A stretch of DNA of 64,000 nucleotides from Calditrichota bacterium. GTDB lineage: Bacteria; Zhuqueibacterota; JdFR-76; BMS3Abin05. The notes beneath the pieces were generated by a model that saw nothing but the letters and a program-made list of their open reading frames with translations, did no database searches and was not told the origin of the DNA. The stretch spans positions 1-64,000 of the forward strand of contig JAADHR010000127.1 of the NCBI GenBank assembly GCA_013151735.1. The letters are read 5' to 3'. The position numbers and the translations under genes are program-made. Each line of letters begins with the position of its first letter. Position 1 is the first letter of the stretch. Shown here in pieces: positions 1 to 64,000 of this stretch.

Positions 1-195
1 CGTGTGGAACTCCGCTTTCTGGAATCGGGACAGACCGGATCCGTGGATGTGGAAAAAATGAAAATGGACAAATTCCTGGACGATATTCAAACGGCTGCTC
101 ATGGAATTCGCCAGAGAGATTTTGAAGCCCGGCCGGATTATATGAGCTGCCGCTACTGCGCGTTTAATTCCATTTGCCCCAGCGTGCAGAGTTAA
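1..195 (+). CDS. C-terminal end of a PD-(D/E)XK (Cas4/AddB-like) nuclease, partial
   Basis: The reading frame is open from the first base of the window and stops at 193-195, so only the last 64 residues of a longer gene are visible. The tail contains a cysteine pattern C-x2-C-x5-C (residues CRYCAFNSIC) preceded by a helical stretch. This layout is typical of the iron-sulfur-cluster C-terminus of PD-(D/E)XK nucleases of the Cas4/AddB/RecB-C family. Those proteins trim DNA ends, often fused to or next to a UvrD-type helicase. It lies about 100 bp upstream of an SbcD/SbcC-like pair, which fits a DNA-end-processing role. The catalytic D/E/K residues would be upstream of the window, so the family call rests on the cysteine tail and on context. 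Confidence 0.6.
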   Translation, partial: RVELRFLESGQTGSVDVEKMKMDKFLDDIQTAAHGIRQRDFEARPDYMSCRYCAFNSICPSVQS

Positions 196-300
196 AGGAA
201 TTTTATTTTTTTGTTTTGGCTACAAAGGCACAGGGACGAAAAGATTTCCCGGTCCGGTTTTTCAATGAACAACCTATTCGAAAAAAGAGAGTAAAACCAC

Positions 301-1431
301 ATGGCTTTTAAGATTCTCCATTTTGCAGATGTTCATCTGGACATTTCATTTGCGGGAATGGGGTTCCCCGTAGACGTGGCCCGGCAGTACCGACAAGCCT
401 TGCGGGAAGCCCTTAAGCGTTTGATCGATATTGCCTTGCACGAAAATGTGGCAGCAGTAACGGTTGGCGGCGATTTGTACGAACAGGAACGGTTTACGGC
501 CGATACGGGTAATTTTCTGGCCGAGCAATTCGCTCGGTTGGGTGCCATTCCCGTGTTTATGGCCCCCGGCAATCACGATCCTTTGGTGCCGGACTCCCTT
601 TACCGTCAAACCAAATGGCCGGAAAATGTGACTATTTTTCCGCATCCCAAACTGGAACCCATTCCCCTTTCGGAAGACATTGTCCTGTGGGGGTTGGCCC
701 ACCCCTCGCCGTCGTGGCGGGAGGCACCCTTGAAAAAATTCAGGGTTCCTGACGATAGAATCCACATTTTACTGCTGCACGGGTCGGACATGTCCAGTGT
801 GCCGTCGAACAAGGTGACCCATGCGCCGTTTGTTCCGGAAGAAATCGGGCGGGCAGGATTTTCATTTGCCCTGTTGGGGCATTACCACCAGGGGCGGTTG
901 TCTCCGGAGGAAAACCCGATTTTGGCTTACCCGGGAAGCCCCGAGCCTCTTGCTTTTTGTGAATCGGGATTGCACGGGGCGGTTCTACTGGAGATTGAAA
1001 CGGGTGGCCTGTCCGCGCGCCACATCTCCACGAGCACCTACCAGTCGGTTCAAAAAAACGTAGCGGTTTCCGAACTGAGCAACCGGGACGCTATTCTGGC
1101 CAAAATTCACGAGGAACTTCGGGAACATGCCGGGCCAAAGGTCCTGGCTCGGGTGATTTTGGAAGGCACCCGGCATCCGGATGTGGCCTGGGATTTGGCC
1201 GTACTTCGGGAAAATCTGCCGGAAAATTTTTTACATGTTTTTCTGGAAGATCACACCCTTCCGGCTTTTCCGCTCGATGAGTTAAGAGAAGAAAAGACCG
1301 TTCGGGGTGAATTTGTGCGCCGTTTGCTGAGTGAGATGGAATCGGCTTCGGACGAGCAGAAAACGCTGATTAAAGATGCCCTTACATTCGGCCTGCTGGC
1401 GTTTGAAAAGAAAGAAATTGTGACGGATTAA
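301..1431 (+). CDS. YhaO/SbcD-like DNA repair metallophosphoesterase
   Basis: This 376-residue protein has all the calcineurin-like phosphoesterase metal motifs of the SbcD/Mre11 group: D10-x-H12 (FADVHLD), GGD58, GNHD (91-93), H160 in LLHG, and GHYH (193-196). These would hold two metal ions (Mn2+ in the family) for 3'-5' exonuclease or endonuclease cleavage of DNA ends. The length and the diverged C-terminal half are closer to Bacillus YhaO than to E. coli SbcD. The next gene is the matching YhaN/SbcC-type ATPase, so the two probably form a nuclease-ATPase complex. The gap to that gene is 222 bp and holds a dispersed repeat, so they may not be tightly co-translated. The ATG start has a purine-rich GAGAG upstream. 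Confidence 0.85.
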   Translation: MAFKILHFADVHLDISFAGMGFPVDVARQYRQALREALKRLIDIALHENVAAVTVGGDLYEQERFTADTGNFLAEQFARLGAIPVFMAPGNHDPLVPDSLYRQTKWPENVTIFPHPKLEPIPLSEDIVLWGLAHPSPSWREAPLKKFRVPDDRIHILLLHGSDMSSVPSNKVTHAPFVPEEIGRAGFSFALLGHYHQGRLSPEENPILAYPGSPEPLAFCESGLHGAVLLEIETGGLSARHISTSTYQSVQKNVAVSELSNRDAILAKIHEELREHAGPKVLARVILEGTRHPDVAWDLAVLRENLPENFLHVFLEDHTLPAFPLDELREEKTVRGEFVRRLLSEMESASDEQKTLIKDALTFGLLAFEKKEIVTD

Positions 1432-1454
1432 TCGCCGGGTTGCTCTAAAAGGGG

Positions 1455-1486
1455 TTTGCCCGCGAATTTTGCGAATTTTCACGAAT
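1455..1486 (-). repeat. Dispersed intergenic repeat, ATTCGTGAAAATTCGC family, copy 1
   Basis: Read on the minus strand, this stretch begins ATTCGTGAAAATTCGC and continues into ATTCGCGGGCAAA. The first 16 bases are identical to a copy at 19088, and a diverged copy is at 62188. A degraded fragment (ATTCGCG repeated) follows near 1581-1596. All copies lie between genes. The function is unknown. Confidence 0.6.
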
Positions 1487-1653
1487 GGGTTTTTTATTGA
1501 AATTAGATTTGTGTCGTGGAGTATTTTGACAGGATTTACGGGATATTTTTTTTGTCATAGCGAAAATGCACACATATTTCATTCGCGCATTCGCGGCTTT
1601 TAAAATGAGATTTTTAAGTGCCGCTGTTGCGCATTTTCTAAACGGACTATTCC

Positions 1654-4431
1654 ATGAAACTGATTCACGTATCTATTCAGGGCTTTGGAAAATTAGCCAC
1701 GCTGTCGGTTGATTTTTCACCGGCCCTCAATCTGGTGTGGGGTCCCAATGAAGCGGGGAAATCCACTTTTCAGCAGGCGATTTTGGCGGCCCTTTACGGA
1801 TTTTATCAGGGAAATCGAGCCAGCACGCTTGAAAAACAGGAGCACCTTCGCTTCAAACCCTGGACGCATGCCCACTACGGACTTCAACTGACCTACGCGC
1901 TGGAAAACGGCCGGCAGTTTCAGATTTTGCGCAATTTTGCTGACGATGATGTCCCCACAAAGGTGCTGGATGCACAGACCGGGAAGGACCTCACCCGGCA
2001 ATTCAAGGTTCGGCGCCACGGGAATATTTCATTTGCCGCCGAACACACCGGCCTCAGCCGGGAAATCTTTGAATCCACTGTTTTTGTCCGCCAGGCAGAG
2101 GTGAAATCCCTCCAAAATAAATCGGGGCTGGTGAATGAAATTATCAGCTTACTGGATTCCGGGACGACACAGACCTCTGCGGAAGAGGTGATTGCCTTTT
2201 TAGAGGGTCAAATTGCACGCGTTGGAAGTGACCGTGCCCGAATTAAACGGCTTCCCCTGGCTCAGGAGCGATTGAAGAAACTGCAGGCGGAGTACGACGC
2301 CTTGCTTCGCGCCAGAGAATCCCTTCACGACGCCGTGCTGCAAAAACAGGACATGGAGCGCACCCTTCAGAAGGATCGAACCAAATTACTGCAATACCAG
2401 TATTTAATTCTCGATAAACGGATCCTCGAGCTTGATCAGAACCTGAAGCGTTCGGAAGACATTCGGGACCGGCTCAAATCCCTTCAGGAAAAAATAAACG
2501 CACTTAAAGCGGGGGAACCCATTTCGGATGCCCTTCGGGAGGGAATTGTCCGAAAATTTCAGACGCTGGACAATCAAAAAGAGCAGATCGAAGAAATTCG
2601 GGAGAAGATTGCCCAACAGCAAAGCGTGGTCAAGGGACTTTTTAACGCGTTGTCAGAATATGCGGGCATGGAAAAACTGGCAGAGTTTTTGTCCTACGAT
2701 GAATTTGCCGCTCTTCAGGCACGGTGGGAGGTGGCGCATCGTGCCTTTGGGAATGCAGCCCGGGAGTACGATGAGGAAGTAAAGCGGCTGAGGTCTCAGA
2801 ACCTGGATGTGGAGCGTTTACAGCGGATTTACCAGTTGAGTGCGGAAGACTCCCGCGCCCTCCGCCAGCAGGAAGAAGACCTGGAGCGTTTGCAGCGGGA
2901 TATCCGGAATCTGGAATGGGAACAAAAAGAGCTGGCTCAAAAGGCCCCCTTTACGAAAACAATGCGGTGGGGATTTTCCGGCCTTGGATTTGTGGGAATG
3001 GTGGGCGTTTTCTTGTCGTTGGTGTGGGGTTTGGCTCCATGGGGGGCCATTGCCGGCGGCAGTTTGGCCATTCTCGCGGCAGCGGGCTTTTTCATTTATT
3101 CACAAAAGCAGAAACGCCACTCAAACAGCCTGAACGACCTGATTACGAATTTGAATGGTCTCATTGCCCGGAAAAATGACCTCGAGTCCGATTATCGCTC
3201 CCGACTAACTGATCTGGGCGTGGAAAATTTCAGGGATTTATTGGAGAAACGGCTTCAATTTGAAGGCCTGTCCCGAAAGGCGGATGCCCGCCAGCGGGCA
3301 CGGGAGGAACTGGATTCGGTGGAGTTTCAGCTCCTGAAATACCTCGGGTCGATCGGGGTCCAGTCCCTATCGGAGGAGGAGCTAAAAACGATTGGCAGCC
3401 AGTTCAAATCCTATTTTGGTTTGAAGGAGCAATTCGATCGGGAAAAACGGATTCTGGAAGAGGCCCGCAAAGATCTCGTGCGTGTTCAGGATCGGCTGGA
3501 ACTGACCCGTGAATCTCTTCTGGAGAGACTGCAGGAGGCCGGAATTCGCGAGAAGGATCTGGAAAAGGCGCTGCAGCAGTTTAAAAAGCTGCTTGAAAAG
3601 CGGAAGGAAAGGGATCGGCTCCAGCGGGAAGCGGAAAAATTGCAGTCGGAACTGGAGGGTCTTTTTTCCGGAAAATCCGAAGCCGAATGGCAGCAGCAGC
3701 GACAGGAATGGCAGCAGCAGCGGGACGCTTTGGTGGCGCATCATCCGGAATTAAAGGGGCTTTCCTCGGGGTGGACGTCGCAGAAGCTTTTGCACGAATA
3801 CACCACCCTCGACCAGCGGCGGCAGGAGCTTGAAAAGCAGATCGAAGGTTTGAAAGCGACCATTCAAACGGTACTGACTGCGCACCGGCCGCAGGCGGAG
3901 ATTGAAGAGGAACTGGCTCAGGCCGACCGTGACGTGCGGCAGCTTCTGAATGTGCGGCATGCTCTGGAAAAGGCTCGCACCACTCTTCGGGATGTCATGG
4001 AAAGCTACCATCGGGATCTGGCACCCATGCTTAATCAAAGCGTTGGAGACGGGCTTCGCCTGGTTACAGGGGAGCGGTACAGCGATGTCCGAATCGACCC
4101 GGAAACCTTCCGTGTAAACCTTGTTGTTCCCGAAACCGGAGAGGTTCAGCCATCGGAGAAGCTCAGCCTTGGGACGCAGGAACAGATTTATTTGCTGCTC
4201 CGTGTGGCGATCGCCAGAGTGCTGAGTGAGAATGCTGAACCTTTGCCTCTCATTCTGGACGACCCCTTTGTGCATTTTGATCACCAGCGGCTGCTGAATA
4301 TGTTGGAATTTTTGACTAAATTATCGGAAAAAAATCAGGTTATTCTCTTTACAAAAGATGAAGATGTTGCGGCCTGGATCAAAAGACACGTGGAGCCCGA
4401 GCGAAGAATGATTCTGGAGATGAACGGGTAG
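1654..4431 (+). CDS. YhaN/SbcC-like AAA ATPase with membrane hairpin in its coiled coil
   Basis: This 925-residue SMC-type ATPase has its Walker A motif at residues 30-38 (GPNEAGKST), a signature-like LSLGTQEQ near residue 836, and Walker B with D-loop near the C-terminus (LILDDPFVHFD). Between them are two long Gln/Glu/Arg-rich coiled-coil arms. At the apex, residues about 440-483, there is no Cys-x-x-Cys zinc hook. Instead two hydrophobic segments separated by a short turn look like a transmembrane hairpin. B. subtilis YhaN has the same plan. The inferred role is to drive the phosphoesterase encoded upstream in DNA-end or chromosome processing, possibly at the membrane. Only 23 bp separate its stop from the end of the convergent kinase gene. 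Confidence 0.85.
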   Translation: MKLIHVSIQGFGKLATLSVDFSPALNLVWGPNEAGKSTFQQAILAALYGFYQGNRASTLEKQEHLRFKPWTHAHYGLQLTYALENGRQFQILRNFADDDVPTKVLDAQTGKDLTRQFKVRRHGNISFAAEHTGLSREIFESTVFVRQAEVKSLQNKSGLVNEIISLLDSGTTQTSAEEVIAFLEGQIARVGSDRARIKRLPLAQERLKKLQAEYDALLRARESLHDAVLQKQDMERTLQKDRTKLLQYQYLILDKRILELDQNLKRSEDIRDRLKSLQEKINALKAGEPISDALREGIVRKFQTLDNQKEQIEEIREKIAQQQSVVKGLFNALSEYAGMEKLAEFLSYDEFAALQARWEVAHRAFGNAAREYDEEVKRLRSQNLDVERLQRIYQLSAEDSRALRQQEEDLERLQRDIRNLEWEQKELAQKAPFTKTMRWGFSGLGFVGMVGVFLSLVWGLAPWGAIAGGSLAILAAAGFFIYSQKQKRHSNSLNDLITNLNGLIARKNDLESDYRSRLTDLGVENFRDLLEKRLQFEGLSRKADARQRAREELDSVEFQLLKYLGSIGVQSLSEEELKTIGSQFKSYFGLKEQFDREKRILEEARKDLVRVQDRLELTRESLLERLQEAGIREKDLEKALQQFKKLLEKRKERDRLQREAEKLQSELEGLFSGKSEAEWQQQRQEWQQQRDALVAHHPELKGLSSGWTSQKLLHEYTTLDQRRQELEKQIEGLKATIQTVLTAHRPQAEIEEELAQADRDVRQLLNVRHALEKARTTLRDVMESYHRDLAPMLNQSVGDGLRLVTGERYSDVRIDPETFRVNLVVPETGEVQPSEKLSLGTQEQIYLLLRVAIARVLSENAEPLPLILDDPFVHFDHQRLLNMLEFLTKLSEKNQVILFTKDEDVAAWIKRHVEPERRMILEMNG

Positions 4432-4454
4432 GTTCTGGGGTGCCGGGGATTTTT

Positions 4455-7400
4455 TTAGTGGGGTGATGCCACAACCCGGTCGGACTGAAGATGATGGACC
4501 CCGTTGGAATCCAGTGAATCCCGCACTTTTTGAAGGAACTCTTCGCTGTCAAAGGGTTTGGGCACGACGTCAATTTTTCCGCTGTAGTTTTCAAATGTAA
4601 TTTGACCTGCACTATATCCGGAAACAAAGAAAAATTTTTGAGAAGGCTTGAGCCGGAGGATCTCCTGAATAAGCTGGGGACCGCTCATTTGCGGCATAAC
4701 AACGTCTGAAATCACCAGGTCAATTTGTTCCATTTTTTCCTGGAATATTGTGAGCGCTTCAACGCCGTCCGTTGCAGGAATAACGGTGTAGCCCTTGGAC
4801 CCCAGAATTCGAATGGCCGTTTTTCTCACAAAATCTTCGTCCTCAACAAAAAGGATACGTTCATTCCCGCTTACATGATTTTTTGTCTTCTCCGGAGCAG
4901 TCTTTTGTTTCTCTTCCTGAATGGCCGGAAAATAAATCTTAAAGGTTGTCCCCTGCTTGGGATCGGAGTATACGTGAATAAACCCGTTGTGCGATTTCAC
5001 TATTCCGTACACAACCGAAAGCCCAAGACCGGTTCCTTTTCCCAGTTTTTTGGTTGTGAAGAAGGGATCAAAAATCTTGTCGATAAATTTCTTGGGAATT
5101 CCGGTTCCTGTGTCTGAAACGCTCAATAAAACGTAGTTTCCGGGTTGAGCGTACGTGTGGAACGCCTGATAGGCCTCCGAAATGGTGATCGGTTTGGTTT
5201 CAATACTGATGGTGCCGCCCTGGGGCATGGCGTCGCGTGCATTGATGGAAAGGTTCAGTAAAATCTGGTGAATTTGTTCCGGATTAGCCAAAATATGACT
5301 GACGGGGTGAGTTGTGATTTGAAATGAAATATTCTCCCGAAATGTCCGTTGAAAAAGTTTTATGGATTCCTTGACGAAGTGATTCAAGTTCAGTATTTCT
5401 TTCGTTACATTATTTTTGCGGCTAAAGGTTAGTAATTGATGAATCAGCCGGGCCGCCCGTTCTCCAAGTTCCACAATTTGCCGGGCATCTTCATAAGACG
5501 GATGATCCGGGGACAGATCTTCAAGCATAAAATTGGCGCTTCCGATAATTCCCGTCAGGATATTGTTGAAATCGTGGGCAATTCCACCGGCCAAAATACC
5601 AATGCTTTCCATTTTTTGGGCCTGCAAAAGCTGCTGTTCCAGGCGTTTCCACTCTGAGATGTTTTGATGAATTCCCTCAATGTACCGCCACTCCTTGTTC
5701 TCACCGAATTCCACCCGAAAATTTGATTGGACGATAATTTCTGACTGGTCGCGGCACTTAAATGTCGCTTCAAAATTTGTAATCCGTCCTGACTTTTTTA
5801 ATTTCTTCAGAAGATCGTCAAATTCATCGGGGTTTTTCAGCAATTGCCTGAAATTCATCCGAAGCAATTCATCGTCGTTGGAATAGCCGAGCATATGAAT
5901 CAGCGTGGGATTGGCGGTTAAAAATGAGCCGTCCGGAAAGAATTGTGAAATTCCAATCAGGGCGCTTTCAAAAAGATGGCGATAGCGACTTTCGGATTCC
6001 TTGAGGCTTTGCTCCGCTTTTTCACGAAATGAGAGATCCCGGATGATATCCAATAAGGCAATTCGCCCGTTGTACGTAATTTGACTGACCGAGATTTCAA
6101 TGGGAATTTCTCTCCCGTCTTTGTGTACGGCCTTAACGGTGTAAACGGGAGGTGCCGGTTTTCCCGCCATTCGACTTTTGTAGAATTTGCTTACCGTTGG
6201 CAGAGACTCCGGACTGACGAAGGGAATAAAGGGCTGGTTTAAGATTTCCTCTTGCTTGTATCCCAGCATTCTGGCCAGTTGGGGGTTCACAAATTTGAAC
6301 ACCCCGTCCTGAACAATGGTTATACCGTCAGAAGCGTGTTCGACCAATGTGGCGTATTTTTGTTCGGATTCCTTTATTTCAGCAAAATAGAGTGCCCGCT
6401 CAATAGAAATGTTCGTCAGGCTCAAAAATGTCTGCAAATAAGCGAGGTCTTCATCGGAAAAGCCCTCGTTCTTTGTGGTATAAAGTGCAATGAATCCCAA
6501 TGGGAGATGTTTTTTAATAATGATCGGGAGAAAAATGGCCGATTTGTATCCCAATTCCCGGGCAGCTTTTTGATGTCTCTTGCAGAAACACGTCTCAAAA
6601 TCCTGAATTGTGAGCGGAACTTTGTTGTGAATACAGGATACCAGGATTTTCTCAAGACATTCCGACAAATTGTCGTCATTCAGAAGAAGCCGGATAAGTT
6701 TTTCTCCGCCCCCGTTCCAACTGTGGATGTGGATTTTTTTGTTTTCCAAATCCCGGGCAGCGATCCAGGCAAAAGGGAATGAAAAATTTTCCGTCAGAGC
6801 CTGGGTTACTTTATCGAAAATTCCCTCAAGGGAAATTTCCTGATTAATATCTTTTGAATACGTAATCAGGCGGCTTAAGAACACATGGTTGTGTTTCAGC
6901 TGATCCTCGTAAGATACCCGTTTCGTGATATCCAGGATGCTTCCCTGAATAAACTGGGACCCATCAGGAAAAGTAAGCAGTCGGGCGCTTTCCAGAGCGA
7001 AAAGCAAGGAGCCGTCTTTGCGTTTGAGGACAGATTCAAAATTATGAACCGAACCCTCTTTCGTTAATTTTTGAACAAATGCTTTTCTGTCTTCCAAATG
7101 CAGATAAATGCCTTCCGCAATGGCAATATTCATGAGCTCATCGGGGGACGTGTAGCCAAGCATCTTGGCGAAGGCCGGATTGACCTGAATAAATTTTCCG
7201 TCCAGGGTGCTCTGGTAAATGCCTTCGAGGGCTTCGGTAAAAAGGTCTCTGAATCTTCTTTCGGACTCCAGTATGCTTTGGGTGCGGCTGTCCAGCTCGT
7301 TGTTAAGGTCTTCCGTCCACCTGCGGTAGCTCCGGATAATAATAAGTGAAAGAAGAAGAATGACGATCAGAGAAATGATCCACAACAGCAGTTGCCGGGC

Positions 7401-8312
7401 ATAGGCTTGTTTTAACGGTCTGGAAAGCTCCGAACGCGGCCCGACAATAAACAAGCGGTAATTAAAACGGCCAATCTTAATATCCTGCCCCGCAACAAAA
7501 GAATTTCGGAAGAAGGGGAATTTTTGGAAAAGGGCGATCTCGTGATGCGCCTGAAAAGCGCGGGCAAGAGAATCTTTGCTGACGGTTATTCCCGTGATCG
7601 AAAGCAGATTCTTCCCTATGAAATCCCGGTTGTTGTGTGAAATAATTGTACCGTCTTTGTCAACCACAAAAATATGATCATTTTGATCATTTGAGGTGAT
7701 TAATTTATGAAAGAGGTCCGGGAGAAATTCCACCGGGATAAGCGCGGCCAGGGATCCTGAAAAAATGGCTTGTGCGTTTTTTTTCCGGAAAACCGGAACG
7801 TGCATGATGATGGCCTTATATCCCTGTATGGCCTGAATGGGTTTTGAAATGACAAATTTGTGCTGTGCCAGGATATACCGAACATGGGGTTGGTTTGAAA
7901 TGTTTCTTCCAATTGATGCGGGGTTGGGAGGAAAAACGGCAACCAAAACACCGTTTGAATCCATTCTCGAAATAGACTTTACGGAGGGGGCAAGCGCCGA
8001 ATACAGACTTTTTAAGGCAGGCTGCAGCTTGTCATAATCGGACGACTGGATCCGCGGATCAAGCGCGTAAAACCCCAATTCCTTATAGATTGAATTAAAG
8101 GTGTTCGAAAGATTGGTGCCAATTGCCCGCGCAATGGTCTGCTGTTCCTGCTGGAATTCCTGAATGAGCTGTTTCTGATTGGTCCGGTAAATCTTCAGGT
8201 TCAAAAATGAAATGAATCCCAGAAGGACAAAAATAATTCCAACGGTTAAAGGAAATACAAACCGCTTGTTTAAGAAATGAGGAAACAAATTCGGGAATTT
8301 TTGATATGTCAT
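4455..8312 (-). CDS. Membrane hybrid sensor histidine kinase (Cache-PAS-GAF-PAS-PAS-HisKA-HATPase-REC)
   Basis: This 1285-residue protein (start at ATG 8312; in-frame ATG 8324 and TTG 8333 are possible) has one membrane helix near residues 18-40, a roughly 250-residue Cache-like periplasmic sensor domain, and a second helix near 305-328. PAS, GAF, PAS and PAS domains follow (the PAS repeats carry FxxVNPxxxxMLGY cores). The HisKA box has H913 in GGIAHDFNNIL, followed by a HATPase domain (DTGTGIP and GTGLGLS) and a C-terminal receiver with phospho-acceptor D1203 in ISDVVMP. It should sense an external ligand and an internal redox or ligand cue, autophosphorylate, and pass phosphate to its own receiver. 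No separate response regulator or Hpt gene is nearby, so its output is unknown. It faces the repair genes convergently. Confidence 0.9.
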   Translation of the reverse strand: MTYQKFPNLFPHFLNKRFVFPLTVGIIFVLLGFISFLNLKIYRTNQKQLIQEFQQEQQTIARAIGTNLSNTFNSIYKELGFYALDPRIQSSDYDKLQPALKSLYSALAPSVKSISRMDSNGVLVAVFPPNPASIGRNISNQPHVRYILAQHKFVISKPIQAIQGYKAIIMHVPVFRKKNAQAIFSGSLAALIPVEFLPDLFHKLITSNDQNDHIFVVDKDGTIISHNNRDFIGKNLLSITGITVSKDSLARAFQAHHEIALFQKFPFFRNSFVAGQDIKIGRFNYRLFIVGPRSELSRPLKQAYARQLLLWIISLIVILLLSLIIIRSYRRWTEDLNNELDSRTQSILESERRFRDLFTEALEGIYQSTLDGKFIQVNPAFAKMLGYTSPDELMNIAIAEGIYLHLEDRKAFVQKLTKEGSVHNFESVLKRKDGSLLFALESARLLTFPDGSQFIQGSILDITKRVSYEDQLKHNHVFLSRLITYSKDINQEISLEGIFDKVTQALTENFSFPFAWIAARDLENKKIHIHSWNGGGEKLIRLLLNDDNLSECLEKILVSCIHNKVPLTIQDFETCFCKRHQKAARELGYKSAIFLPIIIKKHLPLGFIALYTTKNEGFSDEDLAYLQTFLSLTNISIERALYFAEIKESEQKYATLVEHASDGITIVQDGVFKFVNPQLARMLGYKQEEILNQPFIPFVSPESLPTVSKFYKSRMAGKPAPPVYTVKAVHKDGREIPIEISVSQITYNGRIALLDIIRDLSFREKAEQSLKESESRYRHLFESALIGISQFFPDGSFLTANPTLIHMLGYSNDDELLRMNFRQLLKNPDEFDDLLKKLKKSGRITNFEATFKCRDQSEIIVQSNFRVEFGENKEWRYIEGIHQNISEWKRLEQQLLQAQKMESIGILAGGIAHDFNNILTGIIGSANFMLEDLSPDHPSYEDARQIVELGERAARLIHQLLTFSRKNNVTKEILNLNHFVKESIKLFQRTFRENISFQITTHPVSHILANPEQIHQILLNLSINARDAMPQGGTISIETKPITISEAYQAFHTYAQPGNYVLLSVSDTGTGIPKKFIDKIFDPFFTTKKLGKGTGLGLSVVYGIVKSHNGFIHVYSDPKQGTTFKIYFPAIQEEKQKTAPEKTKNHVSGNERILFVEDEDFVRKTAIRILGSKGYTVIPATDGVEALTIFQEKMEQIDLVISDVVMPQMSGPQLIQEILRLKPSQKFFFVSGYSAGQITFENYSGKIDVVPKPFDSEEFLQKVRDSLDSNGVHHLQSDRVVASPH

Positions 8313-8567
8313 ACGACGAATCATCCTTGACAAAATTAATAAAGGTCTCCCATAACCCGCCGCTTATGGTTGAGCAACCGCAGGGAATCCATTTCCCCGG
8401 GCAGTTTCCAATTGTGTATTTTCAACCAGCAGCTCCTTTCTCCGTGACCATTTAATTGCTGGAGAACGGTGATATCAAAGTCCCCGTAATTATTAATCGG
8501 CACATACCCCGATTTAATGAAATAAGAAATTCAGTTGAATGTCAAGTTAATTTTTTGTAAAATAGGC

Positions 8568-8573
8568 TATAAT
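8568..8573 (+). promoter_or_regulatory. Perfect -10 hexamer in the 368-bp divergent intergenic region
   Basis: The 8313-8701 region separates the minus-strand kinase from the plus-strand exonuclease. A TATAAT hexamer lies at 8568-8573 facing the exonuclease gene, without a convincing -35 at 16-18 bp. On the minus strand a TTGACA occurs at 8545-8540 facing the kinase, again without a good -10 partner. I see no ORF or RNA gene in the region. Both are weak promoter candidates. Confidence 0.3.
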
Positions 8574-8701
8574 GTATTAATCGAATTCATTTTTGAGAAA
8601 ACACGCTTAGCGAATAGAATTGACAGGGTTTACAGAATACTCAGGAAGATGATCTTTTTCGTAAAACGATTGAGAATGACCATGAAAAACACAGCCCCCA
8701 A

Positions 8702-9508
8702 ATGCAAAAGAATCTTCACATAAAATCTGAGCTGGTTCGGAAAGCCATCCGCGTCCTAAAGGAAAATCCTGACGGCATTCCCTGCAAAGAATTGGCAGAA
8801 TATCTGTTCCAGATGGAAAATATAACAGAGGCACTCGGGCTGAAATTACTGCAGGCACTTTTGGGAGAAGACGCCCGTTTTCAGCTCGTGGATGGACGAT
8901 GGCTTTTTGGCCGTACCGAATTCTGTTTGACCGTCTCGCTTGCGGAAACAACGTTTGTTGTTCTGGATGTGGAAATTATCGGCCGCGGAAAATCATCGAA
9001 AATCGTGGAATTGGCCGCTTTTAAGGTAAAAGGAGGGGCCGTACAGGATGAATTCTATTCCCTGGTCAATCCGGGCCGCCCTCTTTCCCCCGGCTGGACG
9101 GGTCCCTCTCGATTTGCAGGTGAAGCCCTGGAACAGGCACCCGATAGTTCTGTTGTTTTACAAAAATTTGCGGATTTTGCAGAAAATGCCGTACTGGTTG
9201 CCCATAATGCCCGATTTGATATTCGCGTTTTGAATCTTGAATGGAGCCGGGTAACCCACTTCCGCCTGGCTGCCCCGGTCATTGACACGTTGATTCTCTT
9301 TAAAAAGTGGCTCCCGGGCCTGGACGCCTACACCCTTCCCCACGTAGCCGCCTATTTTGGAATCGACCTGCCGCAGCACCACCGCGCCCGCAGTGATGCA
9401 CTGACCCTGTGCCGGATTTTCAATCGCATGCTGCAGCGCCTGGAGAATCAAGGTGTTCAAACCCTGGACCAATTGCAGGATTCCTTTTTACCGGGAATAG
9501 GCGAGTAA
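8702..9508 (+). CDS. DnaQ-like 3'-5' exonuclease with N-terminal helical domain
   Basis: This 268-residue protein has a DEDDh exonuclease domain from about residue 83. Motif I is D89-V-E91 in VVLDVE, motif II is H168-N-x2-F-D173, and motif III is H227 with D232 (HRARSD). These are the residues that bind two metal ions in Pol III epsilon-type exonucleases. The usual TETTG run after motif I reads VEIIG here, but the acidic pair is kept. The first 75 residues are helical, look like a small winged-helix or protein-binding module, and are absent from plain DnaQ. It could be a Pol III proofreading subunit or a free-standing exonuclease. It stands alone between a kinase and the mraZ promoter. Confidence 0.8.
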   Translation: MQKNLHIKSELVRKAIRVLKENPDGIPCKELAEYLFQMENITEALGLKLLQALLGEDARFQLVDGRWLFGRTEFCLTVSLAETTFVVLDVEIIGRGKSSKIVELAAFKVKGGAVQDEFYSLVNPGRPLSPGWTGPSRFAGEALEQAPDSSVVLQKFADFAENAVLVAHNARFDIRVLNLEWSRVTHFRLAAPVIDTLILFKKWLPGLDAYTLPHVAAYFGIDLPQHHRARSDALTLCRIFNRMLQRLENQGVQTLDQLQDSFLPGIGE

Positions 9509-9725
9509 AATTTGACCCGCTTCGGTCCGCATATTCAGTTGTAAAAATAGGGGGAAAGAATAGGAAAGTTGGGAGATGATTGACCATCGAATCCTGCCCA
9601 GAATTGTCTCTTTTTTATGACATTCCGCTCCCTTCCTCCGGGATGCTTTACTCCGTCGAATCTGCTTGAAAAACAATAAGATGTGCCTCGAAATGTGAAT
9701 TTTTGGTAATATTCAGATTTTTCAC

Positions 9726-9754
9726 TTGACAAAGTCGTCAAAAAGTATTATAAT
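9726..9754 (+). promoter_or_regulatory. Consensus sigma70 promoter of the division and cell-wall cluster
   Basis: TTGACA (9726-9731) is followed by a 17-bp spacer and TATAAT (9749-9754), a perfect match to the housekeeping consensus. It sits about 55 bp upstream of the mraZ start and should drive the whole mraZ-to-ftsZ run. The 300-bp gap before mraZ holds no other recognisable element. Confidence 0.85.
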
Positions 9755-9760
9755 TGTTCC

Positions 9761-9808
9761 ATAGGAATAAAAAGGTGTAAATAGGAAAATATAGGAAGGC
9801 AATAGGAG
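9761..9808 (+). promoter_or_regulatory. Probable MraZ operator: five GG-centred boxes with a 10-bp period
   Basis: Directly downstream of the -10 are ATAGGAATAA (9761), AAAGGTGTAA (9771), ATAGGAAAAT (9781), ATAGGAAGGC (9791) and AATAGGAGAA (9801). The GG dinucleotides fall at 9764, 9774, 9784, 9794 and 9805. E. coli MraZ represses its own promoter by binding short G-rich repeats spaced one helical turn apart, so this array is the expected kind of target. The last boxes overlap the ribosome binding site, which would couple repression to initiation. Confidence 0.65.
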
Positions 9809-9809
9809 A

Positions 9810-10223
9810 ATGTCCTATCTTTTTGGAAATGCGGCAACCACCGTGGACGACAAGGGTCGTCTGAGCCTTCCTGCTATTTTCCGAAACGCCATTGATGAGA
9901 AGATTCGCGATAAATTATTTCTCACCTTGGGGCACGACAACAGTTTTTACGGGTATCCCCTGGACGAGTGGGAAAAAATAATTGAACGAAACCGCTTAAA
10001 AGATTACGATGATCCGCAGGTTCGATTACGGATTCGACAAATGGCCACCAATTTTGATGTTGTAAAAATAGACAAGCAGGGGAGAATTTACCTGCCCGCG
10101 CATTTAATGCAAAAAGCGGGAATCCAGAAAGAGGTGTTGATCCTGGGTACGGTCGACAAAATGGAATTCTGGAATCCTCAAACCTATCAAGCGTATGTAA
10201 GCGAAAATCTGGCTGCAGATTAA
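9810..10223 (+). CDS. mraZ: Transcriptional regulator MraZ
   Basis: This 137-residue protein has two SpoVT/AbrB-like repeats. The first is around residues 9-25 (TTVDDKGRLSLP) and the second around 83-105 (VVKIDKQGRIYLP). This is the signature DxKGR-x-x-xP duplication of MraZ. MraZ forms a ring that binds direct repeats upstream of its own gene and represses the dcw operon; it is antagonised by RsmH, whose gene follows. Its length is normal for the family. The start at 9810 is supported by AGGAAGG at 9793-9799 and by the N-terminus matching other MraZ proteins. Confidence 0.95.
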   Translation: MSYLFGNAATTVDDKGRLSLPAIFRNAIDEKIRDKLFLTLGHDNSFYGYPLDEWEKIIERNRLKDYDDPQVRLRIRQMATNFDVVKIDKQGRIYLPAHLMQKAGIQKEVLILGTVDKMEFWNPQTYQAYVSENLAAD

Positions 10224-10480
10224 GATATCGAATTCGAATAAAAAAATCAAGATTAAATGCAGGGACCATGACGACAACGGAATTATTGGCATTACGAAAG
10301 CATTCAAAGGAGTGGACTCGCACTCATCCGTTGTGGAACCACCTCAGTTTGTCTGATTTTACGCTGGCCAGAGCTCAGTATTCACAGGAAATGGCACTGG
10401 AAAGTTCAATTCATGTCAGTACGGGAATGCTTTTCGACATTCAACTGGATGGCCATTCTGCGGGAAAGGGGTATTATCAA

Positions 10481-11431
10481 TTGTCAGAAAAATCGATAAA
10501 ATATGCCTCCAATTACCACGTTCCTGTTTTGCTGAAGCATGTTCTGCATTCACTCATTACGGATCCTTCGGGACTTTATATCGACGGAACTCTGGGAGGG
10601 GGCGGGCACGCCGAAGGAATTCTTGAGCGTTTATCGACCGGAGGAAAACTTATCGGCATCGACCGGGATGCGGATGCCATTGCGTTTTCACGAAAGCGTC
10701 TGGGCCGGTTTGGAAATCAGGTTCTCCTTCGCCAGGCAAATTATGATGAATTGGAAGCGGTTCTTCGGGAAAGCGGGTGGTCCGGCGTAGACGGCATTCT
10801 CCTGGATCTGGGAATTTCCTCGTTCCAGCTGGACGAAGGTCGGCGGGGCTTCAGCTATTTGAATCCGGGTCCCCTGGATATGCGGATGGATGTTTCCGAC
10901 AGGTTGAGTGCCTTTGAGGTTGTAAATACCTATTCGTATAACGATCTGAAGCGGATTTTCAAGGCGTACGGCGAGGAACGACAAGCCGGTCGGATTGCAA
11001 TGGCCATCCTGAAGGCGCGGGAAAATGAAAGCATTCGGACGACGGACGAACTGGCCCAAATTGTTGGCAGAATGGTTTCTCCCGTTCATCGAAACAAGGT
11101 CCTGTCCCGCATTTTTCAGGCCATTCGCATTGAGGTCAATCAGGAACTGAATCATCTGGAAAATGCGTTGTCACAGGCGGTTCGGGTATTGAAACCGGGC
11201 GGACGGTTGGTGGTTATCAGTTACCATTCGCTGGAGGATCGTCTGGTCAAGCATTTTTTCAGAAAAATGGCCCAACCCTGTGAGTGTCCGCCCGAATTGC
11301 CGATTTGTTCCTGTGAAGAAGAACCGACGCTGAAAATACTGACGCGGAAGCCGGTTGAGCCGACGGCCGAGGAAAAAATACGCAATCCCCGGTCACGGAG
11401 TGCCAAACTGCGGGTTGCGGAAAAATGTTGA
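10481..11431 (+). CDS. rsmH: 16S rRNA (cytosine(1402)-N4)-methyltransferase RsmH (MraW)
   Basis: This enzyme methylates N4 of C1402 in 16S rRNA using S-adenosylmethionine. The conserved core starts NYHVPVLL, followed by the SAM loop DGTLGGGGH (about residues 35-43), LDLGISSFQLD, and the C-terminal SYHSLEDR and RSRSAKLR motifs. I chose TTG 10481, which follows AAAGGGG by about nine bases and gives 316 residues, the usual family size. The frame stays open upstream to ATG 10268. That start would add 71 residues that match nothing I recognise in the family. It follows mraZ, the standard order. Confidence 0.9.
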   Translation: MSEKSIKYASNYHVPVLLKHVLHSLITDPSGLYIDGTLGGGGHAEGILERLSTGGKLIGIDRDADAIAFSRKRLGRFGNQVLLRQANYDELEAVLRESGWSGVDGILLDLGISSFQLDEGRRGFSYLNPGPLDMRMDVSDRLSAFEVVNTYSYNDLKRIFKAYGEERQAGRIAMAILKARENESIRTTDELAQIVGRMVSPVHRNKVLSRIFQAIRIEVNQELNHLENALSQAVRVLKPGGRLVVISYHSLEDRLVKHFFRKMAQPCECPPELPICSCEEEPTLKILTRKPVEPTAEEKIRNPRSRSAKLRVAEKC

Positions 11432-11448
11432 GAATGTGAGACAATCAA

Positions 11449-11868
11449 ATGCCAATACGCGCAAAGAAACGCCGCACCGTCAAACGAAAGGTAACCAAAC
11501 GTCATCTTTCCTGGAAAATGACGTGGATTGTGGCTCTGGTAACCCTTTTATTCCTGGGCCATCTGTGGCAAAAAGACACCATTAAACGTTCGCTCAAGAA
11601 GATTCACACGAATAAGCGGATCATTGCGAATTTGGAGGATGAAAACAAGCAGTTGCGAGCCAAAATCACGCAATTGACCAGTGCCGGCTGGATTGAGCGG
11701 ATTGCCCGGGAGCGGCTCGGGCTGAGTGATCCCGATCACGAGCCGATTCTTCTGGGGTATTCTCCGGCATTTGAAAAAGAAAATAAGGCTCTGGCGTCAG
11801 ACAATTCTCGCAAAAAATTTGCGCAACAAGAGGTTCCAGCGAAAATTGCACAGCTCCTTTCAAAATAG
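11449..11868 (+). CDS. ftsL: Cell division protein FtsL (septum formation initiator type)
   Basis: This 139-residue bitopic protein has a basic cytoplasmic N-terminus (residues 1-22, many Lys/Arg), one membrane helix at about 24-42, then a heptad-rich coiled coil from about 45 to 80 (IIANLEDENKQLRAKI). A short conserved segment (WIERIARERLGL) follows. That layout, and the location between rsmH and ftsI, is diagnostic of FtsL, which pairs with FtsB/DivIC and FtsQ in the divisome to activate FtsWI. The tail after residue 100 is hydrophilic and variable. Confidence 0.85.
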   Translation: MPIRAKKRRTVKRKVTKRHLSWKMTWIVALVTLLFLGHLWQKDTIKRSLKKIHTNKRIIANLEDENKQLRAKITQLTSAGWIERIARERLGLSDPDHEPILLGYSPAFEKENKALASDNSRKKFAQQEVPAKIAQLLSK

Positions 11869-11964
11869 AAGAATGTGCCACCGCACCTGTTGTGTTGTTT
11901 TCAACGATTCATTATTGAAACTTTTTTACACATCAACTGAAACATTGGGTGGTCGACACATAAA

Positions 11965-14073
11965 ATGGAACAGTCAAGAAAATCTCGAAAAATTATCTTT
12001 GTCTGGATTGGACTGGCGATTTTCGCTTATGGGATTCTTTTATCCCGTTTTTTCACGATTCAGGTTATTTCCCGCCAAAAGTACAGTGAAATTCGAAAGA
12101 ATAAATCTCGTGTAAAAGTGACGCTAAAGGGGGAAAGGGGGCTGATTCTTGATCGAAATTTGTCCGTTTTGGCAGACAATGTTTACCGCTATTCTCTGGG
12201 TGCAGACCTTTCCAAAATCAGAGATCGTGAGAAATTAGCCACTCTTTTTGCCCGAGCAACGCATCAACCCCCTCGAACCATTTTAAGAAAACTTCGTCCC
12301 AAACGGGGTTTCGTTTATCTTGCAAGAGATATTCAGAAAGAAGAAATTGAGAACTGGGAATTGCCCAGCCGGGAAGAAGAGCCCGGTTTTCAGACCATCC
12401 GGGAAAACAGGAGAATTTACCCGTTTAATCAGGCCGGGGCGTCGATTATTGGATTTACAAATGTTGATAATCAGGGGATGAACGGCGTTGAAGGAATGTA
12501 CAACACCATTCTGCAAGGTGAAGACGGCTGGAAATATTTTCGAATGGATGCCCTCAGTCATCTTTCGCCGGGGCTCAATCTTCCTGAAAAACCGGCCACA
12601 CGCGGAGAAACACTGATTCTTTCGTTAAACATGAATTACCAGATGATTGCAGAGGAAGAACTGGAACAGGGAGTGGTTGAAAACAAAGCACGCAGCGGGA
12701 CGATTGTTATGCTCGATCCCAAAACCGGTGAGGTTCTGGCCATGGCGACCTATCCCGGATTCAATCCCAATAAATATCGGGATTATGATGTCAGCCGCTA
12801 TAAAAACCGCGCCATCACAGATGTGTACGAACCGGGGTCAACATTTAAGATTGTTACCGCCGCCGCCGCGTTGAGAAGCAGACGATTTAAATTGAATGAC
12901 ACGATCTTCTGTGAAAAGGGACGATACAAAATGGGCGGGGTCTCTATCCGCGACCACAAACCGTTTGGAAATTTGACCTTCAAGGAGGTTATTGAACACT
13001 CCAGTAATATCGGAGTCGCAAAAATTGCCAGGGCGATCGGAAAAAAGCGGGTCTTTGACATGGCGCGGGCCTTCGGATTCGGAAACCGGACCGGCATTGA
13101 TTTGCCGGGGGAAGCCAGCGGCCGTTTGAGGAATGCCACTTTTTGGAGCAAGTCGGATGCTACGCGTATTCCTATTGGGTACAGTGTGTCGATTACGACG
13201 CTTCAACTGGCCAATGCGTATGCGGCGGTGGCGAACGGCGGCTACCTGCTCCGGCCTCACGTGGTGAAACTGGTGCTTAATTCGGATGGAGATACGATTC
13301 GGGAGGTGAAAGCCGACACCATTCGCCGGGTTCTGTCGGCGCAAACCGCCCGATTGCTGACTACCATTTTTAAGGGGGTTGTAAAGGTGGGCACGGGGAG
13401 GCGGGCGGCGCTGAAAAATGTGGCCATTGCCGGGAAAACGGGGACGGCCCAAAAATACGATCCGGTACGCCGCCGCTATTCGCGAAAACGCTACGTTGCG
13501 TCCTTTGTGGGGTACGTGCCCGCGGACGATCCCAAAATTGTGTGTGCCGTGGTTATCAACGAGCCCCGGGAAAAGTATTACGGCGGCGAGGTGGCTGCAC
13601 CCATTTTCAGAAAAATTATGCAGCGGATTGTGGATTCCGTGGACAGGGGGCTGCCGCTCGGTTCCGTTGCGCAGGCCACAAATCAAAAAAAAGCGGGATG
13701 GACGTCTGTTCCGGATGTGCAGTTTATGGCTTATTCACGGGCAAAAGCCATTCTTGAAAAAGCCGGGTTGAAAATTGCCGCGGCCACTCACGGGAATTTT
13801 GTTGTTAAGCAAAATCCTGCTCCCGAACATTTGGTAAAACGTGGCTCTCTTGTTTCCGTGACACTGGAGAATCAAAAGGCCCTTTCAACCAGCCAGGATG
13901 CCGATGTTCCCGATGTCCGCGGACTGAGCCTCAGGCAGGCCGTTGCCAGACTGGCTTCGTTCGGTTACGATGTACGAATTGAGGGAACGGGTTTTGTCAT
14001 TGGACAATCGGTCGTAAAATCAAAGAAAAAGATCTGTAAAATTACGTGTAAACCGCGCATCAATACAGGGTGA
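11965..14073 (+). CDS. ftsI: Septal peptidoglycan transpeptidase FtsI/PBP with two PASTA domains
   Basis: This 702-residue class B penicillin-binding protein has a signal-anchor helix at about residues 10-32, a dimerisation/pedestal domain, and then a transpeptidase domain. The active-site motifs are S292-TFK, S346-S-N and K491-TG. Two PASTA repeats follow (about 570-635 and 640-702; the second begins VPDVRGLSLRQAV). PASTA tails are usual in SpoVD/PBP2x-type enzymes and absent from E. coli FtsI. It cross-links septal peptidoglycan with the glycosyltransferase FtsW, whose gene is in the same cluster. The 136 bp after it hold no murE, which normally comes next. Confidence 0.93.
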   Translation: MEQSRKSRKIIFVWIGLAIFAYGILLSRFFTIQVISRQKYSEIRKNKSRVKVTLKGERGLILDRNLSVLADNVYRYSLGADLSKIRDREKLATLFARATHQPPRTILRKLRPKRGFVYLARDIQKEEIENWELPSREEEPGFQTIRENRRIYPFNQAGASIIGFTNVDNQGMNGVEGMYNTILQGEDGWKYFRMDALSHLSPGLNLPEKPATRGETLILSLNMNYQMIAEEELEQGVVENKARSGTIVMLDPKTGEVLAMATYPGFNPNKYRDYDVSRYKNRAITDVYEPGSTFKIVTAAAALRSRRFKLNDTIFCEKGRYKMGGVSIRDHKPFGNLTFKEVIEHSSNIGVAKIARAIGKKRVFDMARAFGFGNRTGIDLPGEASGRLRNATFWSKSDATRIPIGYSVSITTLQLANAYAAVANGGYLLRPHVVKLVLNSDGDTIREVKADTIRRVLSAQTARLLTTIFKGVVKVGTGRRAALKNVAIAGKTGTAQKYDPVRRRYSRKRYVASFVGYVPADDPKIVCAVVINEPREKYYGGEVAAPIFRKIMQRIVDSVDRGLPLGSVAQATNQKKAGWTSVPDVQFMAYSRAKAILEKAGLKIAAATHGNFVVKQNPAPEHLVKRGSLVSVTLENQKALSTSQDADVPDVRGLSLRQAVARLASFGYDVRIEGTGFVIGQSVVKSKKKICKITCKPRINTG

Positions 14074-14209
14074 ACTTCCTTCATTTTTCTGTGTTGAATA
14101 ATTTGTCAGGATCGACAAAGGGTGTTGGTAACGCGTGTCGGCGGCTTTGAGAGTTACCCTTCATTGCCCGCTGATGGAGCAGAAATCAATTTTTTTCGGA
14201 AAAAGGTGA

Positions 14210-15616
14210 ATGAATTTATCCATACAAGAGGTTCAGCGCGCAACAGGGGGCCGGCTTTTTCATATTTCCAAAAAGGCGCTCGGAAAACCCGTGCACGCCG
14301 TGGTCATTGATTCACGAAAAGTGGAGCCGGGTGATCTGTTTTTTGCTTTACGAGGGGAGCGCCACGATGCTCACACTTTCTTGGATGCTGTTTTTCGCGT
14401 ACCGGACGTAACGGCGGTGGTTGACCAGAAAGGGTTTGAGAAGCAGGGGGGACGGCTTTCCGGACGGATGATTGTGGTTCAGGATACGCTGGAGGCCCTG
14501 CAAAATGTGAGTGCATTTTACCGGAGAAAATTCACTCTTCCAGTACTGGCTGTTACCGGATCGAATGGAAAAACCACAACCAAGGAAATGATTGCAGCCG
14601 TTTTGGGAGAAGGCTACCGTGTCGTAAAAAATTCCGGTAATTTGAACAATCACATTGGGGTGCCCTTAACGCTCTTTGAAATTGATCCGGGAACGGAGTT
14701 TGCCGTCGTTGAAATGGGTGCCAATCATTTTGGCGAGATTGCCCGTCTGTGTGAGATTGCCGACCCGGATTGGGGTCTGGTGACCAATGTGGGGAATGCC
14801 CATCTGGAGTATTTTGGCAGCCTTCACGATGTGGCCCGTGCCAAAGGAGAGCTGTTTACCTATTTATCCAGGAAGAATGGACTGGGTTTTATCAATCAGG
14901 ATGATCCTTTGGTTCGGGAAATAGCCCGGGTGTTACCCCAAAAACGTTCCTTTGGGTTGACCCCGGATGCAGATGTGCAGGGTGAATTTCTGTCGCTGGA
15001 TGATCGGGGTCAGGCGGTGTTCCGTGTCAATGGCGAAACGATTCATCTCCGCGTGGCGGGAATTCATCAGGTTTCGAATGCTCTGGCAGCGGCGGCAGTG
15101 GGTGTGCACGCCGGGTTGTCCCTTCGGCAGATTAAACAGGCTCTGGAAGCCTTTACAGGCGTGGGGAAACGGATGGAACTCTTGGAGCTGGGGGACATCC
15201 TGGTTCTCAACGACACCTACAATGCCAATTTGAATTCTATGGAATATGGGCTGAAAACCCTGGCCCATATTCGGCATCAGCGCGGGGGGCGGTCATTTGC
15301 GGTCCTGGCCGATATGCTGGAGCTGGGGCCTAAAAGTGAGGAGCAGCATGGTTTGGTCGGCGAAATCGCGGCCGAAATGGGAACCGATTTTCTGTTGACT
15401 TTTGGAGAGGAGGCGCGTGCCATTCACAAGGCCGCACTCGAAAAAGGCCTGGTTCATGCCTATCATTTTGAAGAAAAAGAGGACCTGGAGAATTTTCTTC
15501 AGGCCTACCTGAGGGGTGGTGATCTGGTGTTGGTAAAGGGTTCCAGGGGAATGGAAATGGAAACGATCGTTCGGTTTTTGAAGGATCGCTACGCAAACCA
15601 TTCACCCGAGAAATAA
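14210..15616 (+). CDS. murF: UDP-N-acetylmuramoyl-tripeptide--D-alanyl-D-alanine ligase
   Basis: MurF adds D-Ala-D-Ala to the UDP-MurNAc-tripeptide in the cytoplasm, using ATP. The 468-residue protein has the N-terminal MurF-type UDP-binding domain (VVIDSRKVEPGDLFFAL), the Mur ligase P-loop TGSNGKTTT (116-124), the central motif NLNNHIGVPLTL and the C-terminal NDTYNANLNSM. NDTYNANP-type sequence is specific for MurF and excludes MurC, D or E. The start ATG 14210 follows GGAAAAAGG. It ends 10 bp before mraY. Confidence 0.93.
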   Translation: MNLSIQEVQRATGGRLFHISKKALGKPVHAVVIDSRKVEPGDLFFALRGERHDAHTFLDAVFRVPDVTAVVDQKGFEKQGGRLSGRMIVVQDTLEALQNVSAFYRRKFTLPVLAVTGSNGKTTTKEMIAAVLGEGYRVVKNSGNLNNHIGVPLTLFEIDPGTEFAVVEMGANHFGEIARLCEIADPDWGLVTNVGNAHLEYFGSLHDVARAKGELFTYLSRKNGLGFINQDDPLVREIARVLPQKRSFGLTPDADVQGEFLSLDDRGQAVFRVNGETIHLRVAGIHQVSNALAAAAVGVHAGLSLRQIKQALEAFTGVGKRMELLELGDILVLNDTYNANLNSMEYGLKTLAHIRHQRGGRSFAVLADMLELGPKSEEQHGLVGEIAAEMGTDFLLTFGEEARAIHKAALEKGLVHAYHFEEKEDLENFLQAYLRGGDLVLVKGSRGMEMETIVRFLKDRYANHSPEK

Positions 15617-15626
15617 GGACGCGCCC

Positions 15627-16715
15627 ATGTTTTATCACCTTTTGTACCCGTTGAAATCGTTCTATTTTGGGTTTAACTTATTTAAATATATTACATTTCG
15701 TTCGGCGCTTGCGGCGGTTACGGCTCTTCTCATCAGTTTTTTGGTGGGGCCCTGGATCATCCGACTGCTCCGGCGGTATCAAATCGGGGAAGAAATCCGG
15801 GCGGACGGCCCCGAATGGCATCAAAAAAAGAAGGGCACTCCCACAATGGGAGGGGTGATTATTTTAATTGCCGTTTTAGTTCCTACTCTGCTTTTTGCCC
15901 GGCTGGACACGATTTTTACCCAGCTCATCGTACTGGCTACACTGTGGATGGGAGGAATCGGATTCTTGGACGATTATCTCAAAGTGATCAAGAAAAAACC
16001 CAAGGGCCTGGTGGGCCGGTACAAACTCGCAGGGCAGTTTATTCTGGGGACGGTTATCGGAATTATCGTGCTCAAGTCGTCCGTTTTTGCAGGAGTCAAC
16101 ACAAAAACATTTTTGCCGTTTTTTAAGAATTATATGCTGGATTTTGGATGGCTCTACGTTCCCATGGTCATTTTTGTGATTGCCGGGACGTCGAATTCCG
16201 TCAATTTAACCGACGGCCTGGATGGACTGGCCATTGGCCTGGTCGGAATCGCGGTTATGGCGTGGGCGGCGATCAGCTACATCAGCGGCCGGGTGGATTT
16301 TTCGAGCTATTTGAATATTACGTATTTGCCGGGAGCCGGAGAACTCACCGTTTTTTGTGCCTCGGCCATTGGGGCGGCTCTCGGCTTTCTCTGGTATAAT
16401 TCGAATCCGGCCGAAGTGTTTATGGGCGATACCGGCTCGCTGGCGCTGGGAAGTGCTCTGGGAACACTGGCGATTCTCACAAAAAAGGAATTGCTTTTAA
16501 TTATCATTGGCGGTGTTTTTGTGGTTGAGAGTCTGTCCGTAATTTTGCAGGTGTTGTCGTTCCGTTACCGCGGCGGAAAACGAATTTTTAAGATGGCACC
16601 CATTCACCATCATTACGAAATGCTGGGCTGGCCGGAACAGAAAGTTGTGGTGCGGTTCTGGATCATCGGAATTATGCTGCTGCTGTTGAGTTTGACCACA
16701 TTTAAAGTGCGGTAA
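15627..16715 (+). CDS. mraY: Phospho-N-acetylmuramoyl-pentapeptide transferase MraY
   Basis: MraY transfers phospho-MurNAc-pentapeptide to undecaprenyl phosphate, making lipid I at the inner membrane. The 362-residue polytopic protein shows HQKKKGTPTMGG (from H65), the catalytic region NLTDGLDGLAIG near residue 195, MGDTGSLALG, and the HHHYEMLGW loop typical of the family. The length matches E. coli MraY (360). The start follows AAGGA. ftsW begins 10 bp downstream, so the murD gene that usually sits between them is missing. Confidence 0.96.
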   Translation: MFYHLLYPLKSFYFGFNLFKYITFRSALAAVTALLISFLVGPWIIRLLRRYQIGEEIRADGPEWHQKKKGTPTMGGVIILIAVLVPTLLFARLDTIFTQLIVLATLWMGGIGFLDDYLKVIKKKPKGLVGRYKLAGQFILGTVIGIIVLKSSVFAGVNTKTFLPFFKNYMLDFGWLYVPMVIFVIAGTSNSVNLTDGLDGLAIGLVGIAVMAWAAISYISGRVDFSSYLNITYLPGAGELTVFCASAIGAALGFLWYNSNPAEVFMGDTGSLALGSALGTLAILTKKELLLIIIGGVFVVESLSVILQVLSFRYRGGKRIFKMAPIHHHYEMLGWPEQKVVVRFWIIGIMLLLLSLTTFKVR

Positions 16716-16725
16716 GAAAGAAGGC

Positions 16726-17880
16726 ATGCGAGAGGAATCCAAAAAATACTTGTATCTGGCAGCGCTCACATTTGCCCTTATTTGTATGGGACTTGTAATG
16801 GTGTACAGCGCCAGCCACCCGATTGCCAGTCAAAAATACGGGAATTCCAGTTTTTTCCTGCTGCGTCACTTTGTCCGGTTGATTATCGGATTTGTGTTAA
16901 TGGCGATCGGTATGGCGGTTCCATATCAAAATTGGGCAAAATTCGGCCGCGTGTTGATCCTGCTCTCGTTTGCACTTTTGCTTCTGGTGCTGATTCCCAG
17001 TCCCTACCGCCTGACCATTAATTATGCGCACCGCTGGCTCAGGATCGGCGGGCTCCAATTTCAACCGGTGGATTTTGTGCGCCTTTTTGTGATTTTTTAC
17101 CTGGCCGATGTTCTCTCGCGAAAAGAGGCGCTTTTGGGGCGGTTTAAAGAAGGACTCCTGCCTCAACTGATCGTACTGGGCATTCTTCTGGGAATGATTA
17201 TGCTTCAACCGGACCTGGGATCGACGCTCATTCTGGCAATTATTATTGGTATTTTGTTTATCACCGGGGGCATTCCCCTCAAATTTTTGGCGCCGTTTGC
17301 AGGAATTGTTCCGCTTGGGTTCCTTCTCATGCACGATTACCAGCGGTTGAGAATCATCAAATTTGTAAACTCTGTGATTCACGGGGAACCCGTATCGTAC
17401 CAGGTAGCTCAATCTCTGGTTGGTTTGGGAAAAGGCGGCTTTGTGGGGGTCGGGCTGGATAACAGCACGCAAAAATTGCACTTTTTGCCCGAGCCCTTTT
17501 CAGATTTTATCATTTCCATTCTTGGGGAAGAATTTGGGTTCTTGGGTATTCTGGTTGTACTAACCATCATTTTGGTTGTAATTATTATGGGCTACCGCAT
17601 TGCCCTGCGGGCCTCTACCAAAGAGGGGATGCTTATGGCCGTTGGCATTACATCCACAATTGCGTTGTACACCTTTGTTAATGCCGGTGTGGCAACCAGT
17701 TTGCTGCCCACCAAGGGGCTCCCCATGCCATTTATCAGTTACGGCGGGAGTTTTCAGATTTCCATTCTCTGGGGGATAGGTATTTTGATGAATATTATGA
17801 AGCAGTCTTCAGATGTTGAAGAAGTGGCTCCCGAAAGAGGCCGGATATTCCGGCCCCGGGCAGCCTGGGTACAAAAATGA
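16726..17880 (+). CDS. ftsW: SEDS-family lipid II polymerase FtsW
   Basis: This 384-residue protein with about ten membrane helices belongs to the SEDS glycosyltransferases, which polymerise lipid II into glycan strands. It shows the family motifs GLVMVYSAS near residue 22, MLQPDLGST in the middle, and PFISYGGSF near the C-terminus. Its place next to mraY and murG, and the nearby ftsI, indicates FtsW rather than RodA. The stop overlaps the murG start by four bases (ATGA at 17877-17880), implying translational coupling. Confidence 0.92.
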   Translation: MREESKKYLYLAALTFALICMGLVMVYSASHPIASQKYGNSSFFLLRHFVRLIIGFVLMAIGMAVPYQNWAKFGRVLILLSFALLLLVLIPSPYRLTINYAHRWLRIGGLQFQPVDFVRLFVIFYLADVLSRKEALLGRFKEGLLPQLIVLGILLGMIMLQPDLGSTLILAIIIGILFITGGIPLKFLAPFAGIVPLGFLLMHDYQRLRIIKFVNSVIHGEPVSYQVAQSLVGLGKGGFVGVGLDNSTQKLHFLPEPFSDFIISILGEEFGFLGILVVLTIILVVIIMGYRIALRASTKEGMLMAVGITSTIALYTFVNAGVATSLLPTKGLPMPFISYGGSFQISILWGIGILMNIMKQSSDVEEVAPERGRIFRPRAAWVQK

Positions 17881-18995
17881 AAACGGCCTCGCAAAAACGA
17901 TTTCGATTTGACATAGCCGGTGGCGGAACCGGGGGGCATCTTTTCCCGGCGATGGCCATTGCCCATGAAATCAAGCGGAGACTTCCGGAAGCGGAAATTA
18001 CGTTCTGGGGAACCAAGCGGGGGATTGAAGCGAAGATTTTGCCGACAACCGATTATTCGCTGGAATTCATTCCGGTGCGCGGATTTCAAAGGCGGCTCAG
18101 TTTCGGAAATGTGCTTTTCCCGTTTGATTTGAGTGCCAGTCTGATGAAGGTCTTCCGGGTGCTGCTTTCGAAGCGTCCGAAAGCCGTCATCGGCACGGGG
18201 GGATACGTCAGCGGTCCGGTGGCATTTGTGGCCTGGCTGCTGTGGATTCCGGTTTTTATTCAGGAACAGAACAGCTATCCGGGGGCTACTACACGGCTGC
18301 TTGCCCGAATAGCCAGGCGTGTTTACATCGCCTTCGAGGTTTCAAAAGAATATTTTGCGAACCGCGACAAACTGCAAGTCACCGGCAATCCCGTGCGGGC
18401 CGATATTCACCGCGCAGACCGGAACGAGGCCTTTCGTCGATTTGGTTTTTCGCCGGACCAGCCGGTTCTCTTTGTTTTTGGGGGAAGTCAGGGGGCGCGC
18501 CGAATCAATCAGTTGCTGGCAGCCATTTTACCGGATTTGCTCGAGGAAACACCCGTGCAGATTTTGTGGGCCACAGGCCCTCATGATTTTGAGGAGATTC
18601 GGGAAAAAGTCGGCACAAATGACCGGGTGAAATTATTTGATTTTATACAGGATATGCCGTCTGCCTATGCCGTTTCATCGCTGGTTATTTCCAGGGCGGG
18701 AGCCACTACGCTGGCTGAACTGGCTGCCTGCGGCTTGCCGTCGGTCTTGATCCCGTACCCTTTTGCAACGGGCGGTCATCAGGTTTTCAATGCCAGAAGT
18801 TTTGAATCGGAGGGTGCCGCGGTTTGTCTGCTGGAAAAGGATCTCACGCCGGAATCCCTGAAAAGAACTCTTCAGGAGCTGCTTAGGGATCCGGAGAAAT
18901 TGAAAAGAATGGGACGATCGGCCCAAAAACTGGCGAAAGCAGATGCGGCAAAAAGAATCGTGGACGATATTTTTACGGAGTTGAAAATCGAATAA
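17877..18995 (+). CDS. murG: Lipid II synthase MurG (GlcNAc transferase)
   Basis: MurG adds GlcNAc from UDP-GlcNAc to lipid I, giving lipid II, on the cytoplasmic face of the membrane. The 372-residue GT-B protein has the N-terminal glycine-rich loop GGGTGGHLFPA (15-25), GTGGYVSGP, QEQNSYPG, the second domain start GGSQGARRIN, and the UDP-GlcNAc site SRAGATTLAEL plus the ATGGHQ loop. All motifs are intact. It is coupled to ftsW by ATGA overlap. Downstream, in place of murC, there is a 169-bp gap containing a dispersed repeat. Confidence 0.96.
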   Translation: MKTASQKRFRFDIAGGGTGGHLFPAMAIAHEIKRRLPEAEITFWGTKRGIEAKILPTTDYSLEFIPVRGFQRRLSFGNVLFPFDLSASLMKVFRVLLSKRPKAVIGTGGYVSGPVAFVAWLLWIPVFIQEQNSYPGATTRLLARIARRVYIAFEVSKEYFANRDKLQVTGNPVRADIHRADRNEAFRRFGFSPDQPVLFVFGGSQGARRINQLLAAILPDLLEETPVQILWATGPHDFEEIREKVGTNDRVKLFDFIQDMPSAYAVSSLVISRAGATTLAELAACGLPSVLIPYPFATGGHQVFNARSFESEGAAVCLLEKDLTPESLKRTLQELLRDPEKLKRMGRSAQKLAKADAAKRIVDDIFTELKIE

Positions 18996-19087
18996 GCGCC
19001 CTATTCCAGGGCGGAATTGGATCAGATTTTTTGCAGAGAGGCGTTTTTCTGATTGACGTTTAAGAGCGATTCAAATCACAAAAATTA

Positions 19088-19119
19088 ATTCGTGAAAATT
19101 CGCGACATTCGTGGCAAAA
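19088..19119 (+). repeat. Dispersed intergenic repeat, ATTCGTGAAAATTCGC family, copy 2
   Basis: The sequence ATTCGTGAAAATTCGC followed by GACATTCGTGGCAAAA lies between murG and murB. The first 16 bases are identical to the minus-strand copy at 1455-1486, and a diverged copy lies at 62188. This gap is where murC stands in most dcw clusters. Confidence 0.6.
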
Positions 19120-19164
19120 GACTTTTAGGAAAGAGCATGTTGACTATCAGAGGCTGTTTGAATT

Positions 19165-20073
19165 TTGGATACAATTGAAGCGCTTGCAGCGGAGTTAACA
19201 TCCCGTGTGCGGGGCAAGATCAAAATTCGGGAACCTTTTGCCAGGCACACCTCATATCGGGTGGGCGGGCCGGCGGATATTTTTGTGGTTCCATCCAGTC
19301 GGGACAGTCTCAGGGAGGTCCTGAAATGGACGCAGGAAAAACGGCTGCCGGTGTTTGTTTTGGGGAAGGGAACCAATCTGTTGGTCAGTGATTCCGGGTT
19401 TAGAGGGGTCGTTGTTTATTTGGGAACATGCTGCAAGGACTGGAAACAGGACGGTACGCGTGTTACCATCGGCTCGGGTTGGCCTTTGAAGAAGGCACTT
19501 GAGCGCCTGGCCGATGAGGGGTTGAGCGGGTACGAAAAGATTTACGGAATTCCCGGAACAGTGGGTGGAGCCCTTCACATGAATGCAGGGGCTTTCGGAA
19601 CGGAAATCGCGGACCACCTGGTGTGGGTGGAAATCATGGATTTGTCCGGGGAGATACACCGTATTTCCAGAGAAGACCTCGGATTCGGTTATCGGCGCGG
19701 GATTGTCAACCCGGAGTGGATCATTCTCTCGGGTACGTTTGAACTGGAGAAGGACAATCCGAAAAAAATCCGGCAAAGTATGAACGAAGTTCTTGAACGG
19801 CGGCGCAAAAAACAGCCCCTTTCCCGGGCGTCGGCGGGGAGTGTTTTTAAGCGTCCGCCGGGCCACTACGCCGGGGCGCTTATTCAGGAGGCCGGATTAA
19901 AGGGATTTCGCCACGGGCGGGCACTGGTTTCCAGAAAACATGCCAATTTTATCATTAATGCCGGGGGAGCAACCGCATCTGAAATAAAAGAATTAATTGA
20001 AATTGTGCGTTCCCGTGTGTTCCAAAAATCCGGAATTCATTTGGAACTTGAAAACGAATTGGTTGGCTGGTAA
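19165..20073 (+). CDS. murB: UDP-N-acetylenolpyruvoylglucosamine reductase MurB
   Basis: This flavoenzyme reduces UDP-GlcNAc-enolpyruvate to UDP-MurNAc with NADPH. The 302-residue protein has the FAD-binding segment LGKGTNLLVSDSGFRGVVV, the GIPGTVGGALHMNAGAFG loop, the catalytic-serine region SAGSVFKRP and the C-terminal LELENELVG. This is the short type IIb form found in Bacillus and many other bacteria. The start is TTG 19165, with AGAGG about eleven bases upstream. ftsQ starts at the next base after its stop. Confidence 0.94.
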   Translation: MDTIEALAAELTSRVRGKIKIREPFARHTSYRVGGPADIFVVPSSRDSLREVLKWTQEKRLPVFVLGKGTNLLVSDSGFRGVVVYLGTCCKDWKQDGTRVTIGSGWPLKKALERLADEGLSGYEKIYGIPGTVGGALHMNAGAFGTEIADHLVWVEIMDLSGEIHRISREDLGFGYRRGIVNPEWIILSGTFELEKDNPKKIRQSMNEVLERRRKKQPLSRASAGSVFKRPPGHYAGALIQEAGLKGFRHGRALVSRKHANFIINAGGATASEIKELIEIVRSRVFQKSGIHLELENELVGW

Positions 20074-20913
20074 ATGGCAGGACATACCGGAAAGCAGTCG
20101 AGTGAGGCCATTTTGGTCGGACATCCGCCTAAAAGGAGCGAGAGCAGCCGCAGGCAAGCAGGACCGCCTGTTGCTCAACAAACGGCAGGGTGGATGCGTG
20201 TGCTCTGGAGCATTTTGGGGCTAACCCTGTTTGTCTTGTTCTTGTGGGGACTGCATTCCTGGATGATCCATTCCAATGCATTTTTGCTCCAGACGATTGA
20301 CGTACGGGGCAATCGTATTTTGGATAAAGCGGATATTTTGAAAAATGTTTCTTTCAGGCGGCAGACCCGATTGACCGATGTACAGCTTTCTGCAATCGAA
20401 AAAAAAATCCTGAAAAATCCTTATTTAAAAACGGTCATTGTGTACAGAAAATATCCGTCAACATTGGAGATTGAAGTGGAAGAACGAACACCCGTTGCGT
20501 ATGTGGCCGGGAAAAGGGTGTGGATGATTGATGATGAAGGGGTGCTTCTGCCGAAACTAACCGGGAAAAAGGCCCTGGCGCTGCCGGTTATTACGCACAG
20601 CGGCCCGTTCCGGGAAAAGGCCGGTGTTCGGACCAAAAACCCCCGGTTGCATCGGACGGTCTGGTTCTTGTCAATGCTGAAGGCTCTGGATAAAAATTTG
20701 TTTTACAAGATAAATTCGGTGGATTACACGGCACAAAAGGGAATGGTCGTTTATCTGACGGAGCATGCGTTTCCGTTCTATTTTGGCAACGATCTGGACA
20801 TCCGTCAGATTGAGTACATGAAAGCCATCTTGGGGAAATTAAAGCAAGAGCGCCGTGTGGCTAACGTACGCTATGTAGATCTCCGTTTTGCTAATCAGGT
20901 GGTTGTAAAGTAA
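20074..20913 (+). CDS. ftsQ: Cell division protein FtsQ
   Basis: This 279-residue bitopic protein has a basic, Ser-rich cytoplasmic tail (1-43), a membrane helix at about 44-63, then a POTRA domain (about 70-140; IDVRGNRILDKADIL ... LEIEVEERTPVAYV) and an FtsQ beta domain. FtsQ links FtsB/FtsL to the division machinery. Sequence identity in this family is low, but the POTRA pattern and its position between murB and ftsA make the call safe. TAAATG joins it directly to murB. Confidence 0.9.
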   Translation: MAGHTGKQSSEAILVGHPPKRSESSRRQAGPPVAQQTAGWMRVLWSILGLTLFVLFLWGLHSWMIHSNAFLLQTIDVRGNRILDKADILKNVSFRRQTRLTDVQLSAIEKKILKNPYLKTVIVYRKYPSTLEIEVEERTPVAYVAGKRVWMIDDEGVLLPKLTGKKALALPVITHSGPFREKAGVRTKNPRLHRTVWFLSMLKALDKNLFYKINSVDYTAQKGMVVYLTEHAFPFYFGNDLDIRQIEYMKAILGKLKQERRVANVRYVDLRFANQVVVK

Positions 20914-21068
20914 GGGGGCTGACTATCGGCCGTGTTCCCGCGGCTGACGAACGCCATCTTGGAGATGGGCAAGAATAAATGATAGCGCATTTAGCTACCA
21001 TAGTTTGTAACTATTGGCTTAGAAAAAATAAAAAGCAGGTGTCAGAAATCCTTTTTTGAACCTCAAAA

Positions 21069-22457
21069 ATGGTTGCAGCCATGAAAAAGAGAGAAGATGT
21101 AGAAAGTTTGGACTTGTTTTCGATGACAGATAGAGGTAATGGAACCGCGCGCAAGGAACGAAACTTTGAGAAAAGCACGACTCTGTCGCCGAGGAAAAAG
21201 ACGAAAAGCGTATCGCACAAAATCCTTACCGGACTGGACATCGGTACCAGTAAGATTGGAGCCATTATTGCCGAAGTGGATAACCCGGACGATGTTAAAA
21301 TCGTCGGTGTCGGCGTTTCTCCTTCGGATGGTTTGCGGCGGGGCGTGGTGGTGAATCTGGAAAAGACCGTGCAGTCCATTAAGCGGGCCATCAACGAGGC
21401 GCAGCTCATGGCCGGGACCGAAGTGGGCCCGGTGTATGTAGGAATTGCCGGTGACCATATTCACAGTTTCAACAGCCGGGGGGTTGTGGCGGTTTCCGGG
21501 CCGGATCACGAAATTAAATCGGATGATATTCGCCGGGTCATTGATGCTGCCAAAGCCGTATCGCTGCCAATCGACCGAGAAATTATTCATGTGATTCCCC
21601 AGGAATTCATCGTGGATGATCAGGACAATATCAAGGATCCGGTGGGATTTTCCGGCGTCCGTCTGGAAGCCGAAGTGCATATTGTGACCGGCGCCGTGAC
21701 ATCGGCACAGAATATTTACCGGTGCGTAGAACGGGCAGGATTGAATGTCCAGAATTTGGTGCTGGAACCGCTGGCCTCCAGTTACGCGGTTCTGGGAGAG
21801 GATGAAAAAGAAATCGGTGTTGGATTAATTGATCTGGGGGGCGGCACTACGGATATTGCTCTGTTTTTTGAAGGGAGTATTCGCCACACCGCTGTAATTG
21901 GGCTGGGCGGGCGAAATGTAACCAACGACATTGCTCAGGGACTTCGCACGCCGGTGGATCAGGCCGAGAAAATTAAGCGAAAATTTGGAGCCGCTTTGCC
22001 ACGATCCGACGATCAGAATCACTTGATTGAGGTCCCCGGTGTGGGCGGACGCCCGGCAACCCGTGTTCCCAGGCGCTACCTGACCTCGATAATCCAGCCC
22101 CGGGTCGAGGAAATCCTTACCCTGGCCAGGCGGGAAATTCAGCGTTCCGATTACCGGGATTTTCTCAATGCAGGTCTTGTTCTAACCGGGGGTGGTTCCT
22201 TGCTGGAAGGAATGGTGGAACTGGCCGAACAGATTTTCGATATGCCGGTGAAGGCCGGTATTCCGCAGGGTTTCGGCGGGCTGGTGGGGCTGGCACGGAC
22301 CCCCATTCATTCCACGGGTGTGGGACTGATCTATTACGGAATCCGCCACGGCTCTGAGGAATTTGTGGCCGTTGACGAGGACGGTGGTAACGGAGACAAT
22401 CACCTGTTCAATAAAATCGTTCGCACAATGAAACGGTGGGTCACGGAATATTTTTAG
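21069..22457 (+). CDS. ftsA: Cell division protein FtsA with a long N-terminal extension
   Basis: FtsA is the actin-like ATPase that tethers FtsZ to the membrane. The 462-residue protein has GLDIGTSK at 55-62, the SHS2 (1C) domain, the phosphate-2 loop DLGGGTTD near residue 256, GGGSLLEG, and a C-terminal amphipathic membrane-targeting helix in the last 18 residues (NKIVRTMKRWVTEYF). Usually fewer than 15 residues precede GLDIGT; here there are about 54, rich in Lys/Arg/Ser. ATG 21081 and 21123 are alternative starts, and none has a clear Shine-Dalgarno. No start codon exists closer to the core, so some extension is real. Confidence 0.93.
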   Translation: MVAAMKKREDVESLDLFSMTDRGNGTARKERNFEKSTTLSPRKKTKSVSHKILTGLDIGTSKIGAIIAEVDNPDDVKIVGVGVSPSDGLRRGVVVNLEKTVQSIKRAINEAQLMAGTEVGPVYVGIAGDHIHSFNSRGVVAVSGPDHEIKSDDIRRVIDAAKAVSLPIDREIIHVIPQEFIVDDQDNIKDPVGFSGVRLEAEVHIVTGAVTSAQNIYRCVERAGLNVQNLVLEPLASSYAVLGEDEKEIGVGLIDLGGGTTDIALFFEGSIRHTAVIGLGGRNVTNDIAQGLRTPVDQAEKIKRKFGAALPRSDDQNHLIEVPGVGGRPATRVPRRYLTSIIQPRVEEILTLARREIQRSDYRDFLNAGLVLTGGGSLLEGMVELAEQIFDMPVKAGIPQGFGGLVGLARTPIHSTGVGLIYYGIRHGSEEFVAVDEDGGNGDNHLFNKIVRTMKRWVTEYF

Positions 22458-22574
22458 GGTTTTTCAGTTGAGATATGATTCGTTCCTGCATGTGGCTTTG
22501 GGGTCTACCCCAATGGTCGAAAATCGGTGGGTGAAAAGACGTGCGACGTTGATGAGGCCTTGCAGGAGCGGGGT

Positions 22575-22600
22575 GTAACCGCACCCTTTACGGGTGCGCC
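22575..22600 (+). repeat. REP-like hairpin, copy 1 (CCC/GGG stem)
   Basis: The unit reads GTAACCGCA-CCC-TTTAC-GGG-TGCGCC. The GTA foot is followed by a stem GCACCC/GGGTGC with a TTTA loop. It belongs to a family of seven copies in this window that share the GTAG-type foot, loop and outer stem but differ in the three inner stem bases. Confidence 0.7.
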
Positions 22601-22641
22601 TTACGACAAGTTCATCAATTGTTTTGGACATCTCTCAGTGT

Positions 22642-22667
22642 GTAGCCGCACCCTTTATGGGTGCGCC
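22642..22667 (+). repeat. REP-like hairpin, copy 2 (CCC/GGG stem)
   Basis: GTAGCCGCA-CCC-TTTAT-GGG-TGCGCC has an intact GTAG foot. It forms an inverted pair with copy 3, which starts 13 bp downstream on the opposite strand. That arrangement resembles the bacterial interspersed mosaic elements built from two opposed REPs. Confidence 0.75.
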
Positions 22668-22679
22668 TGTTTGTAAAAG

Positions 22680-22703
22680 CGCAGGCATAAAGCCTGCGAC
22701 TAC
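22680..22703 (-). repeat. REP-like hairpin, copy 3 (GGC/GCC stem)
   Basis: Read on the minus strand it is GTAGTCGCA-GGC-TTTAT-GCC-TGCG. The inner stem changed from CCC/GGG to GGC/GCC and keeps perfect pairing. Confidence 0.75.
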
Positions 22704-22736
22704 ATTAGTAATGGGGGGCGTGCGCCTGCTCAAATA

Positions 22737-22775
22737 CTCAATGCGCCGGGAACGCAATTAAGACGGCGCATTGGG
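22737..22775. promoter_or_regulatory. Inverted repeat in the ftsZ leader
   Basis: CAATGCGCC (22739-22747) and GGCGCATTG (22765-22773) are perfect inverted complements around a 17-base loop. They are extended by one wobble and one further pair on the outside. There is no U run, so it is not a terminator. It lies about 70 bp upstream of the ftsZ ATG and could be an operator or a leader RNA hairpin. The rest of the 389-bp ftsA-ftsZ gap is taken up by the REP-like units. Confidence 0.5.
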
Positions 22776-22846
22776 ATGTCATCTAAAAATAGATTTGCTT
22801 AAAATAAAATCAAAAAGAGATCGAACCAAATAATGGGAGAACAAAA

Positions 22847-24025
22847 ATGCCCCTGACCTTTGAATACGACAGCTTAGCCGACCAGTCCGCCAAGATGAAA
22901 GTGATTGGCGTGGGTGGTGCCGGTGGAAACGCGATCAATCGAATGATTGAATCGGAATTGAAGGGTGTTGATTTTCTGGCGATCAATACCGATCTTCAGG
23001 CCCTCAACACAAACAAATCGAAAAATAAGATTCAGATTGGGAAAAAGCTCACAAAGGGTCTGGGTGCCGGAGCAAATCCCGATGTGGGACAAAAGGCCAT
23101 CGAAGAAGACCGCGAATCTGTGGAAGCGGCCCTCCAGGATGTGGACATGGTTTTTATTACGGCCGGCATGGGGGGCGGAACCGGAACCGGGGCGGCCCCG
23201 ATTGTGGCTGAAATTGCCAAAGAATTGGGCGCCTTAACCGTTGCGATCGTAACCAAGCCCTTCCAATTCGAGGGAGTTAAACGGATGAAACGGGCGATGG
23301 AAGGCATCCGCCGCTTGCGGGAGAAAGTCGACACGCTGATTATTATTCCCAATCAGCGTCTTTTTTCCATCGTGCCGAAAGGAACCCCCTTGCTGGAAGC
23401 CTTCCGGATGGCTGATGACGTGCTGCTCCATGCAACGAAGGGCATTTCCGATCTCATCACTGAACCCGGTCTCATTAATCTGGATTTCGCCGATGTGCGC
23501 ACGGTTATGGCGGAGATGGGCGACGCGCTGATGGGAACGGGTATTTCCACCGGTCAGGACCGCGCTCAGGAAGCGGCCATGCGTGCCATTTCCAGCCCCC
23601 TTTTGGAAGATGTGTCCATCTCCGGTGCACAGGGTGTTCTCATCAATATTACCGGCGGGTTGGACCTTTCTCTGGACGATGTGAACAATGCCACCTCGAT
23701 CATTTTTGAAGCGGCCGGCCCCGATGCAAACATCATTTTTGGGGCTATTCTGGATGAAAATATTCAGGATGAAGTGCGTGTAACGGTAATTGCTACCGGG
23801 CTAAACGATGGGGCCTCTGCCCAAAGCGCCGAAGAGGATCGAAACGTGCTGGAGCTTTTCGGAACGCGGCGCAAGGTTCTGGATATTCCCACATTCAAAC
23901 GAAGGGAAAAACCGGCCTTTCCGTTCGAAACCTCGAAAGAATCGCCGGAAGACGAAACGCGGACAGCCTCGGATGATTATCTTGACATCCCGACCTTTCT
24001 GAGGAAAAAACAGGCACAGGACTGA
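22847..24025 (+). CDS. ftsZ: Cell division GTPase FtsZ with two C-terminal anchor peptides
   Basis: FtsZ polymerises into the Z ring with GTP. The 392-residue tubulin homologue has [13 protein letters not shown] near residue 21, the tubulin signature GGGTGTG at 109-115, and the T7 loop NLDFADV. The C-terminal conserved peptide that binds FtsA is [10 protein letters not shown] (379-388). A second, very similar peptide, LDIPTFKRR, occurs at 345-353, giving two tandem anchors separated by a 25-residue acidic linker. The start is supported by GGGAGA. It is followed by REP-like repeats and a terminator. Confidence 0.97.
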
Positions 24026-24049
24026 AAAGGGAAACAATCAAGAACGGAT

Positions 24050-24074
24050 GTAGCCGCATCCTTTACGGATGCGC
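24050..24074 (+). repeat. REP-like hairpin, copy 4 (TCC/GGA stem)
   Basis: GTAGCCGCA-TCC-TTTAC-GGA-TGCGC lies 25 bp after the ftsZ stop. The inner stem is TCC/GGA, again fully paired, and the foot is GTAG. It forms an opposed pair with copy 5. Confidence 0.75.
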
Positions 24075-24087
24075 TTGGACACGGATT

Positions 24088-24111
24088 CGCAGGCATAAAG
24101 CCTGCGGCTAC
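24088..24111 (-). repeat. REP-like hairpin, copy 5 (GGC/GCC stem)
   Basis: Minus-strand GTAGCCGCA-GGC-TTTAT-GCC-TGCG, with an intact GTAG foot and the same stem as copy 3. Confidence 0.75.
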
Positions 24112-24125
24112 ATTGTGATTTGATT

Positions 24126-24149
24126 CGCAGGCATAAGGCCTGCGGTTAC
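24126..24149 (-). repeat. REP-like hairpin, copy 6 (GGC/GCC stem)
   Basis: Minus-strand GTAACCGCA-GGC-CTTAT-GCC-TGCG, in direct orientation with copy 5 and starting 15 bp after it. Confidence 0.7.
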
Positions 24150-24202
24150 GGGATGCCTTTTCCGGAAACGCCAAATTAGGAAGGGTTCGGGCCAAATATA
24201 AA

Positions 24203-24226
24203 AAAAGCGGAAACATTTCCGCTTTT
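24203..24226. terminator. Bidirectional terminator between ftsZ and rpmB
   Basis: AAAAGCGGAA (24203-24212) pairs with TTCCGCTTTT (24217-24226) around an ACAT loop. A and T runs lie on both sides, so it can stop transcription from ftsZ (plus) and from rpmB (minus). It closes the dcw cluster. Confidence 0.8.
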
Positions 24227-24332
24227 AAAAAATAATTGAAATGGGGGGTTGAGGAACGATCGTTTGAAGGAAACCGGTGATTGGAACGGGAAGCACTAAA
24301 TGCTCGGAAAACCAGTTTCCCGCCATTCGGGA

Positions 24333-24527
24333 TCAGGCGGCTTTGGTAACCCGTCCTGACCGAATACACTCGGTACAAACCATCATTCGTTTGACCGTTC
24401 CGTTTTCAAGACGAACACGAACCCGTTGCAAATTCGGTAACCACCGTCGTTTGGTCAAATTATGAGCGTGGCTCACGGTATTGCCAACTATTGGCCCTTT
24501 GCCGCAAACTTCACAACGCTTTGCCAT
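24333..24527 (-). CDS. rpmB: 50S ribosomal protein L28
   Basis: This 64-residue basic protein starts [16 protein letters not shown] and contains the typical [16 protein letters not shown] and VCTECIRSG segments. It carries two Cys pairs (CEVC and CTEC), the zinc-binding form of L28. The length is standard for the short form. It is alone on the minus strand, with an AT-rich upstream region from 24528 to about 24720 that must also hold the start signals of divergent dusB. Confidence 0.96.
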
Positions 24528-24723
24528 TTTCCATATCTCCTTATGATTTCAAATTAAGCGACTTTAAAAATACAAAAGAAAATTTGTAAATGCAAGATTT
24601 TTTTCTCCAAATCGAGCGAAATCCGAAAAGCCGTTGAAATTTTCGGGATTTTGTGCTATTCTCAAATAAAAAAACAGGTACCGTAAGTTACAATCCACTG
24701 AGAAAACGATCGACTATCCGAGC

Positions 24724-25689
24724 GTGGAAAAAGAATTTTTAAAAATCAAAATTACAAATCCGGCATTTTTAGCGCCGATGGCCGGTTTTACCGATCAGCC
24801 TTTCCGCCGCATCTGCAAAAGATTGGGGGCCGGGTTTCTTTTTGGTGAATTCGTCAGTGCCGACGGCCTGGTGTACGAAAGCCGGAAGACCTTCGCATTG
24901 CTGGATTTTTTGGAGGAAGAGCACCCCTTTGCCATTCAAATATTTGGCAGTGATCCCGGAATTATGGCCCGCGCGGCCCGAATCGTTCGTCGTTTTGAGC
25001 CGGATGTGCTGGACATCAATTATGGCTGCCCTGTAAAAAAGGTGGTAAAACGGGGAGCCGGTGCCGCCCTGCTGCGGGATCTGAATCGCCTGGAAGATAT
25101 TGCCAAAGCGGTTGTGGATGCTTCGGAAGCTCCCGTAACGGCCAAAATCCGGATTGGCTGGTCGAAGGACGAGATTGTGGCGGTTGAGGTGTCACAGCGT
25201 TTGGAACGGGCGGGTATTCAGGCCGTTACGGTTCATGCCCGCACGCAAACCATGGGATATTCCGGCCGTGCGGTCTGGCCGGTGATTGCAGAGGTGAAAC
25301 GGGCGGTATCCATTCCGGTGCTGGGGAATGGTGATATCTGGCAGGCCTCCGATGCCGTCAGAATGTTCCGCGAAACCGGCTGTGATTTTGTGATGGTAGG
25401 CCGGGGTGCCATCGGAAATCCCTGGATTTTTCGGGAAATAGGAACTTTGCTGGGGGACGGAACAGAACATCCCTCCCCGACTTTACAGGAAAGAGGCGAA
25501 ATTTGCCTTCAGCATTTTGGCTGGGCTCTGGAATTTTATGGGCGTCAGAAGGGGGTCTTTGAGATGAGGAAGCATCTGGCCGCCTACACTAAGGGACTGC
25601 CGGGAGCCAGCCGGTTTCGGGCACAGCTAATGGCCCTGACCCAGCCCGAAACAATCATTCGTGAAATAAGGATATTTTTTGGAATGTGA
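24724..25689 (+). CDS. dusB: tRNA-dihydrouridine synthase (DusB type)
   Basis: This FMN enzyme reduces specific uridines in the tRNA D-loop with NADPH. The 321-residue protein begins with the FMN-barrel motif PAFLAPMAGFTDQPFRR and has the catalytic Cys102 in DINYGCPVKKVVKRGAGAALL, plus GRGAIGNPWIF near the end of the barrel. These are DusB/NifR3-type motifs. The start is GTG 24724; no strong Shine-Dalgarno is visible. It is monocistronic, followed by a 308-bp AT-rich gap. Confidence 0.92.
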   Translation: MEKEFLKIKITNPAFLAPMAGFTDQPFRRICKRLGAGFLFGEFVSADGLVYESRKTFALLDFLEEEHPFAIQIFGSDPGIMARAARIVRRFEPDVLDINYGCPVKKVVKRGAGAALLRDLNRLEDIAKAVVDASEAPVTAKIRIGWSKDEIVAVEVSQRLERAGIQAVTVHARTQTMGYSGRAVWPVIAEVKRAVSIPVLGNGDIWQASDAVRMFRETGCDFVMVGRGAIGNPWIFREIGTLLGDGTEHPSPTLQERGEICLQHFGWALEFYGRQKGVFEMRKHLAAYTKGLPGASRFRAQLMALTQPETIIREIRIFFGM

Positions 25690-25997
25690 TGACTTTCTGC
25701 GGCATTCAAAACGAATGACGAAATGTGTTTGGGGAAGATTACCAATAGTGGGGTTGAAAGTCCTTGCTGTTTTTCACCTCCATGATTTCATCTCCAACAG
25801 CCAAGACCCTTATAAAAGTAAAATCCACAGGTGATTTCCGTTTTTTCCTTAAATAAAATTAATTTTTTTTCACATTCAGGCAATTGTCAACAAAAATATT
25901 GAAATTTGTCTATTTTTTTCTTACATTTTTCTGGTTTGTTTGTTAATGGTTTTTATTTTAATTAGGTTATGATGATTTTTAGATAGAAGAAAGTGAG
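25690..25997. other. AT-rich intergenic region upstream of the COG2403 gene
   Basis: No gene is visible in this 308-bp stretch. The last 150 bases are very AT-rich with long T runs, and they contain weak promoter-like sequences such as TTGTCA near 25887. No terminator hairpin or known riboswitch motif was recognised. It presumably holds the promoter for the following two-gene unit. Confidence 0.4.
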
Positions 25998-26003
25998 GTG
26001 GAT

Positions 26004-27326
26004 ATGAAAAGGCAGAATGTTCTGATTATGGGTGCGGCTGGCCGGGATTTTCACAATTTTAATGTGTATTTCAGGGATAATGAAGCCTACCATGTTGTTG
26101 CGTTTACTGCCACTCAAATCCCCAATATTGATGACCGAAAATACCCCAAAGAACTGGCCGGAAAATTGTACCCTGAGGGCATTCCCATTCATCCCGAATC
26201 CGAACTGACCCGCCTGATCAAAAATGAAAACATTGACCTGGTTGTGTTCGCTTATAGCGACGTGAAACACGAGTATGTTATGCACAAGGCATCGGAAGTA
26301 ATGGCAGCGGGGGCCAATTTCATGGTGATGGGCGGAGAAAAAACCATGGTCAAAAGCACAAAGCCCCTCATTTCCATTCTGGCTGTTCGCACCGGATGCG
26401 GTAAAAGCCAGACAACCCGGCGTGTGAGCCGGATTTTACGGGCTATGGGCAAAAAGGTGGTTTCTATCCGACATCCGATGCCTTACGGCAATTTGAATGC
26501 CCAGAGAGTACAGCGGTTTGCCACGATGGAAGATATGGACAAATATGAGTGTACCATTGAAGAACGCGAGGAATACGAACCTCACATCGCTATGGGAAAT
26601 GTTATTTACGCAGGTGTTGATTACGAGGCTATTTTACGCCAGGCGGAACAAGAGGCTGACGTTATTCTCTGGGACGGGGGAAACAATGATATGTCGTTTT
26701 ACAAATCGGATTTAACCATTACGGTAGTCGATCCCCACAGGCCGGGCCATGAATTAAAATATTTCCCCGGGGAAACCAACCTGAGGTTGGCTGACATTGT
26801 GGTGATTAACAAGATCGATACGGCTGAGCCTGAAAATGTGGAATTGGTCAGGCAAAATATCGAGAAGATCAATCCGAAGGCGGTGGTTGTGGATGCAGCA
26901 TCGCCTATTTTTGTGGATAAACCGGAGATCATTCGAAATAAGCGGGTGTTGGTTGTGGAAGACGGGCCAACCCTGACGCACGGTGAGATGACATACGGCG
27001 CCGGTGTGGTGGCCGCAAAGAAGTTCGGTGCAGCCGAATTGGTGGATCCCCGGCCGTTTTTGGTTGCTTCTATCGAAGAAACCTTCAAAAAATATCCTTA
27101 CATCGGGACCCTGCTTCCGGCAATGGGATATGGAACCAAACAAATTCGTGATCTGGAAGAGACCATAAATCGCACGGATGCGGACAGTGTAATTATTGCA
27201 ACACCCATTAATTTACAACATCTAATTAAGATCAACAAGCCCAGTACCCGAGTTCGTTACGAGCTTCAGGAATTAGGCACACCCGATCTTGAATCTCTTA
27301 TCAAAGACTTTTTTGAAAAGCTTTAA
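26004..27326 (+). CDS. COG2403 P-loop protein (cyclic 2,3-diphosphoglycerate synthetase-related), function unknown
   Basis: This 440-residue cytoplasmic protein has three visible parts: an N-terminal Rossmann-like segment (VLIMGAAGRDFHNFN), an unusual P-loop near residues 131-136 (TGCGKSQTT), and a G-protein-like NKID motif at 269-272 with DGGNNDMSF before it. Proteins of this family are often labelled cyclic 2,3-diphosphoglycerate synthetase after the methanogen enzyme, but most bacterial members have no proven activity. I would not infer cDPG synthesis. ATG 26004 is preferred because GAGG lies five bases upstream; GTG 25998 is also in frame. Carbamate kinase starts three bases after its stop, so the two are probably translationally coupled. 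Confidence 0.7.
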   Translation: MKRQNVLIMGAAGRDFHNFNVYFRDNEAYHVVAFTATQIPNIDDRKYPKELAGKLYPEGIPIHPESELTRLIKNENIDLVVFAYSDVKHEYVMHKASEVMAAGANFMVMGGEKTMVKSTKPLISILAVRTGCGKSQTTRRVSRILRAMGKKVVSIRHPMPYGNLNAQRVQRFATMEDMDKYECTIEEREEYEPHIAMGNVIYAGVDYEAILRQAEQEADVILWDGGNNDMSFYKSDLTITVVDPHRPGHELKYFPGETNLRLADIVVINKIDTAEPENVELVRQNIEKINPKAVVVDAASPIFVDKPEIIRNKRVLVVEDGPTLTHGEMTYGAGVVAAKKFGAAELVDPRPFLVASIEETFKKYPYIGTLLPAMGYGTKQIRDLEETINRTDADSVIIATPINLQHLIKINKPSTRVRYELQELGTPDLESLIKDFFEKL

Positions 27327-27329
27327 CCC

Positions 27330-28277
27330 ATGTCCTCTCAAAAAAAAGCGGTCGTCGCGCTTGGCGGGAACGCCATCACTCGCGAATTTGAAGAAGGCGA
27401 TATTTATCAGCAATTTGCCAACACACGCAGAAGTCTGCTGGGTGTTATTGAAATGGTGGAACAAGGGTACCATCTGGTACTAACCCACGGGAACGGCCCT
27501 CAGGTTGGCAATTATCTGATTCGTATTGAGGCCTCCCGCCACCTTGTTCCCCCTTTGCCTCTGGGTGTGGTGGTTGCCGATCTGGAAGGCGGGATGGGCT
27601 ATATGATTAGCCAGACCCTTTTTAATAAACTGCACTTGCGCTCGATCAAAAGAGATGTGGTAACGCTGTTAACCCAGGTTATTGTCGATAAAGATGATCC
27701 TTCCATTTTAAACCCGACGAAATTTGTCGGGCCTTTTTATAAGAAGGAAGATTTACCGTCCCTTCTGGCCCGTGGCTGGATTGTGAAGGAAGACCCCGGG
27801 CGCGGCTACCGGCGTGTGGTTCCTTCTCCCAAACCTCTGGATATTGTTGAAAAAAAAATTATTCGGCAGCTCTTTGACGAAGGCATTATTGTGGTGGCTG
27901 CAGGCGGCGGCGGGATTCCGGTTTATGTTGAAAAAGACGGGACGCTTGAAGGGGTGGATGCTGTTATCGATAAAGACCTGGCCTCAGCGGTTCTGGCCAG
28001 GGAGATTGGAGCCACGGAATTGGTTATTCTCACGGCTGTTGAAAAAGTAGCCCTTAATTTCCGCAAACCCGATCAGATCGATCTGGATACGCTGACCATT
28101 TCAGAAGCAAAGCGTTACATGGCCGAAGGCCAATTTCCACCAGGGAGCATGGGGCCGAAAATTCAGGCTGCGATTAATTTTCTGGAAGATGGCGGCGAGC
28201 GGGTGATTATTACCTCGGTAGAAAAACACCCGCAGGCCATGCGGGGCGAAACAGGAACTCAAATTCTTAAAAAATAA
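27330..28277 (+). CDS. arcC: Carbamate kinase
   Basis: The enzyme interconverts carbamoyl phosphate + ADP and carbamate + ATP. The 315-residue amino-acid-kinase-fold protein begins VVALGGNAIT and has THGNGPQVGNYLI, the GIIVVAAGGGGIPV loop, DAVIDKDLASAVLA and the C-terminal PGSMGPKIQAA. All are typical of ArcC. No arginine deiminase, ornithine carbamoyltransferase or allantoin genes are near it. Its partner here is the COG2403 protein, so the source of carbamoyl phosphate is unknown. Confidence 0.93.
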   Translation: MSSQKKAVVALGGNAITREFEEGDIYQQFANTRRSLLGVIEMVEQGYHLVLTHGNGPQVGNYLIRIEASRHLVPPLPLGVVVADLEGGMGYMISQTLFNKLHLRSIKRDVVTLLTQVIVDKDDPSILNPTKFVGPFYKKEDLPSLLARGWIVKEDPGRGYRRVVPSPKPLDIVEKKIIRQLFDEGIIVVAAGGGGIPVYVEKDGTLEGVDAVIDKDLASAVLAREIGATELVILTAVEKVALNFRKPDQIDLDTLTISEAKRYMAEGQFPPGSMGPKIQAAINFLEDGGERVIITSVEKHPQAMRGETGTQILKK

Positions 28278-28341
28278 GATCGTCATAAAAAAGTTTTTAT
28301 TAAAGAACTGAAGCGTCTAATGGTAAGGAGGAATAATCCAA

Positions 28342-29499
28342 GTGAAGATTCATGAATATCAAGCCAAGGAAATTTTAAAGAAGTTCGGTGTGGCCGTTCC
28401 GAAAGGGAAGGTGGCCTTTACGCCGGAAGAAGCCCGGAGCGTTGCTGAAGAGCTGGGCGGAAAAGTTGTGGTAAAAGCGCAGATTCATGCCGGCGGGCGA
28501 GGAAAAGCAGGCGGTGTCAAATTGGCCGGAAGTCCGGAAGAAGCCGAAAAGATTGCCCGGGAATTAATTGGGAAGGTTTTGGTGACTCATCAAACGGGAC
28601 CGGAAGGCAAAGAAGTCCGCAAGGTTCTTGTTGAAGAAACGATGGACATCGAACGCGAGCTGTATGCCGGGGTTGTTCTGGATCGTTCCCGCTCGCAATT
28701 GGTGTTTATGGTGAGTACAGAGGGCGGGGTTGAAATTGAAAAAGTAGCCGCTGAAACCCCGGAAAAAATCCTGAAAGAATACATTGATCCGGCGGTCGGC
28801 CTGCTACCGTTTCAGGCCAGAAAAATGGCGTACGGGCTCAAGCTTGCTGGCGATCAGGTGAAAAATGGTGTGAAATTTTTGATGGCCCTGTACAACGCGT
28901 ACGTCGCATCCGATGCGTCACTCGCCGAAATTAACCCGCTGGTGGTTACCAAAGACGGACGGGTTCTGGCTCTGGATGCCAAAATCAATTTTGACGACAA
29001 TGCCATGTATCGTCATTCCGACTATGCGGAACTAAGGGATTTAAATGAAGAAGATCCTCTGGAGGTTGAGGCCTCAAAATATAATTTGAACTACATTAAG
29101 CTGGACGGCAACGTTGGCTGTATGGTAAACGGGGCCGGTTTGGCGATGGCTACCATGGATATCATTAAATTAGCCGGTGGGGAACCCGCAAATTTTCTGG
29201 ATGTGGGTGGAAGCGCCAGTGCAGAGACGGTTGAAAATGGGTTTAAGATCATTTTGTCGGATAAAAATGTGAAGGCCATTCTCATCAATATTTTTGGCGG
29301 AATTGTCCGCGGGGATCGCGTGGCCCGGGGTGTTGTGGAAGCCTCCAAAAAAATCGGCGTGAAGGTGCCGGTTGTGGTTCGCCTGCAGGGAACCAATGCG
29401 GAGGAAGGCGGGCGTATTCTGAGAGAATCCGGCTTGAATTTTACAGTTGCCGAAAATCTGAAAGATGCCGCCGAAAAGGTAGTTGCCACTGTTAAATAA
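28342..29499 (+). CDS. sucC: Succinyl-CoA synthetase beta subunit
   Basis: SucC carries the ATP-grasp nucleotide site and part of the CoA/succinate site. The 385-residue protein begins [16 protein letters not shown] and contains [26 protein letters not shown] and the [10 protein letters not shown] and [11 protein letters not shown] segments. The start is GTG 28342, ten bases after AAGGAGG. It is followed 44 bp later by sucD and then by the korDABC genes, so the module joins succinate, succinyl-CoA and 2-oxoglutarate. Confidence 0.96.
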
Positions 29500-29543
29500 A
29501 TATCTTCGAAAAAACAAAAAGAGTGCGATAAAGGAGGTCTAAA

Positions 29544-30422
29544 TTGAGTGTCTTAATTGATGAAAATACGCGTCTTGTGGTTCAAGGAATCACGGGCGGT
29601 GAAGGGTCATTTCATACACGCCAGATGATGGACTACGGCACACATGTTGTGGCTGGCGTTACGCCCGGCAAGGGGGGGCAAAAATTTGATGATAAAATCC
29701 CGATTTTTAATACCGTTTCGGATGCCGTGCGGGAAACCGGTGCCAATGCGTCCGTAATCTTTGTTCCGCCTCCGTTTGCGGCCGATGCCATTATGGAAGC
29801 GGCCGATGCCGGTATTGGGGTAACCGTTTGTATTACCGAAGGCATTCCCACACTGGACATGGTAAAGGTGCACGCCTATTTGGAAGATCGCTCAACCCGA
29901 TTGATTGGCCCCAATTGTCCCGGGATTATTTCTCCCGAAAAGGCAAAAGTAGGCATTATGCCCGGATTTATTCATAAACGGGGCAATGTGGGGGTTATTT
30001 CCAGAAGCGGTACGCTCACGTACGAAGCAGTACACCAGCTAACGGTTTTGGGCATTGGGCAGTCAACCTGCATTGGGATCGGGGGCGATCCAATTATCGG
30101 AACGCCTTTTGTAGAGGCGCTAAAGCTTTTTAAGGATGATCCGGAAACGGAAGCCATTGTTATGATTGGCGAAATTGGCGGGACAGCCGAAGAAGAGGCT
30201 GCCGCTTACATCAAAGAAAACATCAATAAACCCGTGGTGAGTTTTATTGCCGGACGAACAGCTCCTCCGGGGCGGCGTATGGGACACGCCGGAGCCATTA
30301 TTGCAGGTGGAAAAGGAACCGCCGCCGAAAAGATGGCTGCTCTGCGTGCGGTGGGAATTCATGTGGTTGAAAGCCCGGCAGAAATTGGCATAACCGTTCA
30401 GCGGGCGCTTCAAGGAAACTAA
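29544..30422 (+). CDS. sucD: Succinyl-CoA synthetase alpha subunit
   Basis: SucD binds CoA and carries the phosphorylated histidine. The 292-residue protein has the N-terminal CoA-binding segment [36 protein letters not shown] and the phospho-His loop [11 protein letters not shown]. The start is TTG 29544 with AAGGAGG at 29531-29537. It forms the alpha2/beta2 or alpha/beta enzyme with the upstream SucC and makes or uses succinyl-CoA with ATP or GTP. Confidence 0.96.
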
Positions 30423-30456
30423 CTTATGTAAAATCAGGAAAATAAGGAGAGTAATA

Positions 30457-30702
30457 ATGGCTGCGGCTGAAGTGACAGCAAAACCAAAGGCAAAAAAAGA
30501 ACCTCCCGTGATAGAGGTTATTTTTGAAAATTGCAAGGGCTGTGACATTTGCGTGGATGTTTGTCCTACAAATGTTTTGGCTCTGATTAAGGCTCCCAAC
30601 AAATGGGAGGGGTATGTGGTGGAAGTGAAATACCCCGAAAAATGTACCAAGTGTATGTTGTGTGAAATTCATTGTCCTGATTACGCCATAAAAGTTTATT
30701 AA
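30457..30702 (+). CDS. korD: 2-oxoglutarate:ferredoxin oxidoreductase delta subunit (2x[4Fe-4S])
   Basis: This 81-residue ferredoxin-like subunit has two complete cluster motifs, CKGCDICVDVCP and CTKCMLCEIHCP. The first 20 residues are Lys/Ala/Pro-rich. In four-subunit oxoacid oxidoreductases this subunit passes electrons between the TPP site and external ferredoxin. It is the first of four adjacent kor genes; korA follows 16 bp later. Confidence 0.92.
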   Translation: MAAAEVTAKPKAKKEPPVIEVIFENCKGCDICVDVCPTNVLALIKAPNKWEGYVVEVKYPEKCTKCMLCEIHCPDYAIKVY

Positions 30703-30718
30703 GTTTGGAGGAAAGAAC

Positions 30719-31852
30719 GTGAGTCAAAAAATGAAATTATATAGCGGAAACGAAATGGTAGCAGAAGCTGCAATTGCTGCCGGATGCCGCTTCTTTGCAG
30801 GATATCCCATTACTCCCTCCTCCGAAATCGCGGAGAGAATGTCCAAATTGCTTCCGGAAGTGGGAGGACGGTTTATCCAGATGGAGGACGAATTGGCCAG
30901 TATGGCGGCGATCATCGGCGGCTCCCTTGCCGGGCGAAAATCCATGACGGCCACCAGCGGTCCGGGTTTTTCCCTGAAACAGGAAAATTTAGGGTTTGCT
31001 ACAATTGCCGAGGTGCCCTGTGTAATCGTGAACGTCATGCGCGGCGGTCCCAGCACGGGGTTGCCAACCGCCCCCTCTCAAAGTGATGTCATGCAGGCCC
31101 GTTGGGGCACTCATGGGGATCACCCGATTATTGCCCTGACCCCCAGCTACATGCGGGAAATCTTCGACGAAACCGTTCGGGCCTTTAATCTGGCCGAAAA
31201 ATATCGGACGCCGGTTATCCTGTTGCTGGATGAGGTCATCGCACATCTTCACGAAGGGGTTGCCCTACCGGATCCGGATGAAATTGAAATCGTGGACCGC
31301 AAGAAACCGACGGTTCCTCCGGAAGAATACGAGCCCTTTGCCGATACGGAGGATCATGTGCCTCCCATGGCCAATTTCTTTGAAGGCTACCGCTACCACG
31401 TAACAGGTTTAAGCCACAATCAAAAAGGGCTTCCCACCACGGATTTTGAGGTGGTTCACGCAATTCAAGTCAGGCGCCAGAAAAAGATCGATGAGCATCT
31501 GGAAGATATTCTCAAATGGGAAGAGATTGACATGGATGATGCGGAAATTGCCGTGCTGGCGTACGGTTCAATTGGTCGCTCTGCTACGGACGCCGTCAGG
31601 GAACTGCGGAACGAAGGCCTGAAAGTCGGCTTGTTCCGTCCGCTCACAATTTGGCCGTTTCCTGAACAACGGGTGGCTGAAATTGCCAAACAGGTGAAAA
31701 CGATTATTGTCCCGGAAATGAACCTTGGACAAATTGTCCTGGAAGTGGAACGAATTGCCAAATCGGATGCCAGGGTGATTGGAATCAACCAGGTTGGCGG
31801 CGTGATGATTCGTCCCCGAGAAATTGTCAGCAGAGTGAAGGAGGTTGCATAA
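30719..31852 (+). CDS. korA: 2-oxoglutarate:ferredoxin oxidoreductase alpha subunit
   Basis: This 377-residue subunit shows GNEMVAEAAIAAGCRFFAGYPITPSSEI at its N-terminus, MEDELASMAAIIGGSLAGRKSMTATSGPGFS and RGGPSTGLPTAPSQSD, the pyrimidine-domain features of KorA. The KorA-style MEDE and PSTG motifs argue against pyruvate or indolepyruvate enzymes. The start is GTG 30719, with GGAGG seven bases upstream. With KorB it catalyses CoA- and ferredoxin-dependent conversion between 2-oxoglutarate and succinyl-CoA; the direction depends on ferredoxin potential. Confidence 0.93.
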   Translation: MSQKMKLYSGNEMVAEAAIAAGCRFFAGYPITPSSEIAERMSKLLPEVGGRFIQMEDELASMAAIIGGSLAGRKSMTATSGPGFSLKQENLGFATIAEVPCVIVNVMRGGPSTGLPTAPSQSDVMQARWGTHGDHPIIALTPSYMREIFDETVRAFNLAEKYRTPVILLLDEVIAHLHEGVALPDPDEIEIVDRKKPTVPPEEYEPFADTEDHVPPMANFFEGYRYHVTGLSHNQKGLPTTDFEVVHAIQVRRQKKIDEHLEDILKWEEIDMDDAEIAVLAYGSIGRSATDAVRELRNEGLKVGLFRPLTIWPFPEQRVAEIAKQVKTIIVPEMNLGQIVLEVERIAKSDARVIGINQVGGVMIRPREIVSRVKEVA

Positions 31853-31853
31853 A

Positions 31854-32678
31854 ATGGCGTTTAACTATGACGAATATGTAAGAACCGAAACCATCCCGCA
31901 CATGTGGTGTCCGGGATGCGGAATCGGAATTGTGATGAAAGCGATCATTCGCGCATTTACGGCGCTGCAATGGGATAAAAATGATATTGCTTTTGTCTCC
32001 GGAATCGGGTGTACCAGCCGGATGCCCGGCTATATGGACATGAATACGCTTCATACCACGCACGGTCGTGCCCTGGCGTTTGCAACGGGAATTAAACTGG
32101 CCCATCCTGAAAAGCACGTGGTGGTGGTAGGCGGCGACGGCGATGCGACTGCGATCGGCGGCAATCACCTGATTCATGCGGCCCGCAGAAATATTGACAT
32201 CACCCTGATCATTAATGATAACAATATTTACGGGATGACCGGAGGACAATACTCCCCGACCACACCCGCCCACATGATTGCCAGTACGGCCCCCTACGGA
32301 ATGGTTGAACCCAATTTTGACATCGCCAGGCTGGCCATGGGCGCCGGTGCTACCTACGTGGCGCGGGAAACCATTGCCAAAGGGATTATGCTCGAAAAGT
32401 ACATCCGTACGGGAATGGCTCACAAGGGATTTAGTGTCATTGTTGCCGAATCGACCTGTCCCATTCAATTCGGCCGCCGCAATCGCCTGGCCGATCCGGT
32501 GGAGTTGATGCACTGGGTCCGGGACCACGGTGTTCCGAAAACAAAAGCGGCCAAAATGGAGCCGGACGAGCTCCAGGGCAAATTCGTGACCGGCGAGCTG
32601 GTTCGCGATGACTCCCGCCCGGAATTTACAGAAGTGTATCAGCAGATTATTGACCAAGCGATGAAAAAAGGAGACTAA
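31854..32678 (+). CDS. korB: 2-oxoglutarate:ferredoxin oxidoreductase beta subunit (TPP-binding)
   Basis: This 274-residue subunit has the N-terminal MWCPGCGIGIVMKA, GIGCTSRMPGYMD and the thiamine diphosphate motif GDGDATAIGGNHLIHA ... INDNNIYGMTGGQ. The ATG at 31854 lies one base after the korA stop, with AAGGAGG inside the korA end at 31838-31844. A TTG nine bases upstream is in frame but is worse placed. This is the catalytic half of the Kor complex. Confidence 0.94.
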   Translation: MAFNYDEYVRTETIPHMWCPGCGIGIVMKAIIRAFTALQWDKNDIAFVSGIGCTSRMPGYMDMNTLHTTHGRALAFATGIKLAHPEKHVVVVGGDGDATAIGGNHLIHAARRNIDITLIINDNNIYGMTGGQYSPTTPAHMIASTAPYGMVEPNFDIARLAMGAGATYVARETIAKGIMLEKYIRTGMAHKGFSVIVAESTCPIQFGRRNRLADPVELMHWVRDHGVPKTKAAKMEPDELQGKFVTGELVRDDSRPEFTEVYQQIIDQAMKKGD

Positions 32679-32683
32679 AAAAC

Positions 32684-33289
32684 ATGTCTAATCGAGTTGA
32701 ACTCCGGTTTAGCGGAGTGGGTGGACAGGGTGCCATTCTGGCCGGTGCCATTCTGGCGGAAGCTGCCGTCTATTTCGATGGAAAATACGCCCTGCAAAGC
32801 CCAACCTATACGGCTCAGGTGCGCGGAGGAGCCACAAAAGTGGACGTCATCATTTCTGACGATCCGATCATTTTTCCGCAAACCTCTGAAATCAATTTTT
32901 TCCTGGCGTTTGCGCAGCGGGCATACGATCGCTATTACGGTGGAAACAATCCGAAAAACCGCTTTTTTAATGATCTGGCAAAAGATGCAATCATTCTGGT
33001 GGATTCGGATCTGGTAACCGATTTCAACGATCCCCCGCACAAGATTATTAAGCTGCCCATTCTCCAGTTGGCTCTGAAAGAATTGGGGCGGACGGTTTTC
33101 TCAAATGTGCTGGCTCTTGGCATTGTTGTCGGAATTACAAATGTGGTTTCTGACGATGCCATTAAAAATGCGGTTAAGCGCCGTGCACCCCGGGGTACAG
33201 AAGAAATGAATCTGAAAGCCCTGGATATCGGATTCAATTTTGCCGAAGAGTATATGAAGAAAGAATCCCTGGATTCCGTTGCGGGTTGA
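32684..33289 (+). CDS. korC: 2-oxoglutarate:ferredoxin oxidoreductase gamma subunit
   Basis: This 201-residue subunit begins ELRFSGVGGQGAILAGAILAEA, the hallmark of the gamma domain that binds CoA, and contains SPTYTAQVRGGATKVDVIIS. It completes the D-A-B-C set in the order seen in several anaerobes. It starts five bases after korB, so all four subunits are surely co-translated. Confidence 0.93.
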   Translation: MSNRVELRFSGVGGQGAILAGAILAEAAVYFDGKYALQSPTYTAQVRGGATKVDVIISDDPIIFPQTSEINFFLAFAQRAYDRYYGGNNPKNRFFNDLAKDAIILVDSDLVTDFNDPPHKIIKLPILQLALKELGRTVFSNVLALGIVVGITNVVSDDAIKNAVKRRAPRGTEEMNLKALDIGFNFAEEYMKKESLDSVAG

Positions 33290-33465
33290 GCAGACAAAAA
33301 AATGCGGAAAATCAGTAAACCCGGTGCGTTCTGAAGGCAAGACGACCGGGTTTCCTGTGTCAATGCCCGAAGTGGGGGTGTAACTAAGCACGGAGGAAAA
33401 GGTCTGTTTTGCAGGGGTTTTTCGCGGGTTTTAAATATGAAATAAAATCAAAAAAGGAGGTTGGC

Positions 33466-33891
33466 TTGATACAACAGACACTGGCAATCCTGAAACCGGA
33501 TTGTGTGGAGAGAAATCTGATTGGAAAGGTTTTGGATCAAATTGTGACGGCCGGGTTCAGAGTGGTCGGAATAAAAATGGTTTCCATGGATGCAAAAACG
33601 GCTGGTGAATTTTATGCGGTTCACAAAGAACGTCCGTTTTACAAGGATTTGGTGGCGTTCATGTCATCCGGGCGCTGCATTCCGATGGTACTGGAAAAGG
33701 AGAACGCGATAGAAGACTTTCGCAAGCTGATTGGTGCAACGGATCCGGCAGAGGCCGAAAAGGGCACGGTTCGCCAACTCTATGCCGAAAGCAAACAAAA
33801 TAACATTGTGCATGGTTCGGATTCACCTGAAAATGCCAATACGGAAATTCATTTCTTTTTTTCTGAAACAGAACTTATTCCAAATCGATAA
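33466..33891 (+). CDS. ndk: Nucleoside diphosphate kinase
   Basis: Ndk balances nucleoside triphosphate pools through a phosphohistidine. The 141-residue protein begins [18 protein letters not shown] and has the active-site His in [20 protein letters not shown] 33466 is chosen because AAGGAGG (33454-33460) ends five bases before it and because it gives the family length. An upstream start at 33409 would add 19 unrelated residues. Succinyl-CoA synthetase and Ndk are known to associate, which suits its place after the suc/kor genes. Confidence 0.95.
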
Positions 33892-33903
33892 ATAAAAAGC
33901 CCA

Positions 33904-33957
33904 AAAATCCCCGTTGGAAACCCCTCTATTTTATGGAATTCCATTGGGGATTTTATT
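33904..33957 (+). terminator. Intrinsic terminator after ndk
   Basis: AAAATCCCC (33904-33912) and TGGAA (33915-33919) pair with TTCCA (33939-33943) and GGGGATTTT (33946-33954), leaving a 2x2 internal mismatch. A TTTTATTTT tail follows. It closes the suc-kor-ndk unit. The remaining bases to 34231 are AT-rich and hold only the next promoter. Confidence 0.75.
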
Positions 33958-34188
33958 TTGGGAGTGTTTTTAGACGGTTTTTCTTTTTCCCGGAAAATAA
34001 TTTGGTGACGAACCGAAGAGATAAAAAACCTGATCAGAAACAGTGGAAAGAGGTCTGAAAATTAAAACGGCAGACAAAAAAGTTTTGCAATTTAGGATAT
34101 TTTCGATTAAATTGTTCTGAATTTTGGGATATGATGAAACTTAAAATATTGTTTTATGTAAAATTTAAATGTGCAGCAAAAATAATTC

Positions 34189-34217
34189 TTGACTGATAGG
34201 CATTTTTTTTATAAATT
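34189..34217 (+). promoter_or_regulatory. Candidate promoter of the DUF177-rpmF-fab operon
   Basis: TTGACT (34189-34194) precedes an AT-rich stretch containing TATAAA (34210-34215, spacing 15) and TAAATT (34212-34217, spacing 17). Either -10 would put the transcript start only about ten bases before the ATG at 34232, which has no Shine-Dalgarno, so the first gene may have a very short leader. Confidence 0.45.
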
Positions 34218-34231
34218 TAGAACTATTTGAA

Positions 34232-34753
34232 ATGAAGCTAAAAATATCGCATTTGTCACTTGGCCTTCAGGAATTTGATTTCGAAGAAAAAATTGATTCC
34301 TTTGAGATCGAAGGCAAGGAAAGATTCCCGAATCCGGTTCGTGTACACGTAGAAATTGACAAGGAAATCTCAAATCTGATTATTAAAATTCGTGTGTGTA
34401 CACTGGCTCATTTTACGTGTGACAGGTGTTTGGGTGAATTTGACAGGGAAATTTGTGAAAAAACCGAGCTGCTCTATTCAAAAGAGCAGCCAGCAATTGA
34501 ATTCAGCGACTATTTTCACAATTACGATGATGAGATTCGGCCTTATCCGGCAGACATGGACATTATTGATATTACCAAGGATGTCCGCGACACGTTGTTG
34601 TTGGCTGTTCCAATGAAGGTATTGTGCCAATCGGAATGTAAAGGGCTTTGTCCGGTTTGCGGGGCCAACCTCAATACGGAGACCTGCCATCACAAAAGTG
34701 ATGTGGTTGATCCGAGATGGGAAAAATTGAGGGGACTGCTGAATAGTAATTAA
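34232..34753 (+). CDS. DUF177/YceD family protein
   Basis: This 173-residue protein has the YceD/DUF177 cysteine signature, C-D-R-C in the middle (FTCDRCLGEF) and CKGLCPVCGANLN near the C-terminus, a likely zinc site. YceD-family proteins are encoded next to rpmF in most bacteria and plants and are needed for normal 23S rRNA accumulation. The molecular activity is not established. Here rpmF follows 49 bp downstream, the conserved arrangement. Confidence 0.88.
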   Translation: MKLKISHLSLGLQEFDFEEKIDSFEIEGKERFPNPVRVHVEIDKEISNLIIKIRVCTLAHFTCDRCLGEFDREICEKTELLYSKEQPAIEFSDYFHNYDDEIRPYPADMDIIDITKDVRDTLLLAVPMKVLCQSECKGLCPVCGANLNTETCHHKSDVVDPRWEKLRGLLNSN

Positions 34754-34802
34754 TGGATTTTTATAGGATAAAATTCGGTTCGAAAGGAGTAAAAAACACG
34801 AA

Positions 34803-34985
34803 ATGGCAAATCCAAAACGAAAAACTTCAAAGGCGCGACGCGATAAAAGGCGTACACACTGGAAAATAAGTGCTCCGACGGTTGTTGAATGTTCACATTG
34901 TCATCAGCCGAAATTGCCGCATCGGGCATGCCCGAATTGCGGATATTATGGTGATCGAATGGTTTATACCCCGCGGGAAGCCTAA
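34803..34985 (+). CDS. rpmF: 50S ribosomal protein L32
   Basis: This 60-residue basic protein begins MANPKRKTSKARRDKRRTHW and has the zinc-ribbon cysteines C-x2-C ... C-x2-C (ECSHC and ACPNC), so it is the Zn-binding form. The length and motifs are standard. It lies between the YceD gene and plsX, as in many bacteria, coupling ribosome and lipid synthesis genes. Confidence 0.97.
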   Translation: MANPKRKTSKARRDKRRTHWKISAPTVVECSHCHQPKLPHRACPNCGYYGDRMVYTPREA

Positions 34986-35010
34986 AAATTAACCTGGAGC
35001 CCTGCCAGAA

Positions 35011-36018
35011 ATGAAAATTGCTGTAGATGCGATGGGTGGGGATTATGCCCCACAGGCGATAGTGGAGGGTGCCGTGCAGGCGGCAAAAGTAGCAAAAGGG
35101 CGCTACGGAATTATATTGGTTGGGGATGAGGCAAAAATAAAGGATGAGCTGGCCAAACTCGATGCCCTGCACGCGTCGGGGATTGAAGTGGTACACGCTT
35201 CTGAAGTGATTGAAATGCACGATGCCCCAACAGAGGCCATTAAAAAGAAAAAGGATGCTTCCATGGTGGTGGCTACCCGGCTTCAAAAGGCGGGTGAGGT
35301 GCAGGCCGTTGTGAGTGCGGGGAATACGGGTGCTTTTATGGCCACCTCTTTGCTGAGTCTGGGAAGGCTCAAGGGGGTCAATCGACCCGGATTGGGTTCG
35401 TTTATCCCCAATGAAAAGGGGATGTCTGTCGTCATCGATGTGGGGGCAAATGCCGAGTGCAAGCCCATTAATTTACTGCAATTTGGTATTATGGGTTCGT
35501 TATACGTGCGCCATATTTTTGACACCGAAAATCCCCGGGTGGGACTGTTGAGCAACGGGGAAGAAGAGAGCAAAGGGAACACGCTTACACGGGAGGCGCA
35601 CCAACTTTTAAAGAACAGCCGTCTTAATTTTATCGGGAATGTTGAGGGACGGGATATTTTAAAGGGAACGGCCGAAGTGATCGTATGCGATGGGTTTGTG
35701 GGCAATATTGTGTTGAAATTTGCCGAGAGCATTGTGGGGATGCTTAAAAACACCTTAAAAAAAAGTATTGGCAAAAATATCCTTTCTAATTTAGGGGCCA
35801 TTCTTATGCGTCCGGCTTTTCGGCAATTGTCCAAACTAATGGATTATCAGGAATATGGGGGAGTGCCTCTCCTGGGGGTAAATGGCGTGAGCATCGTGTG
35901 CCACGGGAGCTCATCCCCGAAGGCCATACGGAACGCCATTCGGGAAGCTGAAAAAATGATTAATCGGGATGTGAATAAATTAATCGAAGCGGAAATAGCG
36001 AAAAATCCAGGAGTGTGA
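35011..36018 (+). CDS. plsX: Phosphate acyltransferase PlsX
   Basis: PlsX makes acyl phosphate from acyl-ACP for phospholipid synthesis at the membrane surface. The 335-residue protein begins KIAVDAMGGDYAP and contains SAGNTGAFM, DVGANAECKP, LSNGEEESKGN and CDGFVGNIVLKF, all family hallmarks. The start follows GGAG. Its stop overlaps the fabH start region. Confidence 0.96.
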   Translation: MKIAVDAMGGDYAPQAIVEGAVQAAKVAKGRYGIILVGDEAKIKDELAKLDALHASGIEVVHASEVIEMHDAPTEAIKKKKDASMVVATRLQKAGEVQAVVSAGNTGAFMATSLLSLGRLKGVNRPGLGSFIPNEKGMSVVIDVGANAECKPINLLQFGIMGSLYVRHIFDTENPRVGLLSNGEEESKGNTLTREAHQLLKNSRLNFIGNVEGRDILKGTAEVIVCDGFVGNIVLKFAESIVGMLKNTLKKSIGKNILSNLGAILMRPAFRQLSKLMDYQEYGGVPLLGVNGVSIVCHGSSSPKAIRNAIREAEKMINRDVNKLIEAEIAKNPGV

Positions 36019-36020
36019 GT

Positions 36021-37010
36021 TTGGCGAAAAAAACAATTGCAATGATAACGGGTACCGGGCACGCCGTTCCCGAGCGGGTGTTAACCAATCATGATCTGGC
36101 AGAAATGGTGGACACCTCTGATGAATGGATCCGGACACGGACGGGAATTGTCGAACGACACATTGCGAATGATAATGAAGGAACCTCTGATTATGCAGCA
36201 CGGGCTGCAAAAGAAGCCTTAAAAGAAGCACATCTGGCAGCGGACGAATTGGACCTGATCCTTTTCGGAACGGTAACGCCAGATATGTATTTCCCCTCTG
36301 CCGCTTGTTTTCTTCAAGAAAAAATTGGCGCGGTCAATGCAGCCGCATTGGATATCAGCGCTGCCTGTTCGGGCTTTTTGTACGGATTGACGCTTGCAGA
36401 AGGCATGATTGCCTCCGGTAAGTATAAAAATATTTTGGTGATAGGAGCTGAACTGCTCAGCCGCATTACCGATTGGACGGATCGGGCAACCTGTGTTCTT
36501 TTCGGCGATGGCGCCGGTGCGGCTGTTGTGCAGCCTTCAGATGGCGAAAGAGGAATCATTAGCTCCTATATAAAAAGTGACGGACGGCTTTGGCACCTTC
36601 TTAACATGCCGGGCGGAGGATCGTTATTGCCTCCCGCTAAGGCAAAGGATGATCCCAAAGCCTTCTATCTGAAAATGGAAGGGCGAGAGGTGTTCCGCCA
36701 TGCCGTGACTTTAATGGGTGAGTCTTCCGTTCGCGTTTTGGAAGAGGCCGGATTAACGGGTGAGGATCTGGATATTTTTATTCCTCATCAGGCGAATCTT
36801 CGCATTATTCAGGCCATCGCCAAACGCTTGAATGTTCAGGATGATAAGGTGTATGTCAATCTGGACAGATACGGAAACACCTCGGCAGCATCAATTCCGA
36901 TTGCATTGAACGAAGCCCGAAAAAATGGTCGAATCAATCCCGGAAACTTGATTCTGGCTGTTGCATTTGGCGCTGGTTTTACCTGGAGCTCGGTGCTTTT
37001 CCGCATCTAA
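36021..37010 (+). CDS. fabH: Beta-ketoacyl-ACP synthase III
   Basis: FabH condenses acetyl-CoA (or a branched starter) with malonyl-ACP to begin fatty acid synthesis. The catalytic triad is visible: Cys in DISAACSGFLYG, His in IPHQANLRII and Asn in YGNTSAASIP. TTG 36021 is preferred because AGGAG (36009-36013) ends seven bases before it, giving 329 residues. GTG 36015 overlaps the plsX stop (GTGA) but lies only one base from that site. The N-terminus then reads AKKTIAMITGTGHAVPE, as in other FabH. Confidence 0.95.
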   Translation: MAKKTIAMITGTGHAVPERVLTNHDLAEMVDTSDEWIRTRTGIVERHIANDNEGTSDYAARAAKEALKEAHLAADELDLILFGTVTPDMYFPSAACFLQEKIGAVNAAALDISAACSGFLYGLTLAEGMIASGKYKNILVIGAELLSRITDWTDRATCVLFGDGAGAAVVQPSDGERGIISSYIKSDGRLWHLLNMPGGGSLLPPAKAKDDPKAFYLKMEGREVFRHAVTLMGESSVRVLEEAGLTGEDLDIFIPHQANLRIIQAIAKRLNVQDDKVYVNLDRYGNTSAASIPIALNEARKNGRINPGNLILAVAFGAGFTWSSVLFRI

Positions 37011-37145
37011 TTCAAAACCCGTAATTTTAGATATATCAATTCCTTTAGCCGCTTTTGCGGGCAAAAATCTGAGAGGGACACCTGTCGTTTTTTCGGAATC
37101 AGGGAAATTAGGATTGCATCGATAGTGGAGAGAGAGGGTTATAAA

Positions 37146-38237
37146 ATGGCAGAACGTCATAAAAAACAGAGCAAAACGATGAAGTCTTTTGCACGAGTGG
37201 GGCTTTTTCTCACACTAATTGCAAGCATTTTTGTTGGATTTGCCTGTGGACCGACCAAAGTGCCGGTTCACGTGATGAAACCGGCCAGGGTAAACCTGAA
37301 AGGGATTCGGCGAGTGGCCGTGACCGAATTTACCGGTCCGGGGCAATCCGGTAATTTGGTTGTCAGTATTTTGAATTCCCAGTTGCTGAATTCCAATTAT
37401 TTTGACGTTTTGGAACGGGAAAAATTGCAGGACGTCATGCGGGAATATCAGCTTTCGATGGCCGGCATCGTTAATCCGGATCAGGCCAAACAAATCGGAC
37501 AGCTGTTAGGTGTGGACGGGATTATTACGGGGGAAGTAACGGCCTATTCCGTTGAGGATGAGAGCGGCAAGGAGCGCGTAAAGGAAAACGTGTGGACCGG
37601 CAAATACGAAAAGGACGCCAAAGGTAATTTCATTTATACCAAGGATATTTTTGGAAAAAAGCACAAGAAGAAGGTCTATCGTGAACAGTTTGTGACGCAT
37701 TATTACAAGATTCGCCGGGGGACGGTCACGGTTACCTTTCGGGTAATTGACGTGGCCTCAGGGGCGATTTTAACGGCAAAAACCTACAGCCGGAACTACA
37801 CAAGCTCCAAAATTCGGGATGGCCGCGGCACCCTGAAATCGCGCGACGCCATTTTAACGGATTTAACGCGTCAAATTGTCCGTGAATTTGTGATGGACAT
37901 TGCCCCCCACGAGGTGACGCTGAAACGTGCCATTTTGGGCGGCCCCGGCCCCATTGACGCGGGCAAAAAAATGGCACAAAACAATTTGTGGCCGGAAGCT
38001 ACCAAATTATGGGAGCAGGCCGTTAAAATATACCCTAATAAACCCGAAGCATATTACGATTTGGGGTTGGCTTACGAGGTTCAGGGGCGCCTGGACGAGG
38101 CCGAAAAACTGTACCAGAAGGCGGTTCAGCTAAAACCGGATAAACTGTATATGCGGGCCCTTTCGGAAATTCGTCAGGCCAAACTGGAGCGGTTAAAGCT
38201 GGAAGAACAACTTAAGGGAAGGAATTTGAAGCGCTGA
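37146..38237 (+). CDS. CsgG-like lipoprotein with TPR tail, inserted in the fab operon
   Basis: This protein of about 363 residues has a basic N-terminus, a hydrophobic signal and a Cys at the end of IFVGFACGPTK, a lipoprotein-like signal although the lipobox is not canonical. The next 200 residues resemble the CsgG/curli-assembly fold (RRVAVTEFTGPG, LLNSNYFDVLEREKLQDVM, LLGVDGIITGEV, TVTFRVIDVASGAIL). TPR repeats follow at about 280-335 (AYYDLGLAYEVQGRLDEAEKLYQKAV). It probably sits in the periplasm or outer membrane. ATG 37146 is preferred over GTG 37125 because GAGAGAGAGG precedes it. Its stop overlaps the fabD ATG, so it is co-translated with lipid synthesis genes. The function is unknown. 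Confidence 0.75.
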   Translation: MAERHKKQSKTMKSFARVGLFLTLIASIFVGFACGPTKVPVHVMKPARVNLKGIRRVAVTEFTGPGQSGNLVVSILNSQLLNSNYFDVLEREKLQDVMREYQLSMAGIVNPDQAKQIGQLLGVDGIITGEVTAYSVEDESGKERVKENVWTGKYEKDAKGNFIYTKDIFGKKHKKKVYREQFVTHYYKIRRGTVTVTFRVIDVASGAILTAKTYSRNYTSSKIRDGRGTLKSRDAILTDLTRQIVREFVMDIAPHEVTLKRAILGGPGPIDAGKKMAQNNLWPEATKLWEQAVKIYPNKPEAYYDLGLAYEVQGRLDEAEKLYQKAVQLKPDKLYMRALSEIRQAKLERLKLEEQLKGRNLKR

Positions 38238-39154
38238 TGACAGGGTTTGTTTTTCCGGGACAGGGATCGCAGCAGGTGGGAATGGGAGCAGATGTGTACG
38301 CATCCCACAAGCTGGCAAAAGAATATTACGATTATGCGTGCACGGTGCTGGATTTTGATCTTAAAACGGTTTCGTTTGAAGGCCCGGAGGATCGCCTTAA
38401 ACAAACCTATATTACACAGCCTGCGCTTTTTGTCCACAGTGTTGTAATGGATGCTCTTTTAAAGGAAAAGGGAGTTCGTCCGGGGCTTGTTGCCGGACAC
38501 AGCCTGGGAGAATATTCGGCTGTGGTGTCGGCGGGGGCGCTAACCTTTGAGCAGGCCTTGTCTCTGGTAAAACTGCGCGGGGAGCTGATGCAGCATGCGG
38601 GAGAAAAGCAGCCGGGAACCATGGCCGCAATTATCGGGTTGTCGGAGGAGAATGTTCGGGAGCTTTGTAAAACCGCTTCATCTGCAGGTGTTGTGGTTCC
38701 GGCGAATTTCAACTCTCCCGGGCAAATTGTTATTTCCGGCTCCGTGGAAGGCGTGCATCGGGCGGTGGAGCTGGCCCGGGAACAGGGTGCCAAACGGGCG
38801 GTAGAACTGGTTGTGAGCGGAGCCTTTCATTCCCCGCTCATGGAGAGTGCCGCAGGGGAGCTGGAAAAAGCGCTCAAGGCGGCCGATTTTCATAAACCGG
38901 AAATCCCGCTCGTGTCGAATGTCACGGCACGCGCTACCACTGATCCGGAGGAAATCCGATCCAATCTGCTTCAGCAGCTCACTCATCCGGTACGATGGGT
39001 GGAAAGTGTGAAGGAAATGATTGCCCGGGGTGTCACACAGTTTTTTGAAGTAGGCTCCGGGCGCGTGTTGACGGGGCTCAGCAAGCGGATTGATCGACGT
39101 GTTCCCTGTGTACCGGTCGGAACGGTACAGGATTTGGAAAAAATTTCTATCTAA
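38237..39154 (+). CDS. fabD: Malonyl-CoA:ACP transacylase
   Basis: FabD loads malonyl groups on ACP. The 305-residue protein begins TGFVFPGQGSQQVGMG and has the active-site Ser in GHSLGEYSA, the Arg region VKLRGELMQ, the His in GAFHSPLM and NVTA. The start overlaps the end of the lipoprotein gene (TGATG), showing tight coupling. Confidence 0.97.
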   Translation: MTGFVFPGQGSQQVGMGADVYASHKLAKEYYDYACTVLDFDLKTVSFEGPEDRLKQTYITQPALFVHSVVMDALLKEKGVRPGLVAGHSLGEYSAVVSAGALTFEQALSLVKLRGELMQHAGEKQPGTMAAIIGLSEENVRELCKTASSAGVVVPANFNSPGQIVISGSVEGVHRAVELAREQGAKRAVELVVSGAFHSPLMESAAGELEKALKAADFHKPEIPLVSNVTARATTDPEEIRSNLLQQLTHPVRWVESVKEMIARGVTQFFEVGSGRVLTGLSKRIDRRVPCVPVGTVQDLEKISI

Positions 39155-39171
39155 AAACTTTGGGAATTTTT

Positions 39172-39918
39172 ATGAAAAAGCTTACGGACAAGGTCGTTGT
39201 GATTACGGGGGCTGCCCGTGGAATTGGCCGGGCGATTGCGCTTCGCGTGGCTGAGGAAGGAGCCAGGGTTTCTATCGTAACGCGCTCAAGCGTGGAAAAA
39301 TTGGCGGAAGTGGCCGAACAAATCGAGTCTGGCGGCGGAGAGGTCCTTCAAATTCAGGCCGATGTTTCCGGTGTGGACGAGGCCAAACGAATTATTTCTG
39401 AAACGATTGAAAAATTTGGGAAAATCGATATCCTCATTAATAATGCCGGAATTACCAAAGACAATCTTTTGATTCGTCTGAAGGAACAGGATTGGGATTC
39501 CGTGATGGCAGTCAACTTGAAGGGAACCTTCAATTGCCTCAAGGCCGCGGCCCGTCCGATGATGCGGCAGCGATCCGGTAAAATCATTAACATGAGCTCC
39601 GTCGTCGGAATGATGGGGAACGCCGGGCAGGTCAATTATGCTGCCTCCAAGGCCGGAATTATCGGAATGACCAAGGCGGCTGCCAAGGAGTTGGCGGCCT
39701 GGAATATTACGGTCAATGCGGTTGCTCCGGGTTACATCGAAACCGACATGACCGCATCCATTCCGGAAGAAGCGAAAAAGCTTATGTTGCAATGGATTCC
39801 GCTTCAACGTCCCGGGAAGCCTGACGATGTGGCCGGGGTGGTTGCCTTCCTCTGTTCGGATGATGCGAACTACATGACCGGCCAGATTATCCAGGTGGAT
39901 GGCGGTATGAGAATGTAG
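39172..39918 (+). CDS. fabG: 3-oxoacyl-ACP reductase
   Basis: This NADPH-dependent short-chain dehydrogenase has GAARGIGRAI as the cofactor loop, NNAG, the catalytic Ser in NMSSVVG and Y-x3-K in NYAASKAG. The C-terminus GQIIQVDGGMRM is that of FabG. ATG 39172 (248 residues) is preferred to TTG 39160. It lies between fabD and acpP in the standard order. Confidence 0.96.
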   Translation: MKKLTDKVVVITGAARGIGRAIALRVAEEGARVSIVTRSSVEKLAEVAEQIESGGGEVLQIQADVSGVDEAKRIISETIEKFGKIDILINNAGITKDNLLIRLKEQDWDSVMAVNLKGTFNCLKAAARPMMRQRSGKIINMSSVVGMMGNAGQVNYAASKAGIIGMTKAAAKELAAWNITVNAVAPGYIETDMTASIPEEAKKLMLQWIPLQRPGKPDDVAGVVAFLCSDDANYMTGQIIQVDGGMRM

Positions 39919-40026
39919 GTGAAAAGGATGATTTTGTTTTTTTGTTGAAAGAAGAATGCGGAAATGTTCCCTTAAACAAAAATGGAACATTGAGAAATAC
40001 GAACTAAAAATGGAGGTAAAGGACGC

Positions 40027-40269
40027 ATGGCAGTTGACGATCGGGTAAAAGAAATTATTGTGGATCAACTGGGTGTGGATCCAAGTCAGGTTACAGAAGA
40101 TGCTCATTTTATCGAAGATTTGGGCGCTGACTCATTGGATACCGTTGAACTTGTGATGGCCTTTGAAGAAGAGTTTGGGATTGAAATTCCTGATGAAGAT
40201 GCTGAAAAAATGACCACCGTCGGAAAGGCAATCGAATATCTGCATCAGAAGTTGGCAGAAAAAGAATAA
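40027..40269 (+). CDS. acpP: Acyl carrier protein
   Basis: This 80-residue acidic protein carries the phosphopantetheine serine in the [13 protein letters not shown] motif. It carries the growing acyl chain between Fab enzymes and hands it to PlsX. The start is preceded by GGAGG. A long-loop inverted repeat (GAAGTGCC at 40347, GGCACTTC at 40387) lies downstream but lacks a clear U run. Confidence 0.98.
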
Positions 40270-40500
40270 ACTTTTTTTCTACAAATACGTGTGATCGAAA
40301 AACATCTTTTTTAGGAGTATTTTTCGATTCTGTTGGCCAGAAAAAAGAAGTGCCTGTTTCCTTAAAAGATTTTAATTTCGGGGGCGGGCACTTCCCCAAT
40401 TATTAAAGTTCTTACCCAGGGGCGCGGATCAGATGAATCCGCTCCCCAGTTTTTAAGTATGAAATAACCGATCATTTGGAATCAGACGAAAGGATGCACC

Positions 40501-41742
40501 ATGAGTCGAAGGGTTGTGGTTACGGGCATGGGCGCCATAACTCCCATCGGATTAACCGTGGATGATTTCTGGAAATCCCTTGTGGAGGGTGTCAGTGGGG
40601 TCGATTATTTGACCAAATTTGACACCAGTGAATATGCAACCAAATTTGCCGCCGAAGTAAAAAATTTTGACCCCACCCGGTACATGGATCGCAAGATTGC
40701 CCGGCGGATGGATGCATTTACTCAATATGCCGTGGCGGCCGCCAAAGAAGCCGTTGAACACTCCGGTCTCGAATTTGAGAAAGAGGATCCGTTTCGTGTG
40801 GGTGTGGTTGTGGGTTCCGGAATTGGCGGACTGAAAAAATTTGAAGATGAAGTGCGCAAGCTGGTTGAGTTCGGCCCCAAACGCGTCAGCCCGTTTTTGA
40901 TTCCAATGATGATCTCGAATATTTCTCCCGGGTACATTTCGATGATTTATGGCGTGAAGGGCATCAACTACTCCCCCACGTCGGCCTGCGCCACCGCGGC
41001 CCACGCCATTGCTCTGGCTTATCGGGAAATCAAATACGGCAATTCGGACGTCATTATTTCCGGAGGAAGCGAAGCGCCTTTGACCCATGTCGGAATATCC
41101 GGGTTTAATGCCATGCATGCCATCTCCGAAGAGAATGACAATCCCAAAAAAGCGAGTCGCCCATTTGACGCCACACGAAGCGGATTTGTCATGAGCGAAG
41201 GGGGCGCCATTGTTATTCTGGAAGAATTGGATCACGCAAAAGCCCGTGGGGCCAAAATATTTGCAGAAGTTGTCGGCGCCGGAATGACGGCCGATGCCTA
41301 CCATATTACCGCCCCCGATCCGGAAGCGATTGGCGCGGCCAATGCAATGAGTCTGGCAATCCGGGAAGCCGGCCTAAAACCGGAAGAGGTCGACTACATT
41401 AATGCTCACGGTACATCCACACCTCACAATGATCGGATGGAAACAGAGGCAATCAAAAAGGTTTTTGGCGATTATGCGTATGAAATCGCCATAAGTTCCA
41501 ACAAGTCGATGATCGGGCACATGCTGGGCGCAGCGGGTGCCATTGAATTTATTGCCAGCATTTTGACGATCCGGAATGGGCTTGTTCCCCCGACCATCAA
41601 TTACGAACATCCTGACCCGGAATGTGACTTAAATTACACCCCCAACAAGGCCGTTAAAAAAGAGGTTCGCACGGCCATTAGCAATTCCTTCGGATTCGGG
41701 GGACACAATGTAACTCTGGCGGTGAAACGTTTCGATGAATAA
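40501..41742 (+). CDS. fabF: Beta-ketoacyl-ACP synthase II
   Basis: FabF elongates acyl-ACP. The 413-residue protein has the active-site Cys in TSACATAAHAI and the two catalytic histidines in NAHGTSTPHND and KSMIGHMLGAAGAIE, with NSFGFGGHN near the end. The length and motifs are typical. It follows acpP at 231 bp. Confidence 0.97.
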   Translation: MSRRVVVTGMGAITPIGLTVDDFWKSLVEGVSGVDYLTKFDTSEYATKFAAEVKNFDPTRYMDRKIARRMDAFTQYAVAAAKEAVEHSGLEFEKEDPFRVGVVVGSGIGGLKKFEDEVRKLVEFGPKRVSPFLIPMMISNISPGYISMIYGVKGINYSPTSACATAAHAIALAYREIKYGNSDVIISGGSEAPLTHVGISGFNAMHAISEENDNPKKASRPFDATRSGFVMSEGGAIVILEELDHAKARGAKIFAEVVGAGMTADAYHITAPDPEAIGAANAMSLAIREAGLKPEEVDYINAHGTSTPHNDRMETEAIKKVFGDYAYEIAISSNKSMIGHMLGAAGAIEFIASILTIRNGLVPPTINYEHPDPECDLNYTPNKAVKKEVRTAISNSFGFGGHNVTLAVKRFDE

Positions 41743-41820
41743 ACCCGGCGCCTGTACACAGTTAATCTTCGAGTTTACAATGTTTCCGATGGCGATATCC
41801 GATTTATTTTGCGATTCTTA

Positions 41821-42582
41821 ATGAAGAAGTGGTTTTCAAAAATTAGCCTGTTGGGCAAGAAGGAACACCGAGAAACAAACCGTTCCGAAGACGAAGAAAA
41901 ATTTTCACGTCTTTACCAGGCCCTGCACTATCGATTCAAAGATCCGGCTCTATTGATCCTGGCCCTGAAGCACCGCTCGTTTGTGGGGATGACCCATCAC
42001 TCTCACGCCGAAACGAATGAACGGCTCGAATTTTTGGGAGATGCCATATTGGGCCTGATTGTTACCGAATTCCTTTATAAGAAATACCCGACTCAACCGG
42101 AAGGCCGCCTGACGGAAATTAAATCCCTTGTGGTCAGTCGAAAAATTCTCACGCAGGTTGCCCGAAAAATCCACTTGGGCGAGTACCTTTATCTGGGAAT
42201 GGGTGAAGAAAAATCAGGGGGCCGCGATCGAAGTTCGATTATTTCGGATGCCATGGAGGCGGTGTTTGGTGCCGTTTATCTGGATGGCGGCTATGAGGCC
42301 ATCAAAAGCGTCATTGATTCACTTATTTTGGCCCATTTGGATGACATTCTGCACCGGTATTTAAATCGAAATTTTAAGAGCCAACTGCTGGAATACACGC
42401 AAGCCCACGGATTTGGAGTGCCCAGATATTTTGTTGAAGAAGAAACGGGGCCCGAACACGACAAATCCTTTCGGATTTCCGTTCAGGTAAAAGATAAAAC
42501 GTGGGGTGTGGGCCAGGGAAAAAACAAAAAGCAGGCCGAGCAGCAAGCGGCAAAAGATGCGTTAAGTAAAATAGAACATTAA
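41821..42582 (+). CDS. rnc: Ribonuclease III
   Basis: RNase III cleaves double-stranded RNA in rRNA and mRNA processing. The 253-residue protein has the catalytic signature NERLEFLGDAILG, the second acidic site DAMEAVFGAVYLDGG, and a C-terminal dsRNA-binding domain ending KKQAEQQAAKDALSKI. ATG 41821 is chosen over TTG 41809. The fab-rnc neighbourhood is conserved in many bacteria. Confidence 0.96.
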   Translation: MKKWFSKISLLGKKEHRETNRSEDEEKFSRLYQALHYRFKDPALLILALKHRSFVGMTHHSHAETNERLEFLGDAILGLIVTEFLYKKYPTQPEGRLTEIKSLVVSRKILTQVARKIHLGEYLYLGMGEEKSGGRDRSSIISDAMEAVFGAVYLDGGYEAIKSVIDSLILAHLDDILHRYLNRNFKSQLLEYTQAHGFGVPRYFVEEETGPEHDKSFRISVQVKDKTWGVGQGKNKKQAEQQAAKDALSKIEH

Positions 42583-42597
42583 GCACGGAGGACATTC

Positions 42598-43749
42598 ATG
42601 GATTACTTTTTGACCGAACAACAGCTCATGTTGAAAGAACTTGCGCACAAGGTTGCTGAAGAAAAAATTCGACCCGTGGCTGCGGAGTACGATCGCGAAG
42701 GGAAATTTCCCTGGGATATTGTGAAGATTTTTAAAGAACTGGGCTTTTTTGGAACGTATATTCCGGAAGAATATGGCGGATTTGGCGGGGGAATTATGGA
42801 TCTGGTCATTATGGTGGAAGAACTTTCCCGCGCCTGCGGGGGTATTTCTCTGGCCCTGGCCGCCACGGCACTCGGCACCTATCCGATTATTCTGGCGGGA
42901 AGCGAAGAACAGAAAAAGAAATACCTGCCGGAATTGGCCGAGGGGAATTATCTGGCGGCCTACTGTCTGACGGAACCGGGCGCCGGTTCGGATGCCGGAT
43001 CCATTAAAACCCGGGCCATTAAGGATGGAGATTCTTATGTGTTAAATGGCACCAAACATTTTATTACCAACGGCGGCGTGGCGGGTTTATACACGGTTTT
43101 TGCCAGTACGGATCCGGCCCGCGGCATGCGCGGAATTTCTGCCTTTTTGGTGGAAGACGGCACACCGGGACTCAAATTTGGAAAAAAGGAAGATAAGTTG
43201 GGCATTCGGGCCTCAGCAACAAGTGAAGTGATTTTTGAAGATTGCCGCATTCCGGCCAAAAATCTGCTTGGAAAAGAAGGCCGGGGGTTTCGGATTGCCA
43301 TGGATACCTTTGACCGCACCCGGCCGGGCGTAGCGGCACAGGCATTGGGGATTGCCCAGGGCGCCCTCGAATTGGCCGTGCAGTACACCAAAGAGCGGCA
43401 CCAGTTCGGGATGCCTATTTCCTCCTTTGAAGGCATTCAATTTAAGATAGCAGACATGGCCACCCGCGTGGAAGCCTCCCGCGGATTGGTTTACGGTGTT
43501 GCCAAAACGGTTGACGCCGGCACACAGAAGGATGTTTCCCGTGAATCGGCAATGGCCAAATTATTTGCTTCCGACACCGCTATGTACGTGGCCACCGAAG
43601 CCGTACAGCTTTTTGGCGGATACGGCTACATGAAGGATTACCCGGTTGAAAAATATTTCAGAGATGCCAAAATTACGCAGATTTACGAGGGCACGAACGA
43701 AATTCAGCGTCTGGTTATCGGACGCGATGTGGTAAAAAAAGGCGCGTAA
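42598..43749 (+). CDS. Acyl-CoA dehydrogenase (short/medium-chain type)
   Basis: This FAD enzyme oxidises acyl-CoA to trans-2-enoyl-CoA and passes electrons to ETF. The 383-residue protein has AYCLTEPGAGSDAGS, FITNG, RPGVAAQALGIAQGA, QLFGGYGYMKDYPVEKYFRDAKI and the catalytic glutamate (E364) in YEGTNEIQ. No ETF genes are in view. It starts 15 bp after rnc behind GGAGG and is probably co-transcribed with the fatty-acid genes. The substrate chain length cannot be told from sequence. Confidence 0.93.
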   Translation: MDYFLTEQQLMLKELAHKVAEEKIRPVAAEYDREGKFPWDIVKIFKELGFFGTYIPEEYGGFGGGIMDLVIMVEELSRACGGISLALAATALGTYPIILAGSEEQKKKYLPELAEGNYLAAYCLTEPGAGSDAGSIKTRAIKDGDSYVLNGTKHFITNGGVAGLYTVFASTDPARGMRGISAFLVEDGTPGLKFGKKEDKLGIRASATSEVIFEDCRIPAKNLLGKEGRGFRIAMDTFDRTRPGVAAQALGIAQGALELAVQYTKERHQFGMPISSFEGIQFKIADMATRVEASRGLVYGVAKTVDAGTQKDVSRESAMAKLFASDTAMYVATEAVQLFGGYGYMKDYPVEKYFRDAKITQIYEGTNEIQRLVIGRDVVKKGA

Positions 43750-43969
43750 CGTACCCAAAAGCAGCGGTTCCCGGGGATGAGTCCTTTCCCTTTGGGAGCT
43801 TGTCTGACCGAACATCCGGATTGGCCGCAAACAGCATTTGCCCGACTGGTTTTGTCATGGGATATTCAGATCCCGCAGCCAGCGGCAAATGACAAGCGGC
43901 AAGCAATACGATATAAAGGACCTCCGCTGCGTTCATGGATTTTTGCCCAACTTCTGTCGAAGGCATTAC

Positions 43970-43993
43970 GTAATCGCAGATTTTATGCCTGCG
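43970..43993 (+). repeat. REP-like hairpin, copy 7 (degenerate stem)
   Basis: GTAATCGCA-GAT-TTTAT-GCC-TGCG keeps the GTA foot, loop and outer stem of the ftsZ-flanking units, but the inner GAT/GCC no longer pairs fully. It is probably a decaying member of the same family. Confidence 0.6.
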
Positions 43994-44287
43994 AAGGTTT
44001 TCCGTTTTAACCCAGCGGCCTGAAAGGTTTAGGCCCCAAAATAGCGGGCAAAGGCTTTTTGGAGTCAAGCCCCATAAAAGGCCGCTTATGTGATATCAAG
44101 TGAACATTTTCCGCACAAGTTTGATAAAAATCATACGGATTAAGGATTAAGCCAGCCACTCCTCTGCAGACCGGTAACCGGTTCTTCGAAAAAATAAAGC
44201 TGATGTGATTTGAATAAACGCAGATCGCGATGGCAGCGTGAAACTTTTAGAAAATCTAATCGTGCAATAATTAACAAAACGTCCAAT

Positions 44288-44308
44288 GAATTCTTTTTAA
44301 GAGAATTC
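44288..44308. promoter_or_regulatory. Inverted repeat upstream of the sugar kinase gene
   Basis: GAATTCT (44288-44294) and AGAATTC (44302-44308) form a 7-bp inverted repeat with a 7-base centre, ending 18 bp before the kinase ATG. It is the right size for a repressor operator. No regulator gene is adjacent. Confidence 0.35.
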
Positions 44309-44326
44309 GTATCTTGAGGCCATAAA

Positions 44327-45856
44327 ATGGCACAGTTTATTTTGGCGCACGATGTTGGAACAGGCGGAAACAAGGCCGTTTTAGTTGATACAACCGGCAA
44401 AATCCGCAGCACCTCTTTTGAACCGTACCGCATTGACTATCCCCGTCCCAATTGGGCCGAACAAGACCCCGAAGAGTGGTGGGGAGCCATTTCAAAATCC
44501 ACGCAATCTCTTCTCCGAAAAAGCGGCATTTCTTCCCGCGAAATAATTGCTGTGACTTTTAGCACGCAAATGCTTGGGATTATTCCCATGGATTCCCACG
44601 GTTCCGTTCTGCGACCGGCAATCATCTGGCTGGATGAGCGGGCAGAAGAACAGGCCCAAAAATTGATGCGGAAATTTATCAGTCCGAAGATTTTTGCCAA
44701 ACTTGCCGGTGCGGAAATGTGTGGAAAAGACGGCATGCCCAAACTGCTCTGGCTTAAAGAAAATGAACCCCAGACCTACCAGAAAATGTGTTGTTTTCTG
44801 GATGTAGGCGGGTATCTGCTGTACCGAAGCACCGGAAAAATGGTGATGGAGTGGACAGGGGCCTCCGTGTTCGGAATGAATTTGAAGAAGAAAACCTGGC
44901 TTACCGGGATTTTTCGCTATGTCGGACTGGACCCGCAAAAATTTCCTCCTCTTGTTCAATCCACCGCGGTTGTCGGAACGCTTACCGCGCAGGCTGCAAG
45001 AGACCTGGGCTTGCTGGAAGGGACACCGGTTGTGGCTGGTTCCGGGGATGCCCCGTCGGCTGCTGTGGGCTCCGGCTCCGTGGGCGAGGGAGAAGGCCAC
45101 GCCTATATCGGGACCTCCGGCTGGCTGGGGGTCGTCACCACTAAAACCCCAACAGGCAAATCCGGTGTGGCCACCATTCATTCAAGCGATCCCCAAAAGA
45201 CCTTTCTTTTTGCGGAGTCTGAAATGGCGGGAGGATGTTTGGAGTGGATGGCCCGGGAAGTGTGCCGGGATATGCAGACGGCAAAGAATTCGGCCGGTAT
45301 TTATGCGGCAATGGATGCCGACATTGCCGACATTCCCCCCGGGGCCGGCGGCTTGATTTTTACACCCTGGATGTACGGCGAACGGGTTCCGGTAAACGAC
45401 ACCCGGGTTCGTTCCGCATTTATTAATCTCAGTGCAAATCACCACAGAGACCATATGCTGCGGGCGGTTTATGAAGGGGTGGTTTATAATTTGCGCTGGT
45501 CACTTGAGATCGTGGAAAAAAGGTTCGGCTTCCTTTTGCCCGCATTGCGTGTGATTGGCGGAGGCGCAAAGAGCGCAATCTGGATGCACATTCTGGCGGA
45601 TGCCACCCGAAGAAAGGTGGAAACGGTTCGTTATCCGCAAGAGGCAGGGGCCGTGGGTGTCGCTCTGGTGGCCGCCGTTGGATTGGGAATCTATCCGGAT
45701 TTTGAGTCTTTGAAAATGCTCATTCAACCCGCTCAGGTTTTTGAGCCGAATCCGGAAAACGCTGAGGTTTACGATTTTATGTTCGAACGATACAAAGAAG
45801 TTTATACCCGTTTGAAGGGACTGTATTCCAAAATGCACAAAAGGAGGGAAACATGA
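44327..45856 (+). CDS. FGGY-family carbohydrate kinase
   Basis: This 509-residue kinase is of the xylulokinase/gluconokinase superfamily. It has the N-terminal phosphate loop HDVGTGGNKAV, the catalytic base Asp241 in GSGDAPSAAVGSG, and the FGGY region ERVPVNDTRVRSAFINL followed by GGGAKSAIWMHILAD. The substrate cannot be read from sequence; xylulokinase is a default name. The gene ends in an ATGA overlap with the RuBisCO-like gene, so its product is very likely the phosphorylated substrate, or a precursor of it, for that enzyme. The start follows GAGG at 44316-44319. It is the first gene of a three-gene cassette. Confidence 0.85.
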   Translation: MAQFILAHDVGTGGNKAVLVDTTGKIRSTSFEPYRIDYPRPNWAEQDPEEWWGAISKSTQSLLRKSGISSREIIAVTFSTQMLGIIPMDSHGSVLRPAIIWLDERAEEQAQKLMRKFISPKIFAKLAGAEMCGKDGMPKLLWLKENEPQTYQKMCCFLDVGGYLLYRSTGKMVMEWTGASVFGMNLKKKTWLTGIFRYVGLDPQKFPPLVQSTAVVGTLTAQAARDLGLLEGTPVVAGSGDAPSAAVGSGSVGEGEGHAYIGTSGWLGVVTTKTPTGKSGVATIHSSDPQKTFLFAESEMAGGCLEWMAREVCRDMQTAKNSAGIYAAMDADIADIPPGAGGLIFTPWMYGERVPVNDTRVRSAFINLSANHHRDHMLRAVYEGVVYNLRWSLEIVEKRFGFLLPALRVIGGGAKSAIWMHILADATRRKVETVRYPQEAGAVGVALVAAVGLGIYPDFESLKMLIQPAQVFEPNPENAEVYDFMFERYKEVYTRLKGLYSKMHKRRET

Positions 45857-47163
45857 ATCGATTAGAAATAGAGGCTTTGCCAACCGCTTTGCCGGACGGC
45901 ATTAATGATGACGAATACATTGTGGCCACCTATTTGGCGTCTTTTCCTGCCAACGTTCCGGTTCCCCAGCTGTCGCTGGCTCTGGCCATTGAACAGAGTA
46001 CAGGCACGTGGGTTCCGGTGCCCGGTGAAACCCCCGAAGTCCGTGTAAAGCATGTGGCCAAAGTCATCGGAATCTATGAAATGCCCGATCTTGAATTTAG
46101 TGTGCCCCCGTCCATGGAAACCCGAAATTACATCCTTCAGATTGCCTATCCGGAGATCAACATCGGGGAACAGATCCCCATGCTCCTGACCACGGTGGTT
46201 GGGAATATTTCGATGGGGGGGCGTGTAAAGGTTCTTGATATTCGTTTTCCCGAAAAATACGTAAGGGGATTTCAAGGCCCGGGGTTTGGAATTGAAGGTA
46301 TCCGGAAGATTCTGGGTGTGCCCAAACGGCCCCTGTTGAATAACATGATCAAGCCCTGTACCGGATACCCTGTGGAAGTTGGCGTGGAGCTCTTCCGGGC
46401 GGCAGCACTGGGCGGCTGCGACGTGATTAAGGATGATGAACTGCTCGCTGATGCTTCTTTTAATTCTCTGCAGGAACGGGTGAAACGATACATGGAGGTG
46501 GAAAGACAGGTTTTCGAAGAAACGGGTGAGCACACGCTTTACACGGTAAATGTAACGGATAAAATCCCCAAGGTGTTTGAGAATGCCAGGAAAGCGGTGG
46601 AACTGGGGGCGAACGCGATTATGGTGAACTATCTTGCCGTTGGATTTCCGGTTTTGCAGGCGCTTGCTGAGGACCCTGCCATTGACGTACCGATATTGGC
46701 CCACATGGATGTGGCAGGGGCGCTGTACATGTCGCCTTTTCATGGCATCAGTTCGCATCTGGTGATGGGAAAACTACCCCGGTTGGCCGGTGCAGATATT
46801 GTGGTCTTTCCAGCACCCTATGGCAAAGCGCCTGTGTTGGTGGATAAATTTAAAAATGTGGCCAAAAACCTGACGTTTCCCCTGTATCAGCTAAAACCGT
46901 CTTTCCCCATGCCGTCCGGGGGAATTACCCCGGCGGTGGTTCCCAAATTAATTGAGGACCTGGGAACGGAGGTGATGATCGGCTCCGGTGGAGGAATCCA
47001 TGCCCATCCGGACGGCCCCATCGCCGGGGCACGTGCCTTTCGGCAGGCCATTGATGCTGTAATGGAAGGGGTTCCGCTCAGCGAGGCCGCTAAAGCGCAT
47101 CCCGAACTGGCGAAGGCCCTGGAACAGTGGAAGGACCCGTTTGGTAAGGGACTTTCGCTTTAG
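45853..47163 (+). CDS. RuBisCO-like protein (form IV), substrate unknown
   Basis: This 436-residue protein has the RuBisCO large-subunit fold. The carbamate and metal site is kept: K193-D-D195-E196 (IKDDE), as is K167 in MIKPCTG, equivalent to the catalytic K175. S355-GG and GSGGG (377-381) form the phosphate sites, and H284 matches H294. Residues needed for carboxylation are lost: K177 is Cys169, R295 is Met285 and H327 falls on Val317. It should therefore enolise, isomerise or decarboxylate a phosphorylated 2-keto compound, as known form IV enzymes do in methionine salvage and apiose pathways. It is coupled to the FGGY kinase, with AGGAGGG at 45842-45848. Confidence 0.88.
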   Translation: MNRLEIEALPTALPDGINDDEYIVATYLASFPANVPVPQLSLALAIEQSTGTWVPVPGETPEVRVKHVAKVIGIYEMPDLEFSVPPSMETRNYILQIAYPEINIGEQIPMLLTTVVGNISMGGRVKVLDIRFPEKYVRGFQGPGFGIEGIRKILGVPKRPLLNNMIKPCTGYPVEVGVELFRAAALGGCDVIKDDELLADASFNSLQERVKRYMEVERQVFEETGEHTLYTVNVTDKIPKVFENARKAVELGANAIMVNYLAVGFPVLQALAEDPAIDVPILAHMDVAGALYMSPFHGISSHLVMGKLPRLAGADIVVFPAPYGKAPVLVDKFKNVAKNLTFPLYQLKPSFPMPSGGITPAVVPKLIEDLGTEVMIGSGGGIHAHPDGPIAGARAFRQAIDAVMEGVPLSEAAKAHPELAKALEQWKDPFGKGLSL

Positions 47164-47335
47164 CCGGGAGAGGTTTACAGGGGACCTGTTCAATATCGGC
47201 AGGGCCTCTGATGGGTGCGTGCCCTGGCGGAGCCTTTATCCAATGAAAGATTTAGTTGAATGCCTTGTTTACAGAGCAGACCAAACGCTGCGGTTTGTGT
47301 AAAGGGGCGCAATGAAAGAATCAGGAGGCAAAAAA

Positions 47336-48583
47336 ATGGCACAGATAACCGTTTTTGGAGGTGCGGGACACGTGGGAAGTGTGGCCGTTCAGCTGTTAAC
47401 GGCCTCAAAGCAGTTTTCAAAGATTATTATTGCGGATAATGATAAAACGCGCGCAGACCAGCTTATCCGGACATTGGGCAATTCACCCGTTCTTTCATTC
47501 ATCGAAATTGATGCCAATTATCCGGAGAGCCTGAAAAAGGCCGTTGCAGGGTCTTCAGTTGTGCTAAACTGCATCGGTCCCTTTTACAAATACGGCCCCA
47601 CTATTTTGCGCACCGTTCTGGAATCAAAAATTAATTACGTAGATGTCTGTGACGATTTTGATGCAACTGAAAAGCTTCTGGACATGGACAAAATGGCACG
47701 GGACGCCGGTGTTTCGGCTCTGATTGGAATGGGAAGCTCCCCGGGCATCGCCAATGTGCTTGTCCGCCTGGCAGCAGATGCCCTGCTGGATGCGGTCGAC
47801 TCTGTGGATATTTACCATGCACATGGCGGAGAGCCGGGTGAGGGTGCCGCTGTCGTAAAACACAGAATCCATTCCATGATGATTGATGTGCCCGTCTTCC
47901 TGGACGGGAAATTAACGACCGTAAGGCTTTTCGAGGAAAGCGGGCGGGCTCTTGAAGAAATGGCCGATTTTCCCGATGTGGGCACCTATCCGGTGTATGC
48001 CTATCCTCATCCGGAAACCATTACACTTCCGCGGTTTATTCGGGGGGTTAAACGGGTAACCAATCTTGGAATTGTGCTTCCGCCCGCGTACGCCGAATTG
48101 ATTAAGGGAGTGGTTCGCCTGGGGATTACCGGAGACGAGCCAATCACAGTGAACGGGCAGGAGGTCGTGCCTCTCGAATTTGCGGTAGCCTTTATTTTGT
48201 CTCAGCGCCCGCGGCTGATGAAAGAAGCCGGGCTCACGGAGCCGGTGGGCTGCCTGAAAATTGTCGTGAAGGGAGAAAAGGACTCCCAACCCCTGACGTA
48301 CATTTTTTCAATGTCCTCAAGGGGCAGAGGCATGGGAGAGGGTACGGGGATTCCCGCTGCCCTGGGTGCGATCTTAATGGCTAACGGATCAATTCGCCAG
48401 ACGGGCGTCTTCCCTCCGGAAGGCGGTGTCAATCCCGGTGATTTGCTTCAGGCCGCCCATCAATTTGTGAAATTGGGTGAGAAGAGAGGCATTCCGATTG
48501 CAATTGAACGCATTGACAGCCAGGGAAAATCCACAAAAATGGATAGCGCTGATTTGTTCGGTTCCTTCTTGCGTAACGAATGA
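47336..48583 (+). CDS. Saccharopine-dehydrogenase-like NAD(P) oxidoreductase
   Basis: This 415-residue protein begins with a Rossmann fold (VFGGAGHVGS, about residues 6-15) and continues with NCIGPFYKYG, YVDVCDDFDAT and GMGSSPGIANVL, which mark the saccharopine dehydrogenase/Lys9-like family. That family also includes carboxynorspermidine synthases and many unassigned enzymes. The true start is ATG 47336, seven bases after AGGAGG; an upstream ATG at 47312 lies before that site. It follows the RuBisCO-like gene after 172 bp and presumably acts in the same pathway. A lysine-metabolism role has no support from context. Confidence 0.75.
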   Translation: MAQITVFGGAGHVGSVAVQLLTASKQFSKIIIADNDKTRADQLIRTLGNSPVLSFIEIDANYPESLKKAVAGSSVVLNCIGPFYKYGPTILRTVLESKINYVDVCDDFDATEKLLDMDKMARDAGVSALIGMGSSPGIANVLVRLAADALLDAVDSVDIYHAHGGEPGEGAAVVKHRIHSMMIDVPVFLDGKLTTVRLFEESGRALEEMADFPDVGTYPVYAYPHPETITLPRFIRGVKRVTNLGIVLPPAYAELIKGVVRLGITGDEPITVNGQEVVPLEFAVAFILSQRPRLMKEAGLTEPVGCLKIVVKGEKDSQPLTYIFSMSSRGRGMGEGTGIPAALGAILMANGSIRQTGVFPPEGGVNPGDLLQAAHQFVKLGEKRGIPIAIERIDSQGKSTKMDSADLFGSFLRNE

Positions 48584-48591
48584 AAAAGTTC

Positions 48592-48620
48592 TTGTTTAAA
48601 GCAAGCGGGTTTAATATATT
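48592..48620 (+). promoter_or_regulatory. Candidate promoter before the HEAT-protein leader
   Basis: TTGTTT (48592-48597), a 17-bp spacer and TATATT (48615-48620) lie just after the previous stop codon. The -10 matches five of six consensus bases and the -35 three of six. It would start a leader of about 190 bases ahead of the HEAT-repeat gene. Confidence 0.45.
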
Positions 48621-48658
48621 AAAGTGCGATCCATGTGGCTAAAGCGCCCTTTTGAACC

Positions 48659-48696
48659 ATCACCACAATTTATTACCTCAATGAATTTGGGGTGAT
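48659..48696 (+). promoter_or_regulatory. Leader hairpin containing a second copy of the terminator arm
   Basis: ATCACC (48659-48664) with CAA (48666-48668) can pair with TTG (48687-48689) and GGTGAT (48691-48696). The stretch 48654-48675 also copies the left arm and loop of the terminator 106 bases downstream with two mismatches. It could therefore pair with the terminator's right arm instead. This is a possible antiterminator. Confidence 0.4.
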
Positions 48697-48763
48697 TGTA
48701 CAAGGAAAAGCAAGAGTAAGAAGCTGATGTTTGGGCTTCAAAGCTTTCTTCAATTACGTTGAG

Positions 48764-48797
48764 CCATCACCATAATTTATTGTGGTGATGGTTTTTT
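48764..48797 (+). terminator. Strong terminator 20 bases before the HEAT gene start
   Basis: CCATCACCATAA (48764-48775) pairs with TTGTGGTGATGG (48780-48791) around TTTA, with one wobble, followed by TTTTTT (48792-48797). It may end the kinase-RLP cassette. It leaves no room for a downstream promoter before GTG 48817, so it may instead be an attenuator in that gene's own leader. Confidence 0.8.
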
Positions 48798-48816
48798 CAA
48801 AAGGCAGGAAAGAAAA

Positions 48817-49692
48817 GTGCCTCCAAAGACACCTAAAATATATGATTTTAAAGATGTTCGACGGATAAACGAGATTGAAAATCTCCTGGATACCCTCGAA
48901 GCATTTGTACACGAAGGAGACTACGTAGGACTGGATACCGTTATTGTAGGCCTGATGGCGAAATCAACCTGGTCGGTGCCGCGTATTCTCTTTCGTCTGC
49001 AAAAATATTTCATTCTGGGAGATGATCAAATGATTAACGCCTATCGGGATGTGCTGGTTCAAATCGGCGCGTCTGCCATTCCGGAAATAAAGGCCTTTTA
49101 TAAAAAGAATTCCGGCAAAAATATTTTTATTGAAATTGCGTCCGAAATCTACATCAGCGAAATGATCGACAATTATTTTGCCTGGCGGGATCATTATCTG
49201 GCGGAAGATTCCTACTATTTGCGCCAGTATCGCCTGGTGGATAAACTCGTTCAGCTGGGGGAACCGGTCGTTCCGCAAATCGTGCGAAATTTAATGAACG
49301 TCAATATTCGGGAATATCTGATTGTTGCACTTGGGAAAATCGGGGATCGCCGGGCTACAATGGTTTTAACGGCGTTTTTGCGGGAAACTCAACCCATTGG
49401 TTTTGAACGCATTCAGCCTCTGATGCAAAAATTGATTCGTGCACTTGGCGAAATTGGGGACCGGCGGGCCGTCCGGCCGCTGCTGCGTTTTCTTGAGTCC
49501 GATTCAGCATCAAATAAGGCTGACATTGCCGAAGCCATCGAGAAAATTCTGGGAAAAAGCTTTGGAAATTACACATCCTTTGGAAAAAATAAGCGCAGTT
49601 GGTTTGCCTATCAGCGCCGGGTGTTGGATTATCTGAAAGCACAGGAGCCCGGAGCCTCTCCGATGCAGTTGATTCGGGGCAACCTTCCCTGA
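48817..49692 (+). CDS. HEAT-repeat protein of unknown function
   Basis: This 291-residue all-helical protein has HEAT/PBS-lyase-like repeats, clearest at residues 150-240 (REYLIVALGKIGDRRATMVLTAFLR and LIRALGEIGDRRAVRPLLRFLES). Such solenoids act as protein scaffolds. There is no signal peptide and no catalytic motif. The start is GTG 48817 with AGGAAAG upstream. It is separated from the preceding cassette by a strong terminator and may be controlled by it. The following genes (IMPACT, CBS) give no clear functional clue. Confidence 0.75.
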   Translation: MPPKTPKIYDFKDVRRINEIENLLDTLEAFVHEGDYVGLDTVIVGLMAKSTWSVPRILFRLQKYFILGDDQMINAYRDVLVQIGASAIPEIKAFYKKNSGKNIFIEIASEIYISEMIDNYFAWRDHYLAEDSYYLRQYRLVDKLVQLGEPVVPQIVRNLMNVNIREYLIVALGKIGDRRATMVLTAFLRETQPIGFERIQPLMQKLIRALGEIGDRRAVRPLLRFLESDSASNKADIAEAIEKILGKSFGNYTSFGKNKRSWFAYQRRVLDYLKAQEPGASPMQLIRGNLP

Positions 49693-49693
49693 A

Positions 49694-50338
49694 ATGGGTT
49701 TTTCGACCATGAATTCATCCTCACCGGAATTCTATAAGACCATTCCATCTCCGGTAACGGCTGAAATAAAGATAAAAGGGTCCCGCTTTATTGCCACGGC
49801 CGTTCCGGTAACGTCAAAAGAGAATGCTGAAGAGAAACTGGCACAACTTTCCAGGCGGTACCACGATGCCACACATCATTGCTTCGCCTATCGAATAGGC
49901 ACGGGTAACGCAGAATACTATCGCAGCAGTGATGCGGGAGAACCCGCAGGAACCGCAGGACAGCCTATTCTTCAGGTTATCCGGGGGATGGAGCTGACCC
50001 ATATCCTGGTCGTGGTAACGCGCTATTTCGGCGGCACCAAACTGGGAATTGGCGGTTTGATTAAGGCCTACACCGAAGCCACACAGGAGGCGCTGAAAAA
50101 GGCAAAAATCCGTGAAATACCCGTTTTGCGGCGGTTCCACCTGAAAGTGGATTACGCACACATTAGCGACGTGATGCGAAATATTAACGCTTTTGATGCC
50201 CGGATAGCGGCTTCCGATTACGGAGAGAGTGTGCGGCTTCAGGTGGATGTGCCCGTCCGAAACGCACGTGATTTTCGGGACGGTCTGATCAACAGTACGG
50301 CCGGTCAAATTCAATTTGAAGGACAATCGAATCCTTGA
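49694..50338 (+). CDS. IMPACT/YigZ family protein
   Basis: This 214-residue protein has the YigZ core: KIKGSRFIATAVPV, YHDATHHCFAYRIG, SSDAGEPAGTAGQPIL and LVVVTRYFGGTKLGIGGLIKAY, with the C-terminal DUF1949-like domain. Bacterial members are thought to bind RNA or ribosomes; the eukaryotic IMPACT protein regulates Gcn2. ATG 49694 follows the HEAT stop by one base; ATG 49709 is an alternative. Its end overlaps the start of the CBS gene. Confidence 0.9.
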   Translation: MGFSTMNSSSPEFYKTIPSPVTAEIKIKGSRFIATAVPVTSKENAEEKLAQLSRRYHDATHHCFAYRIGTGNAEYYRSSDAGEPAGTAGQPILQVIRGMELTHILVVVTRYFGGTKLGIGGLIKAYTEATQEALKKAKIREIPVLRRFHLKVDYAHISDVMRNINAFDARIAASDYGESVRLQVDVPVRNARDFRDGLINSTAGQIQFEGQSNP

Positions 50339-51558
50339 ATCAGATTTTGTTACTCATTGCGATGCTCTTATTGTCTGCGTTCTTTTCGGGTTCGGAAACT
50401 GCATTTGTTTCCGTTACACTCTATGAAACGGAAATCTGGCTTCGGAAAGGACGTATTGGAGCCAAACAAGCTCACCGTTTTATTCAACGGCCGGAGATGC
50501 TTTTGGTCACCATTCTGGTCGGAAACAATATTGCCATCGTTACCTTCTCTTCCGTCGTTACCTACTATTTCCAGGGGGTATTGAACGACGGAGTGATCCT
50601 TCTCCTGAATTCCTTTATTATTCTGATTTTTGCCGAAATCCTGCCAAAAGCCATCTTGCGCGAAAAGGCCCATTCGGTGGTTCGTTTTCTGGCCATTCCC
50701 ATGCTCGTGTTTCATTACGTAATGCTTCCGATTATTGTGGTTGTGAATTCGTTTTCGAAATTTCTTTTACTTTTTTTTCGCGTTAATCCCAGACAAATGC
50801 ACCAGTTTTTTAATCGACGGGATATGGAAATTCTGATCCGTGAGGGTGCCAAAAGCGGTGTTGTGGAAGAATCGGAACAGGAAATCATTACACGTATTTT
50901 TCGCTTGTCCCGGCTTCGGGTGCGTGAGATCATGGTTCCCCGTACCGACATGGTATCAATTGATTTGGCAGATGACATTCCCACAATCATTCAAACCGTG
51001 CAGGCCTTTCGGTTTTCCAGATATCCGGTCATTAACAAGCGCGTGGATAATGTAGTTGGTCTGGTTTTGGCAAAGGACCTGCTAAAACGACCCGCTTCGG
51101 TCAAAGAGATTTTGCGGGAAGTCTATTTTGTGCCGGAATCCAAACTCTGCATTGATTTGCTTCACGAATTTCGTCAAAAAAAAATAAGCCTGGCCGTTGT
51201 AGTGGATGAATACGGGGGGACCTCCGGATTGGTTACCCTCGAAGACATTATTGAGGAATTGTTTGGCGAAATCCAGGATGAATATGACTTTGAACCGAAG
51301 CTCTTTAAGCGGGTTGCTCCCAATACGGTTATTGCCAGTGCCCGCGCCGGAATTAACGATCTTAACCGGGAGTTGAATTGGAATCTGCCGGCCGGAAATT
51401 ATGAGACGATCGGAGGGCTTATCCTGGAGCGAACCCACGGCATTCCGCCTTCGGGTGCCACACTGGAGGTGAACGGCTACAGAATTCAAATTATGAAAGC
51501 CACAAAAAAGCGAATTCTGGTTCTGAAACTTGAAGCGCCCCAGGAAAAACCGGAATAA
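50335..51558 (+). CDS. CNNM/CorC-type membrane protein (DUF21-CBS-transporter-associated domain)
   Basis: This 407-residue protein has a DUF21 domain with four membrane helices (residues 1-150, starting LLLIAMLLLSAFFSGSETAFVS), then two CBS domains (VPRTDMVSIDL ... FSRYPVINKRVDNVVGLVLAKDLL and the second ending VVDEYGGTSGLVTLEDIIEELFGEI). A C-terminal CorC/HlyC domain follows. Related proteins mediate Mg2+ (or Co2+) export; the old name hemolysin is misleading. It begins at TTG 50335 inside the previous stop region, so it is coupled to the IMPACT gene. Confidence 0.9.
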   Translation: MNQILLLIAMLLLSAFFSGSETAFVSVTLYETEIWLRKGRIGAKQAHRFIQRPEMLLVTILVGNNIAIVTFSSVVTYYFQGVLNDGVILLLNSFIILIFAEILPKAILREKAHSVVRFLAIPMLVFHYVMLPIIVVVNSFSKFLLLFFRVNPRQMHQFFNRRDMEILIREGAKSGVVEESEQEIITRIFRLSRLRVREIMVPRTDMVSIDLADDIPTIIQTVQAFRFSRYPVINKRVDNVVGLVLAKDLLKRPASVKEILREVYFVPESKLCIDLLHEFRQKKISLAVVVDEYGGTSGLVTLEDIIEELFGEIQDEYDFEPKLFKRVAPNTVIASARAGINDLNRELNWNLPAGNYETIGGLILERTHGIPPSGATLEVNGYRIQIMKATKKRILVLKLEAPQEKPE

Positions 51559-51633
51559 AATATTGCCTCTCTTAAAAATTCTGTCAAGGCAAAACTGGCT
51601 GGTCACTTGATCCAAATTTTAAGTAAATTAAAC

Positions 51634-51662
51634 TTGAATATTTAGCAATAATTTTTTATAAT
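51634..51662 (+). promoter_or_regulatory. Sigma70-type promoter of the bifunctional nuclease gene
   Basis: TTGAAT (51634-51639), exactly 17 bp, then TATAAT (51657-51662). The -10 is perfect and the -35 has four of six matches. The gene starts 45 bp further on, after AAGGAGG. Confidence 0.75.
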
Positions 51663-51707
51663 TATTCAGGTGATTTCCAATGATGAAGGTTGTTTTAAGG
51701 AGGCATT

Positions 51708-52262
51708 ATGATTGTTGCTGTGCGGGTTGAAAAGGTAACCCTCGATACGTCCACCAATCGGTTTGTGGTCATTTTACGTGATGACACCAATAAACGGTGG
51801 TTACCGATTGTGGTAGGTTCTGCAGAAGCGCAGGCAATTGCCCTCCAGCTTGAAAACATTACGCCGCCCCGGCCGCTGACCCATGATTTAATGAAGAATC
51901 TGCTTGAAATCATCGGAATGCACGTTTCTCGGATTGTTGTAAATGATCTTCGTGAAAATACTTATTACGCCATCATCAGTCTTCGTGGGGATGGTCTCGA
52001 TCGGGAAGTGGACGCCCGTCCAAGTGACGCCATTGCTCTGGCACTTCGCATGCACGCACCTATTTTTGTGGATGAAGAGGTGATGCAAAAAGCCGGAATT
52101 GTGGAATCGTCGGTTACTGAAGATGCCCAACCGGCCATGAGCCGGCTGGAAGAACTGAACCTTCAACTTCAGCGTGCGGTCCACGAGGAGCGCTTTGAAG
52201 ATGCGGCCCGCATTCGGGATGAAATCAAAGAACTCACAAAGAATGAGGGCAAAGAATCATAG
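51708..52262 (+). CDS. Bifunctional nuclease (BFN/DUF151) family protein with UVR motif
   Basis: Residues 1-130 form the BFN/DUF151 domain (RWLPIVVGSAEAQAIAL, RPLTHDLMKN, ARPSDAIALALR), a fold linked to RNase/DNase activity in plants and found across bacteria. Residues 145-178 are a UVR motif (RAVHEERFEDAARIRDEIKEL), the UvrB-UvrC interaction helix pair. This fusion is common in FCB and green bacteria. The protein is 184 residues long. It is bounded by its own promoter and terminator, so it is monocistronic. Confidence 0.88.
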   Translation: MIVAVRVEKVTLDTSTNRFVVILRDDTNKRWLPIVVGSAEAQAIALQLENITPPRPLTHDLMKNLLEIIGMHVSRIVVNDLRENTYYAIISLRGDGLDREVDARPSDAIALALRMHAPIFVDEEVMQKAGIVESSVTEDAQPAMSRLEELNLQLQRAVHEERFEDAARIRDEIKELTKNEGKES

Positions 52263-52332
52263 TCAATTCTTGCAAAAATAGAATGAGTTTTTGACGCATT
52301 AGGAATGATGCTGTCGCTTGTGGAAGGCTGAA

Positions 52333-52365
52333 AACCTTCAGTAAAAAGACTGAAGGTTTTTTTTT
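52333..52365 (+). terminator. Intrinsic terminator after the bifunctional nuclease gene
   Basis: AACCTTCAGT (52333-52342) pairs with ACTGAAGGTT (52349-52358) around AAAAAG, followed by seven T. Confidence 0.9.
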
Positions 52366-52474
52366 AGCCGGATTGAATTTCTTTTGCGGTATTTGTGCAT
52401 AGTGTGGTCTTGGAAGTGAACATCGCATTTTTGCGAAAAACCTCAAATGATGACTTCTATTCTCTGGAGAAAAC

Positions 52475-54358
52475 ATGAAAAAGCAGAGACGTAATCCCTG
52501 GCTCTGGGTTCCTTCTCTTTATTTTGCAGAAGGCATTCCTTACATTGTGGTTATGACGGTTTCCGTGATCATGTACAAGCGGATGGGAATCTCTAATGCG
52601 GATATTGCCCTTTACACAAGCTGGCTTTACCTGCCCTGGGTAATCAAACCCTTCTGGAGCCCCATTGTCGATCTCTTCAAAACCAAGCGCTTCTGGATCG
52701 TCACCATGCAGCTTATCGTGGGTGCTGGTCTGGGAGGTGTGGCGTTAACCATTCCTCTTCCGAATTTTTTTAAGATTACGCTTGGCTTTTTTTGGCTATT
52801 GGCGTTTTCCTCCGCCACCCACGATATTGCCGCCGATGGATTTTACATGTTGGGTCTTTCGGAACACGATCAGGCCTGGTTTGTGGGTGTTCGCAGCACA
52901 TTTTATCGGCTGGCCATGATTACAGGCCAGGGCCTGCTGATTATTCTGGCAGGTTACATTGAAAGCCACAGCGGTCTGCCTGACGTAAATGTGGTTGTCA
53001 CAACGAAACCCGGCGCCGCCGTAACCCAGATGATTTCCCCCGACTCAGTCAAATTTAAATCGACCGCAGGAAAGATGCGGGTGTTGTACGTGCCGCAGAA
53101 TCTGCAAATCTCTACCGCCGAATGTTCCCGGGCCACCCTGGATTCTGCCATTCAATTTGCCACAATGTGGAACGCCAAAAACGGATTTATTAAGGTCAAG
53201 CCCAAATATTCATCACTTGCGCAGGAACGAAGGGAATCCACCTGGTGGCAAAACCATGTGTCGCACCCTCTGGCGCACTATTTGAGACGGCATTTCGGAG
53301 AGAAAAAGCCCGTTCTTCAGAAAAACAATGCGGGAAATTTTGGAGCGGTTTATTTTCGTTTGAGCAAGCCGCCAAAGGCCGGGAAAAAGATAGTCGTGCA
53401 TTTTGGCCGAATTCGGGGAGATAAAAGCATTTCCCTTGTGGAAGGTGAACGCTTTGTTTTTACAAAGGAAAATTGGCAGAAACCCGCCATTGCCATCATT
53501 AAAATTGATCCGAAGTTGAGAGGGTCTACCTCAGCTGTTTTCAAGGCTACTTCCGGTAATATCCCCCTGGCCTGGGTCGTTACATTTTTCTTCCTGGCTG
53601 CCATGTTTCTTTTGTTTTTTGTGTATCACAAGTTTATCCTGCCGTACCCCGCCTCCGATAAAGCGGCAAGTGTCGGCAATTCATCCAACTTTATCAGGGG
53701 GTATTTTGAGTCGTTTGTTCTGTTTTTTAAGAAAAACAAAATTGGCTGGATTCTGGCATTCTTACTGCTGTATCGATTGGCCGAATCGCAGCTGGTGAAA
53801 CTGGCCTCGCCGTTTATGCTGGATGCCCAGGAAGCCGGGGGCCTGGCTTTGACTACCGGGCAGGTTGGTTTTATTTACGGCACAATCGGGATTTTGGCGC
53901 TTACTCTGGGGGGACTTTTGGGCGGATTTTTGGCCGCAAAATACGGCCTGAAGGTCTGGCTCTGGTGGATGGCCATTGCTATCAATTTACCGGATGCCGT
54001 GTATATTTATCTCTCTCATTTTCAGCCGGACAATCTGTTGATCATTAATCTGGCCGTCGCAACGGAACAATTCGGCTACGGATTTGGTTTTACAGCTTAC
54101 ATGTTGTATATGATCTACGTGTCGGAAGGGAAGTTCAAGACAACGCATTTTGCCATTGCCACCGGAATAATGGCTCTTGGAATGATGATTCCGGGGATGT
54201 TCAGCGGCTGGCTGCAAGAAGTCATCGGCTACCAGCATTTCTTTATCTGGGTCATGATTGCGACCATACCGGGTTTTCTCGTTTTGCCGTTCATTCCGCT
54301 GGATAAAGATTTTGGGAAACGGGATACCCCTGTTGGTGAAAATTTGGGAAATGAGTAG
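52475..54358 (+). CDS. AmpG-like MFS transporter with a ~190-residue periplasmic insertion
   Basis: The N-terminal half (residues 1-165) and C-terminal half (365-620) form an MFS fold of the AmpG/PAT type (WVPSLYFAEGIPYIVV, SATHDIAADGFYML). AmpG imports muropeptides for peptidoglycan recycling. Between TM5 and TM6 there is an insertion at about 170-362 that should face the periplasm. Its last part (SISLVEGERFVFTKENWQKPAI) resembles the F-x-x-x-NW strand pattern of Calx-beta/Ig-like adhesin modules. Plain AmpG lacks it. The substrate is unknown; muropeptides or sugars are likely. The start follows TGGAGA. Confidence 0.75.
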   Translation: MKKQRRNPWLWVPSLYFAEGIPYIVVMTVSVIMYKRMGISNADIALYTSWLYLPWVIKPFWSPIVDLFKTKRFWIVTMQLIVGAGLGGVALTIPLPNFFKITLGFFWLLAFSSATHDIAADGFYMLGLSEHDQAWFVGVRSTFYRLAMITGQGLLIILAGYIESHSGLPDVNVVVTTKPGAAVTQMISPDSVKFKSTAGKMRVLYVPQNLQISTAECSRATLDSAIQFATMWNAKNGFIKVKPKYSSLAQERRESTWWQNHVSHPLAHYLRRHFGEKKPVLQKNNAGNFGAVYFRLSKPPKAGKKIVVHFGRIRGDKSISLVEGERFVFTKENWQKPAIAIIKIDPKLRGSTSAVFKATSGNIPLAWVVTFFFLAAMFLLFFVYHKFILPYPASDKAASVGNSSNFIRGYFESFVLFFKKNKIGWILAFLLLYRLAESQLVKLASPFMLDAQEAGGLALTTGQVGFIYGTIGILALTLGGLLGGFLAAKYGLKVWLWWMAIAINLPDAVYIYLSHFQPDNLLIINLAVATEQFGYGFGFTAYMLYMIYVSEGKFKTTHFAIATGIMALGMMIPGMFSGWLQEVIGYQHFFIWVMIATIPGFLVLPFIPLDKDFGKRDTPVGENLGNE

Positions 54359-54431
54359 ATAAAATCCTTTTTGGGAATTGGGTTCAAGAATCAAAATCCG
54401 AATTTGGATTTTTTTGTAGAAAGGAAAGACC

Positions 54432-55385
54432 TTGAAAATTCGTTCGCGCATTAAATTTATTCTTTTGGCCGGTGTACTTTTGGCGGTCGGATGTGCCGGC
54501 CCTACCAAAATGGCCGATACATTTTTTAAACAAAAAGACTATCGCCAGGCCATTTCGAGTTATCGCACGGCACTGAAAAAGGACTCCACCAATGTGAAGG
54601 CGTGGGTTCATCTTGGAGAAAGCTACCGTGCCGTTGGGAAACTGGATTCGGCCAAATGGAGCTTCAAAAAGGCCTCTCGACTAAAACCGAAAGATCCTGA
54701 AATCAAACACCTGCTGCTGGAAACCGATTATTTGCAAGCCGTGAAAATGGCCAAGGATTCCACGTACCGCTGGGAAGCGGTTCGAAAACTGACGACGGTT
54801 CTGGAGAAGGATTCCACCTATCTTCCGGCTCTGTTGGAACGGGGTAAACTGTATGAGAGCCTGGGGGAACTGGATTTGGCCGGGAAAGATTACGCAAAGG
54901 CTGTCCGATTGAATCCCGGGCAGATCGAATTGAAGAAAAAAATTGAGCGGTTTGAAACCCGTCGGAGGGAATCGGAGGCGTGGACGAAGAAAGCCGCACA
55001 CCAGCTTCAGCGAAAACGGTATTTAAAAGCCATTGCTGATCTGAAGAAGGCACTGACCCTGAAACCGGATAACGAGCGGGCGCAGTACCTGCTTCACATG
55101 GCAAAAGGCCGGTATTATTACAAGCGGGGAAGTTTGGGCCGCATTTGGGATGCCATCGAGGAGTTTGGAAAGGCCTCTGCCCTGGAACCAAACAATCCTG
55201 AGCCGCATTTTTACATGGCGAAGGCCTATTATAAGAAAGACAAGCGAGACTACGACAACACCATTCGTGAATACGAGGAGGCTGTTAAACTGGCCCCTCA
55301 GAGTTCCTATGCAAAAATAGCCAGAAAAGAAATCAAAAAACTGAAAAGATTGCAAAAAATCTGGAAGCGATTTTGGCGAAAATGA
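54432..55385 (+). CDS. TPR-repeat lipoprotein
   Basis: This 317-residue protein has a lipoprotein signal (ILLAGVLLAVGC-AGPTK) with a canonical lipobox and acylated Cys at residue 21, followed by at least five TPR-like helical repeats (FKQKDYRQAISSYRTALKKDSTNVKAWVHLGESYRAVGKLDSAKWSFKKA being the start of the series, cut here to its pattern). It ends in a Lys/Arg-rich tail. It should be a periplasmic or outer-membrane scaffold. The start is TTG 54432 after AAGGAAAG. Its stop overlaps the next gene's ATG (ATGA), coupling it to heptose activation. Confidence 0.85.
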   Translation: MKIRSRIKFILLAGVLLAVGCAGPTKMADTFFKQKDYRQAISSYRTALKKDSTNVKAWVHLGESYRAVGKLDSAKWSFKKASRLKPKDPEIKHLLLETDYLQAVKMAKDSTYRWEAVRKLTTVLEKDSTYLPALLERGKLYESLGELDLAGKDYAKAVRLNPGQIELKKKIERFETRRRESEAWTKKAAHQLQRKRYLKAIADLKKALTLKPDNERAQYLLHMAKGRYYYKRGSLGRIWDAIEEFGKASALEPNNPEPHFYMAKAYYKKDKRDYDNTIREYEEAVKLAPQSSYAKIARKEIKKLKRLQKIWKRFWRK

Positions 55386-56488
55386 AAAAACAGTCCCCGG
55401 TTTCAAAGGTGGGTACCAAGATAATATCCCGTGACGAACTGTCCGGGATTTGCGCCGGGCTTCGTCGGGAGGGGAAAAAAATCGGGTTTACGTCGGGGGT
55501 TTTCGATATTTTGCATGCGGGCCATGTGGAGTATCTGGAAAAGGCCCGTGCTCTTTGCGATGTGCTCGTGGTAGGCATTAATTCGGATGCCTCCGTAAGA
55601 CGCTACAAGGGTGAAAACCGTCCCTTTGTGCCGGAAAATCTCCGGGCCAAGGTTCTGGCCGGATTGGCGTCGGTTGATTTCGTTTTTATTTTTGACGAAA
55701 GGCGAAACCAGCAGAACATTTTAGCCCTTCGCCCGGATTTTTACATCAAGGCGGGTGATTATTCGCCGGAACAACTGACGTCCCGGGATGTGGTGGAATC
55801 CATTGGCGGGAAGGTTGTTCTTATTCCGGTGGAAACGGAGATTTCGACAACGGAGATTATCAAACGAGTGATCCGCGCCGAAGGCGGCACGGCCGAACAG
55901 GTAGTGGAAAAAGAGGGGGCGGTTCATTTTTCAAGAAGACCCCTCAAAGCGGCACCGGCCGTTTTCCTTGACCGTGACGGCACCATCAATGACGAAATGG
56001 AGTATCTTCACGATCCCCAAAAATTCAAACTGCTTCCCAATGTTCTGGAAGGGCTAAAAAAGCTTCAGGACATGGGCTACCGATTGGTGATTGTGACCAA
56101 TCAGGGCGGGATCGGACTGGGGTACTACACGGAAGAAGATTTTTATCGGGTGAACCGGGAGATGTTTCGGCAATTGGCCCCGGCCGGAATCAAAATCGAT
56201 AAAATCTATTTTTGTCCACACAGCATCACAGAAAAATGTACGTGCCGCAAACCCAATACCGGACTGATTGAACGGGCGGTAGCCGACCTTAATATTGATT
56301 TGCCAAACAGTTTTTTCATCGGAGACAAAACCATCGATCTGGAAACCGGCCGCCGTGCGGGCATCCGAAAAATTCTGGTGCGAACGGGACACGCGGGGAC
56401 CGATGCCACGTACTCAGTCACTCCGGATTATGTGGCCGATGATCTATTGGATGCCGCCCAGTGGATGCTTCGCCAGGAACGCAGCTGA
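55382..56488 (+). CDS. Fused heptose-1-phosphate adenylyltransferase / heptose bisphosphate phosphatase
   Basis: This protein of about 368 residues joins two steps of ADP-heptose synthesis. Residues 33-165 match the cytidylyltransferase-fold domain of HldE (RfaE2), with HAGH at 45-48 and NSDASVRRYKGENRP. Residues 193-368 match the HAD phosphatase GmhB, with D197-x-D199-G-T, VTNQGGIG, FIGD and the zinc ligands C278-x-H280 and C286-x-C288. The sugar kinase part of HldE is missing and must be encoded elsewhere. The product would be ADP-D-glycero-beta-D-manno-heptose for LPS core or glycans. ATG 55382 overlaps the TPR gene stop; TTG 55373 is a poorer start. Confidence 0.88.
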   Translation: MKKQSPVSKVGTKIISRDELSGICAGLRREGKKIGFTSGVFDILHAGHVEYLEKARALCDVLVVGINSDASVRRYKGENRPFVPENLRAKVLAGLASVDFVFIFDERRNQQNILALRPDFYIKAGDYSPEQLTSRDVVESIGGKVVLIPVETEISTTEIIKRVIRAEGGTAEQVVEKEGAVHFSRRPLKAAPAVFLDRDGTINDEMEYLHDPQKFKLLPNVLEGLKKLQDMGYRLVIVTNQGGIGLGYYTEEDFYRVNREMFRQLAPAGIKIDKIYFCPHSITEKCTCRKPNTGLIERAVADLNIDLPNSFFIGDKTIDLETGRRAGIRKILVRTGHAGTDATYSVTPDYVADDLLDAAQWMLRQERS

Positions 56489-56610
56489 GAAATTTTTGGG
56501 CCGACAGCGGACCGCGGCAATTTGCGGCAGCAATGGAAATGCTTACAGCATTTTTCAAAAATTTTATTGAAAAACAAAATAATTTTACGTATATTTATTT
56601 CGATTTTAAA

Positions 56611-56687
56611 GGGCGATTAGCTCAGTTGGTTAGAGCGCTGGTCTCACATACCAGAGGTCACTGGTTCGAATCCAGTATCGCCCACCA
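56611..56687 (+). tRNA. tRNA-Val (anticodon CAC)
   Basis: This 77-base cloverleaf has acceptor GGGCGAT pairing with ATCGCCC, D-stem GCTC/GAGC, anticodon stem CTGGT/ACCAG with loop CTCACAT (anticodon CAC, reading GUG), and T-arm CTGG-TTCGAAT-CCAG. The 3' CCA is encoded. No other tRNA is next to it. Confidence 0.95.
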
Positions 56688-56785
56688 ATTCATTCCTTCA
56701 TAAAAACGGTGGAAGCGGGGATATCCCATCGTACCAAGAAACACAAGTCTAAGAATATCTCCCGATTCAATCTTAAAAAATAGGA

Positions 56786-57175
56786 ATGCCGCTGGTGTCC
56801 GAGCATCGTCAACTTTTATTGGGCGGTTTTACCGATCACGAAAAAGCAATTCTCAGTCGATTTGTTGAAGATATTGAGTTTCCACCCATTATGGAAATCG
56901 AACCCAATCAATCCGGATTAACAATTGCAGAAATAGTGAAGGGGAAAAAAGGAACAGGCGAAGGAAAACCGTTTACAGAACGATTTATTATTTTTTATAA
57001 TTTTCAGCGCCCGGAAATAAGTGCCTTTATCTCCGTTTACAAAACGTTAAACCTCCCGCGTCCGCTTTTTGCCGCGGTAACGCCTTATTCAATGAAATGG
57101 TCCCTTGAAAAGTTGCTGCACGATTTGGTCGAAGAGCGGCGAAAATTAGCCGCTCAAAAAAGGAAAACTCCTTGA
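56786..57175 (+). CDS. Small protein of unknown function (DUF3783-like)
   Basis: This 129-residue soluble protein has no signal or membrane segment. It has an alpha/beta pattern (LLLGGFTDHEKAILSRFV, FIIFYNF, LFAAVTPYSMKWSLEKLLHDLVEERR) that resembles small DUF3783 proteins, but I am not certain of the family. ATG 56786 is only one base from AGGA; GTG 56795, nine bases from that site, is a better-spaced alternative start. It lies between the tRNA and the peptidase gene, 30 bp before the latter, and may be cotranscribed with it. Confidence 0.55.
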   Translation: MPLVSEHRQLLLGGFTDHEKAILSRFVEDIEFPPIMEIEPNQSGLTIAEIVKGKKGTGEGKPFTERFIIFYNFQRPEISAFISVYKTLNLPRPLFAAVTPYSMKWSLEKLLHDLVEERRKLAAQKRKTP

Positions 57176-57205
57176 TTTTATTGTGACAAAAAAAAGGCTT
57201 TCGCC

Positions 57206-58501
57206 ATGTGTGATACGCTTGTAGCTCTTCAAAATTATTCATCGGATGGAAGCATCCTGTTCGGGAAAAATTCAGACCGTGAACCGGATGAGGCTCAGGA
57301 GATTCTCCGTTTTCCCGCAGTCGATTATCCGCCAAACCAAACCGTTCATACAACCTATCTTTCAATTCCCCAGGTCCGTCACACATTCGAGGTCATTCTG
57401 TCCAAGCCCTTCTGGATGTGGGGGTGCGAAATGGGAGTTAATGAAAACGGTGTGGTTATGGGCAATGAAGCCATGTTTTTAAAAACTCCGGTGGAAAAGA
57501 AACCCGGCTTGCTGGGAATGGATCTCATGCGGCTTGCCCTGGAACGAAGCGAAACCGCCGGCGAAGCGGTCCGCGTGATTACGAATCTTTTGCAAACGTT
57601 TGGACAGGGCGGAGTGTGTGGCTATCGCGATAAAAAATTGTCCTACCATAATTCCTTTCTCATTGCCGATTTTGACGGGGCCTTTGTCCTGGAAACATTC
57701 GGCCGTGATTGGGCCGTGAAGAAAATATCCGGTGCTTACTCTATTTCGAACTGCACCACATTAACGGATGATTACGATGAAGCCTCCCCGGGGCTGCAAA
57801 AACGGCAACCGGGCCGGGTGAACCTGAAAAAGCGTTACCAGGGATTCCTTTACACGCATTTTTCGGGTGCAGAAAAAAGACGGGCTCGTTCCATGCAAAT
57901 GATGGAACAAAAAAAGGGAACCCTCACACCAAAAGCGATTGCACGCATTTTGCGGGATCATGGAGAAGGAAAAATCGGTGTCCATCCGGCGGATTTAAGT
58001 AACAGCACTCTCTGCATGCATGCAGCAGACCCGCTGGTGCGAAGGAGTCAGACCGTGGGGTCGATGATTGTCCAGCTTACTCCTGATCGGCACGTTAATA
58101 TTTTTATGACGGGGACGTCTGCGCCCTGCCTGTCAGTTTTTAAACCGGTTTTTTTCGGATGTCCCCTGGACTATCGAGCGGGTGAGTCCTATTCTCCGGA
58201 TTCCCTCTGGTGGTTTCACGAAACCCTGCATCGCTCCCTGCTCAATCGGGATAGCAAAACAATCTTCGAATTCTGGACAGAGCGGACCCAATTTGAAGAC
58301 GTTCTCTGGAAGGAATTTCCCAAAATTGAAACATCCTCCATTTTTGATCAATGTTTGTTTTCCAAAGATTTTTTCCAAAGCAGCCGTTCCTTTGAATCCA
58401 AATGGATTGAAACACTCAAAACCGTTCCTTCCAGGAGACACTTTTTTTATTCCAGCTATTGGGGACGATTTTCCAGACGAAATGGTGTACCGGTTGTGTG
58501 A
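57206..58501 (+). CDS. C69/secernin-family peptidase
   Basis: This 431-residue Ntn-hydrolase family protein begins MCDTLVAL, placing Cys2 as the likely N-terminal nucleophile after Met removal. LFGKNSDREPDEAQ follows, the FAKNSDR-type motif of peptidase family C69 and secernins. Further matches are GVNENGVVMGNEA, GLLGMDLMRLALER and GGVCGYRD. Characterised members are dipeptidases or amidohydrolases that cut small peptides. There is no signal peptide, so it acts in the cytoplasm. No neighbour explains its substrate. Confidence 0.85.
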   Translation: MCDTLVALQNYSSDGSILFGKNSDREPDEAQEILRFPAVDYPPNQTVHTTYLSIPQVRHTFEVILSKPFWMWGCEMGVNENGVVMGNEAMFLKTPVEKKPGLLGMDLMRLALERSETAGEAVRVITNLLQTFGQGGVCGYRDKKLSYHNSFLIADFDGAFVLETFGRDWAVKKISGAYSISNCTTLTDDYDEASPGLQKRQPGRVNLKKRYQGFLYTHFSGAEKRRARSMQMMEQKKGTLTPKAIARILRDHGEGKIGVHPADLSNSTLCMHAADPLVRRSQTVGSMIVQLTPDRHVNIFMTGTSAPCLSVFKPVFFGCPLDYRAGESYSPDSLWWFHETLHRSLLNRDSKTIFEFWTERTQFEDVLWKEFPKIETSSIFDQCLFSKDFFQSSRSFESKWIETLKTVPSRRHFFYSSYWGRFSRRNGVPVV

Positions 58502-58827
58502 GAAGCGGGTTTTTCTTCATAGAACTCAATCCGGGAAAAGCGTCGGGTCTGGTTGACAAAAATGTGCCGCACCGGATGGGGCTTAAAAAACAGCAGGAAC
58601 CGGAACTGCAGGGATGAGGCACATTTCATTTTTATGAAACCCTTTCACGAAACCGCAAACACAAAAGACTTTTGAAGCAGACTCTTTGAATTAGTCTCCC
58701 CTCTCTGTATATGAAGTTAACAAAGAAGGAAATAGATCGATACCAAAAGGGATCTTTTGGCCTGTTTATTGGGTTTATTAGGATTGAGGGTATCTTTGAA
58801 TTACGTGTTGAAAAAGGAGGGTGAACC
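58502..58827. other. Intergenic region with a long-range 9-bp stem
   Basis: No gene is visible. AAATGTGCC (58560-58568) and GGCACATTT (58618-58626) are perfect complements enclosing 49 bases that contain two CCGG sites. A T-rich but interrupted run follows, so it could be a weak terminator of the peptidase gene or a structured leader. The remainder up to nicotinamidase has no clear promoter. Confidence 0.35.
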
Positions 58828-59406
58828 ATGTCAATTGCGATCAGCCAAAAAACAGCCCTGATTGCTGTGGACATTCAGAACGATTTTTGCGAGGGGGGCG
58901 CTTTGCCGGTTCCGAACGGGGATAAAGTTGTACCGATATTAAACCGCTATCAGGAAAAAGTCCTTCGTGCGGGCGGCACAATCGTTTTTACGCGCGATTG
59001 GCATCCGGCCAACCACTGCTCTTTTAAAGAATTCGGGGGGATTTGGCCCGTTCACTGTGTGCAAAATACGAAGGGAGCTCAGTTTCACCCCGGGCTGAAC
59101 TTTCCGGATACGGCCATTTTGGTATCGACGGCAACCCACCCGGAGAAAGAAGCGTATTCCGGATTTGAAGGAACGCACCTGGCAGACGTGCTGAAGAAGC
59201 TGGGTATCGATACGCTCCTTGTGGGCGGTTTGGCAACCGATTATTGTGTGAAAGCAACGGCTCTGGACGGTGTAAAAAAAGGGTTTACTGTTTATTTTCT
59301 TGAAGATGCCAGCCGGGGGGTTAATGTTCATCCAGATGACAGCCAAAAGGCCATTGAAGAGATGAAAGCTGCCGGTATCCGGGCCATTACCCTGTCGGAA
59401 ATCTAA
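58828..59406 (+). CDS. pncA: Nicotinamidase (pyrazinamidase/isochorismatase family)
   Basis: The enzyme deamidates nicotinamide to nicotinate in the NAD salvage pathway. The 192-residue protein carries the catalytic triad D15 (VDIQNDF), K107 (EKEAYSGFEGT) and C140 (LATDYCVKAT), and metal ligands D57, H59, H63 and probably H76 (TRDWHPANHCSF). These fit nicotinamidase rather than isochorismatase. The start follows AAGGAGG. It is apparently monocistronic. Confidence 0.92.
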   Translation: MSIAISQKTALIAVDIQNDFCEGGALPVPNGDKVVPILNRYQEKVLRAGGTIVFTRDWHPANHCSFKEFGGIWPVHCVQNTKGAQFHPGLNFPDTAILVSTATHPEKEAYSGFEGTHLADVLKKLGIDTLLVGGLATDYCVKATALDGVKKGFTVYFLEDASRGVNVHPDDSQKAIEEMKAAGIRAITLSEI

Positions 59407-59499
59407 CCCGCCGCGGCTTAGGGGCTTTGTGTCGAAAATTTATGAATAATTCTGGATAAGGGGTTCTTCCAATAAAAATGAATTCTTTTTGGAAATTGC

Positions 59500-59528
59500 T
59501 TGACAATTGTACCAATATTTTTTATGTT
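59500..59528 (+). promoter_or_regulatory. Promoter of the UVR-motif gene
   Basis: TTGACA (59500-59505), a 17-bp spacer, then TATGTT (59523-59528). The -35 is perfect and the -10 has four of six matches. The GTG start lies 85 bp downstream. Confidence 0.65.
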
Positions 59529-59613
59529 TAAAATAGAATTGGCTGATTTTTTAAAACCCATAAAGTTTTAAGAAGTTAGCAATAGTAGAATAGTAAGTGG
59601 AAGTGATCAGACT

Positions 59614-60456
59614 GTGAAAGTCGTTAAAAAACTAATTTCATCTGTTCAAACCTGGTTTGCTTTTTTGAGGAGAAGAGTCTTGTTCAGGCAAGATTTTCAA
59701 AACCTATTGAATGACTGGCCGTATGACCCCTCGCGCGTAAATGTTCGTAAAATTAAAGGACGCGACGGAAGAGAAAAAATTCAACTTCGTCTGGACATGG
59801 GAATCTTGCAAATGGAGACCACCGGCCGCCCGGATGGAACGCGTCCCTTTAATAAGGCTTCACTTTTGGAGTATTTTACCGAAAAGGCCCGTTCATTCCG
59901 TGCAAAATATGGGTTTGATGAATTTTTTGTATTAAGTCACTCTGATTGTCTGAAGCTTCAGCGGGAAGCGCTTCAATATTATCACCGTTTTGTGGCCTTG
60001 CTCTATTTGAAGGAATATGATGGCGTGATTCGGGACACCAATCACAATCTGAGGATAATCGATTTGGTCACGCGTTATGCCGCCGACGAACGTGACATCA
60101 TGAGTTTCACACAATTTCGCCCCTATTTACTTATGATGCAAATTCGGGCAAAAGCCTCCCTTTTTATGGCCCGGTACGACTTTAAAAAAGCCGAAGAAAT
60201 TGTTGAAAAGGGTATTTCAGAAATAGAGCATTTTTATATTGAGAACGATATGTCGGAACAATTGGAATCCAGTGTTGTCCTTTCGTTTTTGAAAAAGTGG
60301 AGTCAGGAAATACGCGAATCGCGCCCCCTGTCGCCCCTGGAAAAACTTCAGCGGGAATTGAATGAGGCCGTGAGTCGCGAGGATTTTGAGCGGGCGGCTG
60401 AGCTTCGGGATCGTATTCAGGAAATCCAGGAATTTGGGGATGAGCTGCTTTCCTGA
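59614..60456 (+). CDS. UVR-motif protein of unknown function
   Basis: This 280-residue protein has an N-terminal basic, weakly hydrophobic stretch (SSVQTWFAFLRRRV), a central region of about 180 residues with repeated helices that I do not recognise, and a clear C-terminal UVR motif at about 245-275 (LNEAVSREDFERAAELRDRIQEI). UVR motifs mediate UvrB-UvrC contact but also occur in ClpC, McsA and BFN proteins, so the name does not prove a DNA-repair role. The start is GTG 59614. It has its own promoter. Confidence 0.7.
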   Translation: MKVVKKLISSVQTWFAFLRRRVLFRQDFQNLLNDWPYDPSRVNVRKIKGRDGREKIQLRLDMGILQMETTGRPDGTRPFNKASLLEYFTEKARSFRAKYGFDEFFVLSHSDCLKLQREALQYYHRFVALLYLKEYDGVIRDTNHNLRIIDLVTRYAADERDIMSFTQFRPYLLMMQIRAKASLFMARYDFKKAEEIVEKGISEIEHFYIENDMSEQLESSVVLSFLKKWSQEIRESRPLSPLEKLQRELNEAVSREDFERAAELRDRIQEIQEFGDELLS

Positions 60457-60620
60457 AAATAAAGGGAACGCAGGCTGAAGGTTGACAGAAATTGCCCTTT
60501 TCGCGGAGTAATTTGAACATAGCAGACAATCGCTGATAAAAGATACGGATCTGAAGATTTAATTCAAAAATCAGATGGTCGCTTTCGAAATTGAAATCGC
60601 AAGGAGGAGGGTGAAAACCT

Positions 60621-61499
60621 ATGGGAACAATAAAGAATATTATTTGTCCGATTGATCTGTCGGAATCTTCAAAAAGGGCATACCGGGTGGCCAAATACCT
60701 GTCGGATACATTGGAAGCTCAATTATGGATTTTACACGTCCTTCCGGAGGCAACGGATTTTTACTCGTCTCTTTATCCCGATTTGTCAGATTTGATGGGC
60801 GGTATTCAGGAACATATTGAAGAAAAAATTGATGCTGTCATCGACACCAAGGATCCGCTTATCCATCGGGTGGTCTTATCCGGGAAACCCTGCGAAGAGA
60901 TTATTAAATTTCAGGAACATAAAAATGCAGATTTAATTGTGATGGGGGCACGGGGCGTTTCGGTCATCGAATCCATTCTGCTGGGGAATACGGCAGACCG
61001 GGTGCTCAGAAATGCAAAATGCCCTGTGGTCATTACCCGGGGTGATTTCAGGACCTACAAAATCAAGAAAATTGTTGTGCCCACCGATATGTCCGAGTAT
61101 TCCGATTATACTCTGGAACAGGTTGTGGAGCTGGCACGGGCATCCTCGGCCGAAATCGACCTGCTGCACGTGCTTGATGTTCACACCTACGATCCGGATA
61201 AGGTTGAAGATTTTATGAAAAGTGATAAGGGGAAAGTTCTGCAGAAAAAGGTGCGAGATGCGATGAAAATGCCGGATGGAGCCGGGGATGTATCCATTAA
61301 CAAGGTCGTGATCCGCGGGTTTGATGTCGCTTCGGAAGTGGCAAATTACGCACGGGAAAACAAGGCGGATATGATTGTAATGTCGTCGCACGGCCGGAGA
61401 GGGATTTCCAAATTATTATTGGGAAGTGTGACCGACAAGGTGATTCGCATTGCCCCCTGCCCGGTGATGGCTGTAAAACATCCCAAATTGTTTGATTAA
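60621..61499 (+). CDS. Tandem universal stress protein
   Basis: This 292-residue protein is made of two UspA domains. Each ends in the ATP-binding signature G-x2-G-x9-G-(S/T): MGARGVSVIESILLGNTADRV near residue 110 and MSSHGRRGISKLLLGSVTDKV near 255. It probably binds ATP and helps survival under stress. The start is ATG 60621 behind AGGAGG. Rubrerythrin follows, suggesting an oxidative or energy stress locus. Confidence 0.9.
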   Translation: MGTIKNIICPIDLSESSKRAYRVAKYLSDTLEAQLWILHVLPEATDFYSSLYPDLSDLMGGIQEHIEEKIDAVIDTKDPLIHRVVLSGKPCEEIIKFQEHKNADLIVMGARGVSVIESILLGNTADRVLRNAKCPVVITRGDFRTYKIKKIVVPTDMSEYSDYTLEQVVELARASSAEIDLLHVLDVHTYDPDKVEDFMKSDKGKVLQKKVRDAMKMPDGAGDVSINKVVIRGFDVASEVANYARENKADMIVMSSHGRRGISKLLLGSVTDKVIRIAPCPVMAVKHPKLFD

Positions 61500-61567
61500 G
61501 GGGATAAGCCCGGATATGAAAATTAGCTAATTAAGTGAAACTCTATTGATAAAAAAAAGGAACCGTT

Positions 61568-62074
61568 ATGAGAGCGATGACAGAAAAAAATCTGCTGGAT
61601 GCGTTTGCCGGGGAAAGTCAGGCACACATGAAATATCTTATTTATGCGGAAAAAGCAGAGCGCGAGCATCTGCCCCATATTGCAAAAATGTTTCGTGCCA
61701 TTGCCTTTGCTGAATTTGTGCATGCCAGTAATCACTTTAAGGCATTAAAAAAACTGAATGATACAAAAGACAATCTGGGTGATGCCTATCACGGCGAAAC
61801 CTTTGAGGTGGAAGAAATGTATCCGGCCTACAAGGAAGTCGCACAATTACAGGGCGAAAAAACGGCTGTACGGACCACGGACTGGGCACTTCAGGCGGAA
61901 AAAACCCACGCGGAGATGTACAAAGCCGCCAAGGCCCGTGCCGAACGGGGTGAAGATGAAGAAGATCAGACCATCTGGGTTTGCGAGATTTGTGGCTACA
62001 CCGAGGTTGGGGAGAGTGCTCCCGATGTTTGTCCCGTTTGCGGCGCAAAGCCGGACTCTTTTCAAAAATTTTAA
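61568..62074 (+). CDS. rbr: Rubrerythrin
   Basis: Rubrerythrin reduces hydrogen peroxide in anaerobes. Residues 1-130 form the four-helix diiron domain with E16, E49-x2-H52 and E111-x2-H114. Residues 137-168 are a rubredoxin domain with C139, C142, C155 and C158 (WVCEICGY, CPVCGAKP). The 168-residue length is usual for the short form. The start follows AAAAAGGAACC. A strong terminator closes the gene. Confidence 0.95.
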   Translation: MRAMTEKNLLDAFAGESQAHMKYLIYAEKAEREHLPHIAKMFRAIAFAEFVHASNHFKALKKLNDTKDNLGDAYHGETFEVEEMYPAYKEVAQLQGEKTAVRTTDWALQAEKTHAEMYKAAKARAERGEDEEDQTIWVCEICGYTEVGESAPDVCPVCGAKPDSFQKF

Positions 62075-62091
62075 CACGTCATGTCTAACTC

Positions 62092-62123
62092 AAAGCCCCT
62101 CATCCAAACGAAGGGGCTTTTTT
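62092..62123 (+). terminator. Intrinsic terminator after rubrerythrin
   Basis: AAAGCCCCT (62092-62100) pairs with AGGGGCTTT (62112-62120), followed by a TTTTTT run (62118-62123). Confidence 0.9.
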
Positions 62124-62187
62124 ATTGGAAAATAAAAGGTGTCCCGCGAAAGACACAAAGTGCACAGAGTTGATTTCAACAAAATCA

Positions 62188-62220
62188 ATTCGCGAAAATC
62201 CGTGAAATGAGTGGGTTAAA
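62188..62220 (+). repeat. Dispersed intergenic repeat, ATTCGTGAAAATTCGC family, diverged copy 3
   Basis: ATTCGCGAAAATCCGTGAAA followed by TGAGTGGGTTAAA matches the copies at 1455 and 19088 with several substitutions. It lies directly before ligA. Confidence 0.5.
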
Positions 62221-62230
62221 GTAGACTTAA

Positions 62231-64000
<1,770 letters not shown>

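Follow-up and report, generated by a model that had tools for sequence, protein, structure and literature searches.

The kinase, RuBisCO-like protein (RLP) and saccharopine-dehydrogenase-like (SDH) genes found in the window (the whole stretch of DNA analysed, 64,000 nucleotides) probably encode an undescribed pathway that degrades an amine-bearing, sugar-like compound. The cassette may form the core of a catabolic route in which an amine is converted to a carbonyl, the product is phosphorylated by the kinase and the phosphate is then enolised or isomerised by the RLP; this fuller scheme is put forward tentatively, at somewhat short of an even chance. The cassette would represent an RLP-dependent metabolism with a partner logic absent from the literature searched, not a new kind of system, and the open-access literature searched yielded no report that connects an RLP with either an FGGY kinase or an SDH.

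Cassette organization

The cassette comprises the following features.

44327..45856, plus strand: FGGY-family kinase, 509 aa, xylulokinase-like, scoring below every NCBIfam equivalog cut-off
45853..45856, plus strand: ATGA overlap, kinase stop over RLP start
45853..47163, plus strand: RuBisCO-like protein, 436 aa, in a deep clade with Archaeoglobus sequences, sister to MtnW
47336..48583, plus strand: SDH, a saccharopine-dehydrogenase-fold, NAD-type amine dehydrogenase-like protein, 415 aa; longest open reading frame from 47312

All three open reading frames were intact and each gave domain matches, as expected from the original prediction of an FGGY kinase, a form IV RuBisCO-like gene and an SDH-like gene at this place with an ATGA overlap between the first two (stop at 45856, start at 45853). 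The same 4-base overlap was found in L004, L005, L006, L008, L012 and other loci, and likely couples translation of the kinase and the RLP. The SDH start was assigned to the alignment-conserved ATG at 47336, which has AGGAGG just 5' of it, and not to 47312. A gap of 577 bases separates the cassette from an acyl-CoA dehydrogenase gene upstream. An Rfam scan of the cassette and this gap returned sub-threshold chance matches only and so gave no riboswitch clue, and promoter and terminator scans gave nothing beyond shuffled sequence. The acyl-CoA dehydrogenase neighbor (window, L002, L006, L034 and others) and the MurJ, IMPDH, ThrRS, FTHFS/FolD and LRR-protein neighbors were judged likely to be there by chance and were set aside.

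The kinase matched FGGY_N (3.5e-57, 194.3 bits) and FGGY_C (7.8e-31, 107.8 bits), both over cut-off. Its best NCBIfam model was xylulokinase TIGR01312, at 344.5 bits against a cut-off of 380.25.

Phylogenetic position of the RuBisCO-like protein

The RLP matched RuBisCO_large (1.7e-45) and RuBisCO_large_N (5.8e-09). It scored 394.9 and 358 bits against the MtnW NCBIfam equivalogs, below their cut-offs of 409 and 513.6, and 186.1 bits against the OiaX model, for which the cut-off is 700. Relatives were searched for in 84,980 species genomes, yielding 197, of which the best 80 were analyzed. These 80 were 55-91% identical to the window RLP and came from bacteria (Chloroflexota, Actinomycetota, Bacillota, Caldisericota/Cryosericum, Acidobacteria) and archaea (Archaeoglobus, Bathy-, Theion- and Asgard archaea, Methanolliviera). 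A tree was built from 50 sequences, exclusive of A. fulgidus RbcL1 and the DeepYkr sequences. Sampled clade members were monophyletic with support of 98/98, joined to MtnW and 4NAS at 100/99, and lay apart from RuBisCO forms I/III, OiaX and the four-carbon-acid RLPs; the RLP thus falls outside the characterized clades sampled, and the phylogenetic check proposed with the original prediction came out in its favor.

Two Archaeoglobus sequences (L059 and L069, 62-63% identity) are placed inside the clade, which for this reason is probably the uncharacterized IV-Aful group. IV-Aful had already been named and listed without function (PMC10173188), so that the type of RLP is not new and its partners are. 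No function or partner genes for IV-Aful were found in the literature searched. Of 82 genomes from the phylum of the window, two had the RLP clade and the same two had the SDH subfamily, both RLP carriers belonging to the window's own genus, and this restriction suggests that the lineage gained the RLP laterally.

Co-conservation and gene neighborhoods

Neighborhoods were counted from codon-usage gene calls at 81 loci, 80 of them the best of the 197 relatives. The kinase shared a gene run with the RLP at 56/81 of these loci, spread over many phyla and both domains, and SDH at 32/81. Of the 56 kinase-RLP loci, 28 also had SDH, 12 a class III aminotransferase and 16 neither, several of the last lying on short contigs; where the RLP run had no kinase, SDH was found at 4 loci and an aminotransferase at 3. 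Relatives of all three genes adjoin in genomes of both domains, and their linkage is not due to chance: the cassette is co-inherited, in keeping with the co-conservation that the original prediction called for. Gene order varies: Actinomycetota have SDH-kinase-RLP, an Acidobacterium has RLP-SDH-kinase and L065 has SDH-RLP-kinase. The linkage has therefore been re-made repeatedly or kept through rearrangement.

Genome-wide, the kinase profile exceeded 500 bits in 28/32 carrier genomes and the SDH profile did so in 17/32. The SDH-kinase pair lies on another contig than the RLP in G015, G022 and others, the pair itself still being adjacent, and forms a recurrent two-gene unit in Asgard archaea. 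In the archaeal phylum with the Asgard-named loci, 123/228 genomes carry the RLP, 66/228 the SDH and 50 both (Fisher p 1.7e-5, uncorrected for relatedness). SDH was present in 16 Asgard genomes that had no RLP match at the cut-off used, and about 10 archaeal loci have neither kinase nor SDH near the RLP. Some archaeal carriers hold both the RLP and a form III RuBisCO.

The partners of known RLP pathways had been predicted to be missing, and mtnA, mtnB, oia and DUF1537-kinase genes were indeed not recognized among the annotated neighbors of the RLP clade; DUF1537-type four-carbon acid kinases adjoin a different RLP branch. Other neighbors recurred, each in few lineages. Among transporters, an amino acid permease adjoins the cassette in L009 and L074, and an FLVCR-related MFS protein, a relative of choline/ethanolamine transporters, is present in L008, L031 and L064 (PDB match on the L064 member). 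Among phosphatases, HAD genes were found in L040/L042 and the Asgard SDH-kinase loci, ComB in Clostridia, a metallophosphoesterase in L069/L071 and an LMW-PTP-like gene in L015/L020/L024. The Clostridial RLPs stand beside ComB, UPF0261, PEP_hydrolase and GlpP genes, their genomes carry no kinase or SDH anywhere and they have Gly at Ser379; on these grounds this subclade has probably changed function.

Active site of the RuBisCO-like protein

RLP residues from 77 clade members were scored against form I and III RuBisCO sequences. The principal positions in the window RLP are as follows.

45991..45993, plus strand: Glu47, RuBisCO Glu60; invariant in the clade, absent in MtnW
46204..46206, plus strand: Asn118, RuBisCO Asn123; Lys in MtnW
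46351..46353, plus strand: Lys167, RuBisCO Lys175; within the clade motif NNMIKPCTG
46429..46440, plus strand: K193-D194-D195-E196, metal-site Lys201 (carbamate), Asp203 and Glu204, with D194 between
46702..46710, plus strand: H284-M285-D286; His294 kept, Met/Leu in place of Arg295, then an invariant Asp
46825..46827, plus strand: Lys325, RuBisCO loop-6 Lys334; Ser in MtnW

Glu60, Thr65, Trp66, Asn123, Lys175, Lys201, Asp203, Glu204, His294, Lys334, Gly380, Gly381 and Gly403 are kept in 77/77 members and Ser379 in 68/77. The losses are Arg295 to Met/Leu, His327 to Val and Lys177 to Cys; the RLP is thereby without both P2-phosphate residues, Arg295 and His327, that mark a true RuBisCO. In RuBisCO these two residues bind the second phosphate, the other active-site residues bind the metal, the first phosphate and the carboxylate derived from CO2, and Glu60, Asn123 and Lys334 place the CO2 and the carboxylate. 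With the Arg295/His327 clamp gone, the substrate likely carries one phosphate.

Since the catalytic residues are kept and only the second phosphate clamp is missing, the RLP reaction bears on the origin of RuBisCO from non-carboxylating relatives. The RLP could itself handle CO2, either decarboxylating, like OiaX, or carboxylating the enediolate of a monophosphate, and this would be the most striking outcome. Glu60, Asn123 and Lys334 are invariant in the clade, unlike in MtnW, and Lys334 is also retained in OiaX and its relatives. The three residues may, however, serve metal and phosphate binding only, the clade is classed with form IV, and the literature searched contains no record of carboxylase activity for it; we regard CO2 handling as rather unlikely. 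A shade less likely again is that a CO2-handling RLP, acting on a monophosphate in a widespread amine catabolic pathway, represents a functional intermediate between MtnW-type enolases and RuBisCO, a reading drawn from the retention of Glu60, Asn123 and Lys334 alongside the loss of the second phosphate clamp.

The RLP clade occurs in more than half of the 228 genomes of one archaeal phylum, as well as in Chloroflexota, Actinomycetota, Bacillota and Archaeoglobus, and the type IV proteins of such archaeal genomes have been assigned to methionine salvage (PMC7495880). In a variant of that pathway the RLP would act on methylthioribulose-phosphate or its diketone, like MtnW or the DeepYkr isomerase, and SDH or the aminotransferase would carry out the final amination to methionine. 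MtnW is the closest characterized relative, at 43% identity; mtnA was over cut-off in 25/27 carrier genomes and MTAP in 19/26; genes next to the cassette include AdoHcyase in L030 and that for methionyl-tRNA synthetase in L063/L066. However, relatives without the RLP carry mtnA about equally often (32/39), which makes its presence uninformative, no mtn gene was recognized among the annotated neighbors of the RLP, and no MTAP match in the window genome reached the cut-off. The Lys of MtnW at the Asn123 position, which we take to be its proton-abstracting base, occurs in 0/77 clade members, Asn being present in 77/77. As MtnW has this Lys and is without Glu60 and Lys334, the clade cannot work exactly like MtnW. 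We know of no MTA route with a place for an FGGY kinase, and consider methionine salvage improbable.

SDH and the proposed amine step

SDH matched Sacchrp_dh_NADP (1.1e-17) and Sacchrp_dh_C (1.1e-07), and scored 51.7 bits against the carboxynorspermidine synthase NCBIfam model, which has a cut-off of 800. A structure predicted from the alignment (pLDDT 92.7, pTM 0.91) was compared with the PDB using Foldseek. Carboxyspermidine dehydrogenases (CASDH) ranked first, with full-length matches at TM 0.74-0.82, followed by lysine 6-dehydrogenase (TM 0.64-0.78), saccharopine reductase, homospermidine synthase and BioU. The close fold neighbors are all enzymes that form or break C-N bonds, and SDH as modeled has the saccharopine-dehydrogenase fold of C-N-bond enzymes. 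The key positions are given below.

47435-47437, plus strand: SDH Asp34
48008-48010, plus strand: SDH His225
48014-48016, plus strand: SDH Glu227

In CASDH, His228 is the proposed general base, Glu230 is its partner and Glu229 positions the substrate (PMC10413350). The invariant His225 and Glu227 of SDH correspond to His228 and Glu230, with Pro at the position of Glu229, so that the His-Glu-Glu triad of CASDH reads His-Pro-Glu, invariant in 28/28 SDH sequences. Asp34 is also invariant, where NADPH-using relatives have Ser-Arg; this one position suggests that SDH uses NAD and thus oxidizes its substrate.

Cassettes without SDH often adjoin a class III PLP aminotransferase. Among the 81 loci of the best 80 of 197 relatives, such an aminotransferase shared the RLP gene run at 15/81 and occurred together with SDH at 0/81. 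In a 95-tip RLP set, SDH was near 38 tips, an aminotransferase near 19 and both near 1, and about seven switches between the two were reconstructed on the RLP tree by parsimony. The figure of seven is approximate, as L179 was scored without an aminotransferase that is present and those of L031 and L037 lie a few genes away; the exclusivity counts come from loci that are not phylogenetically independent, on contigs some of which are truncated. The aminotransferases belong to two families, each common to several phyla. Family A members from Chloroflexota and from archaea share about 46-60% identity, and the nearest solved structure is a broad-specificity amino-acid racemase. Family B resembles glutamate-1-semialdehyde aminomutase (GSAM-like) and is found in Bacillota, Cryosericum, a Dehalococcoidia member and a Lokiarchaeon. 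Repeated exchange of SDH and aminotransferase would be expected of functionally equivalent steps and, with the C-N-bond enzymes around SDH in fold space, argues for an amine step as part of the pathway.

These observations also bear on a plain ketose catabolism, in which SDH would act as a dehydrogenase of sugars or alcohols and the aminotransferase exchange would be a coincidence of gene order. Ketoses and polyols are substrates of FGGY kinases, and a GH4 glycosidase and a HAD phosphatase gene follow SDH-kinase in three Asgard loci. Yet the close structural neighbors of SDH are all C-N-bond enzymes and the two aminotransferase families beside the cassette are each shared across phyla, and we give this reading the least weight of all. 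The pathway might instead run in the biosynthetic direction, the kinase and RLP producing a phosphorylated keto compound which, after a phosphatase has acted, would receive an amino group from SDH or the aminotransferase to give an amino acid or amino-polyol. Genes for phosphatases are found repeatedly around the cassette, and carboxyspermidine dehydrogenase, the nearest fold to SDH, works reductively (PMC10413350). Asp34, however, indicates NAD rather than NADPH, and uptake-type transporters lie near some cassettes. Biosynthesis is accordingly an unlikely direction, albeit one with some claim to consideration.

Proposed pathway

In the catabolic route that we favor, SDH would first use NAD+ to oxidize an amine-bearing hydroxylated substrate (candidates being an amino acid, an amino-polyol or a secondary amine) to a hydroxy-carbonyl compound, the class III PLP aminotransferase performing the equivalent step in other lineages. 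The uptake- and amine-type transporters, though few, point the same way. The FGGY kinase, to judge from its family, would then phosphorylate the ketose-like product. From its active-site residues, the RLP would use the RuBisCO P1 site and the Mg-carbamate center to bind this monophosphate and would abstract an alpha proton, the enediolate going on to an isomer or enol. Finally, a phosphatase or lyase elsewhere may dephosphorylate or cleave the RLP product; the recurrence of phosphatases in unrelated lineages fits such late dephosphorylation weakly. We infer both the order of the steps and the direction of the pathway.

The original prediction had the kinase phosphorylate a ketose or keto acid and the RLP enolize the product, which is still our best guess, with an oxidoreductase of generic kind acting before or after; that last part gives way to an amine step in view of the C-N-bond fold neighbors and the aminotransferase exchange. 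It also offered a new sugar or thio-sugar pathway. The novelty survives, whereas a sugar is no more than a candidate, there is no sign of a thio-sugar specifically, and the amine step had been missed. The kinase and amine-step context makes the search for the RLP substrate concrete.

Comparison with known systems

For the kinase, the nearest known system is xylulokinase, which provides its best NCBIfam model and with which it has the conserved Asp241 (45047-45049, plus strand) in common; we take this residue to align with the catalytic Asp of xylulokinase. The xylulokinase substrate motif QMHG, as in E. coli XylB, is QMLG in the window kinase and varies in archaea.

Carboxyspermidine/carboxynorspermidine dehydrogenase is the nearest solved fold to SDH, at 18-22% identity, with the catalytic His and second Glu in common. 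SDH differs in having Pro for Glu229 and Asp34 for Ser-Arg at the cofactor ribose.

MtnW (form IV-YkrW, 2,3-diketo-5-methylthiopentyl-1-phosphate enolase) has the same fold and Mg-carbamate KDDE motif as the RLP, has likewise lost Arg295 and His327, and shares the FP[AS]PYG motif. It differs in its Lys at Asn123, in having neither Glu60 nor Lys334 and in its mtn partner genes, and the two clades are well separated in the tree. In OiaX and the RLPs of DUF1537-four-carbon acid sugar kinase systems, the RLP gene similarly overlaps or lies beside a kinase gene and the substrate is phosphorylated. The kinase is, however, of another superfamily, and these RLPs branch separately (100/100), retain Arg295 and, in most cases, His327, and have Phe for Trp66. 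Form III RuBisCO shares nearly all catalytic residues with the RLP except for the P2-phosphate site, the RLP having lost Arg295, His298, His327 and Lys177, and is likewise on a separate branch. The IV-Aful RLPs were represented in these comparisons by the Archaeoglobus sp. sequences L059 and L069 rather than by A. fulgidus RbcL1, and both group with the window RLP.

RLP loci of Clostridia

Five Clostridial RuBisCO-like proteins (RLPs; loci L067, L076, L078, L080 and L081) are members of the window RLP's clade. Kinase and saccharopine-dehydrogenase-fold (SDH) genes were both missing from these loci, where the RLP neighbours are a GlpP-type antiterminator, two PEP_hydrolase genes, UPF0261 and ComB, of the 2-phosphosulfolactate phosphatase family. 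The Clostridial loci likely represent a second pathway. In the L078 RLP, direct reading of the sequence gave glycine in place of Ser379 (RuBisCO numbering).

Cassette neighbours in other genomes

After the SDH and kinase genes, three Asgard loci carry genes for a glycosidase of family GH4 and a HAD phosphatase, which hints at a glycoside-type precursor in these genomes:

L190:7977-15684, SDH-kinase, GH4 glycosidase, HAD phosphatase, MFS transporter
L193:8015-12927, SDH-kinase, GH4 glycosidase, HAD phosphatase
L203:7987-15224, SDH-kinase, GH4 glycosidase, HAD phosphatase, MFS transporter

Genes for HGD-D, a member of the 2-hydroxyacyl-CoA dehydratase family, and for the HGD-D activator directly adjoin the cassette aminotransferase and kinase in three Asgard genomes (L169:1243-6782, L170 and L179). 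A ∼340-residue protein adjoining the RLP is conserved across three Asgard genomes (L175:6703-7731, L180:9444-10460 and L184:6866-7861) and had no Pfam match.

In two cassettes from Actinomycetota (L041:2415-4673 and L044:11579-13860), the genes that come next encode a GXGXG protein (glutamate-synthase domain) and a glutamine synthetase, possibly with a role in ammonia capture.

Window sequence and SDH

Upstream of the window kinase lies a 577-base noncoding stretch (43750-44326), in which no known RNA family was found. Window positions 52475-54358 encode a 627-residue protein whose sequence, read by eye, suggests a membrane transporter interrupted mid-protein by a long non-membrane stretch.

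SDH residues 161-179 (window gene 47336-48583) contain a His-x-His-GGE...E...HR-x-H cluster, invariant across the SDH subfamily. This may form a metal or anion site, and lies near the loop capping the active site in carboxyspermidine dehydrogenase.
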